Program-made: the position numbers and the translations under genes
NCBI GenBank assembly: GCA_019636755.1
Contig: JAHBWZ010000005.1
Span: 124,001-188,000, forward strand
Length of the DNA: 64,000 bases
Direction of reading: 5' to 3'
Origin: Phycisphaeraceae bacterium
Lineage (GTDB): Bacteria; Planctomycetota; Phycisphaerae; Phycisphaerales; SM1A02
The notes under the pieces: model-generated
Databases searched by the model: none
What the model was told of the DNA's origin: nothing
What the model saw: the letters and a program-made list of their open reading frames with translations, nothing else
Shown here: in pieces, positions 1-64,000 of the stretch
Position numbering within the stretch: the stretch's first letter is position 1
Layout: each line of letters begins with the position of its first letter

Positions 1-356
1 CGCTCGGCGCCAACGAGCGCCCCAGCCTGAACGATGTCACCGCGGCGGAACTGGAGCCCATCCTCGCCGCCGCCCGGCGGTCGAACGCCGGGTTCGACGC
101 GGCGCAGCGGATCACGGTCCGATCGACCGGCAATGCCGCGCCGCTCATCGACCTGGCGCACGTGGATCCGGACTTCGCCCGCCACGCGCGCGACGCGTCC
201 CTGCTCGTGCTCCTGGGCATGGGCCGCGCCCTGGAGAGCAACTGGCACGCCCGGTTCACCGTGCCGGTGCTGCGCGTCGCAATGGTCAAGGACCCGGAGG
301 TCGCGCGCACGATCGGCGCGGGCGTGCTGGACGCGATCGTGCGGTTCGACGGTTGA
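1..356 (+). CDS. DUF89 damage-control phosphatase domain, C-terminal fragment
   Basis: The reading frame is open from the left edge (frame starting at base 3) and ends at TGA 354-356, so about 117 C-terminal residues of a longer protein are present. Motifs such as NERPSLNDVT near the start of the fragment and LLVLLGMGRALESN in its middle match the C-terminal half of DUF89 (ARMT1/PANK4-type) metal-dependent phosphatases. In that family the LxGMGRA..TN stretch lies near the active site. Known members hydrolyse damaged or overflow phosphometabolites, and some are fused to pantothenate kinases. The domain is seen; the exact substrate, and whether a kinase domain lies upstream, cannot be told from the fragment. 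Confidence 0.7.
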   Translation, partial: LGANERPSLNDVTAAELEPILAAARRSNAGFDAAQRITVRSTGNAAPLIDLAHVDPDFARHARDASLLVLLGMGRALESNWHARFTVPVLRVAMVKDPEVARTIGAGVLDAIVRFDG

Positions 357-446
357 GGAAGGACGAGGGCGTCCTGGCGCGTGATGACGCGCGGTGACGC
401 GGGAGGAGGATCGAGGCGACCGCCGTCTTCCTGACCGATGCGCTGC

Positions 447-1013
447 TCAGCCGCAGCCGTCGCACGGACACGGCCGGTCGGGGCGGCGCCGGGTGTCGAT
501 CGGCCGGCCGGTGCCGTCGCGATCGATGGCGCAGCACGCCTCGAGGTGCGCCCGCAGTCGACGGCGGGCGCGCTGGACGCGCGACTTCAGTCCGGACATC
601 GACAGGCCGAGTTCGCGCGCCACGTCCGCCTGGGATTCTCCGAGCATGTCGATGCGCTGCAGGATGCGCCGGTCCTCGCGGCCGAGCGACTCGAGCATCG
701 GCTCCATGCAGCGCGCCAGCTCCGACGAGGCGGAGGGGTCATCGGCAAGGTCGATGATCGCGATTGAGTCGATCGAGTCGCCGGCCGGGGTCGATCCGGA
801 GGTCCTGGCCCGGTCGATGATCGTGCGCCGCGCGACGGTGAACAGCCATGCATACACGGAGCCGGCGCTGATGGCGTCATCGTGCTGCACGAACTTCGTC
901 AGCACATCCTGCACGATGTCTTCGGCGTCATGGGCGGACCGCACCCGCCTCCGGACGAAGGCCCGGAGGCGGGTGAGGAACTCGGTCGTCAGCGCGGCGC
1001 CGTTCGTGGTCAT
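447..1013 (-). CDS. ECF RNA polymerase sigma factor, SigZ-like, with cysteine-bearing C-terminal tail
   Basis: A 188-residue ECF sigma factor. Region 2 covers roughly residues 8-70 and includes the AEDIVQDV helix and a WLFTVARR motif. Region 4 is at about 108-155 with a GLSMSGLKSRVQRARRRL recognition helix. The protein does not stop there: it continues with CC at 160-161 and ends in CPCDGCG (Cys 182, 184, 187), as in SigZ-type factors, where tail cysteines may sense metal or redox state (inference). It is the second gene of a pair: its ATG lies 3 nt after the stop of the DUF2703 lipoprotein gene. No anti-sigma gene of the usual type is adjacent, so the lipoprotein or the sigma tail itself may provide control. 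Confidence 0.88.
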   Translation of the reverse strand: MTTNGAALTTEFLTRLRAFVRRRVRSAHDAEDIVQDVLTKFVQHDDAISAGSVYAWLFTVARRTIIDRARTSGSTPAGDSIDSIAIIDLADDPSASSELARCMEPMLESLGREDRRILQRIDMLGESQADVARELGLSMSGLKSRVQRARRRLRAHLEACCAIDRDGTGRPIDTRRRPDRPCPCDGCG

Positions 1014-1016
1014 GCG

Positions 1017-1721
1017 TCAGCCCGTGCAGCCGCAGGCCGCGCCGCCGGCGGCGGCGTCGGTGCCGCAGCACGCCGCCTTGTCGTCCGCCTCGCAGCAGGT
1101 CGCCCGGTCGCAGCAGTCGGCACGCCCGGCTCGCGCGCTGCTCCGGGACCGGGCGTCGAAGAACGCCCGCAGGTTCTCCGGCAGCCGGAACGCCGCGCGC
1201 GATCCGGCGGGTCCGGGCTCCCACGCGCGACCATAGGCACGGAGAATCGCGTCGATGATCATGGCCTTGGGCGCTTCGACGTGCTCCCGGCCCCGCCAGA
1301 CCCAGACGCGGCAGTCGACCTGGCCCTCGCAGCCGCAGAGGTCGCCGCAGTCGCCGCAGCTGCTCTCGCGCAGCTCCAGGGCGATGTCGCGGCCGTTGAT
1401 GCGGATCGTCGGCGAGGACTCGAATTGCAGCTGTTCGGCCTGTGCCGCGGAGGTGACGACGGTCCGGCGCACGTCCACCTCGACATCCGCCTCGCGCAGC
1501 ACATCGGTGACGGCGGCGATCGCCAGGTCGAGGTTCGCGCTGGTGCCGGTGCATCGGCCGCAGGTGTCGAGGTCGAGTGCCAGCAGTTCGATGGTGAGGG
1601 AGCGGGTGTCGAGGGGTCGGTCCGAGGTGCTTCGGGGGGTGATCATGGCGTCTGTCCGTTCGCGGTGTCCCGTGCTGCACGCCGCCAGGGCCAGCAGGCA
1701 GGGGAAAATCAGGCATCGCAT
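1017..1721 (-). CDS. DUF2703 cysteine-rich lipoprotein
   Basis: A 234-residue protein with an N-terminal signal ending in lipobox LAAC (Cys15), so probably membrane-anchored outside the cytoplasm. The DUF2703 core has a CGRC motif at 54-57 in a thioredoxin-like context and a second cysteine patch at 122-137 (C122, C125, C129, C131, C137). A low-complexity tail carries CC at 203-204, 209-210 and 218-219, then CGC at 230-232, giving 16 cysteines in the mature protein. DUF2703 genes are often found near metal or arsenic genes; the exact function is not established. The ATG at 1721 has an AGGAG ribosome site 7-8 nt upstream, which is why it was preferred over the longer open frame. It is co-transcribed with the SigZ-like factor 3 nt downstream. 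Confidence 0.8.
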   Translation of the reverse strand: MRCLIFPCLLALAACSTGHRERTDAMITPRSTSDRPLDTRSLTIELLALDLDTCGRCTGTSANLDLAIAAVTDVLREADVEVDVRRTVVTSAAQAEQLQFESSPTIRINGRDIALELRESSCGDCGDLCGCEGQVDCRVWVWRGREHVEAPKAMIIDAILRAYGRAWEPGPAGSRAAFRLPENLRAFFDARSRSSARAGRADCCDRATCCEADDKAACCGTDAAAGGAACGCTG

Positions 1722-2081
1722 GGGGGGGCTCCTGTTCGCACCCGGAGAGACGGACGGTCCCTCGAATGGACGCATGGATTCTGCCGCCGGATCGCACGCC
1801 GGGCCGGGTATCTCCGCCGGGAGGGCCGGAGGCGGCGGCCGGTGCCGCGGCCGTCCGGCGCCCGGGGTGGTGCGCCACCCCCGCGCCGCGCCGATGGTCG
1901 ACGCGCTCGCATGCACCGGCCGCGGGAGCACCGGCGATCGCGCCGCGTTCAGAGCCCGGCGCTGACCGGACGCCGGCGGCACGACGCGGCCGCGCACCGG
2001 ACCACGGCCCGCCTGCCCGAGGACCCGCCCGGTGTCCGCCGCCCGGGGGACTGCGGGGCGCCCGGGCGCGCCCGGACGCGA
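1722..2081. other. Intergenic region between DUF2703 and prolyl oligopeptidase genes
   Basis: About 360 bases without a convincing gene. Both flanking genes are on the minus strand, so the part next to 1721 should hold the promoter of the DUF2703/sigma operon. Apart from the AGGAG before the ATG no clear -10/-35 pair is visible. Near 2050-2080 a GC-only palindromic stretch (GGGCGCCCGGGCGCGCCC) could form a hairpin after the oligopeptidase stop, but it has no following T-run. Open frames here are shadows. Confidence 0.4.
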
Positions 2082-4358
2082 TTACTCCAGCGCGTCCAGC
2101 GGCAACCCGGTCCGCCACGCCATGAACGCCATGATGTCGGCGGCGTCGCGGACCTGCTGCGCCAGCGGCTTGCCCTGGCCGTGTCCGGCTTCGCGATCCA
2201 CCCAGAGGAGGATCGGGCGCTCGACAGGATCGTTGCCCGCCTTCTCCTGGAGCAGGGCGGTCATCTTCCGTGCATGGAACGGGTGGACGCGGTTGTCGTT
2301 CTCACCGGCGGTGATGAGCATGGACGGATACGTCCGTCCCTCGACCACGTTGTGGTACGGCGAGTAGGCGCGGATCCAGCGGTACGCGGCGGAGTCGTCC
2401 GGATCGCCGTACTCCGGGATCCAGAAGCGCGCCATCAGGAAGTGGGGAAAGCGCAGCATGTCCAGCAGCGGGACGATGGAGACCGCGGCGGCGTAGAGGT
2501 CGGGGCGCTGCACGGCCGCGACGCCGGTGAGCAGGCCGCCGTTCGACCCGCCGTAGACGGCGGTGTGGGCCGGCGCCGTGATGCCGCTGGTGTGCAGCCA
2601 CTCGGTCGCGGCGTAGAGATCGTCGAAGACGTTCTGCTTGGACTCCAGCATGCCGGAGCGGTGCCATCGCTCGCCGAACTCGCCGCCGCCGCGCAGCGTG
2701 ACGCTGGCGTAGACGCCGCCGGCCTCGAGGAACGGGATCACGCTGGACACGAACCGCGGCAGGATCGAGACGTTGAAGCCGCCGTAGCCGTAGACGGCGG
2801 TGGGCCGGCGGCCGTCCATGTGCAGGTCGCGGCGATGCACCAGGAACATGGGAACGCGGGTGCCGTCCTTCGACGTGCACCACTCCTGGCGGACGATGAA
2901 CGCGGCGGGATCCACCGGGACTTCCGGGCGGGCGAAGAGCGTGCGTGCGCCGTCCGCCAGCGAGATCCGCCAGATGCTGCGCGGATCGTTGTAGCTGGTG
3001 AACGACAGGAACATGACCGGCGCATCCCGGTCGGTGGAGACGGTGGCGCTGCCGAGGCCGGGAAGGTCGACGCCGCCGTGGCTGCGGCCGTCGAGCGCGT
3101 ATTGCTCGATCCGCGACGACGCGTTCTCCGTGAAGATCGCGACGATGCGGTTGCCGGCGACATCCGCCGACTCGAGGACGCGCGTGCCGGACGCGGGAAT
3201 GATGGTCTGCCACTGCGCCTGTCCGGGCCGCCGGACATCGACGGCGATCAGCCGACCGTTCGGCGCGTCGAGCGTGGTGAGCAAGTAGAGCCGGTCCTCG
3301 TGGAAGAACTGCGGCTCGAAGCGCGCATCCAGCCCGACGGCGACCGGCACGAGGTCCGGTTCGCCGGTCTCAAGCCAGCGCAGGGCATCGGCGAGGTAGA
3401 TGTCCTGCCGCGACCAGCCCTCGAACTCCTGGACGACCGCCCAGCGGCCGTCCTTCGAGAGCTTCGCGTCCGGGATCCGGCTGGGCTGCGACTGCCGGAC
3501 CAGGACCGGGTCGTGCCGGTGATGGCGTCCGAGCCGGTGGAACTTCCAGGCGCGCGAGTACGCGTTCGACGGATCCTCCAGCACGCCGTACAGCAGGCCG
3601 GAACCGTCCGGCGCCCAGCCGCCGGCGTAGACCTTGCCGGCGATCTCGTCCGCGAGCCACTCGCCGGTCTCCACGCGCAGCACGCGCAGGACGCTCATCT
3701 CATCCCCCGCGTGGCTGAAGCCGAACGCGACGAGCGAGCCATCGTGACTGGGCTCGAACCAGTCGAGCGCGGTCAGGCCGGAGGGATCGATCGCCTCCGG
3801 ATCGATGAGCACGCGCGGCGCGCCGTCGACGCCCTGCCGGACCAGGAGGCGCGCCTGGTTGCGGTCGGCGGGACGTTCCGTGTTGAAGAGCCAGGGGCCG
3901 CGGATCACCGGGGCATTGATCAGCGGGGTGCGCAGCAGCGCTGTCAGCCGGCGTTCGAGCGCCGGCCGACCGGGAATGCCGTCGAGCATCGCGCGCGTCC
4001 GGTCGTTCTGGCGCGTCGTCCAGTCGCGGACCTCGGTCGACTCCGACTCCAGCGCTTCCAGCCATGCATAGGGATCGACGATCGACTCGCCGTGCATGAC
4101 GGTGGTGACAGGCCGCTGTTCGGTCGGGGGCACCGAGGCGGCCCGGACCACCGTGGCGGACAGGAGGATCGTCAGGATGCCGGCGACGGCGGTACGCGGG
4201 CGCACACCGCAGGCCCCGGCGCCCGTGCAGCGCCGCGGTGCCCGGGCGCCCGCGGGCGGCGCGGAGGCCGAAGACAGGTCACCCGCCGACGGGTGCTGAT
4301 GCGATGGCGTCATGCACGTGGACGATTCTGAGGTACGCACGGTGGGTGATCCTTGCAT
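2082..4358 (-). CDS. Prolyl oligopeptidase family serine peptidase (S9A)
   Basis: A 758-residue protein with a hydrophobic signal segment around residues 58-74, then a long beta-propeller region starting with the family motif VDPYAWLE. The C-terminal alpha/beta-hydrolase domain holds the catalytic Ser in GGSNGG (near residue 605), Asp in ENDNRVHPFHA and His in EAGHG. The family cleaves short proline-containing peptides; the signal suggests a periplasmic or exported enzyme. The N-terminus is uncertain: ATG 4358 and ATG 4313 both lack a good ribosome site, and a TAGGAT -10-like box at 4425-4430 lies upstream of both. It is divergent from the asparaginase/AbgT operon, consistent with a shared peptide and amide scavenging theme (inference). 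Confidence 0.93.
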   Translation of the reverse strand: MQGSPTVRTSESSTCMTPSHQHPSAGDLSSASAPPAGARAPRRCTGAGACGVRPRTAVAGILTILLSATVVRAASVPPTEQRPVTTVMHGESIVDPYAWLEALESESTEVRDWTTRQNDRTRAMLDGIPGRPALERRLTALLRTPLINAPVIRGPWLFNTERPADRNQARLLVRQGVDGAPRVLIDPEAIDPSGLTALDWFEPSHDGSLVAFGFSHAGDEMSVLRVLRVETGEWLADEIAGKVYAGGWAPDGSGLLYGVLEDPSNAYSRAWKFHRLGRHHRHDPVLVRQSQPSRIPDAKLSKDGRWAVVQEFEGWSRQDIYLADALRWLETGEPDLVPVAVGLDARFEPQFFHEDRLYLLTTLDAPNGRLIAVDVRRPGQAQWQTIIPASGTRVLESADVAGNRIVAIFTENASSRIEQYALDGRSHGGVDLPGLGSATVSTDRDAPVMFLSFTSYNDPRSIWRISLADGARTLFARPEVPVDPAAFIVRQEWCTSKDGTRVPMFLVHRRDLHMDGRRPTAVYGYGGFNVSILPRFVSSVIPFLEAGGVYASVTLRGGGEFGERWHRSGMLESKQNVFDDLYAATEWLHTSGITAPAHTAVYGGSNGGLLTGVAAVQRPDLYAAAVSIVPLLDMLRFPHFLMARFWIPEYGDPDDSAAYRWIRAYSPYHNVVEGRTYPSMLITAGENDNRVHPFHARKMTALLQEKAGNDPVERPILLWVDREAGHGQGKPLAQQVRDAADIMAFMAWRTGLPLDALE

Positions 4359-4526
4359 GGGGAGGGCGCGGTCGTCTGAGCGGCGCGGCGGCGGCCGATG
4401 GGCGGGCCGTTCCGGGTGCGTGCGATCCTACCGTCCGCCTGCCCGCGCGTCAGCCCCGCCCGCCCGCGGCGGGTGGATCGGCGGACGACCGCGCCGCGGT
4501 CCCGGTCCCGGTATCCTCCGCCCGGC

Positions 4527-5054
4527 ATGACGGACAGGCGGCGCATCGCGCTCATATCGACCGGCGGCACCATCGAGAAGACGTACGACCAGTTGAGCGG
4601 CGTCCTTCAGAACCGGGTGAGCAACCTCGACGTGCTGCTCGCCTCGCTGGAACTGGAGGGCGTGGAGCTGATCCGGGTCCCGCTGATGAACAAGGACAGC
4701 CTGTTCATGACGCCGGAGGATCACACGCTCATCGCGCGGACGGTCGGGGCGATGTCCGAGGCCCACGACGGCGTGATCGTCGTGCACGGCACGGACACGC
4801 TCTCGGTGAGCGGCGAGCGCGTGGTGGAGATGTGTCCCGCCATCCGCGTCCCCGTCGTCTTCACCGGCGCCATGCAGCCGTACGAGATGCGGCGGTCGGA
4901 CGCGGTGCAGAACATGACCGAGGCGCTGCTGGCGGTGCAGATCCTTGCGCCGGGCGTCTACGTCGTCATGCACAATCGCGTTCTCGCCTTCCCGGGGGTC
5001 GTCAAGGATCGGACCCGGGGCACCTTCATCCGCGCGGAGACCCGGCAGCAATGA
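4527..5054 (+). CDS. Asparaginase-like protein consisting of the N-terminal domain only
   Basis: 175 residues, about half the length of a normal L-asparaginase. The first catalytic signature STGGTIE (residues 11-17) and the second, VVHGTDTL, are intact, and the region after PVVFTGAMQPYEM matches the end of the N-terminal domain. The C-terminal domain, which completes the active site of the partner subunit in the classical tetramer, is absent. Short asparaginase-domain proteins exist in other bacteria; activity is unproven. The ATG is preceded not by a Shine-Dalgarno but by TATCCT at 4512-4517, 9 nt upstream, which suggests a leaderless message. Its TGA overlaps the ATG of the AbgT gene (ATGA). 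Confidence 0.85.
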   Translation: MTDRRRIALISTGGTIEKTYDQLSGVLQNRVSNLDVLLASLELEGVELIRVPLMNKDSLFMTPEDHTLIARTVGAMSEAHDGVIVVHGTDTLSVSGERVVEMCPAIRVPVVFTGAMQPYEMRRSDAVQNMTEALLAVQILAPGVYVVMHNRVLAFPGVVKDRTRGTFIRAETRQQ

Positions 5055-6781
5055 CATCGGAACGACGACCGGCAGGCGGCAGCGGCGGTTCAGGCGGGGG
5101 CGTGCTCGATGTCATCGAGCGCGTCGGGAACCGGCTGCCGGACCCCACGATGCTCTTCCTCATCGGGATGGTGCTCGTGATGGTGCTCTCCTGGATTGCC
5201 GTGCAGCAGCAGTGGTCCGTGGAGCAGATGCTGCCGCGCGTCGTGGAGACGGCGGACGACGGCAGCGCGGTACAGTGGGAGCCGACCGGTCGCGTGCTGC
5301 GGGCGAAGAGCCTGTTCTCCTCCGAGGGCCTCTTCTGGGCGATCCGGAGCATGAAGGACAACTTCATCAGCTTCGCGCCGCTGGGCGTGGTCCTGGTCGG
5401 GATGCTCGGGATCGGCGTCGCGGAACGGAGCGGGCTGATCGCGTCGCTGCTCAAGGGATTCATGATGCTCGTGCCCGGCGTGCTGCTGACGCCGGCGATG
5501 GTGTTCATCGGGATCATGTCGTCCATGGCGATGGACGCGGGATACGTCGTCCTTCCGCCGCTGGCCGCCGCGCTCTACAAGGCGATCGGTCGTCCGCCGC
5601 TGGCGGGACTCGCCGCCGTCTTCGCGGGCGTCGCCGCCGGGTTCAATGCCAATCTCTTCGTGACCGGCCTGGATCCGATGCTGGCCGAGCTTTCGACGCT
5701 CGGTGCGCGGTCCGTCGACGCGGACTACCAGGTGGCGGCCACCTGCAACTGGTGGTTCATGATCGGTTCGACCATCGTCATGACGCTGACCGGGTGGGGC
5801 GTGACGTCGTTCTTCGTCGAACGGCGCCTCGCCCGCAAGAGCGTGGAGGAGGGCGGGCCGGCGCCCGCGACGGACGATGATCTCTCCGCGCAGCGGCTGA
5901 CCCGGGTCGAGAAGCGGGGGCTCCGCGTGGCGCTCGTGACGATCGCCGCGCTGATGGTGCTGCTCGGCGTCCTCATCACCGTGCCCGGATCTCCGCTCTA
6001 CACATTCGAGATTCCCGGCCCGGACGGCCAGCCGGGCGTCAGCGCGGAGCGATGGATTCCGCCGGTTGCCGATGCGGCGCCGCCCGCGGGCGCCCAGCTC
6101 GTCGACGGCCAGTGGCTGGTCCCGCTGCGTCCGCCCTTCCCGAAGTGGGTGATCGCGATCGTGCCGCTCATCTTCCTGGGCTTCGTGATTCCCGGGATCA
6201 CCTACGGCGCGGCGACGGGATCCATCCGGTCGTCGAAGGACCTGGCGACGATGTTCACCGAGTCGATGGCGAACATGGCGCCGATCATCGTGCTGGCGTT
6301 CTTCGCCGCGCAGTTCATCGAGCACTTCCGCTGGTCAGGCCTGGACACGATGCTCGCGACGGCGGGCGGCCAGGCGCTCGGGCAGGCGGCGCTGCCGACG
6401 CCGGTCCTGCTCGTCGCGTTCGTCCTGCTGACCGCGGTCTTCAACCTCTTCGTGGGATCGATGTCGGCCAAGTACACGATGTTCGCGCCGATCTTCGTGC
6501 CGATGTTCATGATGGTCGGCATCAGTCCGGAACTGACGCAGGCGACGTACCGGATCGGCGACTCGGTCACGAACATCGTGACGCCGCTCAACGCGTACCT
6601 GGTCATCATCCTGGTGTTCATGCAGAAGTTCGTGCCGAAGGCGGGCATGGGGACGCTCATCTCCACGATGCTGCCGTACACCATCGTCTTCGGGATCGTG
6701 TGGATGCTCCTGCTCCTGGCGTGGTACTGGCTCGGCATCCCGCTGGGGCCGGGCGGGCCGCTCGCATACACGGGCTCCTGA
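5051..6781 (+). CDS. AbgT family transporter
   Basis: A 576-residue inner-membrane protein with about a dozen hydrophobic segments. It starts with an N-terminal NRLPDPTMLF segment and ends with the AbgT signature blocks SVTNIVTPLNAYLVI and GTLISTMLPYT. AbgT proteins move p-aminobenzoyl-glutamate, and characterised homologues (MtrF, YdaH) are proton-driven sulfonamide exporters. The start overlaps the asparaginase stop by ATGA and the end overlaps the next ATG by TGATG, so the three genes are probably translated together. A roughly 60-residue hydrophilic loop after the seventh segment (PGSPLYTFEIPGPDGQPG onward) is also present in the second AbgT paralog at 60.4-62.4 kb, with a different sequence. 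Substrate unknown. Confidence 0.92.
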   Translation: MTSERRPAGGSGGSGGGVLDVIERVGNRLPDPTMLFLIGMVLVMVLSWIAVQQQWSVEQMLPRVVETADDGSAVQWEPTGRVLRAKSLFSSEGLFWAIRSMKDNFISFAPLGVVLVGMLGIGVAERSGLIASLLKGFMMLVPGVLLTPAMVFIGIMSSMAMDAGYVVLPPLAAALYKAIGRPPLAGLAAVFAGVAAGFNANLFVTGLDPMLAELSTLGARSVDADYQVAATCNWWFMIGSTIVMTLTGWGVTSFFVERRLARKSVEEGGPAPATDDDLSAQRLTRVEKRGLRVALVTIAALMVLLGVLITVPGSPLYTFEIPGPDGQPGVSAERWIPPVADAAPPAGAQLVDGQWLVPLRPPFPKWVIAIVPLIFLGFVIPGITYGAATGSIRSSKDLATMFTESMANMAPIIVLAFFAAQFIEHFRWSGLDTMLATAGGQALGQAALPTPVLLVAFVLLTAVFNLFVGSMSAKYTMFAPIFVPMFMMVGISPELTQATYRIGDSVTNIVTPLNAYLVIILVFMQKFVPKAGMGTLISTMLPYTIVFGIVWMLLLLAWYWLGIPLGPGGPLAYTGS

Positions 6782-7272
6782 TGCGGGCGGCGGCGGGCGA
6801 GATCGACACCCGGCGGGGGCGACTGCTTCGCCGCGCGGCGGCGGCCTGGTGCCTGATCATCGCCGCAGAGTCGGTCCACGGCGCGCTGCGACACCTCCTG
6901 CTGGTGCCCGCCGTGGGCGATCGCGCGGCGCGGCAGATCGGGTTCGTGGCCGGCTCGATGATCGTGCTCGCGATCGCGGCGTGGACCGCGCCCTGGATGG
7001 CGGCCCGCACGCGACGGGCGCAGGTGGCGGTGGGGGGCGCGTGGATGGTGCTGCTCGCGTGCTTCGAGGTCGGGCTGGCGTTCACGCGGGATGATGCGTG
7101 GAGGCGGCTGCGCGCCGACTATGACCCGCGCGAGGGCGGGCTCATGGCGCCGGGACTGGTGATCGTCCTGCTGGCGCCGATGATCGGCGCCGCATGGCGC
7201 GGGGTCGGAGCGCGCTCGGACCGGTCCGGGCAGGCGCACGCCGGACGCGTCGGCCGGCCGCCCGGGCGGTAG
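6781..7272 (+). CDS. Small polytopic membrane protein, unknown function
   Basis: 163 residues with four likely membrane segments (around residues 20-38, 50-75, 80-100 and 122-140) and arginine-rich termini. The ATG shares its A with the TGA of the AbgT gene (TGATG), so it is the third cistron of the asparaginase-AbgT operon. It is not recognised as a known family. Its tail is rich in arginine and glycine and ends 11 nt before the photolyase start. Coding assignment rests on the overlap, the coherent hydrophobic pattern and strand continuity. Confidence 0.65.
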   Translation: MRAAAGEIDTRRGRLLRRAAAAWCLIIAAESVHGALRHLLLVPAVGDRAARQIGFVAGSMIVLAIAAWTAPWMAARTRRAQVAVGGAWMVLLACFEVGLAFTRDDAWRRLRADYDPREGGLMAPGLVIVLLAPMIGAAWRGVGARSDRSGQAHAGRVGRPPGR

Positions 7273-7283
7273 CATCCCGGACG

Positions 7284-8768
7284 ATGTCCGACGGCGCACG
7301 ACTGGTCTGGTTCCGGAGCGATCTGCGCGTGCACGACAACCCCGCGCTGCTGGCGGCGTGCCGCGGACGGGACCGGGTCGTCGCGGTGTACCACGCCTGT
7401 CCCGTGCAGTGGCGGCGCCACGACTGGGGCGCGGCGAAGGTGGGCTTCGTGCAGCGATCGCTGCGGGCCCTGGCCGAGAGGCTGGACCGTCTGCACATTC
7501 CGCTGGTGGTCGATACCACGTGCGACGACTTCGCGGCGATCCCGGCGCGGCTTGCCGAGCGCGTCCGTGCGCTGCGGGTGACGGAGGTGCACGCGAACCG
7601 CGAGTACGAGGTGAACGAGGCTGCGCGCGATGCGGCGTGCGCCGCCGCGCTCGAGGCCGCGGGCGCCGCGCTCTGCCTGCACGACGACCAGTGCATCGTG
7701 CCGCCGGGCGCGCTGCGCACCGGTGCGGGCGGGTGGTACCGCGTCTTCACCCCGTTCCGTCGTGCGTGGACGCGGCGGCTGGCGGAGGAGGGCGTTCCCG
7801 CCGCGGCCGCGGCGCCGGCACCGCGGCCCGCGGACACGGGACCGGTCGATGTGCCCTCGATGGCGGCGTGGTCGGCGGTCGTGGGCCGATCCGCCGCGGC
7901 CCTGCCCGGCGCGGATCGCGCCGATCTCTGGCCGGGCGGCGAGGCCGCAGCGACGGCGCGGCTGGCGTCGTTCACGAAGGACCGGGTATGCGCCTACGAC
8001 ACGGCGCGCGATCGGCCCGCGATCGACGGCACGAGTGCGCTGTCGCCGTACCTCGCCGTCGGCGCGATCTCCGTCCGGCGCTGTCTTGCCGCGGCGCTGG
8101 CGGCGAACGCGGGTCGGCTGGAGGGCGGCAACGCGGGCGTCATCACGTGGATCGGCGAACTGGCCTGGCGCGATTTCTACCGGCACATCCTGCACGCCTT
8201 CCCGCGTGTCGGCCGGAACCGCGCGTTCCAGCCGGAGACCGAGCGCGTCGCATGGCGGGACGATCCCGAGGCGTTCGCGGCGTGGTGCGCGGGCCGCACC
8301 GGCATTCCCATCATCGACGCCGGCATGCGGCAGCTCGGCGCGACGGGCTGGATGCACAACCGTCTCCGCATGGTCACTGCGATGTTCCTCACGAAGAACC
8401 TGCTCATCGACTGGCGCGCGGGTGAGCGGTTCTTCATGCAGCATCTCGTGGACGGTGACTTCGCCAGCAACAACGGCGGCTGGCAGTGGTCGGCCTCCAC
8501 GGGAACCGATGCGGTGCCGTACTTCCGCGTGTTCAACCCCGTGTCGCAGGGGGAGAAGTTCGATCCCGGCGGGGCATTCGTCCGGCGGTGGATTGCGGAA
8601 CTGGCAGAGGTACCGGATCGGTTCATCCACGCGCCGTGGCGCGGAGGGACCGCGCTGCCGACCCGCGGCGCGGCGGACAGGTCGGCGTATCCCGTCGAGC
8701 CGATCGTGGATCTGCGCGCCTCGCGAGCGCGCGCGATCGAGGCGTTCCGCACGATCCGGACGGGATGA
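7284..8768 (+). CDS. phrB: Deoxyribodipyrimidine photolyase (cryptochrome/photolyase family)
   Basis: 494 residues. The N-terminal antenna-binding domain opens with LVWFRSDLRVHDNPAL, and the C-terminal FAD domain carries WIGELAWRDFYRH, GCTGWMHN-type TGWMHNRLRMVTAMFLTKNLL, and the DNA/FAD block NNGGWQWSASTGTDA. This is a class I CPD photolyase that repairs UV-induced pyrimidine dimers using light, in the cytoplasm. ATG 7284 was chosen because the conserved domain begins four residues later and TAGCAT (7270-7275) lies 8 nt upstream with no ribosome site, a leaderless pattern. The longer open frame upstream would overlap the membrane protein gene. Confidence 0.95.
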   Translation: MSDGARLVWFRSDLRVHDNPALLAACRGRDRVVAVYHACPVQWRRHDWGAAKVGFVQRSLRALAERLDRLHIPLVVDTTCDDFAAIPARLAERVRALRVTEVHANREYEVNEAARDAACAAALEAAGAALCLHDDQCIVPPGALRTGAGGWYRVFTPFRRAWTRRLAEEGVPAAAAAPAPRPADTGPVDVPSMAAWSAVVGRSAAALPGADRADLWPGGEAAATARLASFTKDRVCAYDTARDRPAIDGTSALSPYLAVGAISVRRCLAAALAANAGRLEGGNAGVITWIGELAWRDFYRHILHAFPRVGRNRAFQPETERVAWRDDPEAFAAWCAGRTGIPIIDAGMRQLGATGWMHNRLRMVTAMFLTKNLLIDWRAGERFFMQHLVDGDFASNNGGWQWSASTGTDAVPYFRVFNPVSQGEKFDPGGAFVRRWIAELAEVPDRFIHAPWRGGTALPTRGAADRSAYPVEPIVDLRASRARAIEAFRTIRTG

Positions 8769-8914
8769 TCCGGTCGGGGTGACCCGCCGCGCGGCGTCCG
8801 TCGCCGGGGGCATCGCCGCGGCGCCGCCCGGTCACGCGACCGTCCGCGGGCGATGACAATCCCGGCGCCGCGATTCCGAACAACGCCGACCCCGACTCCA
8901 GGAGTTCAGCACCG

Positions 8915-10321
8915 ATGCGCTCACGCACCCGCGTTCTCGAGAAGATCGCTTCCACGGTCGCAGTCCTGGCGCTGGCGGGCGCGTCGCGCGCCGCACCACC
9001 GGCGGACGCCGTGGTCCCTGCCGCCGTCGATGCGATCGCCGCCCGCTTCCTGCAGCAGCCCGGTGCCGTCGGACTCTCGATCGGCGTGGCGCGAGGCGGG
9101 CAGGTCATCGTGGCCCGGGGCTACGGCCTGGCCCACGCGGAGTTCGACGTGCCCGCCGATACGGACACGATGTTCCGGATCGGCTCGGTGACCAAGCAGT
9201 TCACCGCGGCCGCGATCATGCGACTGGTCGAGCAGGGGCGGATCAGCCTCGCAGACGATCTCGGCACGTACCTGCCGGACTACCCGCTGCACGGCAACAC
9301 GGTCACCATCCGGCACCTGCTCGACCATACCTCGGGCATCCGCAGCTACACCAGCCTGGGTGAGGAGTGGGTCAGGCTGCATCCGCTGGAACTGACGCAC
9401 GAGGAGATGCTTGCGCTGGTCAGGGACAAGCCGTTCGACTTCAGTCCCGGCGAGAGGTGGGCCTACAACAACACCGCCTACTACATGCTGGGCATGATCA
9501 TCGAGAAGGTCACCGGGCGGTCATACGCGCAGCACCTGCAGGACGAGTTCTTCACGCCTCTGGGGCTCGCTCGGACGCGATACGACTCCAACCGCACCCT
9601 GATGAAGAACCGGGCCCAGGGGTACACGCTGCAGGACGGCGACCTCGTCAACGATCTCCCGCTGGGCATGAGCCAGCCGTACGCCGCGGGTTCGCTGATC
9701 TCCACCGGCGAAGACCTCGTGAGGTGGTCCATGGCGCTCGCATCCGGGACGGTCGTCACGCCCGAGTCCCTCGCCCTGATGACCACCCCCACGGTTCTCC
9801 CGGATGGCGAGAACACCCGGTACGGATTCGGCCTCCAGATCGAGGCATGGGAGGGACGCCGGTGCATCCGGCACGGCGGCGGCATTCACGGCTTCAACGC
9901 GATGCTCATGTGGCTGCCGGACGAGGATGTGCACGTCGCGGTGATCTCCAACGGCGAGCCGCTGAAGTCGAGCCGGGTCGCCGACGCCATCGGCCGCGCG
10001 GTGCTGGGCGTTGAGCCGGACGTGGCGAAGGACGTCCCGATCACGCCCGAGGTGATGAAGCGCATCGCCGGCAGGTACCGCCTGCAGGCGATCGGCATGG
10101 ACTGCACGATCTGGGAAGCGGACGGCAGGGCCATGCTGCAGGCCTCGGCCGAGGGGCAGGTGGCGTTCTCGCTCCTGTGGCAGGGCGCGGACGTCCGTGA
10201 TGGTCACGAGTTCCGCGCGTCGTTCGACCACGAGGTCCGGCTGACCTTCGCCGGGGACGGCCGGTCGTTCACGCTCTCCCAGGGCGGACGGGAGGCCACG
10301 GCGACGCGGATCGCCGAGTGA
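8915..10321 (+). CDS. Serine hydrolase, class C beta-lactamase-like family
   Basis: 468 residues with a signal peptide (hydrophobic stretch about residues 12-27, ending ASRAAP). The penicillin-binding fold is shown by SVTK (nucleophile Ser and Lys), YNN and HGG, in the correct order and spacing. After the catalytic domain (to about residue 345) there is a roughly 110-residue beta-rich C-terminal domain, as in many D-aminopeptidase or esterase-like members. The family hydrolyses peptides or esters; true beta-lactamase activity cannot be inferred. An AGGAG motif lies about 8 nt before the ATG. The gene stands alone between the photolyase and the convergent antiporter gene. Confidence 0.9.
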   Translation: MRSRTRVLEKIASTVAVLALAGASRAAPPADAVVPAAVDAIAARFLQQPGAVGLSIGVARGGQVIVARGYGLAHAEFDVPADTDTMFRIGSVTKQFTAAAIMRLVEQGRISLADDLGTYLPDYPLHGNTVTIRHLLDHTSGIRSYTSLGEEWVRLHPLELTHEEMLALVRDKPFDFSPGERWAYNNTAYYMLGMIIEKVTGRSYAQHLQDEFFTPLGLARTRYDSNRTLMKNRAQGYTLQDGDLVNDLPLGMSQPYAAGSLISTGEDLVRWSMALASGTVVTPESLALMTTPTVLPDGENTRYGFGLQIEAWEGRRCIRHGGGIHGFNAMLMWLPDEDVHVAVISNGEPLKSSRVADAIGRAVLGVEPDVAKDVPITPEVMKRIAGRYRLQAIGMDCTIWEADGRAMLQASAEGQVAFSLLWQGADVRDGHEFRASFDHEVRLTFAGDGRSFTLSQGGREATATRIAE

Positions 10322-10400
10322 GGCCCGTGTCCGGGCCGGTGGACGCCGGTGTCCGGACGGAGACCGGCGGGCCCGGGCACCCGTTGCCCGGCACGCGTCC

Positions 10401-12134
10401 TCACGCGCCGTTTCCGCCGCCGGCGCGCTGCTCGACCTCGGTCCGGATCAGCGCGAGGAACTCCGTCCACGTCCGGCACTGCTCGACGACGCGATCGACG
10501 AGGCGCGCCTCCTGGAAGGCGCGGGCCATGCTCGCGAGAAGCCGGAGCTGGAGCGCGGCCTCGGACTTCGGCGTGAGCAGGAGCAGGATGAGCCGGACGG
10601 GCTGGCCGTCCGGCGCGTCGAAGTCGATCCCCGCGCGGGAGATGCCGACCGCGACGATCGGGTGCGACAGGCCGCTGAGGCGCGCCTGGGGAATCGCGAC
10701 CCCGTTGGTCATGGCGCTGCCGACCACCCGCTCGCGGTTCCAGACCGTGTCCTCGACCGCTCGGGCGTCGATGCCCGCGGCCTCCGCCGCGGCGCGCGCG
10801 AGTTCCGCGATGGCATCGCGGCGCGTCCGCGCCTCGAGCGACGGGAGGAACGTCTTCGGGGACGCATGATTCGCGAACGAGACGACGCGCTGGCGGCCGA
10901 GGACGAACTGGACCAGAGATCCCGCCGTCATCGAGGTGACCAGCGCCATGATGACCAGCGCCACGAAGAGCCGTTCGCCGATGAGACCCGCTTCGAGCGC
11001 GATCAGGCCGAGGATGATCTCCATCGCGCCGCGGGCGTTGAGCGCGAAGCCGATCGCCCAGGACTCGCGACGGCCGGTTCCCGATGCGCGGGCGGCCAGC
11101 AGGGAACCGCCCACCTTGCCGACGGTCGCCAGGACCAGGACCAGGACCACGAGGGGCAGGTCGAAGTTCCGGAGGAAGTCCACGCGCAGACCGATCGACG
11201 CGAAGAAGATCGGTGCGAAGATGAACGAGATGAAGTGATCGATCGTCGTCCGCGTGTTGGCGCGCAGATGCCGCGAGTCGCCCAGCGCCACGCCGAAGAT
11301 GAACGCGCCGAAGATCGCGTGCACGCCGATCCACTCGGTGAACGCCGCGGAGAGAATGCCGAGGACCATCGCGAATGCCAGCACGCCGGCGGGCCAGCTC
11401 GTGTGCGCCTGGATCCACGGCAGGGCGCGGTCGATCAGGATGCGCCCGACCGTCAGCATGCCGAGGACGAAGATCAGCGTCAGGACGATGGACATCCACA
11501 CCGGGAATCCGCCGGACGCGGCGTGGCCGGCGGACGCGAGAATCACCGCGAAGACGAGCCAGCCGACGAGGTCGTTGAAGACCGCGGCGGCGATGACCAT
11601 CATCCCCATGTCGCTGCGGAACAGGCGCAGGTCGATCAGGATCTTCGCGATGACCGGCAGAGCGGAGATGGACATCGCCGTGGCGAGGAAGAGCGCAAAG
11701 AGCGTGCGCGTCACCTCCGGACCGGCGTCGAGGCGCGCCGGCAGCAGCAGGCCGACGGGCAGCGTCGCGGCGAACGGGATGAGCATCCCGAAGAGGCCGA
11801 GGCGGAAGGCGGCGCGGCGGCGCCGCCAGATCGTCGAGAGATCGACTTCCAGGCCCGCGACCAGCAGGAAGAGCGTGATGGCGATGGTCGTGAGCCCCTG
11901 GAGGGCGATCGGCAGATTGCCTTCGCGCGGAAAGAGCGCCGCGAATCCGTCGGGCCACAGCGCCCCGAGGACGGTCGGCCCGAGCACGATGCCCGCCAGC
12001 AGTTCGCCGATCACCGACGGCTGGTTGAAGCGACGGCAGACCTCGCCGAAGGCGCGGGCGAGTCCGAGCAGCACCCCGAGCGAGAGGAGCAGCATCGTGA
12101 CGTCGCTGTGCGAGAGTGTGCTCGCGGCGATCAC
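10401..12134 (-). CDS. Cation:proton antiporter (CPA2/Kef-like) with C-terminal PTS EIIA-like domain
   Basis: 577 residues. Residues about 1-400 form 12 or so membrane segments with the family motifs NQPSVIGELLAGIVLGP, ITLFLLVAGLEVDL and GRRESWAIGFALNARGAMEI. From about residue 430 a soluble PTS IIA type-2 (fructose/NtrN)-like domain follows (VVGSAMTNGVAIPQARL, which places the phosphoacceptor His region; here the expected His of PHGR appears as PQAR, so phosphorylation is doubtful). GTG at 12134 overlaps the TGA of the UspA gene (GTGA), which fixes the start and implies coupling. Role inferred: Na+ or K+/H+ exchange under stress signalling. Confidence 0.9.
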   Translation of the reverse strand: MIAASTLSHSDVTMLLLSLGVLLGLARAFGEVCRRFNQPSVIGELLAGIVLGPTVLGALWPDGFAALFPREGNLPIALQGLTTIAITLFLLVAGLEVDLSTIWRRRRAAFRLGLFGMLIPFAATLPVGLLLPARLDAGPEVTRTLFALFLATAMSISALPVIAKILIDLRLFRSDMGMMVIAAAVFNDLVGWLVFAVILASAGHAASGGFPVWMSIVLTLIFVLGMLTVGRILIDRALPWIQAHTSWPAGVLAFAMVLGILSAAFTEWIGVHAIFGAFIFGVALGDSRHLRANTRTTIDHFISFIFAPIFFASIGLRVDFLRNFDLPLVVLVLVLATVGKVGGSLLAARASGTGRRESWAIGFALNARGAMEIILGLIALEAGLIGERLFVALVIMALVTSMTAGSLVQFVLGRQRVVSFANHASPKTFLPSLEARTRRDAIAELARAAAEAAGIDARAVEDTVWNRERVVGSAMTNGVAIPQARLSGLSHPIVAVGISRAGIDFDAPDGQPVRLILLLLTPKSEAALQLRLLASMARAFQEARLVDRVVEQCRTWTEFLALIRTEVEQRAGGGNGA

Positions 12135-13012
12135 GGCGCCGCGTCTCCCTGGGACGCCCCGGGGCGCTCCCGATGCACCAGCAGGGAGCAGGGGAACCGG
12201 TCGAGGAGCGTCTCCAGCGGATGGCCGAAGAAGCGGTCCAGCAGCGTGATGCGCCGCGCGGGGCCGGGAACGGCCAGCAGATCGGCCTGGACGGTCTCGG
12301 CGTACTCGACGGTTTCCCGACCGTCCCGCCCGGCAAGGCACTTCGTCCGGATATCGAGATCGCCGATCGGGACGCCTTCGAGCAGGTTGGAGAGTTCCAG
12401 GCGCAGCGAGGCCGCGTGCTCCCGCTCCGCATCCTCCCGGACCGACGCCGAGGCGCCGCCCACGCGCCGGAGGCCCAGCGCATGCGGGTCGTATTCATGG
12501 ACCAGGTGGACCTCGCTCACGCCGGACCGGCGCGCCAGGCAGAGCAGGTCGTCCAGGAACGCGGGCGGCGTGCCGGCGGGATCGATGGCGCAGACGAGGC
12601 GCCGGATGAGCACGTCCTGCGGGAAGCGGTGGATCGAGAGCCAGACCGAGCGGTCCGCCATGCGGGCCAGCCGGCGTGCCACCGATCCCAGGACATGACG
12701 CACCATCGGATCGCGCGGCAGGGCGCCGGCGAAGATGAGATCGACCCCGTGCTCCCGGGCGGCGCTGAGGATGGCCCGGTCCGGCCGCCCGGAACGCGAG
12801 ACGAACCCGGTGGGAATCGACGTCCCGGACGCGTCGACCGTTCCGGTGACGGATCGGCGCAGCGCCTCGCCGCCCTCCGTGCCGGCGTGCATGAAGAGGA
12901 CATCCGTGCCGCAGGCGGTCGCCAGTCGCAGCGCGCCGGTGACGACCTCCGCGAGGAAGGGCGACTCCGTCACGCAGACCATGATGCGCGGGAACGGGAC
13001 GCGTTCGGACAT
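12131..13012 (-). CDS. Universal stress protein, tandem UspA domains
   Basis: 293 residues with two Usp folds. The first begins PRIMVCVTESPFLAEVV and the second VLIRRLVCAIDPAGTPP, and the C-terminal strand is CSLLVHRE. The ATP-binding G-x2-G-x9-G(S/T) motif is poorly kept (GHPLETLLDRFPCS), so it may belong to the non-ATP-binding type. It is the first gene of the pair with the antiporter and overlaps it by GTGA. The start at 13012 has TACCCT (13022-13027) 9 nt upstream and no ribosome site, fitting a leaderless transcript. Co-translation with a cation antiporter suggests a regulatory role for the stress protein on transport (inference). Confidence 0.85.
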   Translation of the reverse strand: MSERVPFPRIMVCVTESPFLAEVVTGALRLATACGTDVLFMHAGTEGGEALRRSVTGTVDASGTSIPTGFVSRSGRPDRAILSAAREHGVDLIFAGALPRDPMVRHVLGSVARRLARMADRSVWLSIHRFPQDVLIRRLVCAIDPAGTPPAFLDDLLCLARRSGVSEVHLVHEYDPHALGLRRVGGASASVREDAEREHAASLRLELSNLLEGVPIGDLDIRTKCLAGRDGRETVEYAETVQADLLAVPGPARRITLLDRFFGHPLETLLDRFPCSLLVHRERPGASQGDAAP

Positions 13013-13109
13013 CGGCGCGGCAGGGTATCAGGCGGGGCCCTCGCTGACCCGCGGCCGGCGTCCGGGCCGGCGGCAGGGCGGGCGGCGCCGTTCATGGACG
13101 GCGGATGCG

Positions 13110-13139
13110 TTGACACCCCTCGCCTCTCTCGGCTACTTT
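13110..13139 (+). promoter_or_regulatory. Sigma-70 type promoter for the HEAT-repeat gene
   Basis: A perfect TTGACA at 13110-13115 is followed after 18 nt by TACTTT at 13134-13139. Transcription should start near 13146, about 97 nt before the chosen ATG at 13243. It is among the best consensus promoters in the window and lies between the divergent UspA and HEAT genes. Confidence 0.7.
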
Positions 13140-13242
13140 CACCCCCTTCGCCCACCCCAGGTCCGGTCCGCCGGCCGATGTGCCGGCGCCCGGACCGACG
13201 ATGTTGACGGTCGCCGCGCCCCGCCCCGGAGCCACCCCGCGC

Positions 13243-15525
13243 ATGAAACTCTCCGCGATGAACAGCCTTCGAGTGTCCTTTCCGGTCCGGCGCGCGCAGG
13301 CCGGTGGCCGCGGGTCGATGTCCGGGTCCGTCGCGAACGGGTCATGCGTGCCGCGCGGCCGGGCGCCGCGGGCGCTGTGCACGGCGATGGCCCTCTGGTT
13401 CGCCACCGTTCTCCTGGCCATAGTGCCCGCGCCGGCGCGGGCCCAGGGCGCCGGCGTCCAGGCCGCCACGCTGCTGGAGGACTTCGTCCACTTCACGCTC
13501 ATCGCGAAGCCGGACCTGGCATCGGCCTACGGGCAGCAGCTGCTCGCCAGCGGTCTGGCGGATTCGGAACTCGCCGAACTCGTGGAGAACAGCAAGGTCG
13601 GCACGCGCCGCTTCGACGAGGCGCTGGCCCGCGGGCTGCTGATCGGTGACCTCGAGGACATCGCGGCGGAGATCGGTCTGCGCGTGGAGAACGGCCGGCT
13701 GGATCTTGCCCGCGAGCGCACGCGGATCGAGCAGGCGATCGACATGCTGAGCGGCACGCAGCGCGAGCGGCTGCTCGCGGAGCGTCGGCTCAAGGCGGCG
13801 GGCGAGTACGCGGTTCCCAGTCTGCTCGGGCGCGTCACGGGCGGCCGCGACGAGCGGCAGCGGGCGGCCTGCCTGCGCATGCTGCGCGAGATCGGCCGCG
13901 TCGCCGTTGCCCCGCTCTGCGAGGCGCTTTCGTTCATCGATCCGGCGTCGCAGCGGGCCGTCTGCGAACTGCTGGGCGAGATCCGCTACGAGCACGCCGC
14001 GCCGTACCTGGCCGAACTCGCGCTGAGTGAGCGCAGCGCCCAGCCGGTCCGGGAGGCCGCGGACCGCGCCTTCCGGCAGATCCTCCCCGGCCAGGTCCCG
14101 CTCTCCGTCCTCTTCACGAATCTCGCGGTCGGATACTTCGACGGCCGCGCGTCGCTGCTGGCGAATCCGTTTGAGGCCACGAGCCTCGTCTGGCGCTACG
14201 ACCAGCACTCCGGCCTGGTCGGATCCGAGGTCTCCACCATCGTCTTCGGCCCGATCATGGCCATGCGCGCCGCGGCGCGGGCGGTGGGCCACGACGCCTC
14301 CAACGATGACGCGGTGGCGATGTTCGTTGCCGCGAACCTCCGGCGCGAGCGTCTGCTGCCGGCGGGTGAGGAGGATCCCGTCTTCGGAACCAGCCCCTAC
14401 ACGGCGCAGTTCTACGCCACCGTCTATGGCACCCGGATCGGGCAGAAGGTGCTGGCAATCGGGATCGACCGGAACGACACCCCGCTGGTGCGCTCGGCGA
14501 TCGCCGCGCTGGCCCAGACCACGGGCGGGTCGAACCTCTTCACCGCCCGGCTCCCCGAAGGTCGACGACCGCTCGTGGAAGCGGTGACCTATCCGGACCG
14601 CCGCGTGCAGTACGACGCGGCGCTGGCCCTGGGCCGGGCGCTCCCCGAGCAGTCGTTCGACGGCGGTCAGCGGGTCGTCAGCACGCTGGCGTCCGCGGTC
14701 CGGACCGGCAATGTCTCCTATGCAATCGTCATCGCCGAGGATGACGAAGAGCGCCGCGTGGAAGCGGGTCGGCTCTCGTCGCTCGGCTTCACCGTGGTGG
14801 CCGCCGAACGGCAGCCCGCCGATGCGGCGACCGCGACCGAGGACGTCCCCGGGATCGACCTGGCGCTCGTGCGGATGGGGACGCCCGAAGGGGCGAAGTC
14901 CGCGGTCGAGGCACTGGGCCGGATGCGCCGCACCGCGGCGACACCGGTGCTGATCGTGGCGCCGGGCGTGGAGTCTGTCGCGCTCACGCGTGACATGCAG
15001 GAACTGCCGCGCGTCGCCGTCACGCGGCCGGTGGGCGATGACGCGATGACGCGCGTGATCGATGCGCTCCTGCTTCGCGCCGCCGGCGGCCGCATGACGG
15101 ACTCCGAGGCGGAGATCTTCGCGATCGAGTCCCTCGCCGCGCTGCGCGACATCGCCGTCTCCCGGACGTCCGTCTTCGACATCCGGGACTCCGAAGGCGC
15201 CCTGATCGACGCGCTTGACCTGCGCCGCGGTGGCGTCCGGATGATGGTGGCCGACATCCTGGCGATGATCGACTCCGAGACCGCGCAGCGCCGGCTCATC
15301 GCCGCCGCACTCGGGGCGGCGGACACCGAGCAGATCGATCTCCTGGAACGGGTGGCCGATTCGATCCGGCGGTTCGGGAACCGCGCGGAGTCGCGACAGG
15401 TGCAGGCGATTGTCCAGCTCGTGCGGTCGTCGTCCGGCCGTCTCGCCGAGGCGGCGGGTCGTGTGCACGGGGCGATGGACCTGGCGGGCACCAGCGCCGC
15501 CGATCTCATTGGCCGCGGGCGCTGA
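13243..15525 (+). CDS. Exported HEAT-repeat protein with degenerate receiver-like domain
   Basis: 760 residues from ATG 13243, where a GGAG sits 11 nt upstream; GTG 13180 and ATG 13318 are alternatives. A signal-like hydrophobic stretch ends ARAQ around residue 67. The middle contains helical HEAT-type repeats (for example AGEYAVPSLLGRV and AAPYLAELAL) that describe stepwise damage-tolerant scaffolds. Around residues 490-580 there is an alternating beta/alpha unit resembling a response-regulator receiver (VSYAIVIAEDDEERR, then TPVLIVAPG), but the phospho-Asp position reads LALVRM, so it cannot be a normal receiver. This arrangement recurs in planctomycetes; function unknown. It has its own TTGACA promoter. 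Confidence 0.8.
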   Translation: MKLSAMNSLRVSFPVRRAQAGGRGSMSGSVANGSCVPRGRAPRALCTAMALWFATVLLAIVPAPARAQGAGVQAATLLEDFVHFTLIAKPDLASAYGQQLLASGLADSELAELVENSKVGTRRFDEALARGLLIGDLEDIAAEIGLRVENGRLDLARERTRIEQAIDMLSGTQRERLLAERRLKAAGEYAVPSLLGRVTGGRDERQRAACLRMLREIGRVAVAPLCEALSFIDPASQRAVCELLGEIRYEHAAPYLAELALSERSAQPVREAADRAFRQILPGQVPLSVLFTNLAVGYFDGRASLLANPFEATSLVWRYDQHSGLVGSEVSTIVFGPIMAMRAAARAVGHDASNDDAVAMFVAANLRRERLLPAGEEDPVFGTSPYTAQFYATVYGTRIGQKVLAIGIDRNDTPLVRSAIAALAQTTGGSNLFTARLPEGRRPLVEAVTYPDRRVQYDAALALGRALPEQSFDGGQRVVSTLASAVRTGNVSYAIVIAEDDEERRVEAGRLSSLGFTVVAAERQPADAATATEDVPGIDLALVRMGTPEGAKSAVEALGRMRRTAATPVLIVAPGVESVALTRDMQELPRVAVTRPVGDDAMTRVIDALLLRAAGGRMTDSEAEIFAIESLAALRDIAVSRTSVFDIRDSEGALIDALDLRRGGVRMMVADILAMIDSETAQRRLIAAALGAADTEQIDLLERVADSIRRFGNRAESRQVQAIVQLVRSSSGRLAEAAGRVHGAMDLAGTSAADLIGRGR

Positions 15526-15537
15526 GATCGGTATCAT
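15509..15537 (+). promoter_or_regulatory. Promoter for tRNA-Thr
   Basis: TTGGCC at 15509-15514, a 17-nt spacer and TATCAT at 15532-15537 form a good sigma-70 type promoter. It straddles the last codons of the HEAT gene, and initiation is expected near 15544, some 70 nt before the tRNA 5' end. It gives the tRNA its own transcription independent of the gene upstream. Confidence 0.6.
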
Positions 15538-15613
15538 CCCCGCGTCCGTCTCACCGCACGCCGGTGCGCCGCCTCCGTGGTGTACCCGACGTCGGCGATG
15601 CGGGAGCGCCATG

Positions 15614-15686
15614 GCCACCCTAGCTCAGCTGGTAGAGCGGAGCTTTCGTAAAGCTCAGGTCACGGGTTCGAGTCCCGTGGGTGGCT
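15614..15686 (+). tRNA. tRNA-Thr (anticodon CGT)
   Basis: A complete 73-nt cloverleaf: acceptor GCCACCC/GGGTGGC, D stem GCTC/GAGC, anticodon stem GAGCT/AGCTC around loop TTCGTAA (anticodon CGT at its centre), five-base variable loop, and T stem ACGGG/CCCGT with loop TTCGAGT. The discriminator is T and the CCA end is not encoded. The CGT anticodon reads ACG, a codon expected to be frequent in this high-GC genome. No mobile element is attached to its 3' end. Confidence 0.95.
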
Positions 15687-15826
15687 CTTTCTCCGAGGGT
15701 GCCGCGCCGACGTCGCCCCGGTGCGCCGCGCGACGCGCGACCGCTGCGGTGGACGCCGGGCCGCGCCCGCACCGGCGCAGTCGGCCCCTGGGACGGTGAC
15801 ACCCGAACACTGGAGGCGACGCGGTC

Positions 15827-16471
15827 ATGTCGAGAGCGCACACCGGTGAATCCGACGCCCGCACGGCGGGCTTGAGCGCAGCGACCGGCGGGAGCGGCGT
15901 CGTGTCCGGGGCGGATCCCGACTCGATCCGGCGCTGGGTGGACGACGGCGGAACCGTGCTGATCGATGTGCGCGAACCGGCGGAGTTCCGCGCGGAGCAG
16001 ATCCCGGGTGCGATCAACCTGCCGCTCTCGACGTTCCAGGCGAGCCAGGTGCACGACCTGCTGGAACGGTCGCCGCTGACGGCCGCGCTGCGCGCGGGCG
16101 GATCGGGCGATGTCCAGGTCCCGCGGTTCGTGCTGCACTGCCGGACCGGCAATCGGTCCGCGCAGGCCGCGGCCCGCTGCGCCGGCGCCGGCCTGTCGCC
16201 GGCGTACCACATGGAGGGTGGGCTGGAGGCCTGGAAGCAGGGCGGCCACCCCGTGGCCGCGCCGACCGGCGGCCGGGTGGTCATCGACGTCATGCGGCAG
16301 GTGCAGATCGCCGCCGGCGGCCTGGCGCTCATCGGCTTCCTGCTGGGGATCGGGGTGTCACCCTGGTTTCACGTCCTGAGCGGATTCGTCGGCGCCGGCC
16401 TGCTCATGGCCGGACTGACCGGCTGGTGCGGGATGGCGATGGTGCTGGCGCGGATGCCATGGAACCGATGA
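15827..16471 (+). CDS. Rhodanese domain protein with C-terminal DUF2892 membrane hairpin (YgaP-like)
   Basis: 214 residues. A rhodanese domain (about 25-150) has the LIDVREPAEF entry motif and the active-site loop CRTGNRS, with Cys as the persulfide carrier, and ends in GGLEAWKQGG. The C-terminal part has two membrane segments and the CGMAMVLARMPWN ending typical of YgaP. YgaP-type proteins are membrane-bound thiosulfate sulfurtransferases. A GGAGG lies about 11 nt before the ATG. It sits 64 nt upstream of a TauE-type exporter on the same strand, which suggests that sulfur released or transferred here is exported or balanced by that protein (inference). Confidence 0.9.
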   Translation: MSRAHTGESDARTAGLSAATGGSGVVSGADPDSIRRWVDDGGTVLIDVREPAEFRAEQIPGAINLPLSTFQASQVHDLLERSPLTAALRAGGSGDVQVPRFVLHCRTGNRSAQAAARCAGAGLSPAYHMEGGLEAWKQGGHPVAAPTGGRVVIDVMRQVQIAAGGLALIGFLLGIGVSPWFHVLSGFVGAGLLMAGLTGWCGMAMVLARMPWNR

Positions 16472-16535
16472 CCGCGGCGGGGCGCTTCCGACGGCCGGGG
16501 CCCGCTGGCCTGGCGCCGCGCGGGATGGCGACGGG

Positions 16536-17432
16536 ATGAACATCCTGGCGATGCTCGGTGCGGTCGGCATCGGTCTCGCGCTGGGCATCTTCGGATCCGG
16601 CGGATCGATCATGACCGTCCCGGTGCTGCGCTACCTGCTCGGGCATGGTGAGAAGGCGTCCATCCAGGAATCGCTTGCCATCGTGGGCATCGTCGCCGCC
16701 GCCGCAGCCATTCCCGCGGCGCGGGCGCGGCTGGTCTCGTGGACGCGGGTGATCCAGTTCGGCCTTCCGGCGATGCTCGGCACGTCGATCGGGGCGTGGA
16801 TCGGTGGATTCGTTCCGGGCGCCGTCCAGCTCGTGGTCTTCGCGCTGGTGATGCTGGGCGCCGCGCGGGCGATGTGGGTCCGCGAGCAGGTGCCCGCGGC
16901 GACGGGGGCGCCGCCCGCCGGTCGCGCGGTGCGCACGGTCGTCGAGGGACTCGCGGTCGGTGCGCTGACCGGGTTCGTGGGCGTCGGCGGCGGCTTCCTG
17001 ATCGTGCCCGCGCTCGTCGTCCTCGGCGGCCTGGCGATGCGCCTCGCGGTCGGCACCAGCCTGGTGATCATCGCGCTCAAGTCGGCGGTCGGTTACGTGT
17101 CGTATGCCGTGACGCTGCGCGGCAGCGGCGTGGAGATCGATCCGCAGGCGATCGCACTGGTCTCGGCCTTCGGTGTCGGCGGATCCTTCGCCGGTCGATT
17201 CATCAGCGGCCGCCTGCCGGTCGCGGTGCTGCGGCGCGGCTTCGCGATCTTCCTGGTGCTCGTCGCGGTCCTGGTCCTGGCGCGCGAGGGACCGTCGCTC
17301 GTGCCCGAGGCATGGCGCCGGACCGCCCGGGGTGACGGCACACCGGTCGCGGCAGCATGGTGCAGCATGCCCCCGGACTCATCCGGCCGAGGTGGCGCGG
17401 GTCTCGCTGGATGCGCCGGAGAACCCCGCTGA
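16536..17432 (+). CDS. TauE/SafE family membrane permease
   Basis: 298 residues with about seven to eight membrane segments. The two TauE/SafE halves are marked by LGIFGSGGSIMTVPVL near the start and GFVGVGGGFLIVPAL in the middle. Members are proposed exporters of sulfite or other sulfur oxyanions. The gene follows the rhodanese/DUF2892 gene by 64 nt and probably belongs to the same unit. The last 40 residues are low-complexity, and their coding sequence overlaps the convergent purD 3' end by 54 bp. The conserved domain is over before the overlap starts. Confidence 0.87.
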   Translation: MNILAMLGAVGIGLALGIFGSGGSIMTVPVLRYLLGHGEKASIQESLAIVGIVAAAAAIPAARARLVSWTRVIQFGLPAMLGTSIGAWIGGFVPGAVQLVVFALVMLGAARAMWVREQVPAATGAPPAGRAVRTVVEGLAVGALTGFVGVGGGFLIVPALVVLGGLAMRLAVGTSLVIIALKSAVGYVSYAVTLRGSGVEIDPQAIALVSAFGVGGSFAGRFISGRLPVAVLRRGFAIFLVLVAVLVLAREGPSLVPEAWRRTARGDGTPVAAAWCSMPPDSSGRGGAGLAGCAGEPR

Positions 17433-18803
17433 GGTGGTCACCGCCGGGGCAGGGAGGCGGCGCGGTGTCCATCCCGGTTCCGCGCGGAAGCCGATGTCAC
17501 GGCGGAAGAACGCGCCCTTGAACCGGACACGCGCGCACGCCTCGTTGGCGCGGGCGCGGGCGTCGGCGAGCGTGTCGGCCAGGGCGGTGACGGCGACCAC
17601 GCGGCCGCCGCTGGTGACGATGTCGCCGCCGCGCGTCGTCGTGGTCCCGGCGTGGTACACGAAGAGGTCGTCCCGCGCCGCCGCATCCTTCTCCAGTTCG
17701 GCCAGTCCGCTGATCACCGCGCCCTTCTCCGGGTTCCCGGGGTAGCCCGGTGCGCAGACCACCACGCAGCACGCGGTGCGCGGATCGAACGTGAAGGAGA
17801 CCTCGTCGAGACGGCCCGCGGCCGTGGCCCAGCAGATCTCCACCAGGTCGCCCTTCAGCCGTGGAAGCAGTGCCTGGCACTCGGGATCCCCGAACCGGCA
17901 GTTGAACTCCAGGACCTTCGGACCGCCGGGCGTGAGCATCATCCCCGCATAGAGCACGCCGCGGAAGACCGCCTCGTCGCGCCGCAGCGCGTCCACGGTG
18001 GGAACGAAGACCTCGCGTTCGATGATGGCCAGCGTCTCTTCATCCAGAAGCGGCGTGGGCGAATACGCGCCCATGCCGCCGGTATTCGGCCCCGTGTCGC
18101 CCTCGCCGACCTGCTTGTGATCCTGCGCGGCGTCCAGGAGCCAGATCGTCCGTCCATCGACGAATGCGAGGATCGAGAGTTCCTGCCCTTGCAGGCGTTC
18201 CTCCACGATGATCCGCGCGCCGGCGTCCCCGAATTCGCGCCGGGCCATCATGCGCTCGATCGCGACCACCGCGTCCGCCGCACCGTCGCAGACGACGACG
18301 CCCTTGCCCGCGGCCAGTCCCGCCGCCTTGACGACGCACGGTTCATCGCGCGTGCGGACGAACTCCATCGCCGCATCCATGTGCTCGAAGATCCGCCCCT
18401 CGGCGGTCGGCACCGCGGCCTGGCGCATGAGCGACTTCGCGTACGCCTTGTCCGCTTCGATCCGCGCGGCAGCCCGGGTCGGTCCGAAGATGAGCGTGGA
18501 CTCGCCGGCCAGCACATCGGCCACGCCATCCGCGAGCGCCGCCTCGGGTCCCACGACGACGAGCCCGATCGACTCCCGCTCCAGGAAGCGTCGCACGTGG
18601 AACGGGGCGCGCAGGTCCAGCGCGACCGGGCAGGGCTCCGCGATCGAGAGGATGCCGGGGTTGGACGGCAGCGTTGTCCAGAGACGGCCGAGGCGCGGAG
18701 ACTGGCGGAGTTTCTGTGCGAGGGCATGCTCGCGCCCGCCGCTTCCGATGAGGAGAATATTGACGCGATCGGGACAGGATGCGGGCCGGGCCATGGTGCG
18801 CAT
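17379..18803 (-). CDS. purD: Phosphoribosylamine-glycine ligase (GAR synthetase)
   Basis: 474 residues. It has the GARS N-domain (NILLIGSGGREHALAQKL), the ATP-grasp domain (VVKAAGLAAGKGVVV, GPNTGGMGAYSP, EFNCRFGDPE) and the C-domain (GDIVTSGGRV). It makes glycinamide ribonucleotide from phosphoribosylamine and glycine in purine synthesis. About 25 extra residues follow the usual end (FRRDIGF) and run into the 3' end of the convergent TauE gene. The start is either ATG 18803 or ATG 18794; neither has a clear ribosome site. It is not clustered with other pur genes here. Confidence 0.95.
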   Translation of the reverse strand: MRTMARPASCPDRVNILLIGSGGREHALAQKLRQSPRLGRLWTTLPSNPGILSIAEPCPVALDLRAPFHVRRFLERESIGLVVVGPEAALADGVADVLAGESTLIFGPTRAAARIEADKAYAKSLMRQAAVPTAEGRIFEHMDAAMEFVRTRDEPCVVKAAGLAAGKGVVVCDGAADAVVAIERMMARREFGDAGARIIVEERLQGQELSILAFVDGRTIWLLDAAQDHKQVGEGDTGPNTGGMGAYSPTPLLDEETLAIIEREVFVPTVDALRRDEAVFRGVLYAGMMLTPGGPKVLEFNCRFGDPECQALLPRLKGDLVEICWATAAGRLDEVSFTFDPRTACCVVVCAPGYPGNPEKGAVISGLAELEKDAAARDDLFVYHAGTTTTRGGDIVTSGGRVVAVTALADTLADARARANEACARVRFKGAFFRRDIGFRAEPGWTPRRLPAPAVTTSAGFSGASSETRATSAG

Positions 18804-18907
18804 GGTACCGCCGCACGGCGTTCCGCACGGCCGCGTGGAATCGAGTCAAGTCGGCGCCCCATCCTGCCGACCGATCGGATGGAGCATCCGTACGGAGCAC
18901 GATCCGC

Positions 18908-19111
18908 ATGTGGACGAAGCGCGCCGCCGACATGGACCTGGTGCACATGGAACGATCCGGGGTCGGTGCGGATCCGGGCGCCGCCGCGGCGCCCGCGGCC
19001 ACGGATCCGTCGCGGGAGCCGGACCTGCGCCTGCTCGACGCCGTCGCCCCGCGCGAACGGGGACTGCGGCTGCGTGACTGGTCGGATGCCCTGCCCAGGC
19101 GCGCCGCCTGA
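18908..19111 (+). CDS. Small hypothetical protein, 67 residues
   Basis: A short frame between divergent purD and convergent uvrB. ATG 18908 has CGGAG about 10 nt upstream, and the codons show the strong GC third-position bias of neighbouring genes, which argues for coding. The product is hydrophilic with an alanine/proline-rich centre and no cysteine or membrane segment; no family is recognised. The first residues are MWTKRAADMDLVHMERSG. A chance frame in a 358-base gap of 70% GC DNA remains possible. Confidence 0.4.
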   Translation: MWTKRAADMDLVHMERSGVGADPGAAAAPAATDPSREPDLRLLDAVAPRERGLRLRDWSDALPRRAA

Positions 19112-19161
19112 GGGCGGTCATCCCGCCGCGCGCCGCGTGCCTCGCGGCGGCTCGCGGCGCC

Positions 19162-21255
19162 TCACGACTTCCGGCGCCGTACCGATCGCGTGCCGGGCAT
19201 TCCCGGCGGCTTCTTCCCGGATCCGCTGACCTCCGAGCGCCGGACCCCGGCCGCGCCGAGATCCGGCAGCGATCGGACCTTCGCGATCTCGTCGCGCAGC
19301 CGCGCGGCCTTCTCGAACTCCAGGCGCGTGGCGGACTCCATCATCTCCCGTTCCAGTTCCGCGATCAGTTCCTCGCGATCCCATGTCTTCTCGTCGCTTC
19401 GCGCATGCAGCGCCTTCCGCGCGGTCCGCTGCGCGGCGAGTTCCCGTTCCATGCCCCGGCGGACCGCCTTGCGGACGGTCTCCGGCGTGATGCCGTGCGC
19501 CTCGTTCCACGCCGCCTGGCGCCGGCGGCGACGGGCGGTTTCATCGATCGCCGACCGCATGGCCGGCGTGACTTCATCGGCGTACATGACGACATGGGCG
19601 TTGACGTTCCGTGCCGCGCGCCCGATCGTCTGGATCAGGCTCGTTCCGCTGCGGAGGAATCCGCTCTTGTCGGCGTCAAGTATGCAGACGAGCGAGACCT
19701 CGGGGAGATCGAGTCCCTCGCGCAGCAGGTTGACGCCGACCAGCACGTCGAAGGCGCCTTCCCGCAGGTCCTTCAGGATCTCCAGCCGGTCGAGGGTCTC
19801 GATGTCGCTGTGCAGGTACCGGACCCGCAGGTCCTGCCGGGCGAGGTAACTGGTCAGGTCCTCGGCAAGTCGCTTCGTGAGGACCGTCGCGAGCACCCGT
19901 TCACCCCGCGCGGATCGTTCACGGACCAGCGCCGTGACATCCGGGACCTGGCCGCGGGCGGGCCTGACATCGATCGTCGGGTCGAGCAGGCCGGTCGGGC
20001 GGATGATCTGTTCCGCGACGGCGCCGCCGGACTGCTCCAGTTCCCACGGCGAGGGTGTCGCGGACACGAAGACGAACTGCGGGACGAGCGCCTCGAACTC
20101 CTCGAAGCGCAGCGGCCGGTTGTCGAGGGCGCTGGGCAGTCGGAAGCCGTGGTCCACGAGCGTCTGCTTCCGTGCACGGTCACCGTTCCACATGGCGCGG
20201 ATCTGCGGGATCGTGACATGGGATTCGTCGATGAAGACGATCCAGTCGTCCGGCGCCCGCCCCGGCACGTAGCGGAAGTAGTCGAGCATCGCGTGCGGCC
20301 GCGATCCCGGAGGCCGACCCTCGAGCGGCGCCGAGTAGTTCTCGATGCCGGGACAGGTGCCGGTCTCGGCGATGAGTTCGATGTCGTACTTCGTGCGCGC
20401 AAGCAGTCGCTCCGCCTCGAGGAGTCTGCCCGCCGATCGGAGTTCCGCAACCCTGGCATCGAGTTCCGTCCGGAGTCGCGCGAGGGCCGCGTCCAGGCGG
20501 TCCTCCGGAAGCATGTAGTGCACGGCCGGGAAGATGAAGACGCGCTGCTCCTCCGCCAGGACCTCGCCCGTGGTCGGATGGATGAGGTCGATCCGCTCCA
20601 CGTCGCTGCCGAAGAGTTCGATCCGGATCGCGTACTGCTCGTAGGCCGGGTGCACCTCGATCACGTCGCCGCGGGCGCGGAACCGGCCGCGCTCGAGGGT
20701 CAGGTCGCTGCGGCCGTACTGCATCGCCGAGAGCGCGAGCAGCAGCGCGCGACGGTCGACGACGTCGCCGCGGCTGACCGGGAGGACGCGGTCCCGGTAG
20801 GCCTCCGGCGAACCGAGCCCGTAGATGCACGAGACCGACGCGACGATGATCACGTCGTCCCGTGAGAGCAGGTTGCTGGTGGAGGCAAGGCGCAGCCGGT
20901 CCAGGTCATCGTTGCGCGACGCGTCCTTCTCGATGTAGATGTCGCGCTGCGGGATGTACGCCTCGGGCTGGTAATAGTCGTAGTACGAGACGAAGTATGA
21001 GACCGCGTTCTTCGGGAAGAGTTCCCGCAGTTCCTCGTAGAGCTGCGCGGCGAGCGTCTTGTTGTGCGACAGGATGAGCGCCGGCCGCTGGATCTGCTCG
21101 ATGACGCACGCCATGGTGAACGTCTTGCCGGTGCCGGTGGCGCCGAGCAGCGTCTGGCATCGCTGGCCGGACGTGATCGACCGGACCAGCGCGTCGATCG
21201 CCGCCGGCTGATCGCCGGTCGGTCGATAGGGGCTCTCGATGCGGAAGCGCGGCAT
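19162..21255 (-). CDS. uvrB: UvrABC excision nuclease subunit B
   Basis: 697 residues, normal for UvrB. Walker A is GATGTGKT, the beta-hairpin region has [12 protein letters not shown], helicase motif II reads DESHV, and motifs V/VI appear as [15 protein letters not shown] and QTIGRAARN. The C-terminal UVR domain that contacts UvrC is present ([16 protein letters not shown]), followed by a basic tail. It loads onto damaged DNA with UvrA and recruits UvrC. ATG 21255 matches the conserved [17 protein letters not shown] start; upstream open frame is not conserved. It sits next to the ABC permease but 53 nt away. Confidence 0.97.
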
Positions 21256-21308
21256 GGGTGTGGCGGACGGGGCGGTGATCGTAGTGGGCCGGGTGCCCGG
21301 GGCGGATG

Positions 21309-23894
21309 TCAGCCGGTCCGGCCCGCCAGCAGTTCCGCGACCGGGCGCTGCCGCAGGCGCCGCGCCGCCGGCCGGACGAGGAGCGTGGTCATCAGGAAGA
21401 GGATCACCCAGCCCCCGGCGATGGGTCGCAGCGGCAGCATGAACCGGAGTTCGACGCCCAGGAGGTCGCGGATCTGGAAGGTATCCATCCACGCCATCGC
21501 GGCACCAAGGCCCGTGCCGAGCAGGCAGCCGGCGAGACTCAGCAGCGCCGTCTCCCCCAGCACGAGGCGCATCACGACCGGTCGATCGGCGCCGACCGCG
21601 CGCATGATCCCCAGTTCCCACCGGCGGGACTCCACGCCCGCCACGACGATGCTGGCCATCGCCATGGACGCCAGCAGCATCGCGCCGATGGCGATGACGC
21701 TGCGCACCGCCATCGAGGCGGCGGCGATCTCGCGGACCCGATCGGTGATCGCGCGGCCGGACTGGAAGATCACGCCGGGCGCGACGCGCCGGAGGTCGGC
21801 CTCCATCGCCTCGTCGCTGACCTGCGGATCCAGTCCCAGCAGCAGGAGCTGCCGGTCGCGCACGGCGAACCGATCCGAGACCGCGGCGGCGTCAAGGAAC
21901 ACGCAGGAGATCGCGAAGTCGCCGGTGCGTCCGCCGAGTCCGAAGAGCTGCGTGACGAGTTCCAGTCCAGCCGACGAGACCACGCCGAGGACCTCGAAGT
22001 CGTGCTCCGCCCGGTCGAGCCCCAGCGTGATCCGGTCGCCGGCGCCGATGGATCGCGCCGAGAGGAACCGGTCCGCGACGAGGACGCCCTCGCCGCGCGC
22101 GAGCCGCGGGATCACCGTCCGCGGGTCGCCCTCGATCCACTCGATCGCATTCATCCGGAAGAACGTCTCCGCGTCGACGCCGATGCACACCGTGTCCGGC
22201 GGACTGAGTCCGCGCAGCCCGAAGACCTGCTGTCCCACGATGCGCACCGGAAGTCGCGCGATCGCGGTGGTGCTCCGGACGGCGGGAAGCGCATCGATGG
22301 CGTGCACGACCGGCGCCGGAATGCCCGTCGGACTGAACGCGAAGCCGTCGGCATACTGGATCCGGTCGAGCCAGTCGGCGCGCGCGGCCAGTCCGGCTGA
22401 CCACGTGTGGACCAGCAGCGCCAGCCCGATCATGAGGGCGCCGGCCGTGAAACCGCTGCGCCAGGGATGGAGGCGCAGCGCGGCGGTCAGGAGGTCCGGA
22501 GGCAGCCGCAGGAGGCGGGCGAGCGGCGGCGCGCCGAAGCGTGCCACCAGCAGCGAGACCGGGACACCCGCCAGGAAGGCGCCGATGAACAGGCCCGGCA
22601 GCCCGATGATGACCCAGCTCCAGAATCGCTGGTCCGCGTCGGCGAAGAACCGCGTCGGCAGGGGAAGCAGCATGAGCAGGAGCGCGATGAGCGCCGCCGC
22701 CCGAAGCCGGCGCGCGGACGGGCGCGTCGCATACGGGCGCATCGCGGACGCCGGTGCGATGCCGGCCGCGGCGAACGCTGGCCAGAGCGCGCCCAGAATG
22801 CCGGAGCCGATGGCGCCCGCCGCGGCGAGGGCGATGCCCGTGCGATGGATGACCAGTCCCATCGGGACGAACTCGGAGAAACGTCCGGCCAGCGCCGCGG
22901 CGAGCGCGATGCCGAGCGGGATGCCGATCACGGCGCCGACCGCGCCGTGCGACGCGCCGACGATGAGCTGGGCGCCGATCAGCTGCCCGCGCGTGGCGCC
23001 GATGGCGCGCAGGATGGCCAGTTCCCGCTGTCGCTCCGAGACACCGGTCGTCATGCCCGTGACGACGATGAGCGAACACGCCAGGAAGACCATCGTGGTC
23101 GCGACGGCGAGCCCGACCCGGCTGCTGCGCACGCGCCGGTCGAAGCCGGTGCGGACGCGGTCCGCGGGCTCCAGGACCAGCGGGTCGGGGAGGCGTGCCG
23201 TCGCCTCGGTGCAGAACGCGTCGATCTCCGTCCCTTCCGCGACCACGAGGGCGATGGTCGAGAGTTCGCCGGGGAGGGACGCCAGCTCCTGGACCAGGCC
23301 GCGATCGACGTGCAGGCGCGTGGTCGTGAACGGTCCCAGCCGCTGCTGCTCGAACACGCCGCTGACGCGGACATCGCGCACACCGCCGGGGCCGGAGAGC
23401 CGCAGGGGAGCGCCCGGCTGCAGGTCCCACGCCGCGGCCGTCACGCTGTCCAGCAGCACGTCGCCGGCGCTGCCCGGATGATCGCCGTCGCGCAGCCGTA
23501 CCGCGCGGAAGGGCGCTTCGTCGGTGAAGTCGACGCCGAGGCAGGTAGCGACGGCGGGCGTGCCGTGGGCGGCGCCGGCCCGGGACTCCACGGTGAGCGA
23601 GGCCGCGAGACGCCCCGTCGCGGCGCGGACCTCGGGCCAGCGCCGGACGTCGGCGAGGATCGACTGCGGCAGGCGCGCGCCGGCCGGATGCACGACGCGC
23701 GCATCGGTGGCGCCGAGCAGCGACAGGATGCCGTCCTCCAGGCTCGCCTGCGCGGAGGCGATGGCGCAGGCGACTGCGGTCAGCAGCGCCGCGGAGAGAA
23801 CGATCGCGCCGCTGAGCAGGATCGACCGCCTACGCCGGCCGGCCTGCATGGTGCGCGCGAGCTGCAAGCCCGGCCGGATCCATGCCGTCCACAT
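21309..23894 (-). CDS. ABC transporter permease with two FtsX/MacB-type halves
   Basis: About 861 residues. One membrane segment near residue 30 is followed by a large extracytoplasmic domain, then three or so segments with the FtsX-like signature ERQRELAILRAIGATRGQL. A second cluster in the C-terminal third repeats the pattern (RRWELGIMRAVGADR), with more segments between. This double-FtsX layout is typical of exporters of the lipoprotein/peptide (LolE/MacB-like) superfamily. The start is uncertain: MWTAWIRPGLQL at 23894 resembles the family, overlapping the ATPase gene by 65 bp; ATG 23918 and 23849 are alternatives. It is the third gene after gcvH and the ATPase. Confidence 0.85.
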   Translation of the reverse strand: MWTAWIRPGLQLARTMQAGRRRRSILLSGAIVLSAALLTAVACAIASAQASLEDGILSLLGATDARVVHPAGARLPQSILADVRRWPEVRAATGRLAASLTVESRAGAAHGTPAVATCLGVDFTDEAPFRAVRLRDGDHPGSAGDVLLDSVTAAAWDLQPGAPLRLSGPGGVRDVRVSGVFEQQRLGPFTTTRLHVDRGLVQELASLPGELSTIALVVAEGTEIDAFCTEATARLPDPLVLEPADRVRTGFDRRVRSSRVGLAVATTMVFLACSLIVVTGMTTGVSERQRELAILRAIGATRGQLIGAQLIVGASHGAVGAVIGIPLGIALAAALAGRFSEFVPMGLVIHRTGIALAAAGAIGSGILGALWPAFAAAGIAPASAMRPYATRPSARRLRAAALIALLLMLLPLPTRFFADADQRFWSWVIIGLPGLFIGAFLAGVPVSLLVARFGAPPLARLLRLPPDLLTAALRLHPWRSGFTAGALMIGLALLVHTWSAGLAARADWLDRIQYADGFAFSPTGIPAPVVHAIDALPAVRSTTAIARLPVRIVGQQVFGLRGLSPPDTVCIGVDAETFFRMNAIEWIEGDPRTVIPRLARGEGVLVADRFLSARSIGAGDRITLGLDRAEHDFEVLGVVSSAGLELVTQLFGLGGRTGDFAISCVFLDAAAVSDRFAVRDRQLLLLGLDPQVSDEAMEADLRRVAPGVIFQSGRAITDRVREIAAASMAVRSVIAIGAMLLASMAMASIVVAGVESRRWELGIMRAVGADRPVVMRLVLGETALLSLAGCLLGTGLGAAMAWMDTFQIRDLLGVELRFMLPLRPIAGGWVILFLMTTLLVRPAARRLRQRPVAELLAGRTG

Positions 23895-24591
23895 CGAAGG
23901 TGTCGCTGACTTCGCCATCTCTGAGCAGGAAGACCCGGCGGCAGTTGATCGCCGCGGCCGGTTCATGGGTGACCATCAGGACGATCGTGCGTTCCTCCGC
24001 GGCCAATTCGCGCAGGAGGCTCCACAGTTCCTGGCTGGTGTGCGAGTCCAGGGCGCCCGTCGGTTCGTCGGCAAGGATGACGGGCGGCCGGAAGAAGAGG
24101 GCGCGGGCGATCGCGACCCGCTGCTGTTCACCCCCGGAGAGCGCATCGGGTGCATGGCGCAGCCGGGCTCCGAGCCCCAGGCGCTCCAGCAGGTGCCGGG
24201 CACGATCGGTGCGTGCATGGGCGGGCATGCCGTCGAGCAGTCCCGGCAGGGATGCGTTCTCGAGCGCGGTCATCGTCGGCAGCAGGTTGAACTGCTGGAA
24301 GACGATGCCGATGTGCCGCCGCCGGAAGCGGGTCAGCGCCGCGTCGTTCAGCTCGCCGAGCGAGTCGCCGCCGATGCGCACCTCGCCCGAGTCCGGGCGG
24401 TCGATGGCCGCGAGCATGTGCAGCAGCGTGGTCTTGCCGCTGCCCGACGGGCCCATGATCGCGTAGAAACCCGGTTCGTCGATGCGCAGCGTGCACCCTC
24501 GAAGCGCCTCGACCTGTCGATCACCCTGCCGGTACGACTTCCACAGGTCGACCGCGTGAATCCCGCGCGGCGACCCGTCGTACTCCGGCAT
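23830..24591 (-). CDS. ABC transporter ATP-binding protein, LolD/MacB type
   Basis: 253 residues. Walker A is MGPSGSGKTT, the Q-loop is in GIVFQQFNLLP, the signature is LSGGEQQRVAIARAL, Walker B is PPVILADEPTGALD and the switch His is in MVTHEP. It energises the double-FtsX permease encoded next. ATG 24591 shares ATGA with the stop of gcvH, so the ATPase is probably translated by coupling to gcvH. The 3' end overlaps the start of the permease gene. Confidence 0.93.
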   Translation of the reverse strand: MPEYDGSPRGIHAVDLWKSYRQGDRQVEALRGCTLRIDEPGFYAIMGPSGSGKTTLLHMLAAIDRPDSGEVRIGGDSLGELNDAALTRFRRRHIGIVFQQFNLLPTMTALENASLPGLLDGMPAHARTDRARHLLERLGLGARLRHAPDALSGGEQQRVAIARALFFRPPVILADEPTGALDSHTSQELWSLLRELAAEERTIVLMVTHEPAAAINCRRVFLLRDGEVSDTFDVDGMDPAGLAARAHHAGRPA

Positions 24592-24974
24592 CAGGACCCG
24601 CCGTACCGCGCGTCGTACGCGGACCGGTCCATGAGCCCCTCGAGCGGTGCCGTGCTGCCGGTGCGCAGGCGGACCAGCCATCCGGCGCCGTACGGGTCGC
24701 TGTTCACGAGCGACGGATCGCGGACCACGGCATCATTGATCTCGACCACGGTGCCGGAGACCGGCGCGTAGACGTCGCTCGTCGTCTTCACGGACTCCAC
24801 CTCGCCGATCGGGTCACCGGCGCCCACCGTCGTGCCGGCGGGACGGAGTTCGACGTACGTCACGTCCGTGAGTTCATCGGCGGCGAACCGGGTGATACCG
24901 AGCGTGACGATGTCGCCGTCGGTGCGGACCCACTCGTGGGACTCGGTGAAGCGGCAGTCGGAAGGCGTGGACAT
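24591..24974 (-). CDS. gcvH: Glycine cleavage system H protein
   Basis: 127 residues, the full length of GcvH. The lipoyl-lysine lies in GEVESVKTTSDVYAPVSG, and the N-terminus ESHEWVRTDGDIVTLGIT and the NSDPYGAGWLVRL block are canonical. GcvH carries the aminomethyl intermediate between P, T and L proteins, and can also serve as a lipoyl relay. No gcvP, gcvT or lipoyl ligase is near; instead it leads an operon with an ABC exporter, joined by ATGA. GGAG lies about 11 nt before the ATG and a TATGAT -10-like box at 25011-25016 predicts a transcript start near 25004. Confidence 0.95.
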   Translation of the reverse strand: MSTPSDCRFTESHEWVRTDGDIVTLGITRFAADELTDVTYVELRPAGTTVGAGDPIGEVESVKTTSDVYAPVSGTVVEINDAVVRDPSLVNSDPYGAGWLVRLRTGSTAPLEGLMDRSAYDARYGGS

Positions 24975-25250
24975 GGAACAGGGGGCTCCGGGATTCGGGA
25001 GAAGCGGCGGATCATAATCGGCGTGGGCGCCTCGCCGCCGCACCAGCGGGAGGCGCCGGCGCGGAGCCTGCGCGGCCGGTGATGCAGATGTTGTCCACAT
25101 TCGTACGCCGATCCGGGTCCGCCGACGGGCCGATCCCGTCTCGACAACTGCCAGAGGCGTCTGGAGTTGCGGGGGAAGGGCCGGCCGGCGGCCCGGCGTG
25201 GCCGGCGGCGTGTCGACCCCGCGGCGTTGCGGATCCGCATTGACAGCGCG

Positions 25251-25346
25251 TAGGATCTGCCCTTCGGGAGGCAGGTATGCGACGCATGCCTGCCACAGCA
25301 ACCTTTCTCCCCTCCGGAAAACGTCGGCCCCTGCGGTCGGCGTTTT
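25251..25346 (+). ncRNA. Candidate small structured RNA or attenuator
   Basis: Read on the plus strand, CTGCC (25257-25261) can pair with GGCAG (25270-25274) across a CTTCGGGA loop. The same GGCAGG can instead pair in a 12-bp hairpin, GGCAGGTATGCG (25270-25281) with CGCATGCCTGCC (25283-25294). A pyrimidine-rich linker follows and then an intrinsic terminator ending at 25346. A -35-like TTGCGG (25227) or TTGACA (25240) and TAGGAT (25251) precede it. This looks like either a roughly 90-nt small RNA or a leader with mutually exclusive stems for the gene at 25525. No known riboswitch class was recognised; the function is open. Confidence 0.35.
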
Positions 25347-25350
25347 CTTT
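25318..25350 (+). terminator. Intrinsic terminator hairpin
   Basis: AAAACGTCGGCC at 25318-25329 pairs with GGTCGGCGTTTT at 25335-25346 (12 bp including two G-U pairs) around loop CCTGC, followed by CTTT. Because both arms end in A or T runs it could work in either direction. T-run terminators are rare in this GC-rich window, which makes the hit stand out. Confidence 0.6.
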
Positions 25351-25524
25351 GGCCGGTGGGGGTGTCGCCGCCCCCGACGACCCGGCAGATGACACGGGCA
25401 CGCCGGACCCGCGTCCGGGGTCGGGGCGCCCGCGGACGCGCGCCCGGTGCGATCGATCGGTGGGTGGTCCTTCCGGACGACCGTGGCGTCGAGATGCCGA
25501 CGTCGGTACACTCGGACGCTGACG

Positions 25525-26421
25525 ATGCTGCTCACGCTGTCGACCAGATCACTCACGGCCCTTTCTGTCGTGGGCGAGGGGTCTGCCTCGGCAGCCGTCC
25601 GATCGCCGGCATCCCGCAGCGCCGGAACCGCCTCGGCGACCCGGGGCGCAAGACCAGCGGCCATCGATCGCGAGCGCGTCCTCGAGATGCCCGCGTTCAC
25701 CATGCGCGACCTGGAATTGCGTGGCCTCTTCCTGCCCGCTGCCTGGCTGGCCGGCTGGACGGTGGAGCAGCTCGATGAACTCCGGGAGCGCGCGGACAAG
25801 AGCGGCTGTCCCTGTCTCGTCCTGATGGAGGAGGCGCCGCTGCCGTTCGGATCCCTGCGGCCCGCGGAGTCGGACATGGCCGCCGACCGGCTGCGCCGGC
25901 TCGCGTTCGCGGCGAACAGGCTCGGCTGCAATGCCATCGGCATCTCGGTCGGTGCCGAGGACACCGACGATGCCTTCGACATCGCGGCGCAGCAGGTCAA
26001 GGCAACGATGCGCACGTTCGAGCGGCTCGAGGTGAACGTGCTGCTCATGCCGGCGGCGGGCCTCACGTTCAGGCCCGACCGGCTGACCGAACTCATCAAG
26101 CGGATCGGCGGCTTCCGGATCGGCTCACTGCCGTCGTTCGGGCACGCGGCATCCACCGGAGACGTGGAAGGCACGCTGCGGAAACTGGCGCCGTACGCCG
26201 GCGCCATGCTGGCGACCATCGGCACCCCGGCGCGGGGTGGAAAGCGCCAGGCGAAGGCCGCGGAGCCGGAGCCGGCGCCGGACCTGGCGGCGTGCGTGCG
26301 GACGATCCGGAGCGTCGGATTCGTCAACACCCTGGCCATAGACTACGTCGGCAGCGGAGATGCGGTCCCGGCCCTGGTCGAGGCGCGAGACGTGCTCCAG
26401 GCCGTGATCGACGAGGAATGA
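25525..26421 (+). CDS. TIM-barrel protein of the sugar phosphate isomerase/epimerase (AP endonuclease family 2) type
   Basis: 298 residues from ATG 25525. The central part alternates strands and helices with LAFAANRLGCNAIGISVG, NVLLMPAAGLTFRPDRLTELI and FRIGSLPSFGH, resembling xylose-isomerase-like TIM barrels, but the usual metal-binding E/D/H set is hard to assign, so a divergent or non-catalytic member is possible. The first 50 residues are low in structure. TACACT lies 12 nt before the ATG with no ribosome site. Its TGA overlaps the ATG of cmk (ATGA), so it is the first gene of a three-gene coupled operon with cmk and plsC. Function unknown. Confidence 0.65.
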   Translation: MLLTLSTRSLTALSVVGEGSASAAVRSPASRSAGTASATRGARPAAIDRERVLEMPAFTMRDLELRGLFLPAAWLAGWTVEQLDELRERADKSGCPCLVLMEEAPLPFGSLRPAESDMAADRLRRLAFAANRLGCNAIGISVGAEDTDDAFDIAAQQVKATMRTFERLEVNVLLMPAAGLTFRPDRLTELIKRIGGFRIGSLPSFGHAASTGDVEGTLRKLAPYAGAMLATIGTPARGGKRQAKAAEPEPAPDLAACVRTIRSVGFVNTLAIDYVGSGDAVPALVEARDVLQAVIDEE

Positions 26422-27170
26422 GCGCGGCGAGGTCAGTCCCGGTGAGCGTGCGCGACGCCTTCGAGGCGCGAACCCTGATCATCACGATCGACGGTCCGGC
26501 GGGCACCGGCAAGTCGTCCGTCGCTCACCGGCTGGCGAAGGCGCTCGGGCTCGAGTTCCTGGACACCGGCGCGATGTACCGTGCTGCGTCCGTCCTGGCG
26601 ATGGAGGAGGGGATCGATCCCGCCGACGGCGGGCGCCTCGCGCAGCGGCTTCGCGAGCGCCGGATCGCGTTCGACTGGCGCGCCGATCCGCCCCGCATCC
26701 TGCTGGACCGGACCGATGTCTCCCGGAAGATCCGCCTGCTGGCGGTGAGCGAGATCGTGTCGATCGTGGCGGCGTGCCCGGAGGTCCGCGCAGTGCTGAT
26801 CGAGGCGCAGCGCCGGCTGGGTGCCGAGCATCCGCGGCTCGTCTCCGAGGGCCGCGACCAGGGATCGGTGGTCTTCCCGGATGCGGACGTCCGGTTCTTC
26901 CTGACCGCGAGCCCGCAGGTCCGGGCGCTGCGGCGCCTGGAGCAGCTGCGCGGACAGGGCATGGACGCGACACTGGAGGCCATCGAGCAGGACATCCGCC
27001 GGCGTGATGCACTCGACTCCACGCGCGCGGTCGGTCCGCTGGTCTGTCCGGTCGGCGCGACGGTGATCGACTCCACGGGCCTCACGATGGACGAGGTCGT
27101 GGCGCGCATGGTGGCGGTCGTGCAGCGCGTCGGTACCTCGATCGAGGTGGCGCCGGAGCCGGTGGCTTGA
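26418..27170 (+). CDS. cmk: Cytidylate kinase
   Basis: 250 residues. The P-loop is TIDGPAGTGKSSVA, followed by the CMP kinase motifs LDTGAMYRAASV and the conserved EGRDQGSVVFPDADVRFFLTA block, where most homologues read GRDIGTVVFP. It phosphorylates CMP and dCMP with ATP. The ATG overlaps the TIM-barrel stop by ATGA, and the TGA overlaps the TTG start of plsC. The cmk-plsC order is common in bacteria and ties nucleotide and phospholipid synthesis together. Confidence 0.95.
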   Translation: MSAARSVPVSVRDAFEARTLIITIDGPAGTGKSSVAHRLAKALGLEFLDTGAMYRAASVLAMEEGIDPADGGRLAQRLRERRIAFDWRADPPRILLDRTDVSRKIRLLAVSEIVSIVAACPEVRAVLIEAQRRLGAEHPRLVSEGRDQGSVVFPDADVRFFLTASPQVRALRRLEQLRGQGMDATLEAIEQDIRRRDALDSTRAVGPLVCPVGATVIDSTGLTMDEVVARMVAVVQRVGTSIEVAPEPVA

Positions 27171-27850
27171 AATACCGGCCACGGCGCATCGCGGCGCCGT
27201 CGATGTCGCTGGTGCGCTGGATCATCGTCTGGCGCACCTGTCGGCAGATCGTCTGGATCGCGCTCCGGCTCTTCGCACGGGTCCGGTGGCGCGGCGAGGA
27301 GAACATCCCGGTCGAGGGACCGGTCGTGGTCGTGGCGAACCACGAGTCGCACCTCGATCCCCCGCTGGTGGGGGCGATCGTCGGACCCGCCCGCGCATGC
27401 GGTTTCCTCGCACGCGCCTCGCTCTTCCGGATTCCGCTCTACGGCCGGCTGATCCGGTTTCTCGGCGCCATTCCGCTGGATCGGACCGGGCGCGGCGCGG
27501 ACGGCATGCGGGAAGCGATCACCGCGATCCAGCGGGGATTCGCGGTCCTGCTCTTCCCGGAGGGCACGCGATCACCCGACGGCGCCATGCAGACGTTCAA
27601 GCCGGGCTTCATGCTGCTGGCCCGTCGCACGCGAGCCTCGGTGATCCCGACCGGCATCGCAGGCTGCTACGAGGCGTGGCCCCGCTCCCGCGCGTTCCCG
27701 CGTCCCTTCAGCAGGCTTGCCGTGGTCGTCGGCGACGCGATTCCGGCAGACACCCTGCTGACGATGTCCCCGGCCGAGGGGGCTGCCTATGTCCAGGCGC
27801 GTGTCGTCGAACTCCAGGCGGCGGCCCGCGCGCTGCTGGACGCCGACTGA
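27167..27850 (+). CDS. plsC: 1-acyl-sn-glycerol-3-phosphate acyltransferase family protein
   Basis: 227 residues from TTG 27167, which overlaps the cmk stop by TTGA; ATG 27203 is a shorter option. The acyltransferase motif I NHESHLD (His and Asp catalytic), motif II-like GAIPLDRTG and motif III FPEGTRS are all present, with one amphipathic or membrane segment near residues 14-35. It adds the second acyl chain to lysophosphatidic acid at the inner membrane. Third gene of the TIM-barrel/cmk/plsC operon. Confidence 0.92.
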   Translation: MKYRPRRIAAPSMSLVRWIIVWRTCRQIVWIALRLFARVRWRGEENIPVEGPVVVVANHESHLDPPLVGAIVGPARACGFLARASLFRIPLYGRLIRFLGAIPLDRTGRGADGMREAITAIQRGFAVLLFPEGTRSPDGAMQTFKPGFMLLARRTRASVIPTGIAGCYEAWPRSRAFPRPFSRLAVVVGDAIPADTLLTMSPAEGAAYVQARVVELQAAARALLDAD

Positions 27851-27896
27851 CGCGCACCCGGGCGGGTGCCGGGCCCCGTCAGCACCGCGGGCGCGG

Positions 27897-29354
27897 CTAC
27901 CCGTCCAGCGCCGCCAGTCGTTCCCGGGCGATCGCATTGGACGGATCCAGCCTGAGCACGTGGAGCAGGTGGATCCGCGCCTGGTCGGGCCGGCGCAGGG
28001 CGCGCATGAGTTCCGCCATGAGCAGCCGCGCGGGGATGTACCCCGGGTCGCGTCGGATGGCCTGCTCGAGCCGGCGCCCGGCGTCGGGGACCATCTCGAG
28101 TTCCAGCAGGGCGCGCGCCCAGTTCAGGTGATCCGGCGCTTCGACGTCGCCGCGCTCCGCGGCGCGCTCGAATGCGATCACCGCCTCCGCCGGACGGCGC
28201 AGCATGCCGAGCGCCAGGCCGCGCACGGCCCAGGCCCGCGGATCCTCGGGTCGGACCGAGGCGGCACGGTCGGCGAGGGCGAGCGCTGCATCCGCCCGGC
28301 CCTCCGACGCCTCCAGCCTTGCAAGCCCGAGGAGCGCCTCGTGTTCCTCGGCGTGGATCTCGATCGCGCGCTGCAGGCGCCGCCGCGCTTCCGCCGGCTG
28401 ATTCAGCGCCAGCGCGCAGATCCCGAGATAGGTGTGGACGCGCGCGCTGTGGGGGTGCACCTCCTCGCAGATCAGGAACAGCGGCACGGCTTCGGCGAAT
28501 CGGCGCTGGTTCACCAGTGCGACTCCGGACCTGTACATCAGCGTGGAACTGCGGCCGCCGGCCATGACCCGGTCGACGACCGGATCCCGGCGCGGAATGG
28601 TGTCCTTCGGAAGCGACTCGGCCAGATCCAGCTCGGCATTGCCCTGCGCCGTCTGCCCGAGGCGGAGCAGGGCCTGGCCCAGGACCGTCCGGAACTCACT
28701 GGCCGACGGCACCAGCGCGATGCCCTGCTCCGCGGCGGCCTTCGCGTCCTCGACGCGGCCGAGTTGAAGCGAGACCGTGGCGATCCGACGGAGCGTGTGG
28801 GCGTCGCCCGGCAGAAGCCGGCGCGCGGTTGCGTACGCCTCGAGCGCGTCCTCGAGGCGGCCGAGCCGGATGAGCGCGTCTCCCTGCTGAATCCGCGCGT
28901 AGGGGTCGTCGGGGCGCAGGGCGATGGCCGCCTGAAGGGTGTCGGCGATCCGTTCCGGATCGATCCCGCTGTAGTCGAGCGACACGCCGAGCATGTAGAC
29001 CCACTCGAAGCGGGTCGGTTCGAGGCGATGTGCGGCGTCGTAGGCGATGATCGCCTCCGCGAAGAAGTCGTGCGGGAAGCACGCGTTGCCGAGCGCGCCC
29101 CACGCGGCGGCGTTGCGCGGATCGGCGTCCACGCGATCGGCTGCCTGGACGAGCAGCGCCCGGACCCGCGGCTCCAGCCCCTCGAGGTCCGGACGCGGCG
29201 CGGATGCAGGAACACCCTCAGCCGCACCGGACCCGGTCGTTCCGTCGCCGCATCCGCCGCACAGGATCGGTGCGAAGAGAATGCCCAGCCGCAGGCATGC
29301 ACGGATCACCCGGCGGGCGTGACCGAGGCGACGCTGCGTCGTCCGGGAAACCAT
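27897..29354 (-). CDS. TPR-repeat lipoprotein, partner of the ASPIC/UnbV protein
   Basis: 485 residues. A basic start and hydrophobic stretch end at LCGGC, a plausible lipobox (Cys about residue 34). About ten tetratricopeptide units follow, for example AWGALGNACFPHDFFAEAIIAYDAAHRLEP and similar units to the C-terminus. ATG 29354 overlaps the TGA of the ASPIC/UnbV gene (ATGA), so the two are translated together. TPR proteins are protein-binding scaffolds; coupling to a secreted beta-propeller protein suggests an assembly or surface role (inference). The very long upstream open frame is a shadow of the ASPIC gene. Confidence 0.85.
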   Translation of the reverse strand: MVSRTTQRRLGHARRVIRACLRLGILFAPILCGGCGDGTTGSGAAEGVPASAPRPDLEGLEPRVRALLVQAADRVDADPRNAAAWGALGNACFPHDFFAEAIIAYDAAHRLEPTRFEWVYMLGVSLDYSGIDPERIADTLQAAIALRPDDPYARIQQGDALIRLGRLEDALEAYATARRLLPGDAHTLRRIATVSLQLGRVEDAKAAAEQGIALVPSASEFRTVLGQALLRLGQTAQGNAELDLAESLPKDTIPRRDPVVDRVMAGGRSSTLMYRSGVALVNQRRFAEAVPLFLICEEVHPHSARVHTYLGICALALNQPAEARRRLQRAIEIHAEEHEALLGLARLEASEGRADAALALADRAASVRPEDPRAWAVRGLALGMLRRPAEAVIAFERAAERGDVEAPDHLNWARALLELEMVPDAGRRLEQAIRRDPGYIPARLLMAELMRALRRPDQARIHLLHVLRLDPSNAIARERLAALDG

Positions 29355-31180
29355 CAGCGGGTCGCCCCCGTGGCGACCTGCGGATGTCCCGATCCTCGCT
29401 CCAGGACGACCGATCGATCCGGCAGGAACGGACCGAAGTCCTCCCGCCGACCGTCGGGCCACCAGACTTCGATCCGATCGACCTGTTCGACGGAGCCCAG
29501 GCCGAAGTGCGCCACCGGCGGCTGCGCGCTCAGGTAGGAGCACGCTGAGGAGAGCGTGCGCCGCCATCGTCGCGCGCCGGCATGCACGAGGATCGAGGCG
29601 CCGATGGCGTCCCGGCGCAGCGCCGGATCCACCGCGCGGACCGCAAGCCATCGACCGCTGCGCGGGGCATCGTTGCGGAAGAGTCGCGCGGGCGCTTCGA
29701 GACTGGTGACCACGAGGTCCAGGTCGCCGTCGCCGTCGAGATCCGCGGCCACGGCGCCGCGAGAGACCTCGACCGGGAGCGTGAGTTCGCGCACTTCGTC
29801 GCGAAGCAGTTCGAAGCGCCCGTCGGCCAGCCCCCGGTAATAGAGGTTCGGCTCCGCGTACCGGAGCCATGGCTCCGGCATCGTCGTGCCGGGAACGGGT
29901 GAATCCCGGTAGACGCGACCGTTGGCGATGAAGAGATCCAGCCGGCCATCCAGGGTGGCGTCGAGCGCGGCGACACCGAAGCCGGTCCACGCCATGCTGC
30001 TTGCCCCGAGGCCCACGGCGGATGTCGCATCCGTGAAGTTGGCGCGTCCGTCGTTGAGGTACAGCGTGTTCGTCTCGTTCATGAGATGGGTGATGAAGAG
30101 GTCGATCGTGCCGCTGTGATCGAGGTCCTCCGCGACGACCCCCATGCCTGCCTCTGCATGGCCGAAGACATTGAGCGCACTGCCCCCGCGCATGGCGATG
30201 TCGCGCGCCGTTCCGTCGCCCCGGTTGCGCCAGAGATTGTTCGGATAGGCGTCGTTGGCGACGTAGATGTCGATCCAGCCGTCGTCGTCGAAATCCGCGC
30301 AGACGACGCCGAGCCCGGCGGCGCGGACGGTCGCGATGCCGGCGATCTCCGAGATGTCCGTGAACGTCCGGCCTTCTTCGTTCCGAAGCAGGATGTCGGA
30401 CGCAGGTGGATGCTCCTTCGGTCCGCAGTAGTCCGGCGCGCCGCGCGTGCGGGTGCACTTCTTTCCGGCGACGAGCTCCACGTATCGGCAGATGTAGAGG
30501 TCCAGCCAGCCGGAGCGCGTGAAGTCGAGGAATGCCGCCGAGGTGGACCATCCACCCTGGGGCATCTTCATGCGCTCCGAGACGTCCTCGAAGGTGCCGT
30601 CGCCGCGGTTCCGGAAGAGGCGGTCCGGTCCGAAGTTCGAGACGAAGACATCCAGGTGCCCGTCGTTGTCGAAGTCGCCCAGGGCGACGCCCATGCCGTA
30701 ACCGTTGCACCCAAGGCCCGAACCCGCGGTCGCATCCACGAACGTGCCGGAGGGCTGCTGCCGGAAAAGGCGATTGGTGCGCGGGCCCGCGAGCACGCCC
30801 GCCGGAAGCGCGTCGTTGCCGTCGACGAAGTACAGGTCCATCAGCCCGTCGCCGTCGCTGTCGAACGCCGCGACGCCGCCCGCCATGACCTCCGGCATGT
30901 GCAGGTCCCCCCGCGCGCCGGGGTTCACGGCGAAGTCGACGCCGCTCTGCGCCGTCACGTCGATGAACCAGGATGGTGAGACGGGCAGGTCGCCCGGCCG
31001 GAACTCCGCGGTGCGCGCATCGACGGACCGCGCGTCGGTTCGCGGTGCGGGGGTGGCCGGGGCGCGGTCGCAGCCGGCTCCGATCAGCATCGCCGCGACC
31101 GAGGTCACGGCGAGGGTGAGGGCCGGCGCGGGCTGCAGCCGCGGATCCCGCCCAAGGATCCGGTCTCTCCGGGCAGGCAC
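29354..31180 (-). CDS. CRTAC1-like VCBS/FG-GAP repeat lipoprotein with C-terminal ASPIC/UnbV domain
   Basis: 608 residues from GTG 31180, chosen because AGGGAG lies 8 nt upstream and TATACT just before that. A signal with lipobox GAGC (Cys about 37) is followed by FG-GAP/VCBS beta-propeller blades rich in calcium-binding DxDxDG loops (DSDGDGLMD, DFDNDGHLD, DFDDDGWID, DLDGDGDLD). The ASPIC/UnbV domain forms the last 90 residues (LAVRAVD, IEVWWPDGRRE). These proteins are outside the cytoplasm and numerous in planctomycetes; no biochemical function is established. It is the first gene of a coupled pair with a TPR lipoprotein. Confidence 0.9.
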   Translation of the reverse strand: MPARRDRILGRDPRLQPAPALTLAVTSVAAMLIGAGCDRAPATPAPRTDARSVDARTAEFRPGDLPVSPSWFIDVTAQSGVDFAVNPGARGDLHMPEVMAGGVAAFDSDGDGLMDLYFVDGNDALPAGVLAGPRTNRLFRQQPSGTFVDATAGSGLGCNGYGMGVALGDFDNDGHLDVFVSNFGPDRLFRNRGDGTFEDVSERMKMPQGGWSTSAAFLDFTRSGWLDLYICRYVELVAGKKCTRTRGAPDYCGPKEHPPASDILLRNEEGRTFTDISEIAGIATVRAAGLGVVCADFDDDGWIDIYVANDAYPNNLWRNRGDGTARDIAMRGGSALNVFGHAEAGMGVVAEDLDHSGTIDLFITHLMNETNTLYLNDGRANFTDATSAVGLGASSMAWTGFGVAALDATLDGRLDLFIANGRVYRDSPVPGTTMPEPWLRYAEPNLYYRGLADGRFELLRDEVRELTLPVEVSRGAVAADLDGDGDLDLVVTSLEAPARLFRNDAPRSGRWLAVRAVDPALRRDAIGASILVHAGARRWRRTLSSACSYLSAQPPVAHFGLGSVEQVDRIEVWWPDGRREDFGPFLPDRSVVLERGSGHPQVATGATR

Positions 31181-31205
31181 GAACGAATCTCCCTGAACGG
31201 GGCCG

Positions 31206-31233
31206 AGTATACACGCCGTTCCCGCCGGGTCAC
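31206..31233 (-). promoter_or_regulatory. Promoter of the ASPIC/UnbV-TPR operon
   Basis: On the minus strand TATACT occupies 31211-31206, with GTGACC (31233-31228) 16 nt further upstream as a weaker -35. Transcription would begin near 31199, giving a short leader that contains the AGGGAG ribosome site before GTG 31180. Confidence 0.5.
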
Positions 31234-31381
31234 GCGCCGATTGCCGGTGCCATCCGGTCGCCGGTCGCGGGCCGGTCGCGGCCCCCCCGCGCGGGTCCGC
31301 ACTCCGGCTGCGGTGTCTGGCGGCCTGACGAAGGCCCCCGGCTGCCCGGCTGACGGCGGTCGCATGGACCGGTGCCCGCAG

Positions 31382-31465
31382 CAGGCTGTTGAAGTACTCC
31401 GCCGGGCTCCGAGCGGCCCGGATCCGCTCGCGCTCCCGCCTTCGGCGGAGTACTTCAACAACCTG
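31382..31465. repeat. 84-bp imperfect palindrome, MITE- or REP-like element
   Basis: The arms at 31382-31404 and 31443-31465 are 23 bp inverted repeats with one mismatch (CAGGCTGTTGAAG... versus CAGGTTGTTGAAG...). The 38-nt centre has its own hairpin, GAGCGG/CCGCTC. It lies in the 364-bp gap between the ASPIC operon promoter and the second TauE gene, away from any coding region. The terminal CAGG(C/T)TGTTGAA resembles ends of transposon-derived repeats. No flanking target duplication was found by eye. Confidence 0.7.
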
Positions 31466-31544
31466 TGAAACGCGCGCCGATCCCAAGCACGGTCGATGGA
31501 CGCCGGCCCCGACCGGGACGCCTCTTCCCGCGTCCTCCGTCCCC

Positions 31545-32420
31545 TCAGGCCGCGCTGATCATGCGGACGGCGGCCACGGTGATCAGCACCAGGAAAATCG
31601 CGCGGACGAGGCCCAGCGGCGCCCTGTGCGTCAGCGTGGCGCCGACGAGCGCCCCGACGACGGCGCCGGGACAGAGTGCCGCGGCGGTGATGAGGCTGTC
31701 GGCGATCTCCAGGGGCGCCGTTGCCATCCCGGCCGCGACCGGCGCGTCCGGCGCGACGCCCGGGAGCAGTTGTCCCGCAGGATCCGCCGGCACCGGGACC
31801 GTGATGGTCGGCAGCAGCCAGTTCTTGCGGATCGCGCCGACCGTGGCGGTCAGCACCATCGTGGCGGAACTGAGCACGATGGCTCGGCGCAGTGCGATCC
31901 GGCAGATTCCCTGGAGCAGCGGCACAGCGATGATGCCGCCGCCGATGCCGAGCAGACCGGCGGCGAACCCGTTGATCGCGCCGACCATCGAGAGCAGGGA
32001 CCATCCGACCCGCGGTGGACGGCTCTGGCACTCCTCGCCTCCGGGAGGCGGCCAGAGCAGCCGCCGGGCATTCAGCACCGCCACGTAGAGCAGGAAGAGC
32101 CCGAAGAAGACCTCCAGGCGTTTCCCGTCGAGCACGCGGCTGACCTGGACACCGACCAGGATCAGGACGAGGCTTGCCGGCAGGAGGCGCCCGACCAGGC
32201 GCCATTCGACCCGCCGCATCCCGTGATGACGGAGGACCGCGGGGACCGCCACGCAGACGTTGATGATCATCGCCGAGGCCTGCGCGATGTGGAAATCGCG
32301 GCCGAGGCCGAGAACGAGCACCGGGATGATGACGATCGATCCGCCGATGCCGAGCAGGCCACCCAGCGCGCCGGCGACCAGCCCGAGTGGAATCAGCAGC
32401 AGCAGGTCACCGGGCGGCAC
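31545..32420 (-). CDS. TauE/SafE family membrane permease (second copy)
   Basis: 291 residues with about eight membrane segments and the paired TauE/SafE signatures GGLLGIGGSIVIIPVL and FAAGLLGIGGGIIAVPLL. Homologues are proposed exporters of sulfite or organosulfonates. It differs from the 16.5-kb copy, which follows a rhodanese gene, and has no sulfur gene beside it. GTG 32420 was chosen because the first membrane segment follows at once and TACACT (32427-32432) is 6 nt upstream with no ribosome site, again a leaderless-type start. It ends close to the palindromic element. Confidence 0.85.
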   Translation of the reverse strand: MPPGDLLLLIPLGLVAGALGGLLGIGGSIVIIPVLVLGLGRDFHIAQASAMIINVCVAVPAVLRHHGMRRVEWRLVGRLLPASLVLILVGVQVSRVLDGKRLEVFFGLFLLYVAVLNARRLLWPPPGGEECQSRPPRVGWSLLSMVGAINGFAAGLLGIGGGIIAVPLLQGICRIALRRAIVLSSATMVLTATVGAIRKNWLLPTITVPVPADPAGQLLPGVAPDAPVAAGMATAPLEIADSLITAAALCPGAVVGALVGATLTHRAPLGLVRAIFLVLITVAAVRMISAA

Positions 32421-32539
32421 CGCGCGAGTGTAGCAGCCTCGGCGTGGTCCGTCGGAGCAGAACCCGGCCCCGGAGTCAAGCACCGCCCGGCGGGAGCCGC
32501 CGGGCGGTGCAGCGAGACTGGATGCGGTTGCGGTCGCCG

Positions 32540-34330
32540 TCAGGACGACCAGTTGTGAACGAGCGCCAGCACATCCATCATGTCGACGTGACCGCTGCCG
32601 TCGAGGTCGGCCGGTTCGTCGGAGTCGCCCGCGACCGGACCCCACGCAGCCAGGATCCGGAGCAGGTCGGACAGGCCGACGACGCCGTCGCCCGTCAGGT
32701 CGCTGCGCACGCCTGACTCGATCCGGAGCGTCTGGTTCACCGGGACGTTCCGCATCCGCGTGACGGTGAGGTCAGGCCATTCGATGCGCAGTTCATCGAT
32801 CGACGATGCCTTGCCGAGGCCGAGATGGATCGAAAGTTCGCTCTGGGCGGAGAACGTTGCGCCGCCGTGCAGCACGGCGCGCTGCGTCCGGCCGCCCGCG
32901 GAAACAAGCACCTGGACACCGAAGCCGTCCGGCGCCAGCTTCGGGTTGGCGCTCGTGTCGAACAGCAGGCGCGTCCACGAGGTCGCGGGGCCGTGCTGGA
33001 GCGTGTTCTCGTAGACGTGGACGCGCTCCAGGTACCCCAGGATCACGATGTCCTGGTCTCCGTCGTTGTCGATGTCCATGCGGATCAGGCCCCGGCCCTG
33101 CCCGGTGTGCACGAGGCCGCTGGCGAGGGCGAGTTCCTCGAATTTGAGACCGCCCAGGTTCCGCCAGAGGTACGACGGCTCGTTCATCCACTCCGGCTGC
33201 CCGTGGCCGTTCACCATCGGCCAGCCGTTCGTCTCGACGACGTCCAGGCGACCGTCGTGATCGACGTCGACGATCTCCGTGCCCCAGCCCCAGCCGCCGT
33301 CGAGCAGCGCGAGGTCCTCCGGCACGACGAAGGTATGCGGGCCGAGGCAGCGGTACAGCATGTTCCCGGTTCCCGGGACATTCGCGAACCCGCTGTCGAG
33401 CGAGTAGATGCTCGTGACGTACCAGTCCAGCAGCGTGTCGCCGTCGAGGTCGCCGATGGCGTGCCCCATGCCGTTGCCATCGATCCCTGTGCCGCAGTCG
33501 CTCGTGATGTCGGTGAACGTACCGTCGCGGTTGTTCCGGTAGTAACGACTGGTGCCGAAGTCCGCGGCGACCAGCAGTTCCGGATAGCGGTCGCCGTCGA
33601 GATCCGCGAAGGCGGCGGAGAAGCCGCGCGTCTGGTCGGAGTGCACGCCCGACGCCACCGTGACATCGGTGAACGTGCGCGGCATGCCCTCGCGCAGGTT
33701 GTTGCGGAAGAGGAAGAGACCGCCCGAGGTCCAGCTCGGGATCGCCAGGTCCAGGTCGCCGTCGAGGTCGTAGTCGCCGAACGATGGATTCCAGCCGGCG
33801 GGAATGGTCCCGGTCCCGAGCTGGTTGACGCCCGCGCTCCGGGCACTCTCGACGAACGTGCCGGTTCCGCTGTTGAGGTAGAGCCGGTGGCTGTTGTTCA
33901 CCGGGAGCTGGAAGCCGACCGACTCGCCCCAGCTCACGACGAACATGTCGAGCAGTCCGTCGTTGTCGATGTCTCCGACGCCGACGCCGATGCCGATGTG
34001 CTGCGCCGCGACGTTCCACGCGGCGGCGGCGTCGATGAACGCGCCACCGGTGTTCATGTACAGCCGGTCCGGCGCGCTGCCGCCGGAGAGGAGGAACAGG
34101 TCCTGCCAGCCGTCGTTGTCGAAGTCACCGGCCGCGCCCGCGCCGAGCATCGGCGAGACAGGAACGAGCGAGAATCCCAGGGCCGGTGCCGGGATCTGCG
34201 TGAAGTCGATTCCCAGCGGAATCGCCTTCTCGGTGAATCCGGGCGATCCCGCGGACAGGGACGATGTCATCGCGCCGAGCGCGCAGGTCACATGCGCCGC
34301 GAAAGCGGCGTTCGAGATGATGCTCCGCAT
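32540..34330 (-). CDS. Secreted FG-GAP/ASPIC-UnbV repeat protein with C-terminal dockerin-like repeats
   Basis: 596 residues. A signal peptide-like start (residues 1-27) is followed by VCBS/FG-GAP blades with calcium loops (DFDNDGWQD, DIDNDGLLD, DLDGDLDL-type), then an ASPIC/UnbV domain (IEWPDLTVTRMRN). The last 55 residues hold two EF-hand-like repeats, LTGDGVVGLSDLLRIL and LDGSGHVDMMDVLALV, each followed by W near the end, the layout of the dockerin type I-like tails often seen in Phycisphaerae. GGGGAG about 9 nt before ATG 34330 supports the start. It is monocistronic. A GTGACT...AGTCAC inverted repeat lies upstream at about 34350-34380. Confidence 0.9.
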   Translation of the reverse strand: MRSIISNAAFAAHVTCALGAMTSSLSAGSPGFTEKAIPLGIDFTQIPAPALGFSLVPVSPMLGAGAAGDFDNDGWQDLFLLSGGSAPDRLYMNTGGAFIDAAAAWNVAAQHIGIGVGVGDIDNDGLLDMFVVSWGESVGFQLPVNNSHRLYLNSGTGTFVESARSAGVNQLGTGTIPAGWNPSFGDYDLDGDLDLAIPSWTSGGLFLFRNNLREGMPRTFTDVTVASGVHSDQTRGFSAAFADLDGDRYPELLVAADFGTSRYYRNNRDGTFTDITSDCGTGIDGNGMGHAIGDLDGDTLLDWYVTSIYSLDSGFANVPGTGNMLYRCLGPHTFVVPEDLALLDGGWGWGTEIVDVDHDGRLDVVETNGWPMVNGHGQPEWMNEPSYLWRNLGGLKFEELALASGLVHTGQGRGLIRMDIDNDGDQDIVILGYLERVHVYENTLQHGPATSWTRLLFDTSANPKLAPDGFGVQVLVSAGGRTQRAVLHGGATFSAQSELSIHLGLGKASSIDELRIEWPDLTVTRMRNVPVNQTLRIESGVRSDLTGDGVVGLSDLLRILAAWGPVAGDSDEPADLDGSGHVDMMDVLALVHNWSS

Positions 34331-34582
34331 TGTCGAGTGCTCCCCACTGACGTGACTCGTGGTGTCTGAAACCGAAGTCACACGCCGGCCGACGCAGCGC
34401 GGCGAGGGCAGACGCATCCGGCTCGGTGGGGGCATCCCGCGTGCGCGGGGTCGAGCAGGTGCATGCAGGCCCCGGGGGCCTGCTCCAGTCTCTGCCGACG
34501 ACCAGCATATCGCCGGTCTTCCGCGGTGCAAGCGGGGTACCGGCACGGGCCGCGGATCCCGTCACCGGTACACTCCGCGCCG

Positions 34583-36190
34583 ATGTCCCTGGACTGGTCG
34601 TTCCCGTGGCCCGCCCAGCGCATGCCGGTGCTGGCGGACGCAATCGTGTCGACGAGCCAGCCGCTGGCGACCGCGGCGGGGGTCTCCGTCCTGCGCGCGG
34701 GCGGGTCTGCGATGGACGCGGCGGTCGCGGCCGCGATCACCCTCACCGTAGTGGAACCGACCTCGAACGGCATCGGGTCCGACCTCTTCGCGATGGTGTG
34801 GGACGGCGCCCTGCATGGATACAACGGCTCGGGGCGGTCGCCGGCCGGGCTGGATGCCGACCGGTTCCTGGGAAGTGCCGGCATGCCGCTCACCGGCTGG
34901 GCTCCGGTCACGGTTCCGGGCGCCGTGGACGGCTGGTGCGCGCTGACCGGACGGTTCGGCCGGATACCGTTTTCGAAGGTCGTGGCGCCGGCCATCGAGC
35001 GCGCGGAGCGGGGGTTTCCCGTCTCCCCGCGGACCGCGCAGTCGTGGGCGCGAGCCGCCGGACGGTGGGGGGGCTTCCCGGCCTTCTCGCAGACCTTTCT
35101 GCCTGGCGGACGGGCGCCGTGCGCGGGCGAGCGCGTCCGGTTTCCCGACCATGCGCAGACGCTCCACGAGATCGCCGAGACGCGCGGCGAGTCGTTCTAC
35201 CGCGGCCGTCTGGCGTCGCGGATCGCCTCGTGTGCACGCGCGGACAGCGCGGCCATGACCGAGGCGGATCTGGGGGCACACCGCGGCGCGTGGGTGGCGC
35301 CGATGCAGATCGATGTCGGACCGTGCACGGTCCACGAACTGCCCCCGAACGGGCAGGGAATTGCCGCGCTCCTGGCGCTGGGACTCCTTCGTGCGCTCCC
35401 CGGCCCGGATCCCGCGGACTGCGATCCGGATGCGCCGCAGTCGCTGCACCGGCAGATCGAGGCCATGAAGCTCGCGTTCCTGCATGTCTACCGGGAGGTC
35501 GCGGACCCGCGCCGGATGACCGGGGATCCGGCACGGCTGCTGGAGCCGGGGTTCCTGGCAGAGGAGGCGGCCCGGCTGCGCGATGACGAAGCGCAGGACT
35601 TCGGCTGGCGCGGCCCCGCGTACGGCGGTACCGTGCTGGTGGTCGCCGCCGATGCGTCGGGGATGATGGTCTCGCTCATCCAGTCAAACTACACCGGCTT
35701 CGGCTCCGGCATCGTCATTCCGGGCACAGGCATCGCCATGCAGAACCGCGGGGCCTGTTTCACCACCGAGCGCGGTCATCCGAACGCGGTCGCACCGGGC
35801 GTGCGCCCGTTTCACACGATCATTCCCGCGTTCGTGACGAGGCGCACCGGGTCGGGCGCGGAGCCGGTCATGGCGTTCGGCGTGATGGGCGGACCGATGC
35901 AGCCGCAGGGACACGTGCAGGTCCTGCTCCGGACCCTCCACCGCGGCGGGAATCCGCAGGCGGCGCTGGACGCGCCGCGCTGGCAGGTGACGGGTGGGCG
36001 GCGCGTGCGCCTGGAGCCGGGGTTCTCCGCCGTCGCCATCGATCACCTGCGACGTCTCGGGCACGAGGTGGAGATCGCCGGTGAACGTTCGGTCCAATTC
36101 GGCTCCGGACAGGCGGTCATGCAGCTTGCCGATCGCGTGATGGTCGGTGCGAGCGATGGCCGGCTGGACGGACAGGCGGGATGTCCATGA
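34583..36190 (+). CDS. Gamma-glutamyltransferase family protein
   Basis: 535 residues without a signal peptide. The N-terminal large-subunit region has STSQPLATAAGVSVLRAGGSAMDAAVAA and SNGIGSDLFAMVWDG. The autoprocessing/nucleophile Thr is at YGGTVLVV, and the small-subunit hallmarks QSNYTGFGSGIVIPGTGI, NRGACFT and FHTIIPAFV follow. The family cleaves gamma-glutamyl bonds or acyl side chains; lack of a signal fits a cytoplasmic acylase-like member. TACACT (34569-34574) sits 8 nt before ATG 34583 with no ribosome site. Its 3' end overlaps the FAH-family gene by 10 bp. Confidence 0.93.
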   Translation: MSLDWSFPWPAQRMPVLADAIVSTSQPLATAAGVSVLRAGGSAMDAAVAAAITLTVVEPTSNGIGSDLFAMVWDGALHGYNGSGRSPAGLDADRFLGSAGMPLTGWAPVTVPGAVDGWCALTGRFGRIPFSKVVAPAIERAERGFPVSPRTAQSWARAAGRWGGFPAFSQTFLPGGRAPCAGERVRFPDHAQTLHEIAETRGESFYRGRLASRIASCARADSAAMTEADLGAHRGAWVAPMQIDVGPCTVHELPPNGQGIAALLALGLLRALPGPDPADCDPDAPQSLHRQIEAMKLAFLHVYREVADPRRMTGDPARLLEPGFLAEEAARLRDDEAQDFGWRGPAYGGTVLVVAADASGMMVSLIQSNYTGFGSGIVIPGTGIAMQNRGACFTTERGHPNAVAPGVRPFHTIIPAFVTRRTGSGAEPVMAFGVMGGPMQPQGHVQVLLRTLHRGGNPQAALDAPRWQVTGGRRVRLEPGFSAVAIDHLRRLGHEVEIAGERSVQFGSGQAVMQLADRVMVGASDGRLDGQAGCP

Positions 36191-36885
36191 CAGGTGCATC
36201 GACGACCAGCGGCGCCGGCCGCGCCCTGCGCGCCCCGGCGATCTTCGGGATCGGGCGGAACTACGCGGACCACGCTGCGGAAATGAAGGGCGCGGTTCCC
36301 GAGCGACCACTCGTCTTCATGAAGAACCCGGCCAGCATCATTGCCGACGGCGAGGCGATCGTCATACCTCCGGTGTGCGCGGAGGGGGGTGACCAGGTGG
36401 ACTACGAGGGGGAACTCGCCGTGATCCTCGCCCGGGATACGCGTGACGTCCCGGTCGACAGGGCGCTCGCGTGCGTGGCCGGGTATGCCTGCGCGAATGA
36501 CGTGAGCGCGCGCTGGTGGCAGCGCGAGGGGTCGGGCGGCCAGTTCGTGCGGGGGAAGTCGTTCGACACGTTCTGTCCGATCTCCGCGATGGTTCCCGCC
36601 GGGCGGGTGGGAGATCCGTCCGGACTGCGCCTCTGCACGCGGCTGAACGGAGAGGTCGTTCAGCAGTCGCACACGGGCATGATGCTGTTCTCCGTGGCAC
36701 AGCTCGTCGCGGAGCTGAGCCGGGGCATGACGCTCCTGGCCGGGACCGTCGTGCTCACGGGAACGCCGGCCGGCGTCGGTGCGGCGCGGACGCCGCCGAG
36801 ATTCCTCCGCAGCGGGGACATCGTGGAGGTCGAGATCGAGCGCGTCGGCAGGCTCGTGAATCCTGTCCGCGCAGCGGCGCGGTAG
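36181..36885 (+). CDS. Fumarylacetoacetate hydrolase family protein
   Basis: 234 residues from ATG 36181 (ATG 36187, overlapping the previous stop as ATGA, is equally possible). The family core is clear: FGIGRNYADHAAEM, DYEGELAVIL with metal-binding Glu, CANDVSARWWQ, and RGKSFDTFCPI, with LTGTPAGVGAARTPP near the end. Members hydrolyse or decarboxylate beta-keto acids and need Mg2+. It forms a run with gamma-glutamyltransferase and an ACT protein, suggesting amino acid catabolism (inference). Confidence 0.92.
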   Translation: MSMTGASTTSGAGRALRAPAIFGIGRNYADHAAEMKGAVPERPLVFMKNPASIIADGEAIVIPPVCAEGGDQVDYEGELAVILARDTRDVPVDRALACVAGYACANDVSARWWQREGSGGQFVRGKSFDTFCPISAMVPAGRVGDPSGLRLCTRLNGEVVQQSHTGMMLFSVAQLVAELSRGMTLLAGTVVLTGTPAGVGAARTPPRFLRSGDIVEVEIERVGRLVNPVRAAAR

Positions 36886-36897
36886 ACTGGCGGCGTC

Positions 36898-37299
36898 ATG
36901 CTGAGCTGGCAGGTGCTGACCGACTTCGGGGTGATCCTCCCGGATCGACCGGGTGAACTGGGCCGGTTCGGGGCACGGCTGCGCGCCGCGGACATCAACC
37001 TCATCGGTCTCTGGGGGAGCGGAAGCGGGCACGACGGCGCGCACTTCCAGTGCATCCCGGACAACCCGGACCAGTTCCGGAACTTCGCGCAGTCGATCGA
37101 CCTGCGCGTGCAGGAAGGCAGCACCTTCCTGCTCTCAGGTGCCGACCATCCGGGCGTGCTTGTAGAGATCCTGGAGCGCATCGCGGCGCGGTCGATCAAC
37201 CTGCGGCGGATCCACTCCGTCTCGATCGACGGCCGCTTCGGATGCTTCGTCTGGGCCGACGCCGCCGACTGGCGGACGCTGACGGACCTGCTGGGCTGA
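36898..37299 (+). CDS. ACT-domain regulatory protein, tandem ACT
   Basis: 133 residues made of two ACT-like halves: ILPDRPGELGRFGARLRAADINLIGLWG first and GADHPGVLVEILERIAARSINLRRIHSV second. No catalytic domain is attached, so it is likely an amino acid-binding regulator. ATG 36898 is 12 nt after the FAH-family stop. TAGACT, 9 nt before the ATG, overlaps that stop codon and may give a separate leaderless transcript, or be chance. Which amino acid it binds cannot be said. Confidence 0.8.
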   Translation: MLSWQVLTDFGVILPDRPGELGRFGARLRAADINLIGLWGSGSGHDGAHFQCIPDNPDQFRNFAQSIDLRVQEGSTFLLSGADHPGVLVEILERIAARSINLRRIHSVSIDGRFGCFVWADAADWRTLTDLLG

Positions 37300-37328
37300 G
37301 ACCGCTGTGACCAGCGCTCCGGACGCGC

Positions 37329-38030
37329 TCAGCCGAGGCCGTGCCGGCGACGCCGCCGGGCGCCGGCGCCTGCCAGCAGCGGGAGCAGGAGGGCGCCGAC
37401 CGCTGGTGCGGGCACGGCGATGACCGTGATCTCGTCGAATCCGACGGTGTCGCTGGCGATGAGTTCGACGCGGATCGCCATGAACGGCACGGCGCGGTAG
37501 ATGCCGTGGAATTCGGCGAACCATGCGCCCGCGCCGGGCACGAACACGTGCTCCACGCCGCCCTGTTCGTCGATGAGCTGGACGTTGAATCCACCGAGTC
37601 CGCCGAGGTCCTGGAAGCCGGTCAGGTCGAAGCCGAACGTGTTGAGCAGCACCGGGGCGCCCGCCGGCGTCTCACCGAACGAGAACGTCACGACCGTGCT
37701 TCCGGTCGAGTACCCGACGCGCAGATGCCTGACCCCGCCGGGGGTCGTGTTGTAGCTCATCGCGGTCGTGTCCGTGACGTCCAGCAGCCAGCCCGGGTTG
37801 GAGGACTCGACGAGAAGTCCGGATCCGGAGAAGAACGCGGGTGAGCCGACGACGCCGGGCGCGGCGGACTCGAAGTCCTCGTGCGTGACGACGGAACCGA
37901 GTGCCTGGAATGCCTCGCGGTCGGTGAACAGGACGACGTCCGCGCTCGCGGGCGCGGCGATGCACGCGGCGAGCAGCGCCGCGGTGCCAGGCAGGCGGCG
38001 CGTCGGCCGCCCGGATCGAATCGGTGTCAT
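37329..38030 (-). CDS. Secreted protein with PEP-CTERM-like (VPAP) C-terminus
   Basis: 233 residues. A signal peptide (hydrophobic residues about 17-30, ending ASADV) leads into a beta-rich domain with DREAFQALG and THEDFESAAPG, resembling the repeated extracellular domain of many PEP-CTERM proteins. The C-terminus has VPAPAVGALLLPLLAG followed by an arginine-rich tail, i.e. a VPxP motif, membrane helix and basic end, the sorting signal pattern processed by exosortase-type systems. ATG 38030 has a GAGAGAG-type purine tract 5-10 nt upstream. It is convergent with the ACT gene (29-nt gap). Confidence 0.82.
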   Translation of the reverse strand: MTPIRSGRPTRRLPGTAALLAACIAAPASADVVLFTDREAFQALGSVVTHEDFESAAPGVVGSPAFFSGSGLLVESSNPGWLLDVTDTTAMSYNTTPGGVRHLRVGYSTGSTVVTFSFGETPAGAPVLLNTFGFDLTGFQDLGGLGGFNVQLIDEQGGVEHVFVPGAGAWFAEFHGIYRAVPFMAIRVELIASDTVGFDEITVIAVPAPAVGALLLPLLAGAGARRRRRHGLG

Positions 38031-38398
38031 CGCTACTCTCTCTTCTCTTCTCTGCGTCGAATCGATGCGATGTCCGGCGCGCCACCCGGCGCGCCACCCG
38101 GCCCGCGATTCCGGCGCCGCACGCAGAGCGCGCGGCGACCACCGCTCGATGGCCGGCACCGGCATGCATCCTGCCCGCGGCCGACCCGGGTCCGGCCGCG
38201 GCCGGCTTCATGCCGGCAGTCTGAATGTCGCAGAGTTCTCTCTTCTCGTGCGACCCGTTGCGCGATGTCGGCCGGGTCCAGGGCAGGCGCGCGGCCCGAC
38301 ATCCCTGCACACCGACGGACACCTGCCAAGGTACTCCGCGCGGGTCCGGGAGGCAAGAGTCCGTCCGTGAATTCCCCGGTCGACCCGGGGGCGGCGGC
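38031..38398. other. Intergenic region between rpoD and the VPAP protein gene
   Basis: 368 bases without a supported gene. It contains the rpoD 3' side and the VPAP gene promoter. Notable are a 12-bp tandem repeat near 38078-38101 (GCGCGCCACCCG twice) and two TCTCTCTTCTC-like pyrimidine tracts at about 38037 and 38235. No clear terminator hairpin with a T-run was found. Confidence 0.4.
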
Positions 38399-40252
<1,854 letters not shown>

Positions 40253-40265
40253 GGATTGCGGCTCC

Positions 40266-40295
40266 GAGGAGGAGGAGGAGGAGGAGGAGGAGGAG
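40266..40295. repeat. (GAG)10 trinucleotide tract in the rpoD leader
   Basis: Ten perfect GAG units on the plus strand, read as (CTC)10 on the rpoD strand. The tract ends exactly where the rpoD Shine-Dalgarno GGAG (40265-40262) begins. CTCC is complementary to that GGAG, so any repeat register can pair with the ribosome site. Length changes by slippage would alter leader structure without touching the coding frame if GTG 40252 is the start. Confidence 0.9.
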
Positions 40296-40379
40296 GGTCG
40301 GAGGAGGCGGGACTGTCTCGGCAAGGCGGAGAGCGTAGGCCTGGAACGGGAAGTCGTCCGTTCACCGGCACAAGGGAGA

Positions 40380-42335
40380 TCAGGGCGGACCCGACCGGCG
40401 CCGCCGCGCGATCGCGGCAGGAACGGCGCCGGCCTCGGCCCGGGATCGGAGCAGTTCGACGAGCCCCGCCATCGCGGCGGAGGAGCCGGCCTCGGTCGCG
40501 CGGAGCGCGATCTCCCGCTCGGCAAGACGGCGCTGGCCGTCCAGCCGGTCGAGATCCGAGAGGGCACGGCCCAGCCGGGCCCTGATCGCGTGGCTGTCGC
40601 CCGGATCGATCGCGCGCGACGTCTCGATCAGGAGGCGCAGGGCTTCCCCGCGGACGGAGTCGGGCAGGAGGTCGATGATCGCGTGCGTGGACAGGACGTC
40701 GCTCCCGCCCAGCGCCGCGACGATGCGGCGGGAGACGGGGTCGGCCCAGGTCCGTGCCAGCCGTTCGCGGGAAACCTCCGGCGCGGCGGATCCGGTCCGC
40801 GCGAGCAGGGCAGGTTCCGCGAGAAGGCAGGCTGCGACGGCACGCTCGGCCAGCACGAGCGCCCGTCCGGCGGGGCCGGCATCGACGGGCGCGTCCTCGG
40901 GCTGCGGGTCTGCGCTGGACGCGCCGGCACCGGGCGCGCCGGCGTCTGCCACGGCGTCGTGCCCGACGGGCTCCGGCAGCACCCGGCGCCCGGAACGCGC
41001 ACGGGTCCGCGCGGCGAACGCCGTCTCCACGGCACCGGCAGGCAGCCGGACGAGCGCCGCGACGCGCGAGAGCAGCAGCGCACGACGGAGCGGATCCGCA
41101 TCGCCGATTCCGAGGCGAACCAGTTCGTCCAGCAGGCTCTCGAGAACCCGCTGCCGCGCCGCCATGCCGTCCGCCGTGGCGAGGCGCTCCCGGAAGCGAT
41201 CGAAGACCCAGTCCAGCGCATCGACGGACGCGTCGACGCGTGCAAGGAAGATTTCCCGCCCGTCCGTGGCCCGCAGCAGGTCGTCCGGGTCCATGCCGTC
41301 CGGCAGTACGCAGATCCGCACGTCGATGGGCTCGGCGATGAGTGTCTCGATGGCGCGATCCGCGGCCTTCCGGCCGGCCTCGTCCCCGTCGAACAGCAGG
41401 ACGACCTCGCTGGCGATCCGGCGGAGCACCATCGCGTGTTCGCGGGTCAGTGCGGTCCCGAGCGTCGCGACGACGTTCTCCACGCCGGCCTGGTGACAGG
41501 CGATCACGTCCGTGTATCCCTCGGCCACGATTGCGCGGCCGCTGCGGATGATGGCCTGCTTCGCGAGGTGAAGCGCGTAGAGCGTCTTCGACTTGGAGAA
41601 GAGCGCGTTCTCCGGACTGTTGAGATACTTCGGCATCTCGTCCTCCCCGAGCGCGCGGCCGCCGAACGCGATGGGCGTTCCCAGCTCATTCGCGATCGGG
41701 AAGATCAGGCGGTTGCGGAAGGTGTCGTACGTCCGCCCATCGCGGTCCCGCAGCAGTCCGGCACGGATGGCCGCGGCGACGGCGGTTGCTCTGGGACGGA
41801 GGATGGCATGCAGGTTGTCGTGTCCCGGCGGTGCCGCGCCGAGCGAGAAGCGCGAGACGCACTCGGACGAGAACCCGCGCCGGGCGATCTCATTCCGCGC
41901 GGCTGCACCGAGCTGCCCGTCGGACAGCCATCGCTGGAACTGCGTCAGCGCCACGCGGTTGATGCGTCCCACCGAGTCCCGGGCCTCGACTTCGTCCGCG
42001 GCTGCACCGGATCCCGGTCCGCTGCGCCGCTGCGTCAATTCGATGCCGGCGCGCTGCGCGAGCGCCCGCAGGGCCTCGCCGAAGGTCATGCGGTGGAACT
42101 GCATCATGAAGGTGAAGCAGTCACCCGCAGCGCCGCAGGCGAAGCACTTGTAGAAACCGGCGCCCTTGTGCGTGACGACGGAGAATGACGGCTTCCGGTC
42201 CTGGTGAAACGGGCAGAGTCCCAGGTGCTCCCGTCCGGCCGGGCGCAGGACGATGTGCTCCCCGATGAGCCGGACCAGGTCCGTCGCATCGCGCACGCGG
42301 TCACGTTCGGAAGTTGCGAAGGTATCACCCGTCAT
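40380..42335 (-). CDS. dnaG: DNA primase
   Basis: 651 residues. The N-terminal CHC2 zinc-binding domain has [11 protein letters not shown] and CFACGAAGD. The catalytic core follows with RFSLGAAP and [10 protein letters not shown], and the TOPRIM acidic residues lie in [14 protein letters not shown] and [12 protein letters not shown]-terminal helicase-interaction region of about 200 residues is more divergent. It makes RNA primers at the fork together with DnaB. ATG 42335 overlaps by ATGA a 55-codon ORF upstream, and has no ribosome site of its own, which supports coupling. rpoD follows 127 nt downstream. Confidence 0.96.
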
Positions 42336-42499
42336 CCGGAATGGCGCTTCCCTGCTGCGCGCCGGGCAGGACTGACCGCGCACCATCCGGCGCCCGGGAA
42401 CGATCCGTATTCCCGCGTCCCCCCGTCTCTGGTTGCCACGGATTCCACCACCACGTGCCTTCCGTTCGGGGCGATCCGCCCGACGCCCTCTGTCCTCAT
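42332..42499 (-). CDS. Small ORF (55 residues) translationally coupled to dnaG
   Basis: ATG 42499 has AGGGAG six nt upstream, the best ribosome site in this region, and its TGA overlaps the dnaG ATG as ATGA. The peptide begins MRTEGVGRIAPNGRHVVVES and ends basic. No homologue is recognised, and there is no signal or cysteine pattern. It may be a true small protein, or a translated leader that sets dnaG expression, replacing the rpsU gene found in this position in many bacteria. The coding case rests on the ribosome site and the overlap, not on similarity. Confidence 0.45.
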   Translation of the reverse strand: MRTEGVGRIAPNGRHVVVESVATRDGGTREYGSFPGAGWCAVSPARRAAGKRHSG

Positions 42500-43057
42500 G
42501 TCCGACTCCCTGATTCCGCGCCGGGCCCCCGGAAGTTGCGGACCCGGAGACGACAGCCGGAGCGGACGTGCCACGCCGCGAGCGCGGGTCCGACTGCCGC
42601 GGCGGCTCAGTGCCGGCCGGCATCCAGGTCCCGTTCCGTGCCCGGCGCGACCGCCGCGAGGCGACTGTGTTCTGAGTCCGAAAACGAGCGTGGCCGCGTG
42701 TTCGTTCGGAGGCGTCTCGCTGTCAGGAGAGGATCGCCCTGCGGTGTCGGCCGACGTCAGAGTCGCAATAGTTGTGCCAAAACGATCGACCGTCAAATCC
42801 GGCGCGTTCAAAATGCACGGCGAACCGGATGAAATCATGGAGGCGGTCTGCAGATCCATCCGGAGACGGGGGTCGGAACGGGATGCGGTGCCTGTTCGCC
42901 GTCCGGCGGCGCCGCTTCGGCGCGTTCTCATCACCGGGATATCGGACCGCGCCGGATCCGCATCGACCGGATGCGCCGGCGGGCCGGCGATCATGGCATG
43001 ATCTGTGCGCTGCCGGCGCCGGCGGACCGCAGGGGTCGCGGACGGCGCGAACGCCGC
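42500..43057. other. Intergenic region between dnaG leader ORF and rpmB
   Basis: About 560 bases, partly of lower GC (42755-42840), without a supported protein gene. It carries the sigma-54-like promoter at 42764-42781 facing dnaG. The long open frames on both strands here lack family similarity and look like chance frames in GC-rich DNA. The rpmB 3' side shows no T-run terminator. Confidence 0.4.
42764..42781 (-). promoter_or_regulatory. Sigma-54 (-24/-12) type promoter upstream of dnaG
   Basis: Minus-strand sequence TTGGCACAACTATTGCG has GG and GC exactly ten nt apart and matches the YTGGCACGNNNNTTGCW consensus at all positions except two. Initiation is expected near 42752, about 250 nt before the 55-codon ORF and 415 nt before dnaG. 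It faces only those genes. A match this close is unlikely by chance in 70% GC DNA, and the site lies in a locally AT-richer patch. Confidence 0.5.
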
Positions 43058-43339
43058 TTACGCGGTCCGGCCGCCGTGTTCCGCGTTCCGCGTGTACGCG
43101 TACTTGCGCCGAAGGGGCTTGACCACCAGGCCGGACTTGATCGCGCGGGTCGATGCCTTGATCCGGCGCACCTTGCCGTCGACGACCGCCGTGACGTCCT
43201 GCAGGTTCGGGCGGAACCGGCGCTTGGCGATGGACGTCATCTTGAGGCCGATGCCGCCAAGGTACTTCGGTCGTCCGCGGTAGCGGAGGCGATTGCCGCG
43301 GGTGGTCCGGGCGCCGGTAAAGTGGCATACGCGGGGCAT
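43058..43339 (-). CDS. rpmB: Ribosomal protein bL28
   Basis: 93 residues. The L28 fold is evident from MPRVCHFTGARTTRGN at the start (most homologues read CxxTGK) and RRFRPNLQDV in the middle, with the basic KPLRRKYAY end. It is part of the large ribosomal subunit. An AAGGA ribosome site precedes ATG 43339, and a TATACT promoter is 40 nt upstream, so it is transcribed alone. Confidence 0.95.
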   Translation of the reverse strand: MPRVCHFTGARTTRGNRLRYRGRPKYLGGIGLKMTSIAKRRFRPNLQDVTAVVDGKVRRIKASTRAIKSGLVVKPLRRKYAYTRNAEHGGRTA

Positions 43340-43376
43340 GAGACATCCTTCCGGCCAGAAGTGGCGCGAGCCGCGC

Positions 43377-43404
43377 AGTATACCGATCGGGGCCGTGGTC
43401 GCAA
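43377..43404 (-). promoter_or_regulatory. Promoter of rpmB
   Basis: TATACT at 43382-43377 with TTGCGA at 43404-43399 and a 16-nt spacer, reading on the minus strand. Transcription should start near 43370, leaving a leader of about 30 nt that includes the AAGGA ribosome site. Confidence 0.6.
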
Positions 43405-43480
43405 CCCGGCGGGGCAGGGCACGTCGGGCGGGAGGGGGCTGCCAGGTGACCGGCCGCCGGGGCGCGCGCTGCCGGCGGGC

Positions 43481-43520
43481 GCCGGGGCATCGTCGGGGCC
43501 GCCGGGGCATCGCCGGGGCG
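43481..43520. repeat. 20-bp tandem direct repeat
   Basis: Two adjacent copies of GCCGGGGCATCG(T/C)CGGGGC(C/G), at 43481-43500 and 43501-43520, 18 of 20 bases identical. It lies between the clpX stop and the rpmB promoter. It has no T-run and looks like a local duplication rather than a regulatory element. Confidence 0.7.
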
Positions 43521-43542
43521 GGGTCTTCCTCCGGGTCCCCTC

Positions 43543-45018
43543 TCAGGCGGTCCGGGTCTGCTGCCGTCCAAGCTGCCGGAGCGGCGTGCGGTCGATGATG
43601 TCCCGGGCGGTCACTTCGTAGACGGTCTCCGGGCTGCCGGGCCGGTTGAGTTCCGGCAGCTCGTACATGAGATCCAGCATGAAGTCGTCCAGGACCGCGC
43701 GAAGCGCCCGCGCGCCGGTCTCCCGTCGCAGCGCCGCGTCGGCGATTTCGTTCAGCGCATCCCGCGTGAACTCCAGCTTCGCGTTCTCCAGGCTGAAGAG
43801 GTGCTGGTACTGCCGGATCACCGCGTTGCGCGGCTCGGTGAGGATCTGCACCATCGCTTCGCGGCCGAGCGGCATGAGCGGCGTGATGATCGGGAGCCTG
43901 CCGACGAGTTCCGGGATGAGGCCGAACTGGAGGACGTCATCGGTCGTCACCTGGGCGAGCAGCCGGCTCTGCCGTTCGACATCCTCATGCGCGGCCGACT
44001 GGTCCAGCGAGAAGCCGATCCGCGCCCGCCCGAGCCGCTTCTGGACGATGTCCTCGATCCCGACGAACGAGCCGCCGCAGATGAACAGGATGTGCGTCGT
44101 GTCCATCTGGATGTACTGCTGCTCGGGATGCTTCCGTCCGCCCTGCGGCGGCACGTTCGCGACGGTCCCTTCCAGCATTTTCAGCAGCGACTGCTGCACG
44201 CCTTCGCCGGAGACGTCCCGGGTGATCGAGACGTTGTGGCTCGTCTTCCCGATCTTGTCGATCTCATCGATGTAGATGATTCCGCGCTGCGCCGCCTCGA
44301 GGTCGTAGTCGGCGGCCTGAAGCAGTTTGAGCAGCAGGTTCTCCACGTCTTCGCCGACATAGCCGGCCTCGGTGAGGGTGGTCGCGTCACCGATCGCGAA
44401 CGGGACATTGAGAATGCGCGCCAGGGTCCGCGCCAGCAGTGTCTTGCCGGTGCCCGTCGGTCCGATCAGCAGGACGTTCGACTTCTCCAGTTCCACCGGG
44501 GCGTCCTGGTTGTCCGCCTGCGTCAGCCGCTTGTAGTGGTTGTGCACCGCGACCGCGAGCGCCTTCTTGGCGAGATCCTGGCCGATCACGTACTGGTCGA
44601 GGAATTCCTTGATCTGCCGCGGCGCCGGGATGGTCGAGAAGAGCGCGCGGGCACTGCCGACCTTGCGGCGCTCCTGCCGGAAGATGTTCTGGCAGAGATC
44701 GGTGCAGTTGGAGCAGATGTAGATGTCGTTGGGGCCTTCGACCATCGGCCCCACTTCGCGCGACGTCTTGCCGCAGAAGGAACAGGTCGTGACGCGGCGG
44801 CCGCGGAACCCGCCGCCGCCGCCCGACCCGCCACCGGATCCGCCACCGGATCCGCCGCCCGGACCGCCGCCCGATCCGCCGCTGAATCCGCCGTCGGAGA
44901 AGCCGCCCGATCCGCCCTCGCCGCCTTCCTTCGAACCGCGACTCCGCTCCGCGGCCGGCGTGGCCTGCGAGGTCTCGGTGGCGCGGTCGGAATGAGGACG
45001 ACGGGACGGGATTGACAT
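43543..45018 (-). CDS. clpX: ATP-dependent Clp protease ATP-binding subunit ClpX with glycine-rich N-terminal extension
   Basis: 491 residues, about 70 more than usual. Residues 1-30 are polar, 31-73 are almost only Gly, Ser and a few Pro, Asp and Phe, and the zinc-binding domain then begins (C79, C82, C102, C105; reads [17 protein letters not shown]). The AAA+ core is canonical: GPTGTGKT (Walker A), YIDEIDKI (Walker B), VGRLP, and sensor 2 [14 protein letters not shown] precedes ATG 45018, and TACACT at 45082-45087 on the minus strand is a likely -10. It unfolds substrates for ClpP. It follows tig and a SHOCT protein; clpP is not adjacent. Confidence 0.95.
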
Positions 45019-45206
45019 GCTTCCCTCGCTGGATTCGATGGACCTGGAAACGACTTCGGCGGCGGTGGCGGAATCGGCCTCAGTGTATCGGGCAGGACCC
45101 GGAGTGTCTGTACAAAGGGCCCGCGCGCGAATGCGCCTGGTGGCGCATCCGGGGCCTTCCCGCCGCACCGGATCCGGTGGGGAGATGTTTCCGGTCCGCC
45201 CCGCTG

Positions 45207-45527
45207 TCAGCGCCTGGCGCGGTCGATGATCCGCGATCGCATCGTCTCGAACTCCGCGTCCGAAATCTCGCCCGCCTCGTGCATCGTGCGGATGTCGTCC
45301 AGCGTGAAGCCGCTGGAGAGACCGGGAGCGCGGATGCCGGCCCGGTCTCCCGCGCCGGCGCCGGTGACACGGCGGCGGATGAACAGGATGAGCAGCCCGC
45401 CGAGCACGATGCCCGCAACGGCGGCCGCCAGGATCGCGAGGATCCGCCCGATGGGGGGGGACCCCGCCGCGGTGGCACCCACGGTAATCGGAAGCCGGAG
45501 GACGCCGGTGACGGGCAGGAGGCGCAT
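45207..45527 (-). CDS. Small membrane protein with C-terminal SHOCT-like motif
   Basis: 106 residues. A single membrane helix at about 28-51 is followed by a linker and a SHOCT-like ending, [33 protein letters not shown] motifs (short C-terminal domain) occur at the ends of many membrane proteins and may mediate oligomer formation; function unknown. It lies 42 nt after tig on the same strand and occupies the place where clpP is often found between tig and clpX. Confidence 0.75.
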
Positions 45528-45569
45528 GGCGGCGGACGACGTGATGGGCGCGGCGGCACCGTCCGCCCG

Positions 45570-47078
45570 TCAGGTACCGCTCGTCTTCGAGCCGCCCCGG
45601 CCGGACTTCTTCGGCGCGGGGGTCGTCGCGGCGGACCCGCCAGCGCCCGCCTCCGCGGCCTTCGCCTCGTTCAGTCGGCGATTCCATTCCTCTGCCGGGA
45701 TGTCGGTCAGCGTGGCGGAGGCGAGAATCCTGTCGAGGGTCTTGTGATCCCGCACCTGCAGAGCAACCTGCTGGATGGCACCGGACTGGGCGAGTTCCTG
45801 CCGCAGTTTCTCCGGGCGCTCGCCGCGCTGCATGGCGAGCGCCGCGATCCGGCCGTTGATCTCGTTCTGCGTGACGGAGATGTCCAGCTTCTTCGCCAGT
45901 CGATGCAGAATCATCGACATCTTCAGACGCTGCCGGGCCGCCGTCTGGGCCGAGGATCGAAGCTCAGCCAGGCGATGCTCGATGGCATCGTTGTCCAGTT
46001 CGCCCTTGTACAGCATGTCGAGCCGCGACTGCTCCAGCAGTCGCGAGGCCTGCGATTCGCTCATGCGCTCCGGAAGCGGGAAGTCGACCGCGCCGGAGAG
46101 GTGCCGGGCGACCTGTTCCCGCATCGCCTGCCGCTGTTCGCCCTCCACGCGCTGTTCGAGGGCATAGCGGACCTGCTCGCGAAGCATCGCCTCGCCCTCC
46201 AGCCCGTATCGCTCGATGACCTCGTCCACGGTGGCGGGGATGAGCCGCTGTCCCTCGCGGAGCTGGATCTCGACATGGAGCGTCTTCCCGCGGATGCGTT
46301 CGACCTCGTGCATGTCGGGGCCGGTCATCTCGAGGGTCAGCGTGTCGCCGAGCCCCAGCGCGGCCAGGCGGGAGGCCAGATCCTCCACCACGATGCCGAG
46401 GAGCTGTCCGCGTCCGCCGTCCTCGGCCTGCGGGATCATGACGTCGATGCGGTCGTGCCGGAAGAACGGCTCGGTTTCTCCCTCGATCGTGACGGTCCCG
46501 GGCCCGAGGAATCGATCGCCCGGCTGGAAGCCGTCGCTGATCTCCTCCACGCGCCCGAGCATGTGCTTCTGACGCGTGATCTCGGCCTCGATCATCTCGT
46601 CGGTGACCACGAGGACCGGGCGGTCGATGGCGAGGCCCTCCGTCGCCGGCAGTTCGAAGTCGGGCACGACCTCGATGTCGAGCGAGAACACGAGCGGGCG
46701 GTCACTGCTGAGTTCCAGGTCGTCCGGTTTCTCATTGAGCTGCGGATCGCCGACCGGCTCCAGCCCGTGGCGCTGGACCGTGGTGCTGAACGCTTCTGAG
46801 ATGATCTGGTTCCGGGTCTCCTGCCGGACCGAGGCGCCGAACCGCCGCTCCAGCAGTGCCCGCGGCGCCTTGCCCTTCCGGAAGCCGGGAATGGCGGCCG
46901 TCCCCGCGAGGACACCCATCGAGTCATCGAGTTTCTCGCGGATGACATCGGCGGGCACCGTGATGGTGATCCGCTTGAGGGCTGGCCCGGCATCCGTGAT
47001 GGTCGCCTCGCAGGCGATGCCCTCGGGGGACGCGGACAGATCGGTGGTGGAGGAAGGGATGGCGGTGGCCTCGGCCAT
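45570..47078 (-). CDS. tig: Trigger factor
   Basis: 502 residues. The ribosome-binding domain (about 1-140) has the signature [16 protein letters not shown], the signature loop of trigger factor. A PPIase-like middle domain and a long helical C-terminal chaperone domain follow, the latter including [16 protein letters not shown] and [11 protein letters not shown]. The final 40 residues are low-complexity Ala/Gly/Lys. It chaperones nascent chains at the exit tunnel. A TACCCT -10-like box at 47178-47183 predicts a leader of about 90 nt. It heads the tig/SHOCT/clpX run. Confidence 0.93.
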
Positions 47079-47285
47079 GGTGCGGCGTCCGACGGGCGTG
47101 GGGTGAGATCGGGACGGTGGAACGCGGCCCGATGCGGCAACGCCACATCCGGGCCGGATCCGGTTGAAGAATCGCGGAGGGTATCAGATGCCCTGCGCCC
47201 GGCCAAGCAGGCCGGGCAGCCGGCCGTTCATGGCGCGCGTCCCGCCATGCGGACGGGCCGGGGTCCGGCACCCTTCGGGGCGGGT

Positions 47286-48740
47286 CTACCCGGCATTCGG
47301 ATGGACGAAGCCCCGGAAGAGGGTCATCCAGAGAATCCGCAGGTCGAACCCCAGGGACCAGTTGCGGATGTAGAAGAGGTCGTACTGGAGCCGCTTGTCC
47401 AGGCTGGTGTCACCGCGCAGCCCGTTGACCTGGGCCCAGCCGGTGATGCCCGCCTTGACGATGTGCCGAGGCATGTACCCGCGACGGTCCTCGCGGAAGG
47501 TCTCGATGAGTTCCGGCCGTTCGGGCCGGGGGCCGACCAGTGACATGTCGCCGCGCAGCACGTTGAAGAGCTGCGGAAGTTCATCGAGGCTCGAACTCCG
47601 GAGCAGCCGCCCCAGCCGCGTGATCCTGGGATCGTCGCGCCGGGTCCACGCGTCCGTGCCCCGGCCGGCATCGGCATTCGGCGGAGACGCGGGTCGCGGG
47701 ACCATCGTGCGGAACTTGTACAGCGTGAACGGCTGTCCGCCCATGCTGACACGCTTCTGCCGGAAGAGCACCGGGCCGGGCCCCGAGAGCCGGGTGAGCA
47801 GCGCGATGAGCAGCATCGGGAGGGCGAAGACGAGCAGCCCCACGATGCTGCCGGCAATGTCGATGGCGCGCTTCGCGACTGCGCCCCAGCCGCTGAGCGG
47901 TGATTCCCGCATGGAAAGAATCGCCAGCCCGTCGAGTTCGTTCACCGCCATGTTGATCAGGAGCAGCCGCGGATCCATGTCCGGGATGATCCGGACATCG
48001 ACCGGGTAGCGCTCGAGCCTGCGGACGATGACCGGAAGTTCGAGCGCGCTCCGTCCCTGGAGCGCGAGAATCACCCCGGAGACCTCGTGCGCATCCAGGA
48101 TCCGCTCCAGGTCATCCAGACCGCCGTGCACCGGGAGGCCGCGACACTGCTCGCGCGTGGAGGTGGCGTGGTGCGAGATGAAGTACGCCGGCCGGATACC
48201 GGTCCAGCCGTGCCGCGTGAAGGCGTCGAAGGCGCGCTGTCCCATGCGCCCCGTCCCGACGATCGCGACATGGCGCAGGTTCCAGCCGCGCCGCCGAAGG
48301 CCGCCCAGCGAGAGTCGGAATCCGGCGCGCCAGGCCGTCAGCATCGTCGCCGCCGTGCCGGCGAACACCATGTACTGGAGGCGACTGAAGTCGCGCCCGT
48401 CGAAGAGGGGCTTCGAGAAGAACTGGATGAACGCGAAGGAGAGAAACGTCGCGATGACGACGCCGCGGGCAAGCAGGAACGCCTCGCCGATGAACGGCCG
48501 GTCGCGGCGGACGCGGTAGAGTCCGAGCCAGTGCAGCGTGAAGAGCACGAAAGGCACCAGGACGAGCAGGGGGAGTGCGTGGGTGGCGTAGGGCGCGGGC
48601 TCCTCGACGCGCGTGGCGGGAAAGAACCTCGGAAGCACATCGAAGCGGATGCGCCATGCGGCGACCACCGCGCCGGCGACGACCGTGGTATCCAGTGCGA
48701 TCAGGACGCTGCGGAAGAACCGGTGCTGTTCACGAAGCAC
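47286..48740 (-). CDS. Undecaprenyl-phosphate sugar phosphotransferase (polyprenyl glycosylphosphotransferase)
   Basis: 484 residues. Four membrane segments near the N-terminus are followed by a Rossmann-like soluble region (HVAIVGTGRMGQRAF), one more segment near 290, and the bacterial sugar transferase domain (FRQKRVSMGGQPFTLYKFRTMV, LDELPQLFNVLRGDMSLVGPRPERPE). It transfers a sugar phosphate to undecaprenyl phosphate, the first step of an exopolysaccharide or capsule repeat. GTG 48740 has GGGAG 7 nt upstream and overlaps the DnaJ gene by 11 bp. No other polysaccharide genes are in the window. Confidence 0.93.
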   Translation of the reverse strand: MLREQHRFFRSVLIALDTTVVAGAVVAAWRIRFDVLPRFFPATRVEEPAPYATHALPLLVLVPFVLFTLHWLGLYRVRRDRPFIGEAFLLARGVVIATFLSFAFIQFFSKPLFDGRDFSRLQYMVFAGTAATMLTAWRAGFRLSLGGLRRRGWNLRHVAIVGTGRMGQRAFDAFTRHGWTGIRPAYFISHHATSTREQCRGLPVHGGLDDLERILDAHEVSGVILALQGRSALELPVIVRRLERYPVDVRIIPDMDPRLLLINMAVNELDGLAILSMRESPLSGWGAVAKRAIDIAGSIVGLLVFALPMLLIALLTRLSGPGPVLFRQKRVSMGGQPFTLYKFRTMVPRPASPPNADAGRGTDAWTRRDDPRITRLGRLLRSSSLDELPQLFNVLRGDMSLVGPRPERPELIETFREDRRGYMPRHIVKAGITGWAQVNGLRGDTSLDKRLQYDLFYIRNWSLGFDLRILWMTLFRGFVHPNAG

Positions 48741-49740
48741 GGATCGACTCCCATGGTTCGCCCTGCCGCGCTGCCGGTTCGACGGCGCGGAGCGCTTCTG
48801 CATGCCGGCGGACGGCCGGGTCGCGGCCGTCGGGCACGTCGATCCGGATCTGCGCGTGGAAGTCGCCTGTCCGCCCGTCCTCCGAGACGATGCCCTTGCC
48901 GCGAAGTCGCAGGCGGCGACCGGATGCCGTGCCCGGCGGCACCCGCAGCTCGGCCTCACCGCGAAGCAGCGGGACACGGACGGTGGTCCCGAGGATGGCC
49001 TCGGACACCGAGACGGGCAACTCCAGCACGACATCCAGTCCCTCCCGCCGGAACCAGGGATGCGGCTCGATCTCGATGCTGAGGACGAGGTCGCCGAACG
49101 CGGCGGCGCGCGACGCCTTCGGCCCGGTGGCGCCGGGGCCCATCGCGGAGGCGGGGATCCGGAGCCGTGCGTTCGTTTCGACGCCCGCGGGAATCCGGAC
49201 ATCGATCGTCCGCGTCTGCCCGTGGATGGTGGTGCGGACCTGCTGGGTTCCGCCGAGCGCCGCCGTCAGGAAGGGAATGCTGATCGTCCGCTCCGTCGGC
49301 GCGGCGGCTGAGGTGACCGGTCCCTGTCGCCGGGCCGCGTCGCGGTGGAACGGGCTCTCGCGGCCGAAGAGTTCCTCGAAGATCGCCCCCATGTCGGCTG
49401 CGTCCGCCCCGGCGAACGGATCGCCGCCGCGCGGGTGCGGGCCGCGCGCCGTCCATCCGGATGCGCCGGTCCACCCCGGCCCGGTGCCCTGGCGCCCCGC
49501 ACCGGCGGGACCGGTCGGTCCGCCGGCATGCCCGAACTGGTCATAGCGGGTCCGGCGCTCCGGATCCGAGAGCGTCTCGTACGCCTCCGTCACGCGCGCA
49601 AACCGCTCTGCGGCGTCCGGTGACTTGTTGACATCCGGGTGGAGTTCCCGCGCGAGGCGCCGGAACGCGCGCCGGATCTCATCATCGGACGCGGTGCGGG
49701 GAACACCGAGGATCGCGTAGAAATCGCTGGACGCAGCCAT
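48730..49740 (-). CDS. DnaJ-family co-chaperone without zinc domain (CbpA/DnaJ type II)
   Basis: 336 residues from ATG 49740. The J domain is complete (FYAILGVPRTASDDEIRRAF, HPD motif at about 38-40). A Gly/Phe-type linker follows, then the two-part C-terminal substrate domain (VRIPAGVETNARLRI, GDLVLSIEIEPHPWFRREG, VRVPLL). The zinc-finger repeats of DnaJ are absent. A GTG at 49767 extends the frame; the ATG keeps the J domain near the N-terminus. A TATACT box at 49850-49855 on the minus strand is the likely -10. It is co-transcribed with the sugar transferase. Confidence 0.9.
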   Translation of the reverse strand: MAASSDFYAILGVPRTASDDEIRRAFRRLARELHPDVNKSPDAAERFARVTEAYETLSDPERRTRYDQFGHAGGPTGPAGAGRQGTGPGWTGASGWTARGPHPRGGDPFAGADAADMGAIFEELFGRESPFHRDAARRQGPVTSAAAPTERTISIPFLTAALGGTQQVRTTIHGQTRTIDVRIPAGVETNARLRIPASAMGPGATGPKASRAAAFGDLVLSIEIEPHPWFRREGLDVVLELPVSVSEAILGTTVRVPLLRGEAELRVPPGTASGRRLRLRGKGIVSEDGRTGDFHAQIRIDVPDGRDPAVRRHAEALRAVEPAARQGEPWESIRAS

Positions 49741-49887
49741 GCGGAGCCGGATCGTGCCACGCGCCACGCCGTGTGCATCGCACGGGTCCAGCCCTTGTCT
49801 GCGGCGGTCCGGTGGTCCGGACCCGCGGCCGGCTCGGGCGCGACCGCAGAGTATACAGGTGGCCTGCGCGCTCCGCGGATCTCCGGG

Positions 49888-50679
49888 TCAGTCGGAATCG
49901 TGTGGTCCGCCCGGGGCGGCCGCGGGCCGCCAGTCTTCCGCCGGCCGGTCCACGGGCGGCGCCGGGGCCCGGTGCAGCAGGCCGTCGGCGTCCTGCCCGG
50001 GCACCTCCTCGCGCGACAGGATGGCGACTTCCTCGATGCGCCGGACGAAGCGCAGCACGATCCGCCCGTCGGGAAGTTCCTCCGTCTCCAGCAGCAGCGG
50101 CTGCAGTTCGCCCATCACCCACGGTGAGCGGAGGTACGCGGCGAGATGATCCGTCCGGACCGCCCGCGGCGTGTCCTCGCCGGCGGCGGGCCGGGAGCCG
50201 GTTCCACCGGTGACGGGGAGGCCGCGCACCGACGCGGTCACCAGTGCGAAGACCGCGACCGGCCATCCGAGCCAGGCGGCGGCGCGCAGCAGGGATCGCC
50301 GCGGCGCGGACGCCTCCCGCCGGACCGCCGGCGTCTCCGGCAGAACCTCGGCGAGCGAGCGCGCCAGCGCATTGGATTCGTGCAGCCGCGCGAGCAGAAG
50401 ATGCCAGAGCCGCGGTTCACGGCCGGCGCCTTCGACGAATTCGATCAGTTCGTCGGCCGCGCATTCACCGTCGATGATCCTCGAGATCCGCCGCTCCTCC
50501 ATCGCCTGGTCGCGTCCCGGGTCCGACCGCTCCGGCGCCGCCGCGCGGGACGTCGACCGCAGAGCCCCGCCGGCCTCGGATGGCGCGCCGCCTGACTGGA
50601 CGTGCGTGCGCGGCGATCGGTCGTATGAGGCCGGCGTTCCGGCATCCGGCTGAGCCTGTTCCGAGTGGTTGTTCATCAT
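49888..50679 (-). CDS. Single-pass membrane protein, putative anti-sigma factor
   Basis: 263 residues. A polar N-terminal half is followed by EERRISRIIDGECAADEL (resembling the LSAYLDGEL opening of anti-sigma factors), a membrane helix at about 131-152, and an extracytoplasmic tail with LEVLPETP and EELPDGRIVLRFVRR. No zinc-binding HxxxCxxC motif is present, so it is not a ZAS-type anti-sigma factor. Its ATG overlaps the ECF sigma stop by ATGA. Position, topology and coupling make an anti-sigma role likely; it is inferred. Confidence 0.65.
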   Translation of the reverse strand: MMNNHSEQAQPDAGTPASYDRSPRTHVQSGGAPSEAGGALRSTSRAAAPERSDPGRDQAMEERRISRIIDGECAADELIEFVEGAGREPRLWHLLLARLHESNALARSLAEVLPETPAVRREASAPRRSLLRAAAWLGWPVAVFALVTASVRGLPVTGGTGSRPAAGEDTPRAVRTDHLAAYLRSPWVMGELQPLLLETEELPDGRIVLRFVRRIEEVAILSREEVPGQDADGLLHRAPAPPVDRPAEDWRPAAAPGGPHDSD

Positions 50680-51467
50680 CGTCGATCCCCTCGCGCCACG
50701 GGTGCCTGTCCTTCGTCGTCTGTGCCTCCCGGAACCGCGGGCAGTGCGCGTCGCGCGGCCGTGCCGCCTGGTGCACCGTTGTCCGGTGCCCCTGGAGACT
50801 CCGGTGTGCCGGGCGCCCGGGATGCGCGGCCACGGGCCGCGTGGTCCGCGACGCCGTCGTTCAGTACCGCGGATCCGACCGATCGATCGATCAGTCCGAG
50901 CGCCTCGCCCAGTTCGCTGCGGAGCATCCGCCGCGCGCGGGCCAGCCGGGTCTCGACCGTCGTGACCGGCAGGTCCAGGAGTTCACCGATCTGCTGGTAA
51001 CTCAGCGAACGGAGCGACCGGAGCAGGAGCGGCTCGCGGTACTCGGGCGGCAGCGAAAGCGCCTGCTCCAGGAGCGTCCGCGCGGCATCCGACCCGCCGA
51101 CGCTCTGTTCGGCCGAGGGCTCGGCCGAGAGCGGGACGTTCAGTGCGCCGCGCCCCTCGCCGTTGCCCGATTCGTCGATCGTCGAGACGGTCCGGTGGCC
51201 CCGCGCGAATCCCCGGCACACGTTCAGGATGATCTGCCGCAGCCACGGTCGGAGCGATTCGGGGTCGCGGAGCGTGTCGATCCGACTGACGAAGCGGACC
51301 GCCACCTCCTGGAGCAGGTCCTCGATCTCTGCCGCCCGAGGTCGATGCGCGAGGATGACGGCCATTGCCCAGCGCTGATGACCGGCCCACAGCCGGTCGA
51401 TGGCGCCTCGGTCGCCGGTGCGGGCGTCCTCGATCAGGCGTCGGCTCTGCGCGGCAGCATCGTGCAT
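50676..51467 (-). CDS. ECF RNA polymerase sigma factor
   Basis: 263 residues. Region 2 spans about 10-90 (AEIEDLLQEVAVRFVSRI, LRPWLRQIILNVCRGFARG) and region 4 about 127-185 (LPPEYREPLLLRSLRSLSYQQIGELL, TVETRLARARRMLRSEL). An unusual tail of about 75 Ala/Gly/Pro-rich residues follows. It is the first gene of a coupled pair with the membrane anti-sigma candidate and is divergent from tatC. The 219-bp gap upstream should hold its autoregulated promoter; no GGAAC-type -35 was identified with certainty. Confidence 0.9.
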   Translation of the reverse strand: MHDAAAQSRRLIEDARTGDRGAIDRLWAGHQRWAMAVILAHRPRAAEIEDLLQEVAVRFVSRIDTLRDPESLRPWLRQIILNVCRGFARGHRTVSTIDESGNGEGRGALNVPLSAEPSAEQSVGGSDAARTLLEQALSLPPEYREPLLLRSLRSLSYQQIGELLDLPVTTVETRLARARRMLRSELGEALGLIDRSVGSAVLNDGVADHAARGRASRAPGTPESPGAPDNGAPGGTAARRALPAVPGGTDDEGQAPVARGDRR

Positions 51468-51686
51468 CGGGAACAGGGATGGCCTCCGGGCCGTGGACCG
51501 TCGGAATCGTCGGTCCGCACCGCGCCTGCGCCGCGCGACCGGACGCCGGTCCGGCTCCGGAGGCCGGTGCGTCCGGCTACCCTTCGCCGCCGCGGCGGGC
51601 GAGGTTGCTCCCGTCCGCCCTGCAGCATGCCGCACGACGCGCATCAACATCCGCAGCATCACCGGCCACGGCCCGATGCGAACGCC

Positions 51687-52892
51687 ATGAGCCTCGGGGA
51701 TCACCTCGATGAACTCCGGCGCCGCCTGCTGCTTGCACTCGCGGCACCGCTCCCCCTGTTCATCGGGCTGTTCTTCGCCAGCGACCTGCTCGTGCGGCTG
51801 CTTGTCGGCCCGATCCATCGCGTGCAGGCGATGCACGGCCTGCCCAGCGACGTGCAGGTCCTCGGACCGACCGAGCTGCTCCTCGTCAAGATCAAGCTGA
51901 GCTTCATCGCGGCGCTGGTGCTCTCGACGCCGTGGATCCTCTACCAGGCATGGCGGTTCGTCGCGCCCGGCCTCTACATGGAGGAACGCCGGTTCGTCCG
52001 GCTCCTCATCCCGGGCAGCGCGGTGCTGACCACGGCGGGCGTCCTCCTGCTGTACTTCGTCATGCTGCCGCTCATGCTGCATGTCCTGGTGCTGATCGGG
52101 ACCGGGCTCGAACTGCCGGTCCCGGAACCGTCCGGGCGGGAGGCGGAGACCCGGGCGCGTGCCATGCGGATCGTCGAGGCGGCACCCGGGATCCCGCTCC
52201 GCGCCTCAGCGCCGGACCCGCTGGAGCCGGGCATGGCCTGGCTGCGCGTGCCGGACCTGGTGCTCGAGGTGGCGCTGGAGCCTGACGATCCCGCGGCGTC
52301 GCCGACGATCGTCCGCGTCGATCGCCTCCCGCCCGGCCGCATCGAGCAGACGTACCGGCTCGCCACGGTGATCGATTTCGTGCTCCTGCTCCTGCTGGGG
52401 ATCGTGATCGCATTCCAGATGCCGCTGGTCATCCTGCTGCTCGGCTGGATCGGGCTGGTGCCAACGGAGTTCCTCCGAGCGAACCGGCGGTACGCGCTCA
52501 TCATCTGCGCAGTGATCGCCGCGGTCGTGACCCCTGCGGACATCGTGTCGATGCTGCTCATGCTGGTGCCCCTGTACGGGTTGTACGAACTGGGGATCCT
52601 GCTTCTCCGGCTGGCGCCGGCCGACCGGGTGCGCAGCGGAACGGTCCTGCGCGCGGCGCGGGGGGGGGCGGCGTCGTCCGGAAACGTTCCGGCGCCGCGC
52701 GCGACCACGGCGTCCACGGGGCGTGACGCCGTGCGCCCCGGCGCGGCGCCGCGCCGCGCTGACGCGGTGCCGGAGACCGCGCAGAGTGAACAGTCGATCC
52801 AGCCGGTTGCCGGCCGCGGCACCGTGCCGCGATCGACCGCCGGGCGCGATCAAGGGCCGTCCGGATCCGCCGATATCGGAGCGGGCCCGTGA
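51687..52892 (+). CDS. tatC: Sec-independent protein translocase TatC with a large insertion and C-terminal tail
   Basis: 401 residues from ATG 51687 (MSLGDHLDELRRRL, the conserved start; ATG 51627 is also open). Six membrane segments carry TatC motifs PGLYMEERR and FQMPLVI, with VTPADIVSM near the end. Between segments 3 and 4 an extracytoplasmic loop (about residues 138-222) is some 80 residues longer than usual, and a disordered tail of about 90 residues follows segment 6. TatC forms the twin-arginine receptor with TatA/B, which are not in the window. tadA follows; a GTG overlapping the stop exists, but its ATG with GGAGGAG is favoured. Confidence 0.92.
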   Translation: MSLGDHLDELRRRLLLALAAPLPLFIGLFFASDLLVRLLVGPIHRVQAMHGLPSDVQVLGPTELLLVKIKLSFIAALVLSTPWILYQAWRFVAPGLYMEERRFVRLLIPGSAVLTTAGVLLLYFVMLPLMLHVLVLIGTGLELPVPEPSGREAETRARAMRIVEAAPGIPLRASAPDPLEPGMAWLRVPDLVLEVALEPDDPAASPTIVRVDRLPPGRIEQTYRLATVIDFVLLLLLGIVIAFQMPLVILLLGWIGLVPTEFLRANRRYALIICAVIAAVVTPADIVSMLLMLVPLYGLYELGILLLRLAPADRVRSGTVLRAARGGAASSGNVPAPRATTASTGRDAVRPGAAPRRADAVPETAQSEQSIQPVAGRGTVPRSTAGRDQGPSGSADIGAGP

Positions 52893-52960
52893 CGCTCCGG
52901 CGCTGGGGCCGCTCCCGCGCCGTGGCGCGGCGTCCCGGTCGATGGAGGAGAGTCGTCCGC

Positions 52961-53488
52961 ATGGCAAACCTGCGAGCCGCCAGGACTACCGGCGACAGGG
53001 TCGAACCGTTTGACCTCCTGATGATGGAGCGTGCCATTGCACTGGCGCAGCAGGCGACGCTCCTGGGCGAAGTCCCGGTCGGCGCGGTCGTCTTCCGCGG
53101 ACGGGACATCGTGGCCGAGGGCTTCAACCGCAGGGAGTCCACGAAGGATCCGACCGCGCACGCGGAAATGGTCGCCATCGCGGAGGCGGGCCGACGTCTT
53201 TCGGAGTGGCGACTGAATGACTGCACGCTCGTCGTCACGCTGGAGCCGTGTCCGATGTGCGCCGGTGCCCTGGTGAACGCGCGGATCGGTCGCGTGATCT
53301 ACGGGGCCCGCGATCCGAAGGCGGGCGCGTGTGAGTCGCTCTATCGAATTCCCACCGATGAACGGCTGAACCATCGCGTCGAGATGATCGGCGGGGTGAT
53401 GGCCGATGCGTGCGGCCGGCTGCTCACGGACTTCTTCCGTCACCGTCGCCGCGAGCGCCGCAGCGGAAGCCACGGTCTCTGCGCGTGA
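52961..53488 (+). CDS. tadA: tRNA-specific adenosine deaminase
   Basis: 175 residues from ATG 52961, with GGAGGAG about 9 nt upstream. The cytidine/deoxycytidylate deaminase fold has the zinc site TAHAEM and EPCPMCAGA. The RRESTKDPTAHAE block and the RIGRVIYGARDPKAGACES end are typical of TadA. It converts A34 to inosine in tRNA-Arg(ACG), needed to read CGN codons. It lies 68 nt after tatC. Confidence 0.92.
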   Translation: MANLRAARTTGDRVEPFDLLMMERAIALAQQATLLGEVPVGAVVFRGRDIVAEGFNRRESTKDPTAHAEMVAIAEAGRRLSEWRLNDCTLVVTLEPCPMCAGALVNARIGRVIYGARDPKAGACESLYRIPTDERLNHRVEMIGGVMADACGRLLTDFFRHRRRERRSGSHGLCA

Positions 53489-53608
53489 GCAGCGACGGAC
53501 CCCGCGGGACCGTGCCCCGCGCGCGAGGGCGGCGGCCGCGGCCGCGGAGCCGCCTCCGGCCGGGGCGTGGGCGCCCCGTCCCCGGCACCATCGCGTGACA
53601 ATGGAGGC

Positions 53609-54259
53609 ATGCAGCCTCCCCGTCTCGTCTGTTTCGACCTCGGCGGTGTCCTGGTCCGGATCTGCCGGTCCTGGGCCGAGGGATTCCGTGCCGCGGGCCT
53701 CCACGTGCCACCGACGCTCCGGCCGTCCGATCCGCTCTCGACCAGCGGAACCGCCGAGTGGCCGTCGCTCGTCAGGGGATACCAGTCCGGCGCAATCGAC
53801 TTCGGCGCATTCGTCCGCCGCGCCGCCACACTGCTCGGCGAAGGTGTCCGCGCGGAGGACGTGATCCGCGCCCATCGCGCCTGGATCCGCGGCCCGTTTC
53901 CGGGGACGGCCGAGGTCCTGGCCGCGCTCCGGGAGCGCGACATCGGAACGGCGGTGCTGTCGAACACATGTGCGGAACACTGGGTGCAGCTGGAGCGCCT
54001 GCCGTTCCGCGCGCATGTGCAGTATGCGCTCGCCTCGTTCCGTGTCGGAGCCTGCAAGCCCGACCCGGAGGCGTTCGACGCCGTCGAGCGGGCGTGCGGA
54101 TTCGCGGGGGATGCGATCCTGCTCTTCGATGACCTGGCGGTGAACATCGACGGCGCGCGGGCGCGCGGATGGCGTGCATGCGCCATCGATCCCTCGGGCG
54201 ATCCTGCGGCACAGATGCAGCGCGCCCTGGTCGCGTGCGGCGCACTCGCATCGACCTGA
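53609..54259 (+). CDS. HAD-superfamily hydrolase
   Basis: 216 residues. HAD motif I is CFDLGGVLVR (the usual DxDGxL is DLGGVL; the second Asp is replaced by Gly, as in several HAD-IA enzymes), motif II is VLSNTC, motif III is the KPDPEAF Lys, and motif IV is LLFDDLAVNIDGARA. A cap region lies between 20 and 95. These enzymes dephosphorylate small metabolites or dehalogenate; the substrate cannot be told. The start at ATG 53609 was chosen over GTG 53567 because the motif begins at once. GGAGGC is very close before it. Confidence 0.82.
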   Translation: MQPPRLVCFDLGGVLVRICRSWAEGFRAAGLHVPPTLRPSDPLSTSGTAEWPSLVRGYQSGAIDFGAFVRRAATLLGEGVRAEDVIRAHRAWIRGPFPGTAEVLAALRERDIGTAVLSNTCAEHWVQLERLPFRAHVQYALASFRVGACKPDPEAFDAVERACGFAGDAILLFDDLAVNIDGARARGWRACAIDPSGDPAAQMQRALVACGALAST

Positions 54260-54303
54260 TCGCGCCGATCGCGCTGGCCACGCCGCGGCCGCGGCCGGTG
54301 CCC

Positions 54304-55629
54304 TCATGCCGGCGGCGGTGCGCCGAGCTTCATGAGTTCCGCCAGGACGGCCGTCGCGAAGGCCCCGCGCGGGAGTTCGAACGACACCGTGATCGCCGGG
54401 CCGTGCTGATCGAATCCGCCCTCGCAGTCGATTCCGGAGAGCGGGACGAGGAGCGGTCGTCGCGAACCCGCCATGTGGCGACAGTGCAGCACCGCGTCGG
54501 GGGAGACGCCGAAGCCGGTGAGCGCCCGTTCCTCGGCCGCCCGGACGGCCCCCTCGGCGCACGTCATGCCGGCGCCCCACATGGGGCCGGAGGGCGTGAT
54601 CTCACCGCGGGCGATGCGCGGCGGAAGCGATCCCTCGGCGATCAGGGCCTCCGTCACGCGGAAGACGGCGCGACTGTCCCGCTTCCACGCCAGGTCACCG
54701 GGCTCGAGCACGTGCAGCCGCCTGCCCGCGAGCCTTTCCTGGAGGACGCGGTTGAACGCGGCGGATGCGAGCGCGGCTGTCCAGAAGGACAGCATCGGCC
54801 ACCCGGCCGACTGTACGGCCTCGGCCGGGGAACGATCGCGCGCCAGGGCCCGCGCCGCGAGAAGCTCTGCGCGGTCGGAGGGCGTCCATTCCGCGGCCGC
54901 ATCCGCGAAGCGACCCTGGTCGTACGCGTCCCGCCGCGCGCGCTGGCGCTCGGGGAACGGCGCCCCGCCGGCGCCGAGAAGTTCATCCAGCGCGCCACGC
55001 CAGTCGCGCCGCACGATGGCGGCGCCGATCCGATGGTTGTTCAGCCGGTACCCGAACCGCTGCGGGCCGAACGCCGCCGGAACGCCTGATGCCTCGAGCA
55101 GGCGGAGACCCCGCATGACCTGCGGTGCCCGGACGGGATCCACCTCCCGGATGCGCACAACGAACCGGTTCCCGCGCAGGTGCCCGCGCCGCAGCTTGTT
55201 GCCGTGCCGGTCGGCCCAGAGAACCCGGATGCGGTCATGCGCGAGATCGGGTACCGGACCGCCGCCTCCGGGAAGGTGAATCGAGACGGTCTGCCGCGTG
55301 ACGGCGTGCTTGTCCTTCATGCCGGCGTACCCGATCGCGGATTCCGGCACGCCGAATGCCCGGCGCAGCACCGCGATCAGTTCGCCGTGGGAGACGCCCG
55401 TCTTCTCGATCCGCAGGTAGAGATGCTCTCCTGCGCCGGCGGGCTCGTACTGCGGAATCTCGTCGACCAGGAAGTCCTCCGGCCGGGCCTTGATCCGACC
55501 GCCGATGCCGGGCATGTCCAGGAGGTGGCTGCGGCACAGCACGCCGTCCGGATCGACGCCGGATGCGTCATCCACCTCCCCGGAGGCATGCGGGTCGGAT
55601 TCGAGATCGTGTTCGGCCGCGGTGCTCAT
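54304..55629 (-). CDS. truD: tRNA pseudouridine(13) synthase
   Basis: 441 residues. The TruD core has GYAGMKDKHAVTRQTVS with the catalytic Asp of the MKDK-type motif, followed by RGNRFVVRIR and FGPQRFG. It pseudouridylates U13 of tRNA. Residues 1-40 before GIGGRIKARPEDFLV are extra. ATG 55629 is 19 nt after the bifunctional nuclease stop. The gene is last in the minus-strand run from the second AbgT. Confidence 0.93.
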   Translation of the reverse strand: MSTAAEHDLESDPHASGEVDDASGVDPDGVLCRSHLLDMPGIGGRIKARPEDFLVDEIPQYEPAGAGEHLYLRIEKTGVSHGELIAVLRRAFGVPESAIGYAGMKDKHAVTRQTVSIHLPGGGGPVPDLAHDRIRVLWADRHGNKLRRGHLRGNRFVVRIREVDPVRAPQVMRGLRLLEASGVPAAFGPQRFGYRLNNHRIGAAIVRRDWRGALDELLGAGGAPFPERQRARRDAYDQGRFADAAAEWTPSDRAELLAARALARDRSPAEAVQSAGWPMLSFWTAALASAAFNRVLQERLAGRRLHVLEPGDLAWKRDSRAVFRVTEALIAEGSLPPRIARGEITPSGPMWGAGMTCAEGAVRAAEERALTGFGVSPDAVLHCRHMAGSRRPLLVPLSGIDCEGGFDQHGPAITVSFELPRGAFATAVLAELMKLGAPPPA

Positions 55630-55648
55630 CCGGGGTGCGATGGGACGG

Positions 55649-56116
55649 TCACTTCCACGATCCTTCGTCGTCGTCGGCGCTGCCGGGGAGATCGTCGTCG
55701 TCGGCAGGTTCCTCGCCTGCGCCGGGCTGGGTCCGCGCGAGGACATGCTCGGCGACCAGAATCGGGACGTCCTCGGCGATGCCGAGGGCGATGGCGTCCG
55801 ATGGCCGGGAATCGATCTCCACGGTGCGACCATCCTGCTCGATGATGATCCGCGCGTAGAACGTGCCGCCGCGCAGGTCACTGATGACGATCCGCATCAG
55901 GCGACCGCCGAGTTTGGAGACGACGGTCGCCAGGAGATCATGTGTCTGCGGACGTGCGATCTCCTGTCCCTTCAGGCGACGATCGATCGCGAGCGCTTCC
56001 GGTCGCCCGATGACGATCGGGAAGGACCGGTCGCCGCCGACTTCCTTCAGTTCGATGATCTGCTCGTCGGCGAGATCCCGGATCAGGATGCGGCGAAGCT
56101 CCATGCGGATGCTCAT
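55649..56116 (-). CDS. Bifunctional nuclease family protein (DUF151/BFN)
   Basis: 155 residues. The BFN core (about 3-130) has LADEQIIELKEVGGDRSFPIVIG at the start and SRPSDAIALG near its end, both conserved. The C-terminus is very acidic (EEPADDDDLPGSADDDE). Some homologues have DNase and RNase activity; function in bacteria is unclear. GGAG is 7 nt before ATG 56116, and TACGAT at 56138-56143 on the minus strand may be a -10 inside the end of the dehydrogenase gene. Confidence 0.9.
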   Translation of the reverse strand: MSIRMELRRILIRDLADEQIIELKEVGGDRSFPIVIGRPEALAIDRRLKGQEIARPQTHDLLATVVSKLGGRLMRIVISDLRGGTFYARIIIEQDGRTVEIDSRPSDAIALGIAEDVPILVAEHVLARTQPGAGEEPADDDDLPGSADDDEGSWK

Positions 56117-56135
56117 GACACACTCCGGTGGAGGA

Positions 56136-57101
56136 TCATCGTAGCACCTCGTCGACGCGCGGCCGGGCGCCGGTCGAGCGGGTTGACGCATGGCCGTCGC
56201 ACCCCGAGAGTCTGCGCAGCGCGAGGATGAGCGACTGCGTCCCCAGGCGCCCGCCGCCGGTGCTGCGAACGGCGAGGTAGAGCTGCCTCGCCAGCGAAAG
56301 CCCCGGCAGTGCGAGGTTCATGCGGTCCGCCTCGGCCAGCGCGATGCCGAGGTCCTTCAGGAAGTGTTCGACCATGAACCCCGGGCCGAAGTCGCCCTGG
56401 ATGATGCGCGGACCGAGGTTCAGAACGGACCACGATCCCGCCGCGCCGGCGCCGACCGATTCGATCACCCGCGACGGATCCAGTCCGGCGGCCTCGGCGT
56501 AGAGGAGGCCCTCGCAGACGCCGATCATCGTCGCGGCGATCAGGACCTGGTTGACCATCTTGGTGTGCTGCCCCGCGCCGGGTCCACCCTGGTGCACGAT
56601 GCGCGGACCGAGGTGGCGCAGGAGCGGCTCCGCCCGGGCGAACGCCTCCGGCGCTCCGCCGACCATGATGGAGAGCCGCGCCTCCCGGGCGCCGATGTCG
56701 CCGCCGCTGACCGGGGCGTCCAGCGCCAGGGCGCCGCGGGCCGCGGCCGCCTCGGCGATCGAGACGGCCAGGGAGGGACTGCTCGTCGTGAAGTCGATGA
56801 GCAGCGTGCCCGGCCCGATCGATGTCAGCGTCCCCGTCGGGCCGAGATGCACGGACGACACGTCGTCCGGCATGCCGACGATGGAGCACACGACGTCGGC
56901 GTCTCGTGCCGCCTGCGCGGGTGTCTCTGCCCATCGCGCGCCGGCCTCGAGCAGCGCCTCGGCGCGTCCGGGTGTCCGCGTGAAGACCGTCACCGCGTGG
57001 CCGGCGCGCAGCAGGTGTCCCGCCATCGGTGCACCCATGACGCCGGTCCCGATCCAGCCGATCCGCAGCGGCTGTCCTCGCGGCGCTGCGGGCTCAGGCA
57101 C
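56136..57101 (-). CDS. 3-hydroxyisobutyrate dehydrogenase family NAD(P)-dependent oxidoreductase
   Basis: 321 residues. The Rossmann start is [17 protein letters not shown], the substrate loop [14 protein letters not shown], and the catalytic Lys is in HTKMVNQVL. The C-terminal all-helical domain completes the beta-hydroxyacid dehydrogenase fold. Substrates may be 3-hydroxyisobutyrate, tartronate semialdehyde or a related acid; this cannot be decided. GTG 57101 overlaps the Ppx/GppA stop by 8 bp. Confidence 0.9.
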
Positions 57102-58830
57102 CGGTCACCTCCGGCTCGGCGGACCACTCGAACCGCGGGATGAGCGCGAAAGTCTCCTGGAAGAGCTCGCTTTTGCGCTCGGCGCCCCAGAGTTCCACCT
57201 CGGGACGGTGCTCGGCATCGACGATGAAGCGGGCGGAGCGCCGGCCGGTCGTCACGCGCACGGCGGTCACGTTCCGGCAATGTGCACGATCCAGGCCGTC
57301 CGCGATCCGCAGGATCGCCGAGAGCTGCCGGACGAGCATCTGGTCGCGCGGGGCGAGTTCGCGGAACTCCGGGTGCTTGCGCCTCGGCGCGGACCGACGG
57401 TGGTAGCGCGCGACGTTCGCGATGATGCGCAGCTCCCGATGCGTGAATCCCGCGAGGTCGCTGTGAAGGATGAGGTGAAGGCTGTGCTTGTGATGCTTCG
57501 AGTAGTTGATGTAGTACCCGATGTCATGGAGGATGGCAGCGGTCTGGAGCAGTTCCCGGACGGCAGGATCCGTGGCGAACGGCCACTCGCCGCCACGGGG
57601 GAGCGAAGAACCGGCGGAGACCGCCGTGGCGCCGGCCAGCCGGAACGGCTCTGCCAGCTGGTCGTAGATCGAGAGCGCGAGGCCTGTCACATGCTCGCTG
57701 TGGTCCCGCTCGTAGCGGCAGCGTTCCGCGAATCGACGGACCTCGGCGATGCGGTCGATGGCGCCGCGACCGGTCCGGCCCGTGCCGGGAAAGAGCTCCT
57801 CGGTCATCGCGATCAGCAGCCCGTCCCGGATGCCGCGATCATGTACCTTGAGCGAGTTGATGCGGAGATGGCGCATCACCGACTCCGCGATGACCAGGCC
57901 GGGCACGAGAATCTCGCTGCGGTCGAGGCTGATGCCGGGCGTCGCGATCCGTTCCGCGGCGCTCATCGCCGCCAGGTTCTCCAGCGTCCGCCGCAGTTCC
58001 GCGCGGATGACGAGGTGTCCGCGGACGCTGCCCGCCAGGTCGTCCGGCTCGCCGCGCCGTGCGGCGAGCAGGTGCACGAGTGCGAGCGTGGTGAACGTGC
58101 CGCCGGTACCGATCATCATCGACGGCCGGGTGGACGGACGCGCCAGCGACTCATTCAGCGCGTCCTTGACGATGCGCCGCATGCGATCCAGCCGGCGCTG
58201 CGCGGGCGTACCGTCGTCCGGCACCAGTTCCGCGAGACGGACGGCGCCGACGGAGAACGATTCCATCTGCCGGACGATGCCGCCGGTCGCGAGCACGATC
58301 TCGGTGCTTCCGCCGCCGATGTCCACGACGGCGACGTCGTCGTCCGCGACATCGAACGCGTGGGATGCGCTGAGCCATGCCAGGTGCGCCTCGGTGTCGC
58401 CGTCGATCACCTCGAGGTCGATCCCGGCGCCGTGCCTGACCTGCTCGAGGAATTCCTCGCGGTTCGAGGCCTCGCGGACGGCGCAGGTGGCCACCGCGCG
58501 GATCACCGTGGCGCCGTACCCTTCCGCGATGCCGCGCATATGCCGGATCACGCGCACGGAGTCCTGCATCGCCTCCGGGTCCAGACGCGGCTGCGTCGCC
58601 GTACCCCGGCCGAGCCGCGTGACGTCCTTCTCGTCATCCAGCAGCCGGTAGCTGCCGTCGGGATGGAGTTCCGCCACGATCAGGCGGATGCTGTTCGAGC
58701 CGACGTCGATGGTCGCGACACGCTGCGAGGACGCTGCTGGCGCGGTGTTCCGCGCGGTCGGGTCGGTCCCGGTCGCTGCGTTCCCCGGCGGGACGGCGAC
58801 GCGGACGGGGTCTTTCACGGCGGGCTCCAT
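57094..58830 (-). CDS. Exopolyphosphatase/guanosine pentaphosphatase (Ppx/GppA) with HD domain
   Basis: 578 residues. The ASKHA phosphatase domain has [17 protein letters not shown] near residue 40 and the phosphate loop [17 protein letters not shown], and [12 protein letters not shown] later. A C-terminal HD-type domain (about 360-578, with [15 protein letters not shown]) completes the Ppx/GppA length. It removes terminal phosphate from polyphosphate or pppGpp. ATG 58830 is 16 nt after the S41 peptidase stop. Preceding 35 residues are disordered. Which of the two substrates is used cannot be told. Confidence 0.92.
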
Positions 58831-58846
58831 GGGTGCGATGTCCTGA

Positions 58847-60337
58847 TCAGCGTTCCGGCGCCGGGACGAAGGACGTGAGCGCGGTTTCCAGGAAGAGGTC
58901 ACGCCCGGCGAAGAAGTCGGTGGAGAGAGACGGCAGCGGTATGTCAGGCACCATCGACGGGTGATCATCGGGATCCGTCCGGAAGAACTTCGTGGAATAC
59001 TGGAGTACGGCGCCGGTCGCGGGCAGCGTGAGAAAGCGGATTTCCCCGAACGCATTCGGCCGCTGGCCGGTCGGTTCACCGATCAGGATCGCGTGCGTCG
59101 ACCGGCGGAAGTCCGCGGCGTTGAGCTGCGCCGACGAGAAGGTGCCCCGGCCGATGATCACGATCAGGCCGCCCGGGCGATTGATCGCGCGGCGCTCGCG
59201 CAGGGCGCGGATGAGCGGCTGCGCGATCTGCGAGTTCCCGCCGCCGTTGTGGCGCAGGTCCACGATCACCCGGTCGAGCGTGCCGTCACGGACGCCGCGA
59301 TCGATCGCTTCGCCGATCCCGGCAACGAACCGGTCGAACGGATGGTCCGGGTCATCGAGGCAGCGGTTGTACTTGATGTACAGCGCCCGTGCGTGCGGAA
59401 GCGCCTCCCACCAGTACGGCAGTTCCGGCCGGCGCAGGGCGAGCGGCACCGCCGCGAGCGCCTCGGTGTGACTGATCCACCGCCCGGGCGGGCCGCCGGT
59501 CGCATCGTCGGGATGGATGACGAGCAGTCCAGACTCCGGTTCGCCGGCGTCGACCGGGTCATCGACCGCGCGCACGGCCGTCTCGACGCGAAGCGTGATC
59601 GCCTCCGCGGACGCGGCGATCTTCAGGCCGGCGAGGACGTCGGCGCGGGCCAGCCAGCGCGGTGCCTTCTGGCGGCGCGCGGACTCGTTCTCCCAGGGAA
59701 AGAGCGTGGAAACGCGCTCCAGGGCCTCGTCGATGGAGAGGTCGTCGATCGCCAGGACCCGGGCGCCGATGAAGGCCCGCAGCGGCGCGCGAGCCGCGTG
59801 GATGAAGACGCCGTCGTCGAGCCAGATCATGGCGATCGGCAGCGGCCGGGCGACGATGCCCGCGGGCGCGGGATCGAGAAGCGTGTGTCCGTCGCCGAGC
59901 ATCGCGACGAGCGCGGCGAAGCGCAGCCAGAGGGCGGCATCGACGGTGGCCGGCTCCGTGCCGGTCACGGGGAGCCCGGATGCGTCGGCATCACCGGCGA
60001 GCGCGAGGTCGATGTCGTGCGCGATCCCATCCGACGCCGCGTCGAACGCTGCGCGCGTGATCCTGGTGAACGGGTCCGGGTGGCGCTGCGGCAGCTCGCG
60101 CCGCAGGACGTTCAGGTCGCTCCGCCAGGCGCGCAGTCGCTGCCCGACGGCATCCGGAATGTCCTCGACGCGGGGGGCAGGGGCGGCCGCCGCCACGGGC
60201 GCCGGGGCCGGCCAGGGCGCGGCCGCGGCGAGCACCAGCCCTGCGATGACCCAGGTTCCGGCGGCGTGCGCAGAGGTGCGGCGCGGCGCTGTGGCCGCGG
60301 CGTCGTGCAGCGGGCGGTCCGGCATGGCGCATCGCAT
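58847..60337 (-). CDS. S41 family peptidase (C-terminal processing peptidase-like), exported
   Basis: 496 residues from ATG 60337, which lies 10 nt after a TACAAT box (60348-60353, minus strand); ATG 60349 and 60325 are alternatives. A signal-like hydrophobic segment at about 26-55 precedes an alpha-helical N-terminal region and the S41 core: VIVDLRHNGGGNSQIA and the nucleophile Ser in IGRGTFSSAQLNAA, with ILIGEPTGQRPN following. It lacks a clear PDZ domain. The enzyme probably acts outside the cytoplasm. It is second in the minus-strand run after AbgT. Confidence 0.87.
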   Translation of the reverse strand: MRCAMPDRPLHDAAATAPRRTSAHAAGTWVIAGLVLAAAAPWPAPAPVAAAAPAPRVEDIPDAVGQRLRAWRSDLNVLRRELPQRHPDPFTRITRAAFDAASDGIAHDIDLALAGDADASGLPVTGTEPATVDAALWLRFAALVAMLGDGHTLLDPAPAGIVARPLPIAMIWLDDGVFIHAARAPLRAFIGARVLAIDDLSIDEALERVSTLFPWENESARRQKAPRWLARADVLAGLKIAASAEAITLRVETAVRAVDDPVDAGEPESGLLVIHPDDATGGPPGRWISHTEALAAVPLALRRPELPYWWEALPHARALYIKYNRCLDDPDHPFDRFVAGIGEAIDRGVRDGTLDRVIVDLRHNGGGNSQIAQPLIRALRERRAINRPGGLIVIIGRGTFSSAQLNAADFRRSTHAILIGEPTGQRPNAFGEIRFLTLPATGAVLQYSTKFFRTDPDDHPSMVPDIPLPSLSTDFFAGRDLFLETALTSFVPAPER

Positions 60338-60423
60338 CTCTCGGTGCATTGTACGACGGCCGGGCGGTTCCACCCGGTGAATGGATCGCGACCGAGGTCG
60401 GTACCCCGCCGGACCGGACGGGA

Positions 60424-62361
60424 TCAGGGTGCGGCCGGAGCGGCGGCCGGTGCGAACGTCGTCGGCGCGCCCGGACCGACCGGAAGATCGAGCATGAACA
60501 CCCACAGGTAGAAGAAGGCGATCCAGCCCACGATGAACACGAGGCAGAACGGCAGCATCGTGCTGATGAGCGTGCCGATGCCCAGCCGGCGGTCGTACCG
60601 GGCCGCGAATGCGAGGATGAGTCCGAAGTAGCTCATCATCGGTGTGACGATGTTCGTCGTGCTGTCGCCGATCCGGTACGCCGCCTGGATGACCTCCGGC
60701 GAGTATCCCAGGCGCATGAGCATGGGGACGAAGATCGGCGCCGTGATCGCCCACTGGGCGCTCGCGCTGCCGAGCATCAGGTTGACGAAGCAGCACATCA
60801 GGATGAACGGCAGGAAGACGAGCGGGCTGCGCAGTCCCATCCCCTCCAGCACATCCGCGCCGTGCACGGCCAGGATCGCGCCCAGGTTCGTGCGGTCGAA
60901 GAAGGCGACGAACTGCGCCGCGAAGAAGACCAGCACGATGTACAGGCCCATCTTCGACATCGCCTCCGCCATCGCATCGATGATGTCCCGATCGGTCCGC
61001 ATGGTCCCGGTGGCGCGCCCGTAGACGAAGCCCGGCACGATGAAGAAGACCAGGATCAGGGCGACGACGCTGCGGAGCAGCGGCGAGGGCACGAGCGTTC
61101 CCGTCCGCGGTTCGCGGAGGACCCCGTGCAGCGGAATCGCCTGGAGGATCGCATTGACGCTGCCCTGCACGCCGTCGCGCACGGGCATGGAAAGCCCGAT
61201 GCGCGCTGCCTCCGGAAGCGCCTCCGCCGCGGCGATCGCCTGGTCGCGTTCCCGCGGTGACCAGCCCAGGGCCACGGCCAGTTCGTTCCGCTCCGGAAGC
61301 GCCGGAACCTCGACCTCCACGCTGAACCGGGGCCCGGCCAGCAGGGCGATGAACAGTGACATCGCGAGCGCGGCGACGCCCGCGCGCGCGAGCCCGCGCC
61401 GCTCGGCAGCGGTAAGGCGTTCCACGGATGGCGTCCGCGGGACATCCGCGGCCGCGTCGTCCGGGTTGAACCGGCCGAGCCGGGGCTCGACGATGCGCGT
61501 GGTGACGAGCGATCCGAGGATCGTCACCACGAACGTGCTGGCGGCCATGAAGTACCAGTTGACCGCCGGGTGGACCTCGTAGACCGGATCGACGAACCGC
61601 GCGGCCTGCTGGGTGATCCCGGCGAGGAGCGGATCCACCGTGCCGATCAGGATGTTCGCGCTGTACCCGCCGGAGACTCCGGCGAATGCCGCGGCCAGGC
61701 CTGCAAGGGGATGGCGTCCCAGCGCGTGGAAGATCACTGCGCCCAGGGGCACGATGACCACGTATCCCATCTCGCTGGCGGTATTGCTGACGACGCCCGC
61801 GAAGACGAGGGCGGGCACGACCAGCCGGCGCGGCGCCGCGAGCACGACGCTGCGGACGGCCGCCGAGAGAAGCCCCGACTTCTCCGCGACGCCGACGCCC
61901 AGGAGCGCGACGAGGACCGTGCCCAGGGGCACGAACCCGGTGAAGTTCGTCACGAGGCTGGTCGTGATCCAGCGCAGTCCGTCGCCGGTCAGGAGACTCT
62001 GCGCCCGGATGATGCCGTCGGCGCTCCGTCCCGCGGTGCCGGCCGGCCGCGGGTCCTCGGCGCTGACGCCGAGCGCGGCGCAGAGGCCGCTCAGCAGCAG
62101 GACCGCCAGGGCGCAGAGCGCGAACAGGGTGACCGGATGCGGCAGCAGGTTCCCGAGCCACTCGACGGTGGCGAGGAATCGGGCGAACCATCCCCGTGGG
62201 GGAGGCGGTCCGTCCGCGGGCGCCGTTCGCCCCGATGGACGGGGCCCGCCCGCGGTGGCGGGGGCCGCGTCGGCGGCCGGCACGGGGCGACCGGGGCCGC
62301 GTGCCGGGCTGGTGGCCGCCGGACCGGTACCGTCCTCGCCGCTCGTCGGACGTCCGTCCAT
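60424..62361 (-). CDS. AbgT family transporter (second paralog)
   Basis: 645 residues, with a roughly 55-residue disordered Pro/Ala/Gly-rich start absent from the first paralog. The membrane part repeats the AbgT pattern: GNLLPHPVTLFALCA, ANILIGTVDPLLAGITQ, GDSTTNIVTPMMSYFGLILAF and GTLISTMLPFCLVF. A periplasmic loop between about residues 380 and 445 is also present in the first paralog, with different sequence. ATG 62361 has TATGCT (62368-62373, minus) 6 nt upstream, a leaderless-like start; ATG 62388 is also possible. Substrate unknown. Confidence 0.9.
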   Translation of the reverse strand: MDGRPTSGEDGTGPAATSPARGPGRPVPAADAAPATAGGPRPSGRTAPADGPPPPRGWFARFLATVEWLGNLLPHPVTLFALCALAVLLLSGLCAALGVSAEDPRPAGTAGRSADGIIRAQSLLTGDGLRWITTSLVTNFTGFVPLGTVLVALLGVGVAEKSGLLSAAVRSVVLAAPRRLVVPALVFAGVVSNTASEMGYVVIVPLGAVIFHALGRHPLAGLAAAFAGVSGGYSANILIGTVDPLLAGITQQAARFVDPVYEVHPAVNWYFMAASTFVVTILGSLVTTRIVEPRLGRFNPDDAAADVPRTPSVERLTAAERRGLARAGVAALAMSLFIALLAGPRFSVEVEVPALPERNELAVALGWSPRERDQAIAAAEALPEAARIGLSMPVRDGVQGSVNAILQAIPLHGVLREPRTGTLVPSPLLRSVVALILVFFIVPGFVYGRATGTMRTDRDIIDAMAEAMSKMGLYIVLVFFAAQFVAFFDRTNLGAILAVHGADVLEGMGLRSPLVFLPFILMCCFVNLMLGSASAQWAITAPIFVPMLMRLGYSPEVIQAAYRIGDSTTNIVTPMMSYFGLILAFAARYDRRLGIGTLISTMLPFCLVFIVGWIAFFYLWVFMLDLPVGPGAPTTFAPAAAPAAP

Positions 62362-62509
62362 CCCGCGAGCATACCGATCCGCCCGCATCCCCGGAGCCTG
62401 GTGGCCCTCTCTGCTACGCTGCGCGCCGCGCCGGGGGACCGGCGCGGCGCCCGATGGCGCGGGACGGGACCCACGGACGGCACATGACAGGCCCACGGAC
62501 GGTACGCGG

Positions 62510-62920
62510 ATGGCGGAGATCGCAGGGAACCTGAGTCGCATGCCCGGGACGGGCGACCCGTCCGACACCGGCCACCGCGCCGCGCGGGGGCTGCCGGCGC
62601 GGCCGCCGGACGACGCGGCGACCATGGGGGTGATACGCGGCCAGCCGGGGGCCGACGGCCCCGGGGGCGCTTCCGGGTGGGCGCTGCCGATGCCTGAGCG
62701 GTGCGCCTGGTGCGGACGGCCCGCGGCGCACGTCCACGTGCACGGTCATGCCCAGTGCGCGGTGTGCGGCACGACGGTGGAGCCATGCTGCACCGGCGCG
62801 CCGGCCTGCGCCGGCACCGGCTCATCCGTGTGGACCGGCGCAGGCGCTTCAACCGATGAATCGCTCGCCGGCCGGCGTACCGCGATCGACGGGGCCGGCG
62901 GCGGGATGGTGCATGCATGA
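62510..62920 (+). CDS. Zinc-ribbon-like small protein coupled to topoisomerase VI B
   Basis: 136 residues from ATG 62510; ATG 62693 (MPERCAWCG) would give a 75-residue form. The conserved part is a CxxC-x14-CxxC pattern (CAWCG ... CAVCG) with a His-rich link HVHVHGH, then CC and C. The C-terminal 40 residues are low-complexity. The TGA overlaps the ATG 62917 of the topoisomerase VI B gene (ATGA), so the two are coupled. A TACGCT box around 62412 is a possible -10. No family was recognised; a metal-binding role is inferred from the pattern alone. Confidence 0.6.
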   Translation: MAEIAGNLSRMPGTGDPSDTGHRAARGLPARPPDDAATMGVIRGQPGADGPGGASGWALPMPERCAWCGRPAAHVHVHGHAQCAVCGTTVEPCCTGAPACAGTGSSVWTGAGASTDESLAGRRTAIDGAGGGMVHA

Positions 62921-64000
62921 CGAGTCTTCTCGAATCGGGACAGGCCACGATGACGGATGAACAGCGCGGTCAGCGGTCCAGGCGCGGGGCGGTGCGCGCC
63001 GGCGCGACCGCGGAGCAGATGGCCTCGAAGCAGCGGGAGATCTCGGTCAGCGAATTCTTCGCGAAGAACCGGCACCTGCTCGGGTTCGACAATCCCCGCA
63101 AGGCGCTCCTGACGACGGTCAAGGAGGCCGTCGACAATTCCCTGGACGCATGCGAGGAGGCGGGCATTCTTCCGGACATCCTGGTGGAGATCCGCGGCGC
63201 GTCGTCGGGTGTCGTCTCGGCGAATGACGACCGCTTCGTGGTGATCGTGCAGGACAACGGTCCCGGCATCGTCCGGCGCCAGGTCGAGAACATCTTCGGG
63301 AAGCTGCTGTACGGATCGAAGTTCCACCGCCTGAAGATGTCGCGTGGTCAGCAGGGGATCGGCATCTCGGCGGCCGGCATGTACGGCCTCATCACCACCG
63401 GTCGCCCGGTCCGGATCATCACCCGGACCGGCGCGAAGAGGCCCGCGCACGAGGTCGTCCTGAAGATGGACACCTCGAAGAACCGCGCGGACGTGGTGTC
63501 GGACACCGAGCATCCCGAGGACAACGCGATCTTCCCGGACGGCCACGGAACCCGCGTCGAGATCGAACTGCTCGGCAAGTACTTCAAGGGCGCCCGGTCC
63601 GTCGACGAGTACATCCAGCTCACATCCATCGCCAATCCGCATGCCAGCTTCACGTACCGGACGCCGGCGACTTCGAGTGCACCGGAGGGCGAATCGCTCT
63701 CCTTCCCGCGCAGCGTGGAGGAACTTCCGCCGCAGCCGCAGGAAATCCGGCCGCATCCGCACGGGATCGAACTCGGCACGCTCATCGGCATGCTCGAGCG
63801 GACGGAGCAGACGAAGCTGGGTGGGTTCTTCGCGGAGGAGTTCTGCCGGATCGGACCGAAGGTCGCCCAGCAGATCTGTGCGGCCGCGGGCGTGACGGCG
63901 CAGTCCTGGGTGAAATCCGTCGATCATGCCGCGGCCGAGAAGCTCTATGCCGCGCTGCAGGTCGCGAAGGTCATGGGACCGCCGACCGACTGCGTCTCTC
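62917..64000 (+). CDS. top6B: DNA topoisomerase VI subunit B, N-terminal part (truncated by window end)
   Basis: At least 361 residues, open at the right edge. The GHKL ATPase signatures are clear: KEAVDNSLDAC at 69-79, DNGPGI, and GQQGIGISAAGMYG. A transducer-like region follows (SIANPHASFTYRTP), with LGGFFAEEFCRIGPKVAQQICAAAG in the helix-two-turn-helix place. Topoisomerase VI is a type IIB enzyme; B subunits bind ATP and partner with the A (Spo11-like) subunit, probably encoded downstream. ATG 62950 is a shorter start. The gene is archaeal-type and uncommon in bacteria. Confidence 0.93.
   Translation, partial: MTSLLESGQATMTDEQRGQRSRRGAVRAGATAEQMASKQREISVSEFFAKNRHLLGFDNPRKALLTTVKEAVDNSLDACEEAGILPDILVEIRGASSGVVSANDDRFVVIVQDNGPGIVRRQVENIFGKLLYGSKFHRLKMSRGQQGIGISAAGMYGLITTGRPVRIITRTGAKRPAHEVVLKMDTSKNRADVVSDTEHPEDNAIFPDGHGTRVEIELLGKYFKGARSVDEYIQLTSIANPHASFTYRTPATSSAPEGESLSFPRSVEELPPQPQEIRPHPHGIELGTLIGMLERTEQTKLGGFFAEEFCRIGPKVAQQICAAAGVTAQSWVKSVDHAAAEKLYAALQVAKVMGPPTDCVS

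Follow-up and report, generated by a model that had tools for sequence, protein, structure and literature searches.

A SigZ-like sigma factor and a putative DUF2703 lipoprotein in a predicted one-promoter operon of a Phycisphaeraceae bacterium, with arsenicals as a candidate signal

Among the closest described counterparts of the sigma factor considered here are CorE and CorE2 of Myxococcus xanthus (ECF44/ECF238), which carry a C-terminal Cys-rich, metal-regulating extension (PMC8999054, PMC3107203) and respond to copper and to cadmium/zinc, respectively (PMC8999054), the Cys-rich tail of CorE controlling the copper response (PMC3107203). Our sigma factor likewise ends in a Cys-rich tail, but its cysteines are arranged differently, the CXC of the CorE-like sigma2-sigma4 linker is absent (residues 73-103 hold one Cys, C102), the predicted promoter reads TGCGTCC-N15-CGTC whereas CorE is reported with an AAC-containing -35 element (PMC3107203), and the gene context among its relatives is one of arsenic, not copper or cadmium. 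A second point of comparison is provided by the ArsR-controlled ars operons, which share with the relatives of our sigma factor a probable arsenical signal and the effectors ArsM, ArsI, ArsP, and ACR3; those systems rely on a repressor, whereas at the SigZ-like loci the regulator is a sigma factor that may carry its own sensor and that has a promoter dedicated to it. DUF2703 proteins are also encoded in ars operons. On a Peptoclostridium plasmid the gene lies between arsR and acr3, near arsC, and in Rhodococcus aetherivorans BCP1 a DUF2703 gene was induced by arsenate, by under 10-fold (PMC6514093). Such ars-operon proteins, including that of BCP1, have a CXXC motif like ours, which differs from them in being a predicted lipoprotein with a CC-rich tail and in accompanying an ECF sigma factor instead of ArsR. 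The best family match of our sigma factor, at nearly full length, is SigZ (TIGR02959/NF007215; Bacillus subtilis SigZ). The literature searched yielded no function, ligand, or promoter for SigZ, no match for an arsenite methyltransferase with an ECF sigma factor, and, for SigZ together with arsenic, only work that appeared unrelated; the ECF reclassification literature may hold a group number or an earlier remark.

The locus lies in the window, a stretch of 64,000 nucleotides (positions 124001-188000 of its contig) from a host genome of 4.11 Mb in 20 contigs. Both genes lie on the minus strand, that of the predicted DUF2703 lipoprotein (1721-1017) first and that of the SigZ-like ECF sigma factor (1013-447) second, with a gap of 3 nt (1014-1016) between them; this confirms the two ORFs, their coordinates, and the 3-nt spacing given in a preliminary description. 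The operon is flanked upstream by a prolyl oligopeptidase gene and downstream by a partial, convergent ARMT1-like gene; no anti-sigma gene was found on either side of the sigma gene, and no arsenic enzyme gene was found within the operon. The reading of both genes as one operon with its own promoter is well supported. The predicted features are as follows.

1747..1774, minus strand: predicted ECF promoter of the SigZ-like family (-35 TGCGTCC at 1774-1768, 15-nt spacer, -10 CGTC at 1752-1749)
1729..1733, minus strand: ribosome-binding site AGGAG, 7 nt 5' of the lipoprotein ATG (sequence inspection)
1017..1721, minus strand: DUF2703 lipoprotein gene, 234 aa (translation; PF10865, E 2.4e-26), with a CC-rich tail
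1677..1688, minus strand: candidate lipobox LAAC, residues 12-15, with predicted lipidated Cys15 (by eye)
1245..1598, minus strand: DUF2703 domain, probably thioredoxin-like, residues 42-159 (Pfam, AlphaFold2 model)
1551..1562, minus strand: CGRC redox-type motif, residues 54-57, kept in relative L047, in a low-confidence part of the model
1311..1358, minus strand: Cys cluster C122-x2-C125-x3-C129-x-C131-x5-C137, four of five Cys kept in L047 (not C131)
1026..1115, minus strand: metallothionein-like CC-rich tail, residues 203-232, resembling the L048 peptide and the L285 CC-rich lipoprotein
447..1013, minus strand: SigZ-like ECF sigma gene, 188 aa (Sigma70_r2, E 4.6e-13; Sigma70_r4_2, E 1.2e-9; TIGR02959, 136 bits)
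798..986, minus strand: sigma region 2, residues 10-72 (Pfam)
555..704, minus strand: sigma region 4, residues 104-153 (Pfam)
450..536, minus strand: C-terminal Cys tail, proposed metalloid sensor, residues 160-188 (CC, predicted beta-hairpin, CPCDGCG)

Both of the top-scoring NCBIfam models for the sigma factor were SigZ models, at 136-138 bits and under their curated cut-offs (136.1 bits against 168.65 for TIGR02959), and the protein is therefore termed SigZ-like. The TIGR02959 alignment joins residues 11-176 to profile positions 3-167 of 170, the tail after region 4 included. Translation bears out the tail as first described, with CC at 160-161 and CPCDGCG at 182-188 (C182-P-C184-D-G-C187-G); five of the six Cys fall within the last 30 residues, a concentration that 20,000 composition-preserving shuffles reached at a frequency of 0.0003. 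When the tails were aligned, the check that had been proposed, C160, C161, C182, and C187 were invariant in 18/18 sequences, these being our own and 17 relatives, taken from among the best matches after their tails had been seen and with weaker tail-less matches (L033, L035, L036) omitted. For broader comparisons we used 46 SigZ-like loci chosen without regard to their neighbours (17 picked after tail inspection, plus 29 that make up the full set of matches at E 1e-30 or better from two further phylum samples) and 76 controls (L051-L126), which are other ECF genes from mixed phyla, not phylum-matched. Some loci bear several names (L007=L047=L132=L155; L029=L049=L144; L010=L158; L008=L156; L009=L157), L017-L032, L034, and L041 are short forms of L133-L149, and L028 is the window's own locus, also L001 and within L225. 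The expression CC...C-x(1,5)-C matched 21 of the 46 SigZ-like loci, with variants in others; the tail is real, as the preliminary description had it, but it is common to many SigZ-like factors and not peculiar to this pair. The six phylum relatives above the SigZ cut-off have CC and later Cys, while in another phylum the CC...CxxC tail is absent from some of the proteins that pass the cut-off (e.g., L208, the same as L179). An ArsP-linked SigZ subgroup from a Paraburkholderia-centred sample (L208-L211, L213-L218, L220-L222) is likewise without it, 10 of its 13 members ending in ...VCCFVPR; since this subgroup has an arsenic context and, in 6 of the 13, the promoter, the tail is not the family's only mode of working.

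Upstream of the lipoprotein gene stands the predicted promoter TGCGTCCAT-N13-CGTCT (1774-1748). A comparison of upstream regions found TGCGTCCAT with CGTC at a fixed distance in our locus, L048, L146, and L148, and a scan found the same elements, with the 15-nt spacer, at further SigZ-like operons and, in L146, in both directions of the arsM/sigma region. A matrix built from 13 sites and applied to the sigma strand over about 2.4 kb around the gene, with a threshold of at least 14, gave a site at 21 of 41 SigZ-like loci outside training against 2 of the 76 control ECF loci (L062, L073; Fisher p 5.6e-10), and at all seven training loci present in the scored set. By group, the 21 comprised 11/17 tail-bearing loci, 4/5 with variant tails, 6/13 of the ArsP-linked subgroup, and 0/6 of L197-L202. 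Six of the 17 tail-bearing loci scored under 14; three of these six, L206, L207, and L219, were also without ArsM, ArsI, DUF2703, or CC-rich ORFs, the sole ArsP-like permease ORF at L207 lying 476 nt away on the opposite strand. A second match was located within the sigma gene of L137. In a held-out set of eight new SigZ-like loci, the promoter was present in five (scores 24.2, 23.3, 24.9, 19.5, 20.2), with no other position scoring at least 13 on either strand of the held-out loci; L281, L286, and L287 were without it.

At genome scale, 13 genomes were searched with the pattern TGCGTCCWTN13CGTY, which matched 22 times, in 12 of the 13; nine of these matches fell at SigZ-like operons, and the reversed control matched five times. 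The strict pattern TGCRTCYNTN13CGTCT gave 14 matches in 12 genomes (about 71 Mb; 9 of 12 with a match), of which 11 lay at SigZ-like loci, and its reversed control gave 12, eight of them in genome G204 and none in the host genome; the two totals are similar, so that the location of the matches is telling and not their number. The same sites went into the design of both patterns; the independent test comes from the held-out set. In the host genome, the strict pattern matched exactly once, at the window operon. The looser pattern's second host match (C1:695069), 184 nt before the gene of a predicted 228-aa protein with one Cys, is not matched by the strict pattern, is probably due to chance, and was rejected as a regulon member. 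A GAAC/CGT-type ECF promoter was also sought in the 369 nt preceding the lipoprotein gene, without a match. The host carries an ars operon, arsR-arsC/arsM-acr3, on a different contig (L224, C17:92000-106000), and its control by the SigZ-like sigma factor was rejected, as L224 has no site scoring at least 14 and carries its own arsR. At 4899-7888 of L224, arsR is followed by a 507-aa ORF fusing an ArsC-type low-molecular-weight phosphatase (PF01451 at 27-153) to ArsM (methyltransferase at 305-455), and then by acr3.

When considering the genes near these sigma factors, ArsM was found within 4 kb at 11 of the 46 SigZ-like loci (9 of the 21 tail-bearing ones) and at 0 of the 76 controls, and ArsI at 5/46 and 0/76; any ars marker occurred at one control (ArsC, L076), the markers counted being those of arsenic, with no copper, zinc, or mercury marker, which makes the comparison one-sided with respect to other metals. 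The gene first behind the promoter was arsM in L137, L146 (in reverse), L195, L196, and L205, with NF008823 above its cut-off in L137, L146, and L195. It was ArsI/CadI-like in L050, L149, L203, and L204; NF041414 was above its cut-off in L149, L203, and L280 and below it in L050 (105) and L282 (89), the cut-off being 116, and in L212 the gene picker gave a short fragment only, an ArsI-like ORF being present. Other first genes encoded an ArsP_1 permease (L208), a TolC-type protein (L128), DUF2703 proteins (L156, L158, L223, and our own), or the sigma factor itself (L146, L148), L146 having separate promoter copies facing arsM and the sigma gene. Short Cys-rich peptides stood first in L133, L134, L136, L139, L140, L141, L143, L144, and L158; those of L133, L139, L140, L141, and L144 had no match in Pfam and/or NCBIfam. 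L138 and L142, with arsM adjacent, were judged by ORF overlap, and the L048 peptide, skipped by the gene picker, was read directly. ORFs in which a stretch of 45 residues holds three or more CC pairs occurred within 1 kb at 12 of the 46 SigZ-like loci, in five cases as the Cys-rich end of an ArsI-like protein, and at 2 of the 76 controls, where both frames look non-coding. At all eight held-out loci an ArsI, ArsM, or CC-rich ORF adjoined the sigma gene, namely ArsI-like in L280, L281, and L282, a CC-rich peptide in L283, L284, and L285, and ArsM-like in L286 and L287 (the sigma factor of L287 being without a CC tail); the partners in L281, L286, and L287 were named through phmmer markers only, and the L285 peptide, its frame missed by the picker, was read by eye. 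Plasmid relatives comprised 11 records for query P0002 and one for P0001, five of which were inspected, two being without annotation there. On Sulfuricella plasmid pSCD, the sigma relative comes after arsC-acr3-GDCCVxC-permease-arsM-trx-arsC, with three hypothetical genes between.

In a tree of 59 proteins, 46 SigZ-type sequences, tail-bearing and ArsP-linked together (rows not identical to the 46 loci of the neighbour counts), formed one side of a 100/99 branch, apart from other ECFs. Our sigma factor grouped with those of L048, L155, L146, and L148 at 98/97, where the partners are a CC peptide, DUF2703, ArsM, and none. Partner labels were clustered on the tree, with 18 changes against 40.6 when shuffled, but ArsM alone needs seven and the CC peptide six, and partner genes have therefore probably been exchanged; in this labelling, ArsP was given to all 13 rows of its group, eight of which have the permease marker, and L135 was labelled none despite an ArsI-like neighbour.

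The reading we favour, and consider somewhat probable, is that of a self-activating stress operon with one promoter, in which a metalloid is sensed through the tail and dealt with by an exported Cys-rich sink. The sigma factor's own C-terminal Cys tail (CC...CxxC) would be the sensor and would bind a thiophilic metalloid, with arsenite or methylarsenite the likeliest candidates; the bound sigma factor would then direct RNA polymerase to TGCGTCC-N15-CGTCT ahead of its own operon, giving more sigma factor and more of the surface lipoprotein (thioredoxin-like DUF2703, CGRC, metallothionein-like tail), which would capture or reduce the metalloid outside the cytoplasm and thereby damp the signal. 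Gating of the sigma factor by its own tail, by analogy with CorE (PMC3107203), is the most economical reading. The sequences themselves show the gene order, the recurring promoter motif, the conserved tail, the arsenic genes near relatives, and the interchange of partners; from these are deduced the sensing role of the tail, self-activation, and the part of the lipoprotein as a sink. Arsenic as the signal is suggested by the neighbours in other genomes. ArsM makes, ArsI degrades, and ArsP exports methylarsenicals, which would make methylarsenite as plausible a ligand as arsenite.

The same architecture might instead answer to another signal, a soft metal (Zn, Cd, Cu, Hg) or thiol oxidation, with the Cys-rich products acting as general sinks. 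Many of the Cys-rich peptide partners bear no arsenic-specific mark, the ArsI/CadI family name spans heavy-metal resistance generally, CorE and CorE2 respond to Cu and Cd/Zn (PMC8999054), and the window operon is itself without an ars enzyme. We nevertheless regard this alternative as rather unlikely, since ArsM, ArsI, ArsP, ACR3, and ArsC recur beside SigZ-like factors, only arsenic markers having been compared. The self-contained metal- or thiol-stress module proposed at first is retained in part: the shared promoter, the family-wide Cys tail, and the arsenic genes that can take the partner's place agree with it, while its generic signal gives way to a context pointing to arsenicals. The roles it gave to the lipoprotein, binding or reducing the metal outside, and to the sigma factor, sensing it inside, stay hypothetical.

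Turning to the lipoprotein, its precursor holds 18 Cys, 16 of them from the lipobox Cys15 onward, with tail CC pairs at 203, 209, and 218, CGC at 230-232, and the CGRC motif, all in agreement with the earlier account; in relative L047 the lipobox-like motif is STGC. The DUF2703 profile PF10865 was matched over positions 1-120 of 120 with 92.6 bits (E 2.4e-26; gathering score 23.6 exceeded), and the DF family (seleno)protein model NF049942 gave 49.3 bits, short of its curated cut-off of 70. The domain has been proposed to be thioredoxin-like (PMC3091736). In our AlphaFold2 model, built from two sequences, the core has mostly block pLDDT values of 68-89, with 39-57 at residues 51-60 and 121-140, and the Cys motifs and tail under 50. 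The best structural matches of the model were thioredoxin/PDI domains with middling Z scores of about 5-6, none reaching 8; Foldseek returned nothing at E 0.001, and a sequence search of the PDB gave only a weak match (E 0.17). The model agrees weakly with the published proposal of a thioredoxin-like domain. Three CC pairs arise in 13% of shuffles of this 18-Cys protein, so that what sets the tail apart is its resemblance to other tails, not the number of its CC pairs. In L048, from a Fimbriiglobus MAG, a 53-aa ORF ending ...ACCDTAACCESADKAGCCGTD...CGC lies between promoter and sigma gene, and our tail, DCCDRATCCEADDKAACCGTD...CGC, closely resembles this stand-alone peptide; the L285 product is CC-rich and lipoprotein-like but has no DUF2703, and in L158 a DUF2703 protein (lipobox-like start, Cys-rich tail) and a CC-rich peptide are encoded by two distinct genes with a promoter apiece. 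In light of these three loci, our protein appears to be a fusion of a DUF2703 domain with the regulon's CC-rich payload. L158 (C10:65000-79000) has three promoter copies in about 3 kb, at 5290, 6044, and 8307, which precede the sigma gene, the DUF2703 protein with its Cys-rich tail, and the 70-aa CC-rich peptide.

The thioredoxin-like appearance of DUF2703, in the model and in PMC3091736, would also suit a different arrangement, in which the tail holds zinc in a structural role, some other mechanism controls the sigma factor, and the lipoprotein acts as a thioredoxin-like protein on extracytoplasmic proteins. The AlphaFold2 model of the sigma factor (five sequences) places a beta-hairpin (161-165/171-176; pLDDT near 60) between region 4 and the second Cys group, a geometry that would suit zinc, albeit at low confidence. 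This arrangement would leave the arsenic gene context and the Cys-rich partners unexplained, and we hold it to be improbable.

How regularly the two genes occur together depends on the scale considered. DUF2703 was present in 15 of the 392 genomes of the phylum sample, and at four of these 15 loci (our own, L007, L008, L010) a SigZ-like gene lay within the fetched flank of at most 1.5 kb, some flanks being clipped by contig ends; other ars genes were near DUF2703 in L151, L154, and L157. A fifth pair, L223, came from the Paraburkholderia-centred phylum sample. Within our genome and 60 relatives, one other genome had DUF2703, and no SigZ-like gene stood beside it. The conserved pairing that had been put forward as a check is thus lacking among close relatives and found at phylum scale and beyond. 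A promoter-like site precedes DUF2703 in every pair (our own 24.0, L156 22.6, L158 21.0, L223 15.5, L047 13.7, the first two being training sites). Chance adjacency of two unrelated genes, which the single near relative with an unpaired DUF2703 gene might suggest, is highly improbable, as the pair recurs in L047/L155, L156, L158, and L223 with such a site each time. The unit envisaged in the preliminary description, sigma factor plus lipoprotein, is accordingly to be redrawn as sigma factor plus promoter, with an exchangeable second gene.

Together, the promoter and the arsenic-gene partners suggest a testable candidate role for the SigZ-like family. We see as evenly balanced the broader proposal that SigZ-type ECFs are a widespread arsenical-sensing class, with a sensor housed in the tail or in something equivalent to it, a promoter of their own, TGC(G/A)TC(C/T)(T/A)T-N13-CGTCT, a small and usually single-locus regulon, and a freely swapped payload (ArsM, ArsI, ArsP, DUF2703, and diverse Cys-rich peptides or lipoproteins), of which the window operon would be the form with DUF2703 and a CC-rich peptide joined as one exported sink. 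If true, bacteria would have, alongside ArsR, a path to arsenic detoxification that runs through a sigma factor, and unannotated Cys-rich peptides would gain a probable role. The promoter offers an easy means of locating more members and could be used as a component of an arsenic biosensor.

A separate ECF group, L197-L202, from a Desulfomonile MAG-centred sample, has tails that mostly read C(T/S)FE.DER.VLVC and is without the TGCGTCC promoter. Three of its six members (L197, L198, L200) lie near acr3 or arsM, so that proximity to ars genes is not unique to the SigZ-like family, and the group is possibly another ars-linked one. On Vibrio cortegadensis plasmid p1 (L127), a promoter-like site scoring 16.5 at position 2959 stands ahead of genes for a glutathione S-transferase, a 2Fe-2S protein, a GNAT protein, and sigZ, all on one strand, a context in which the SigZ-like family may serve other thiol stresses in Vibrio.
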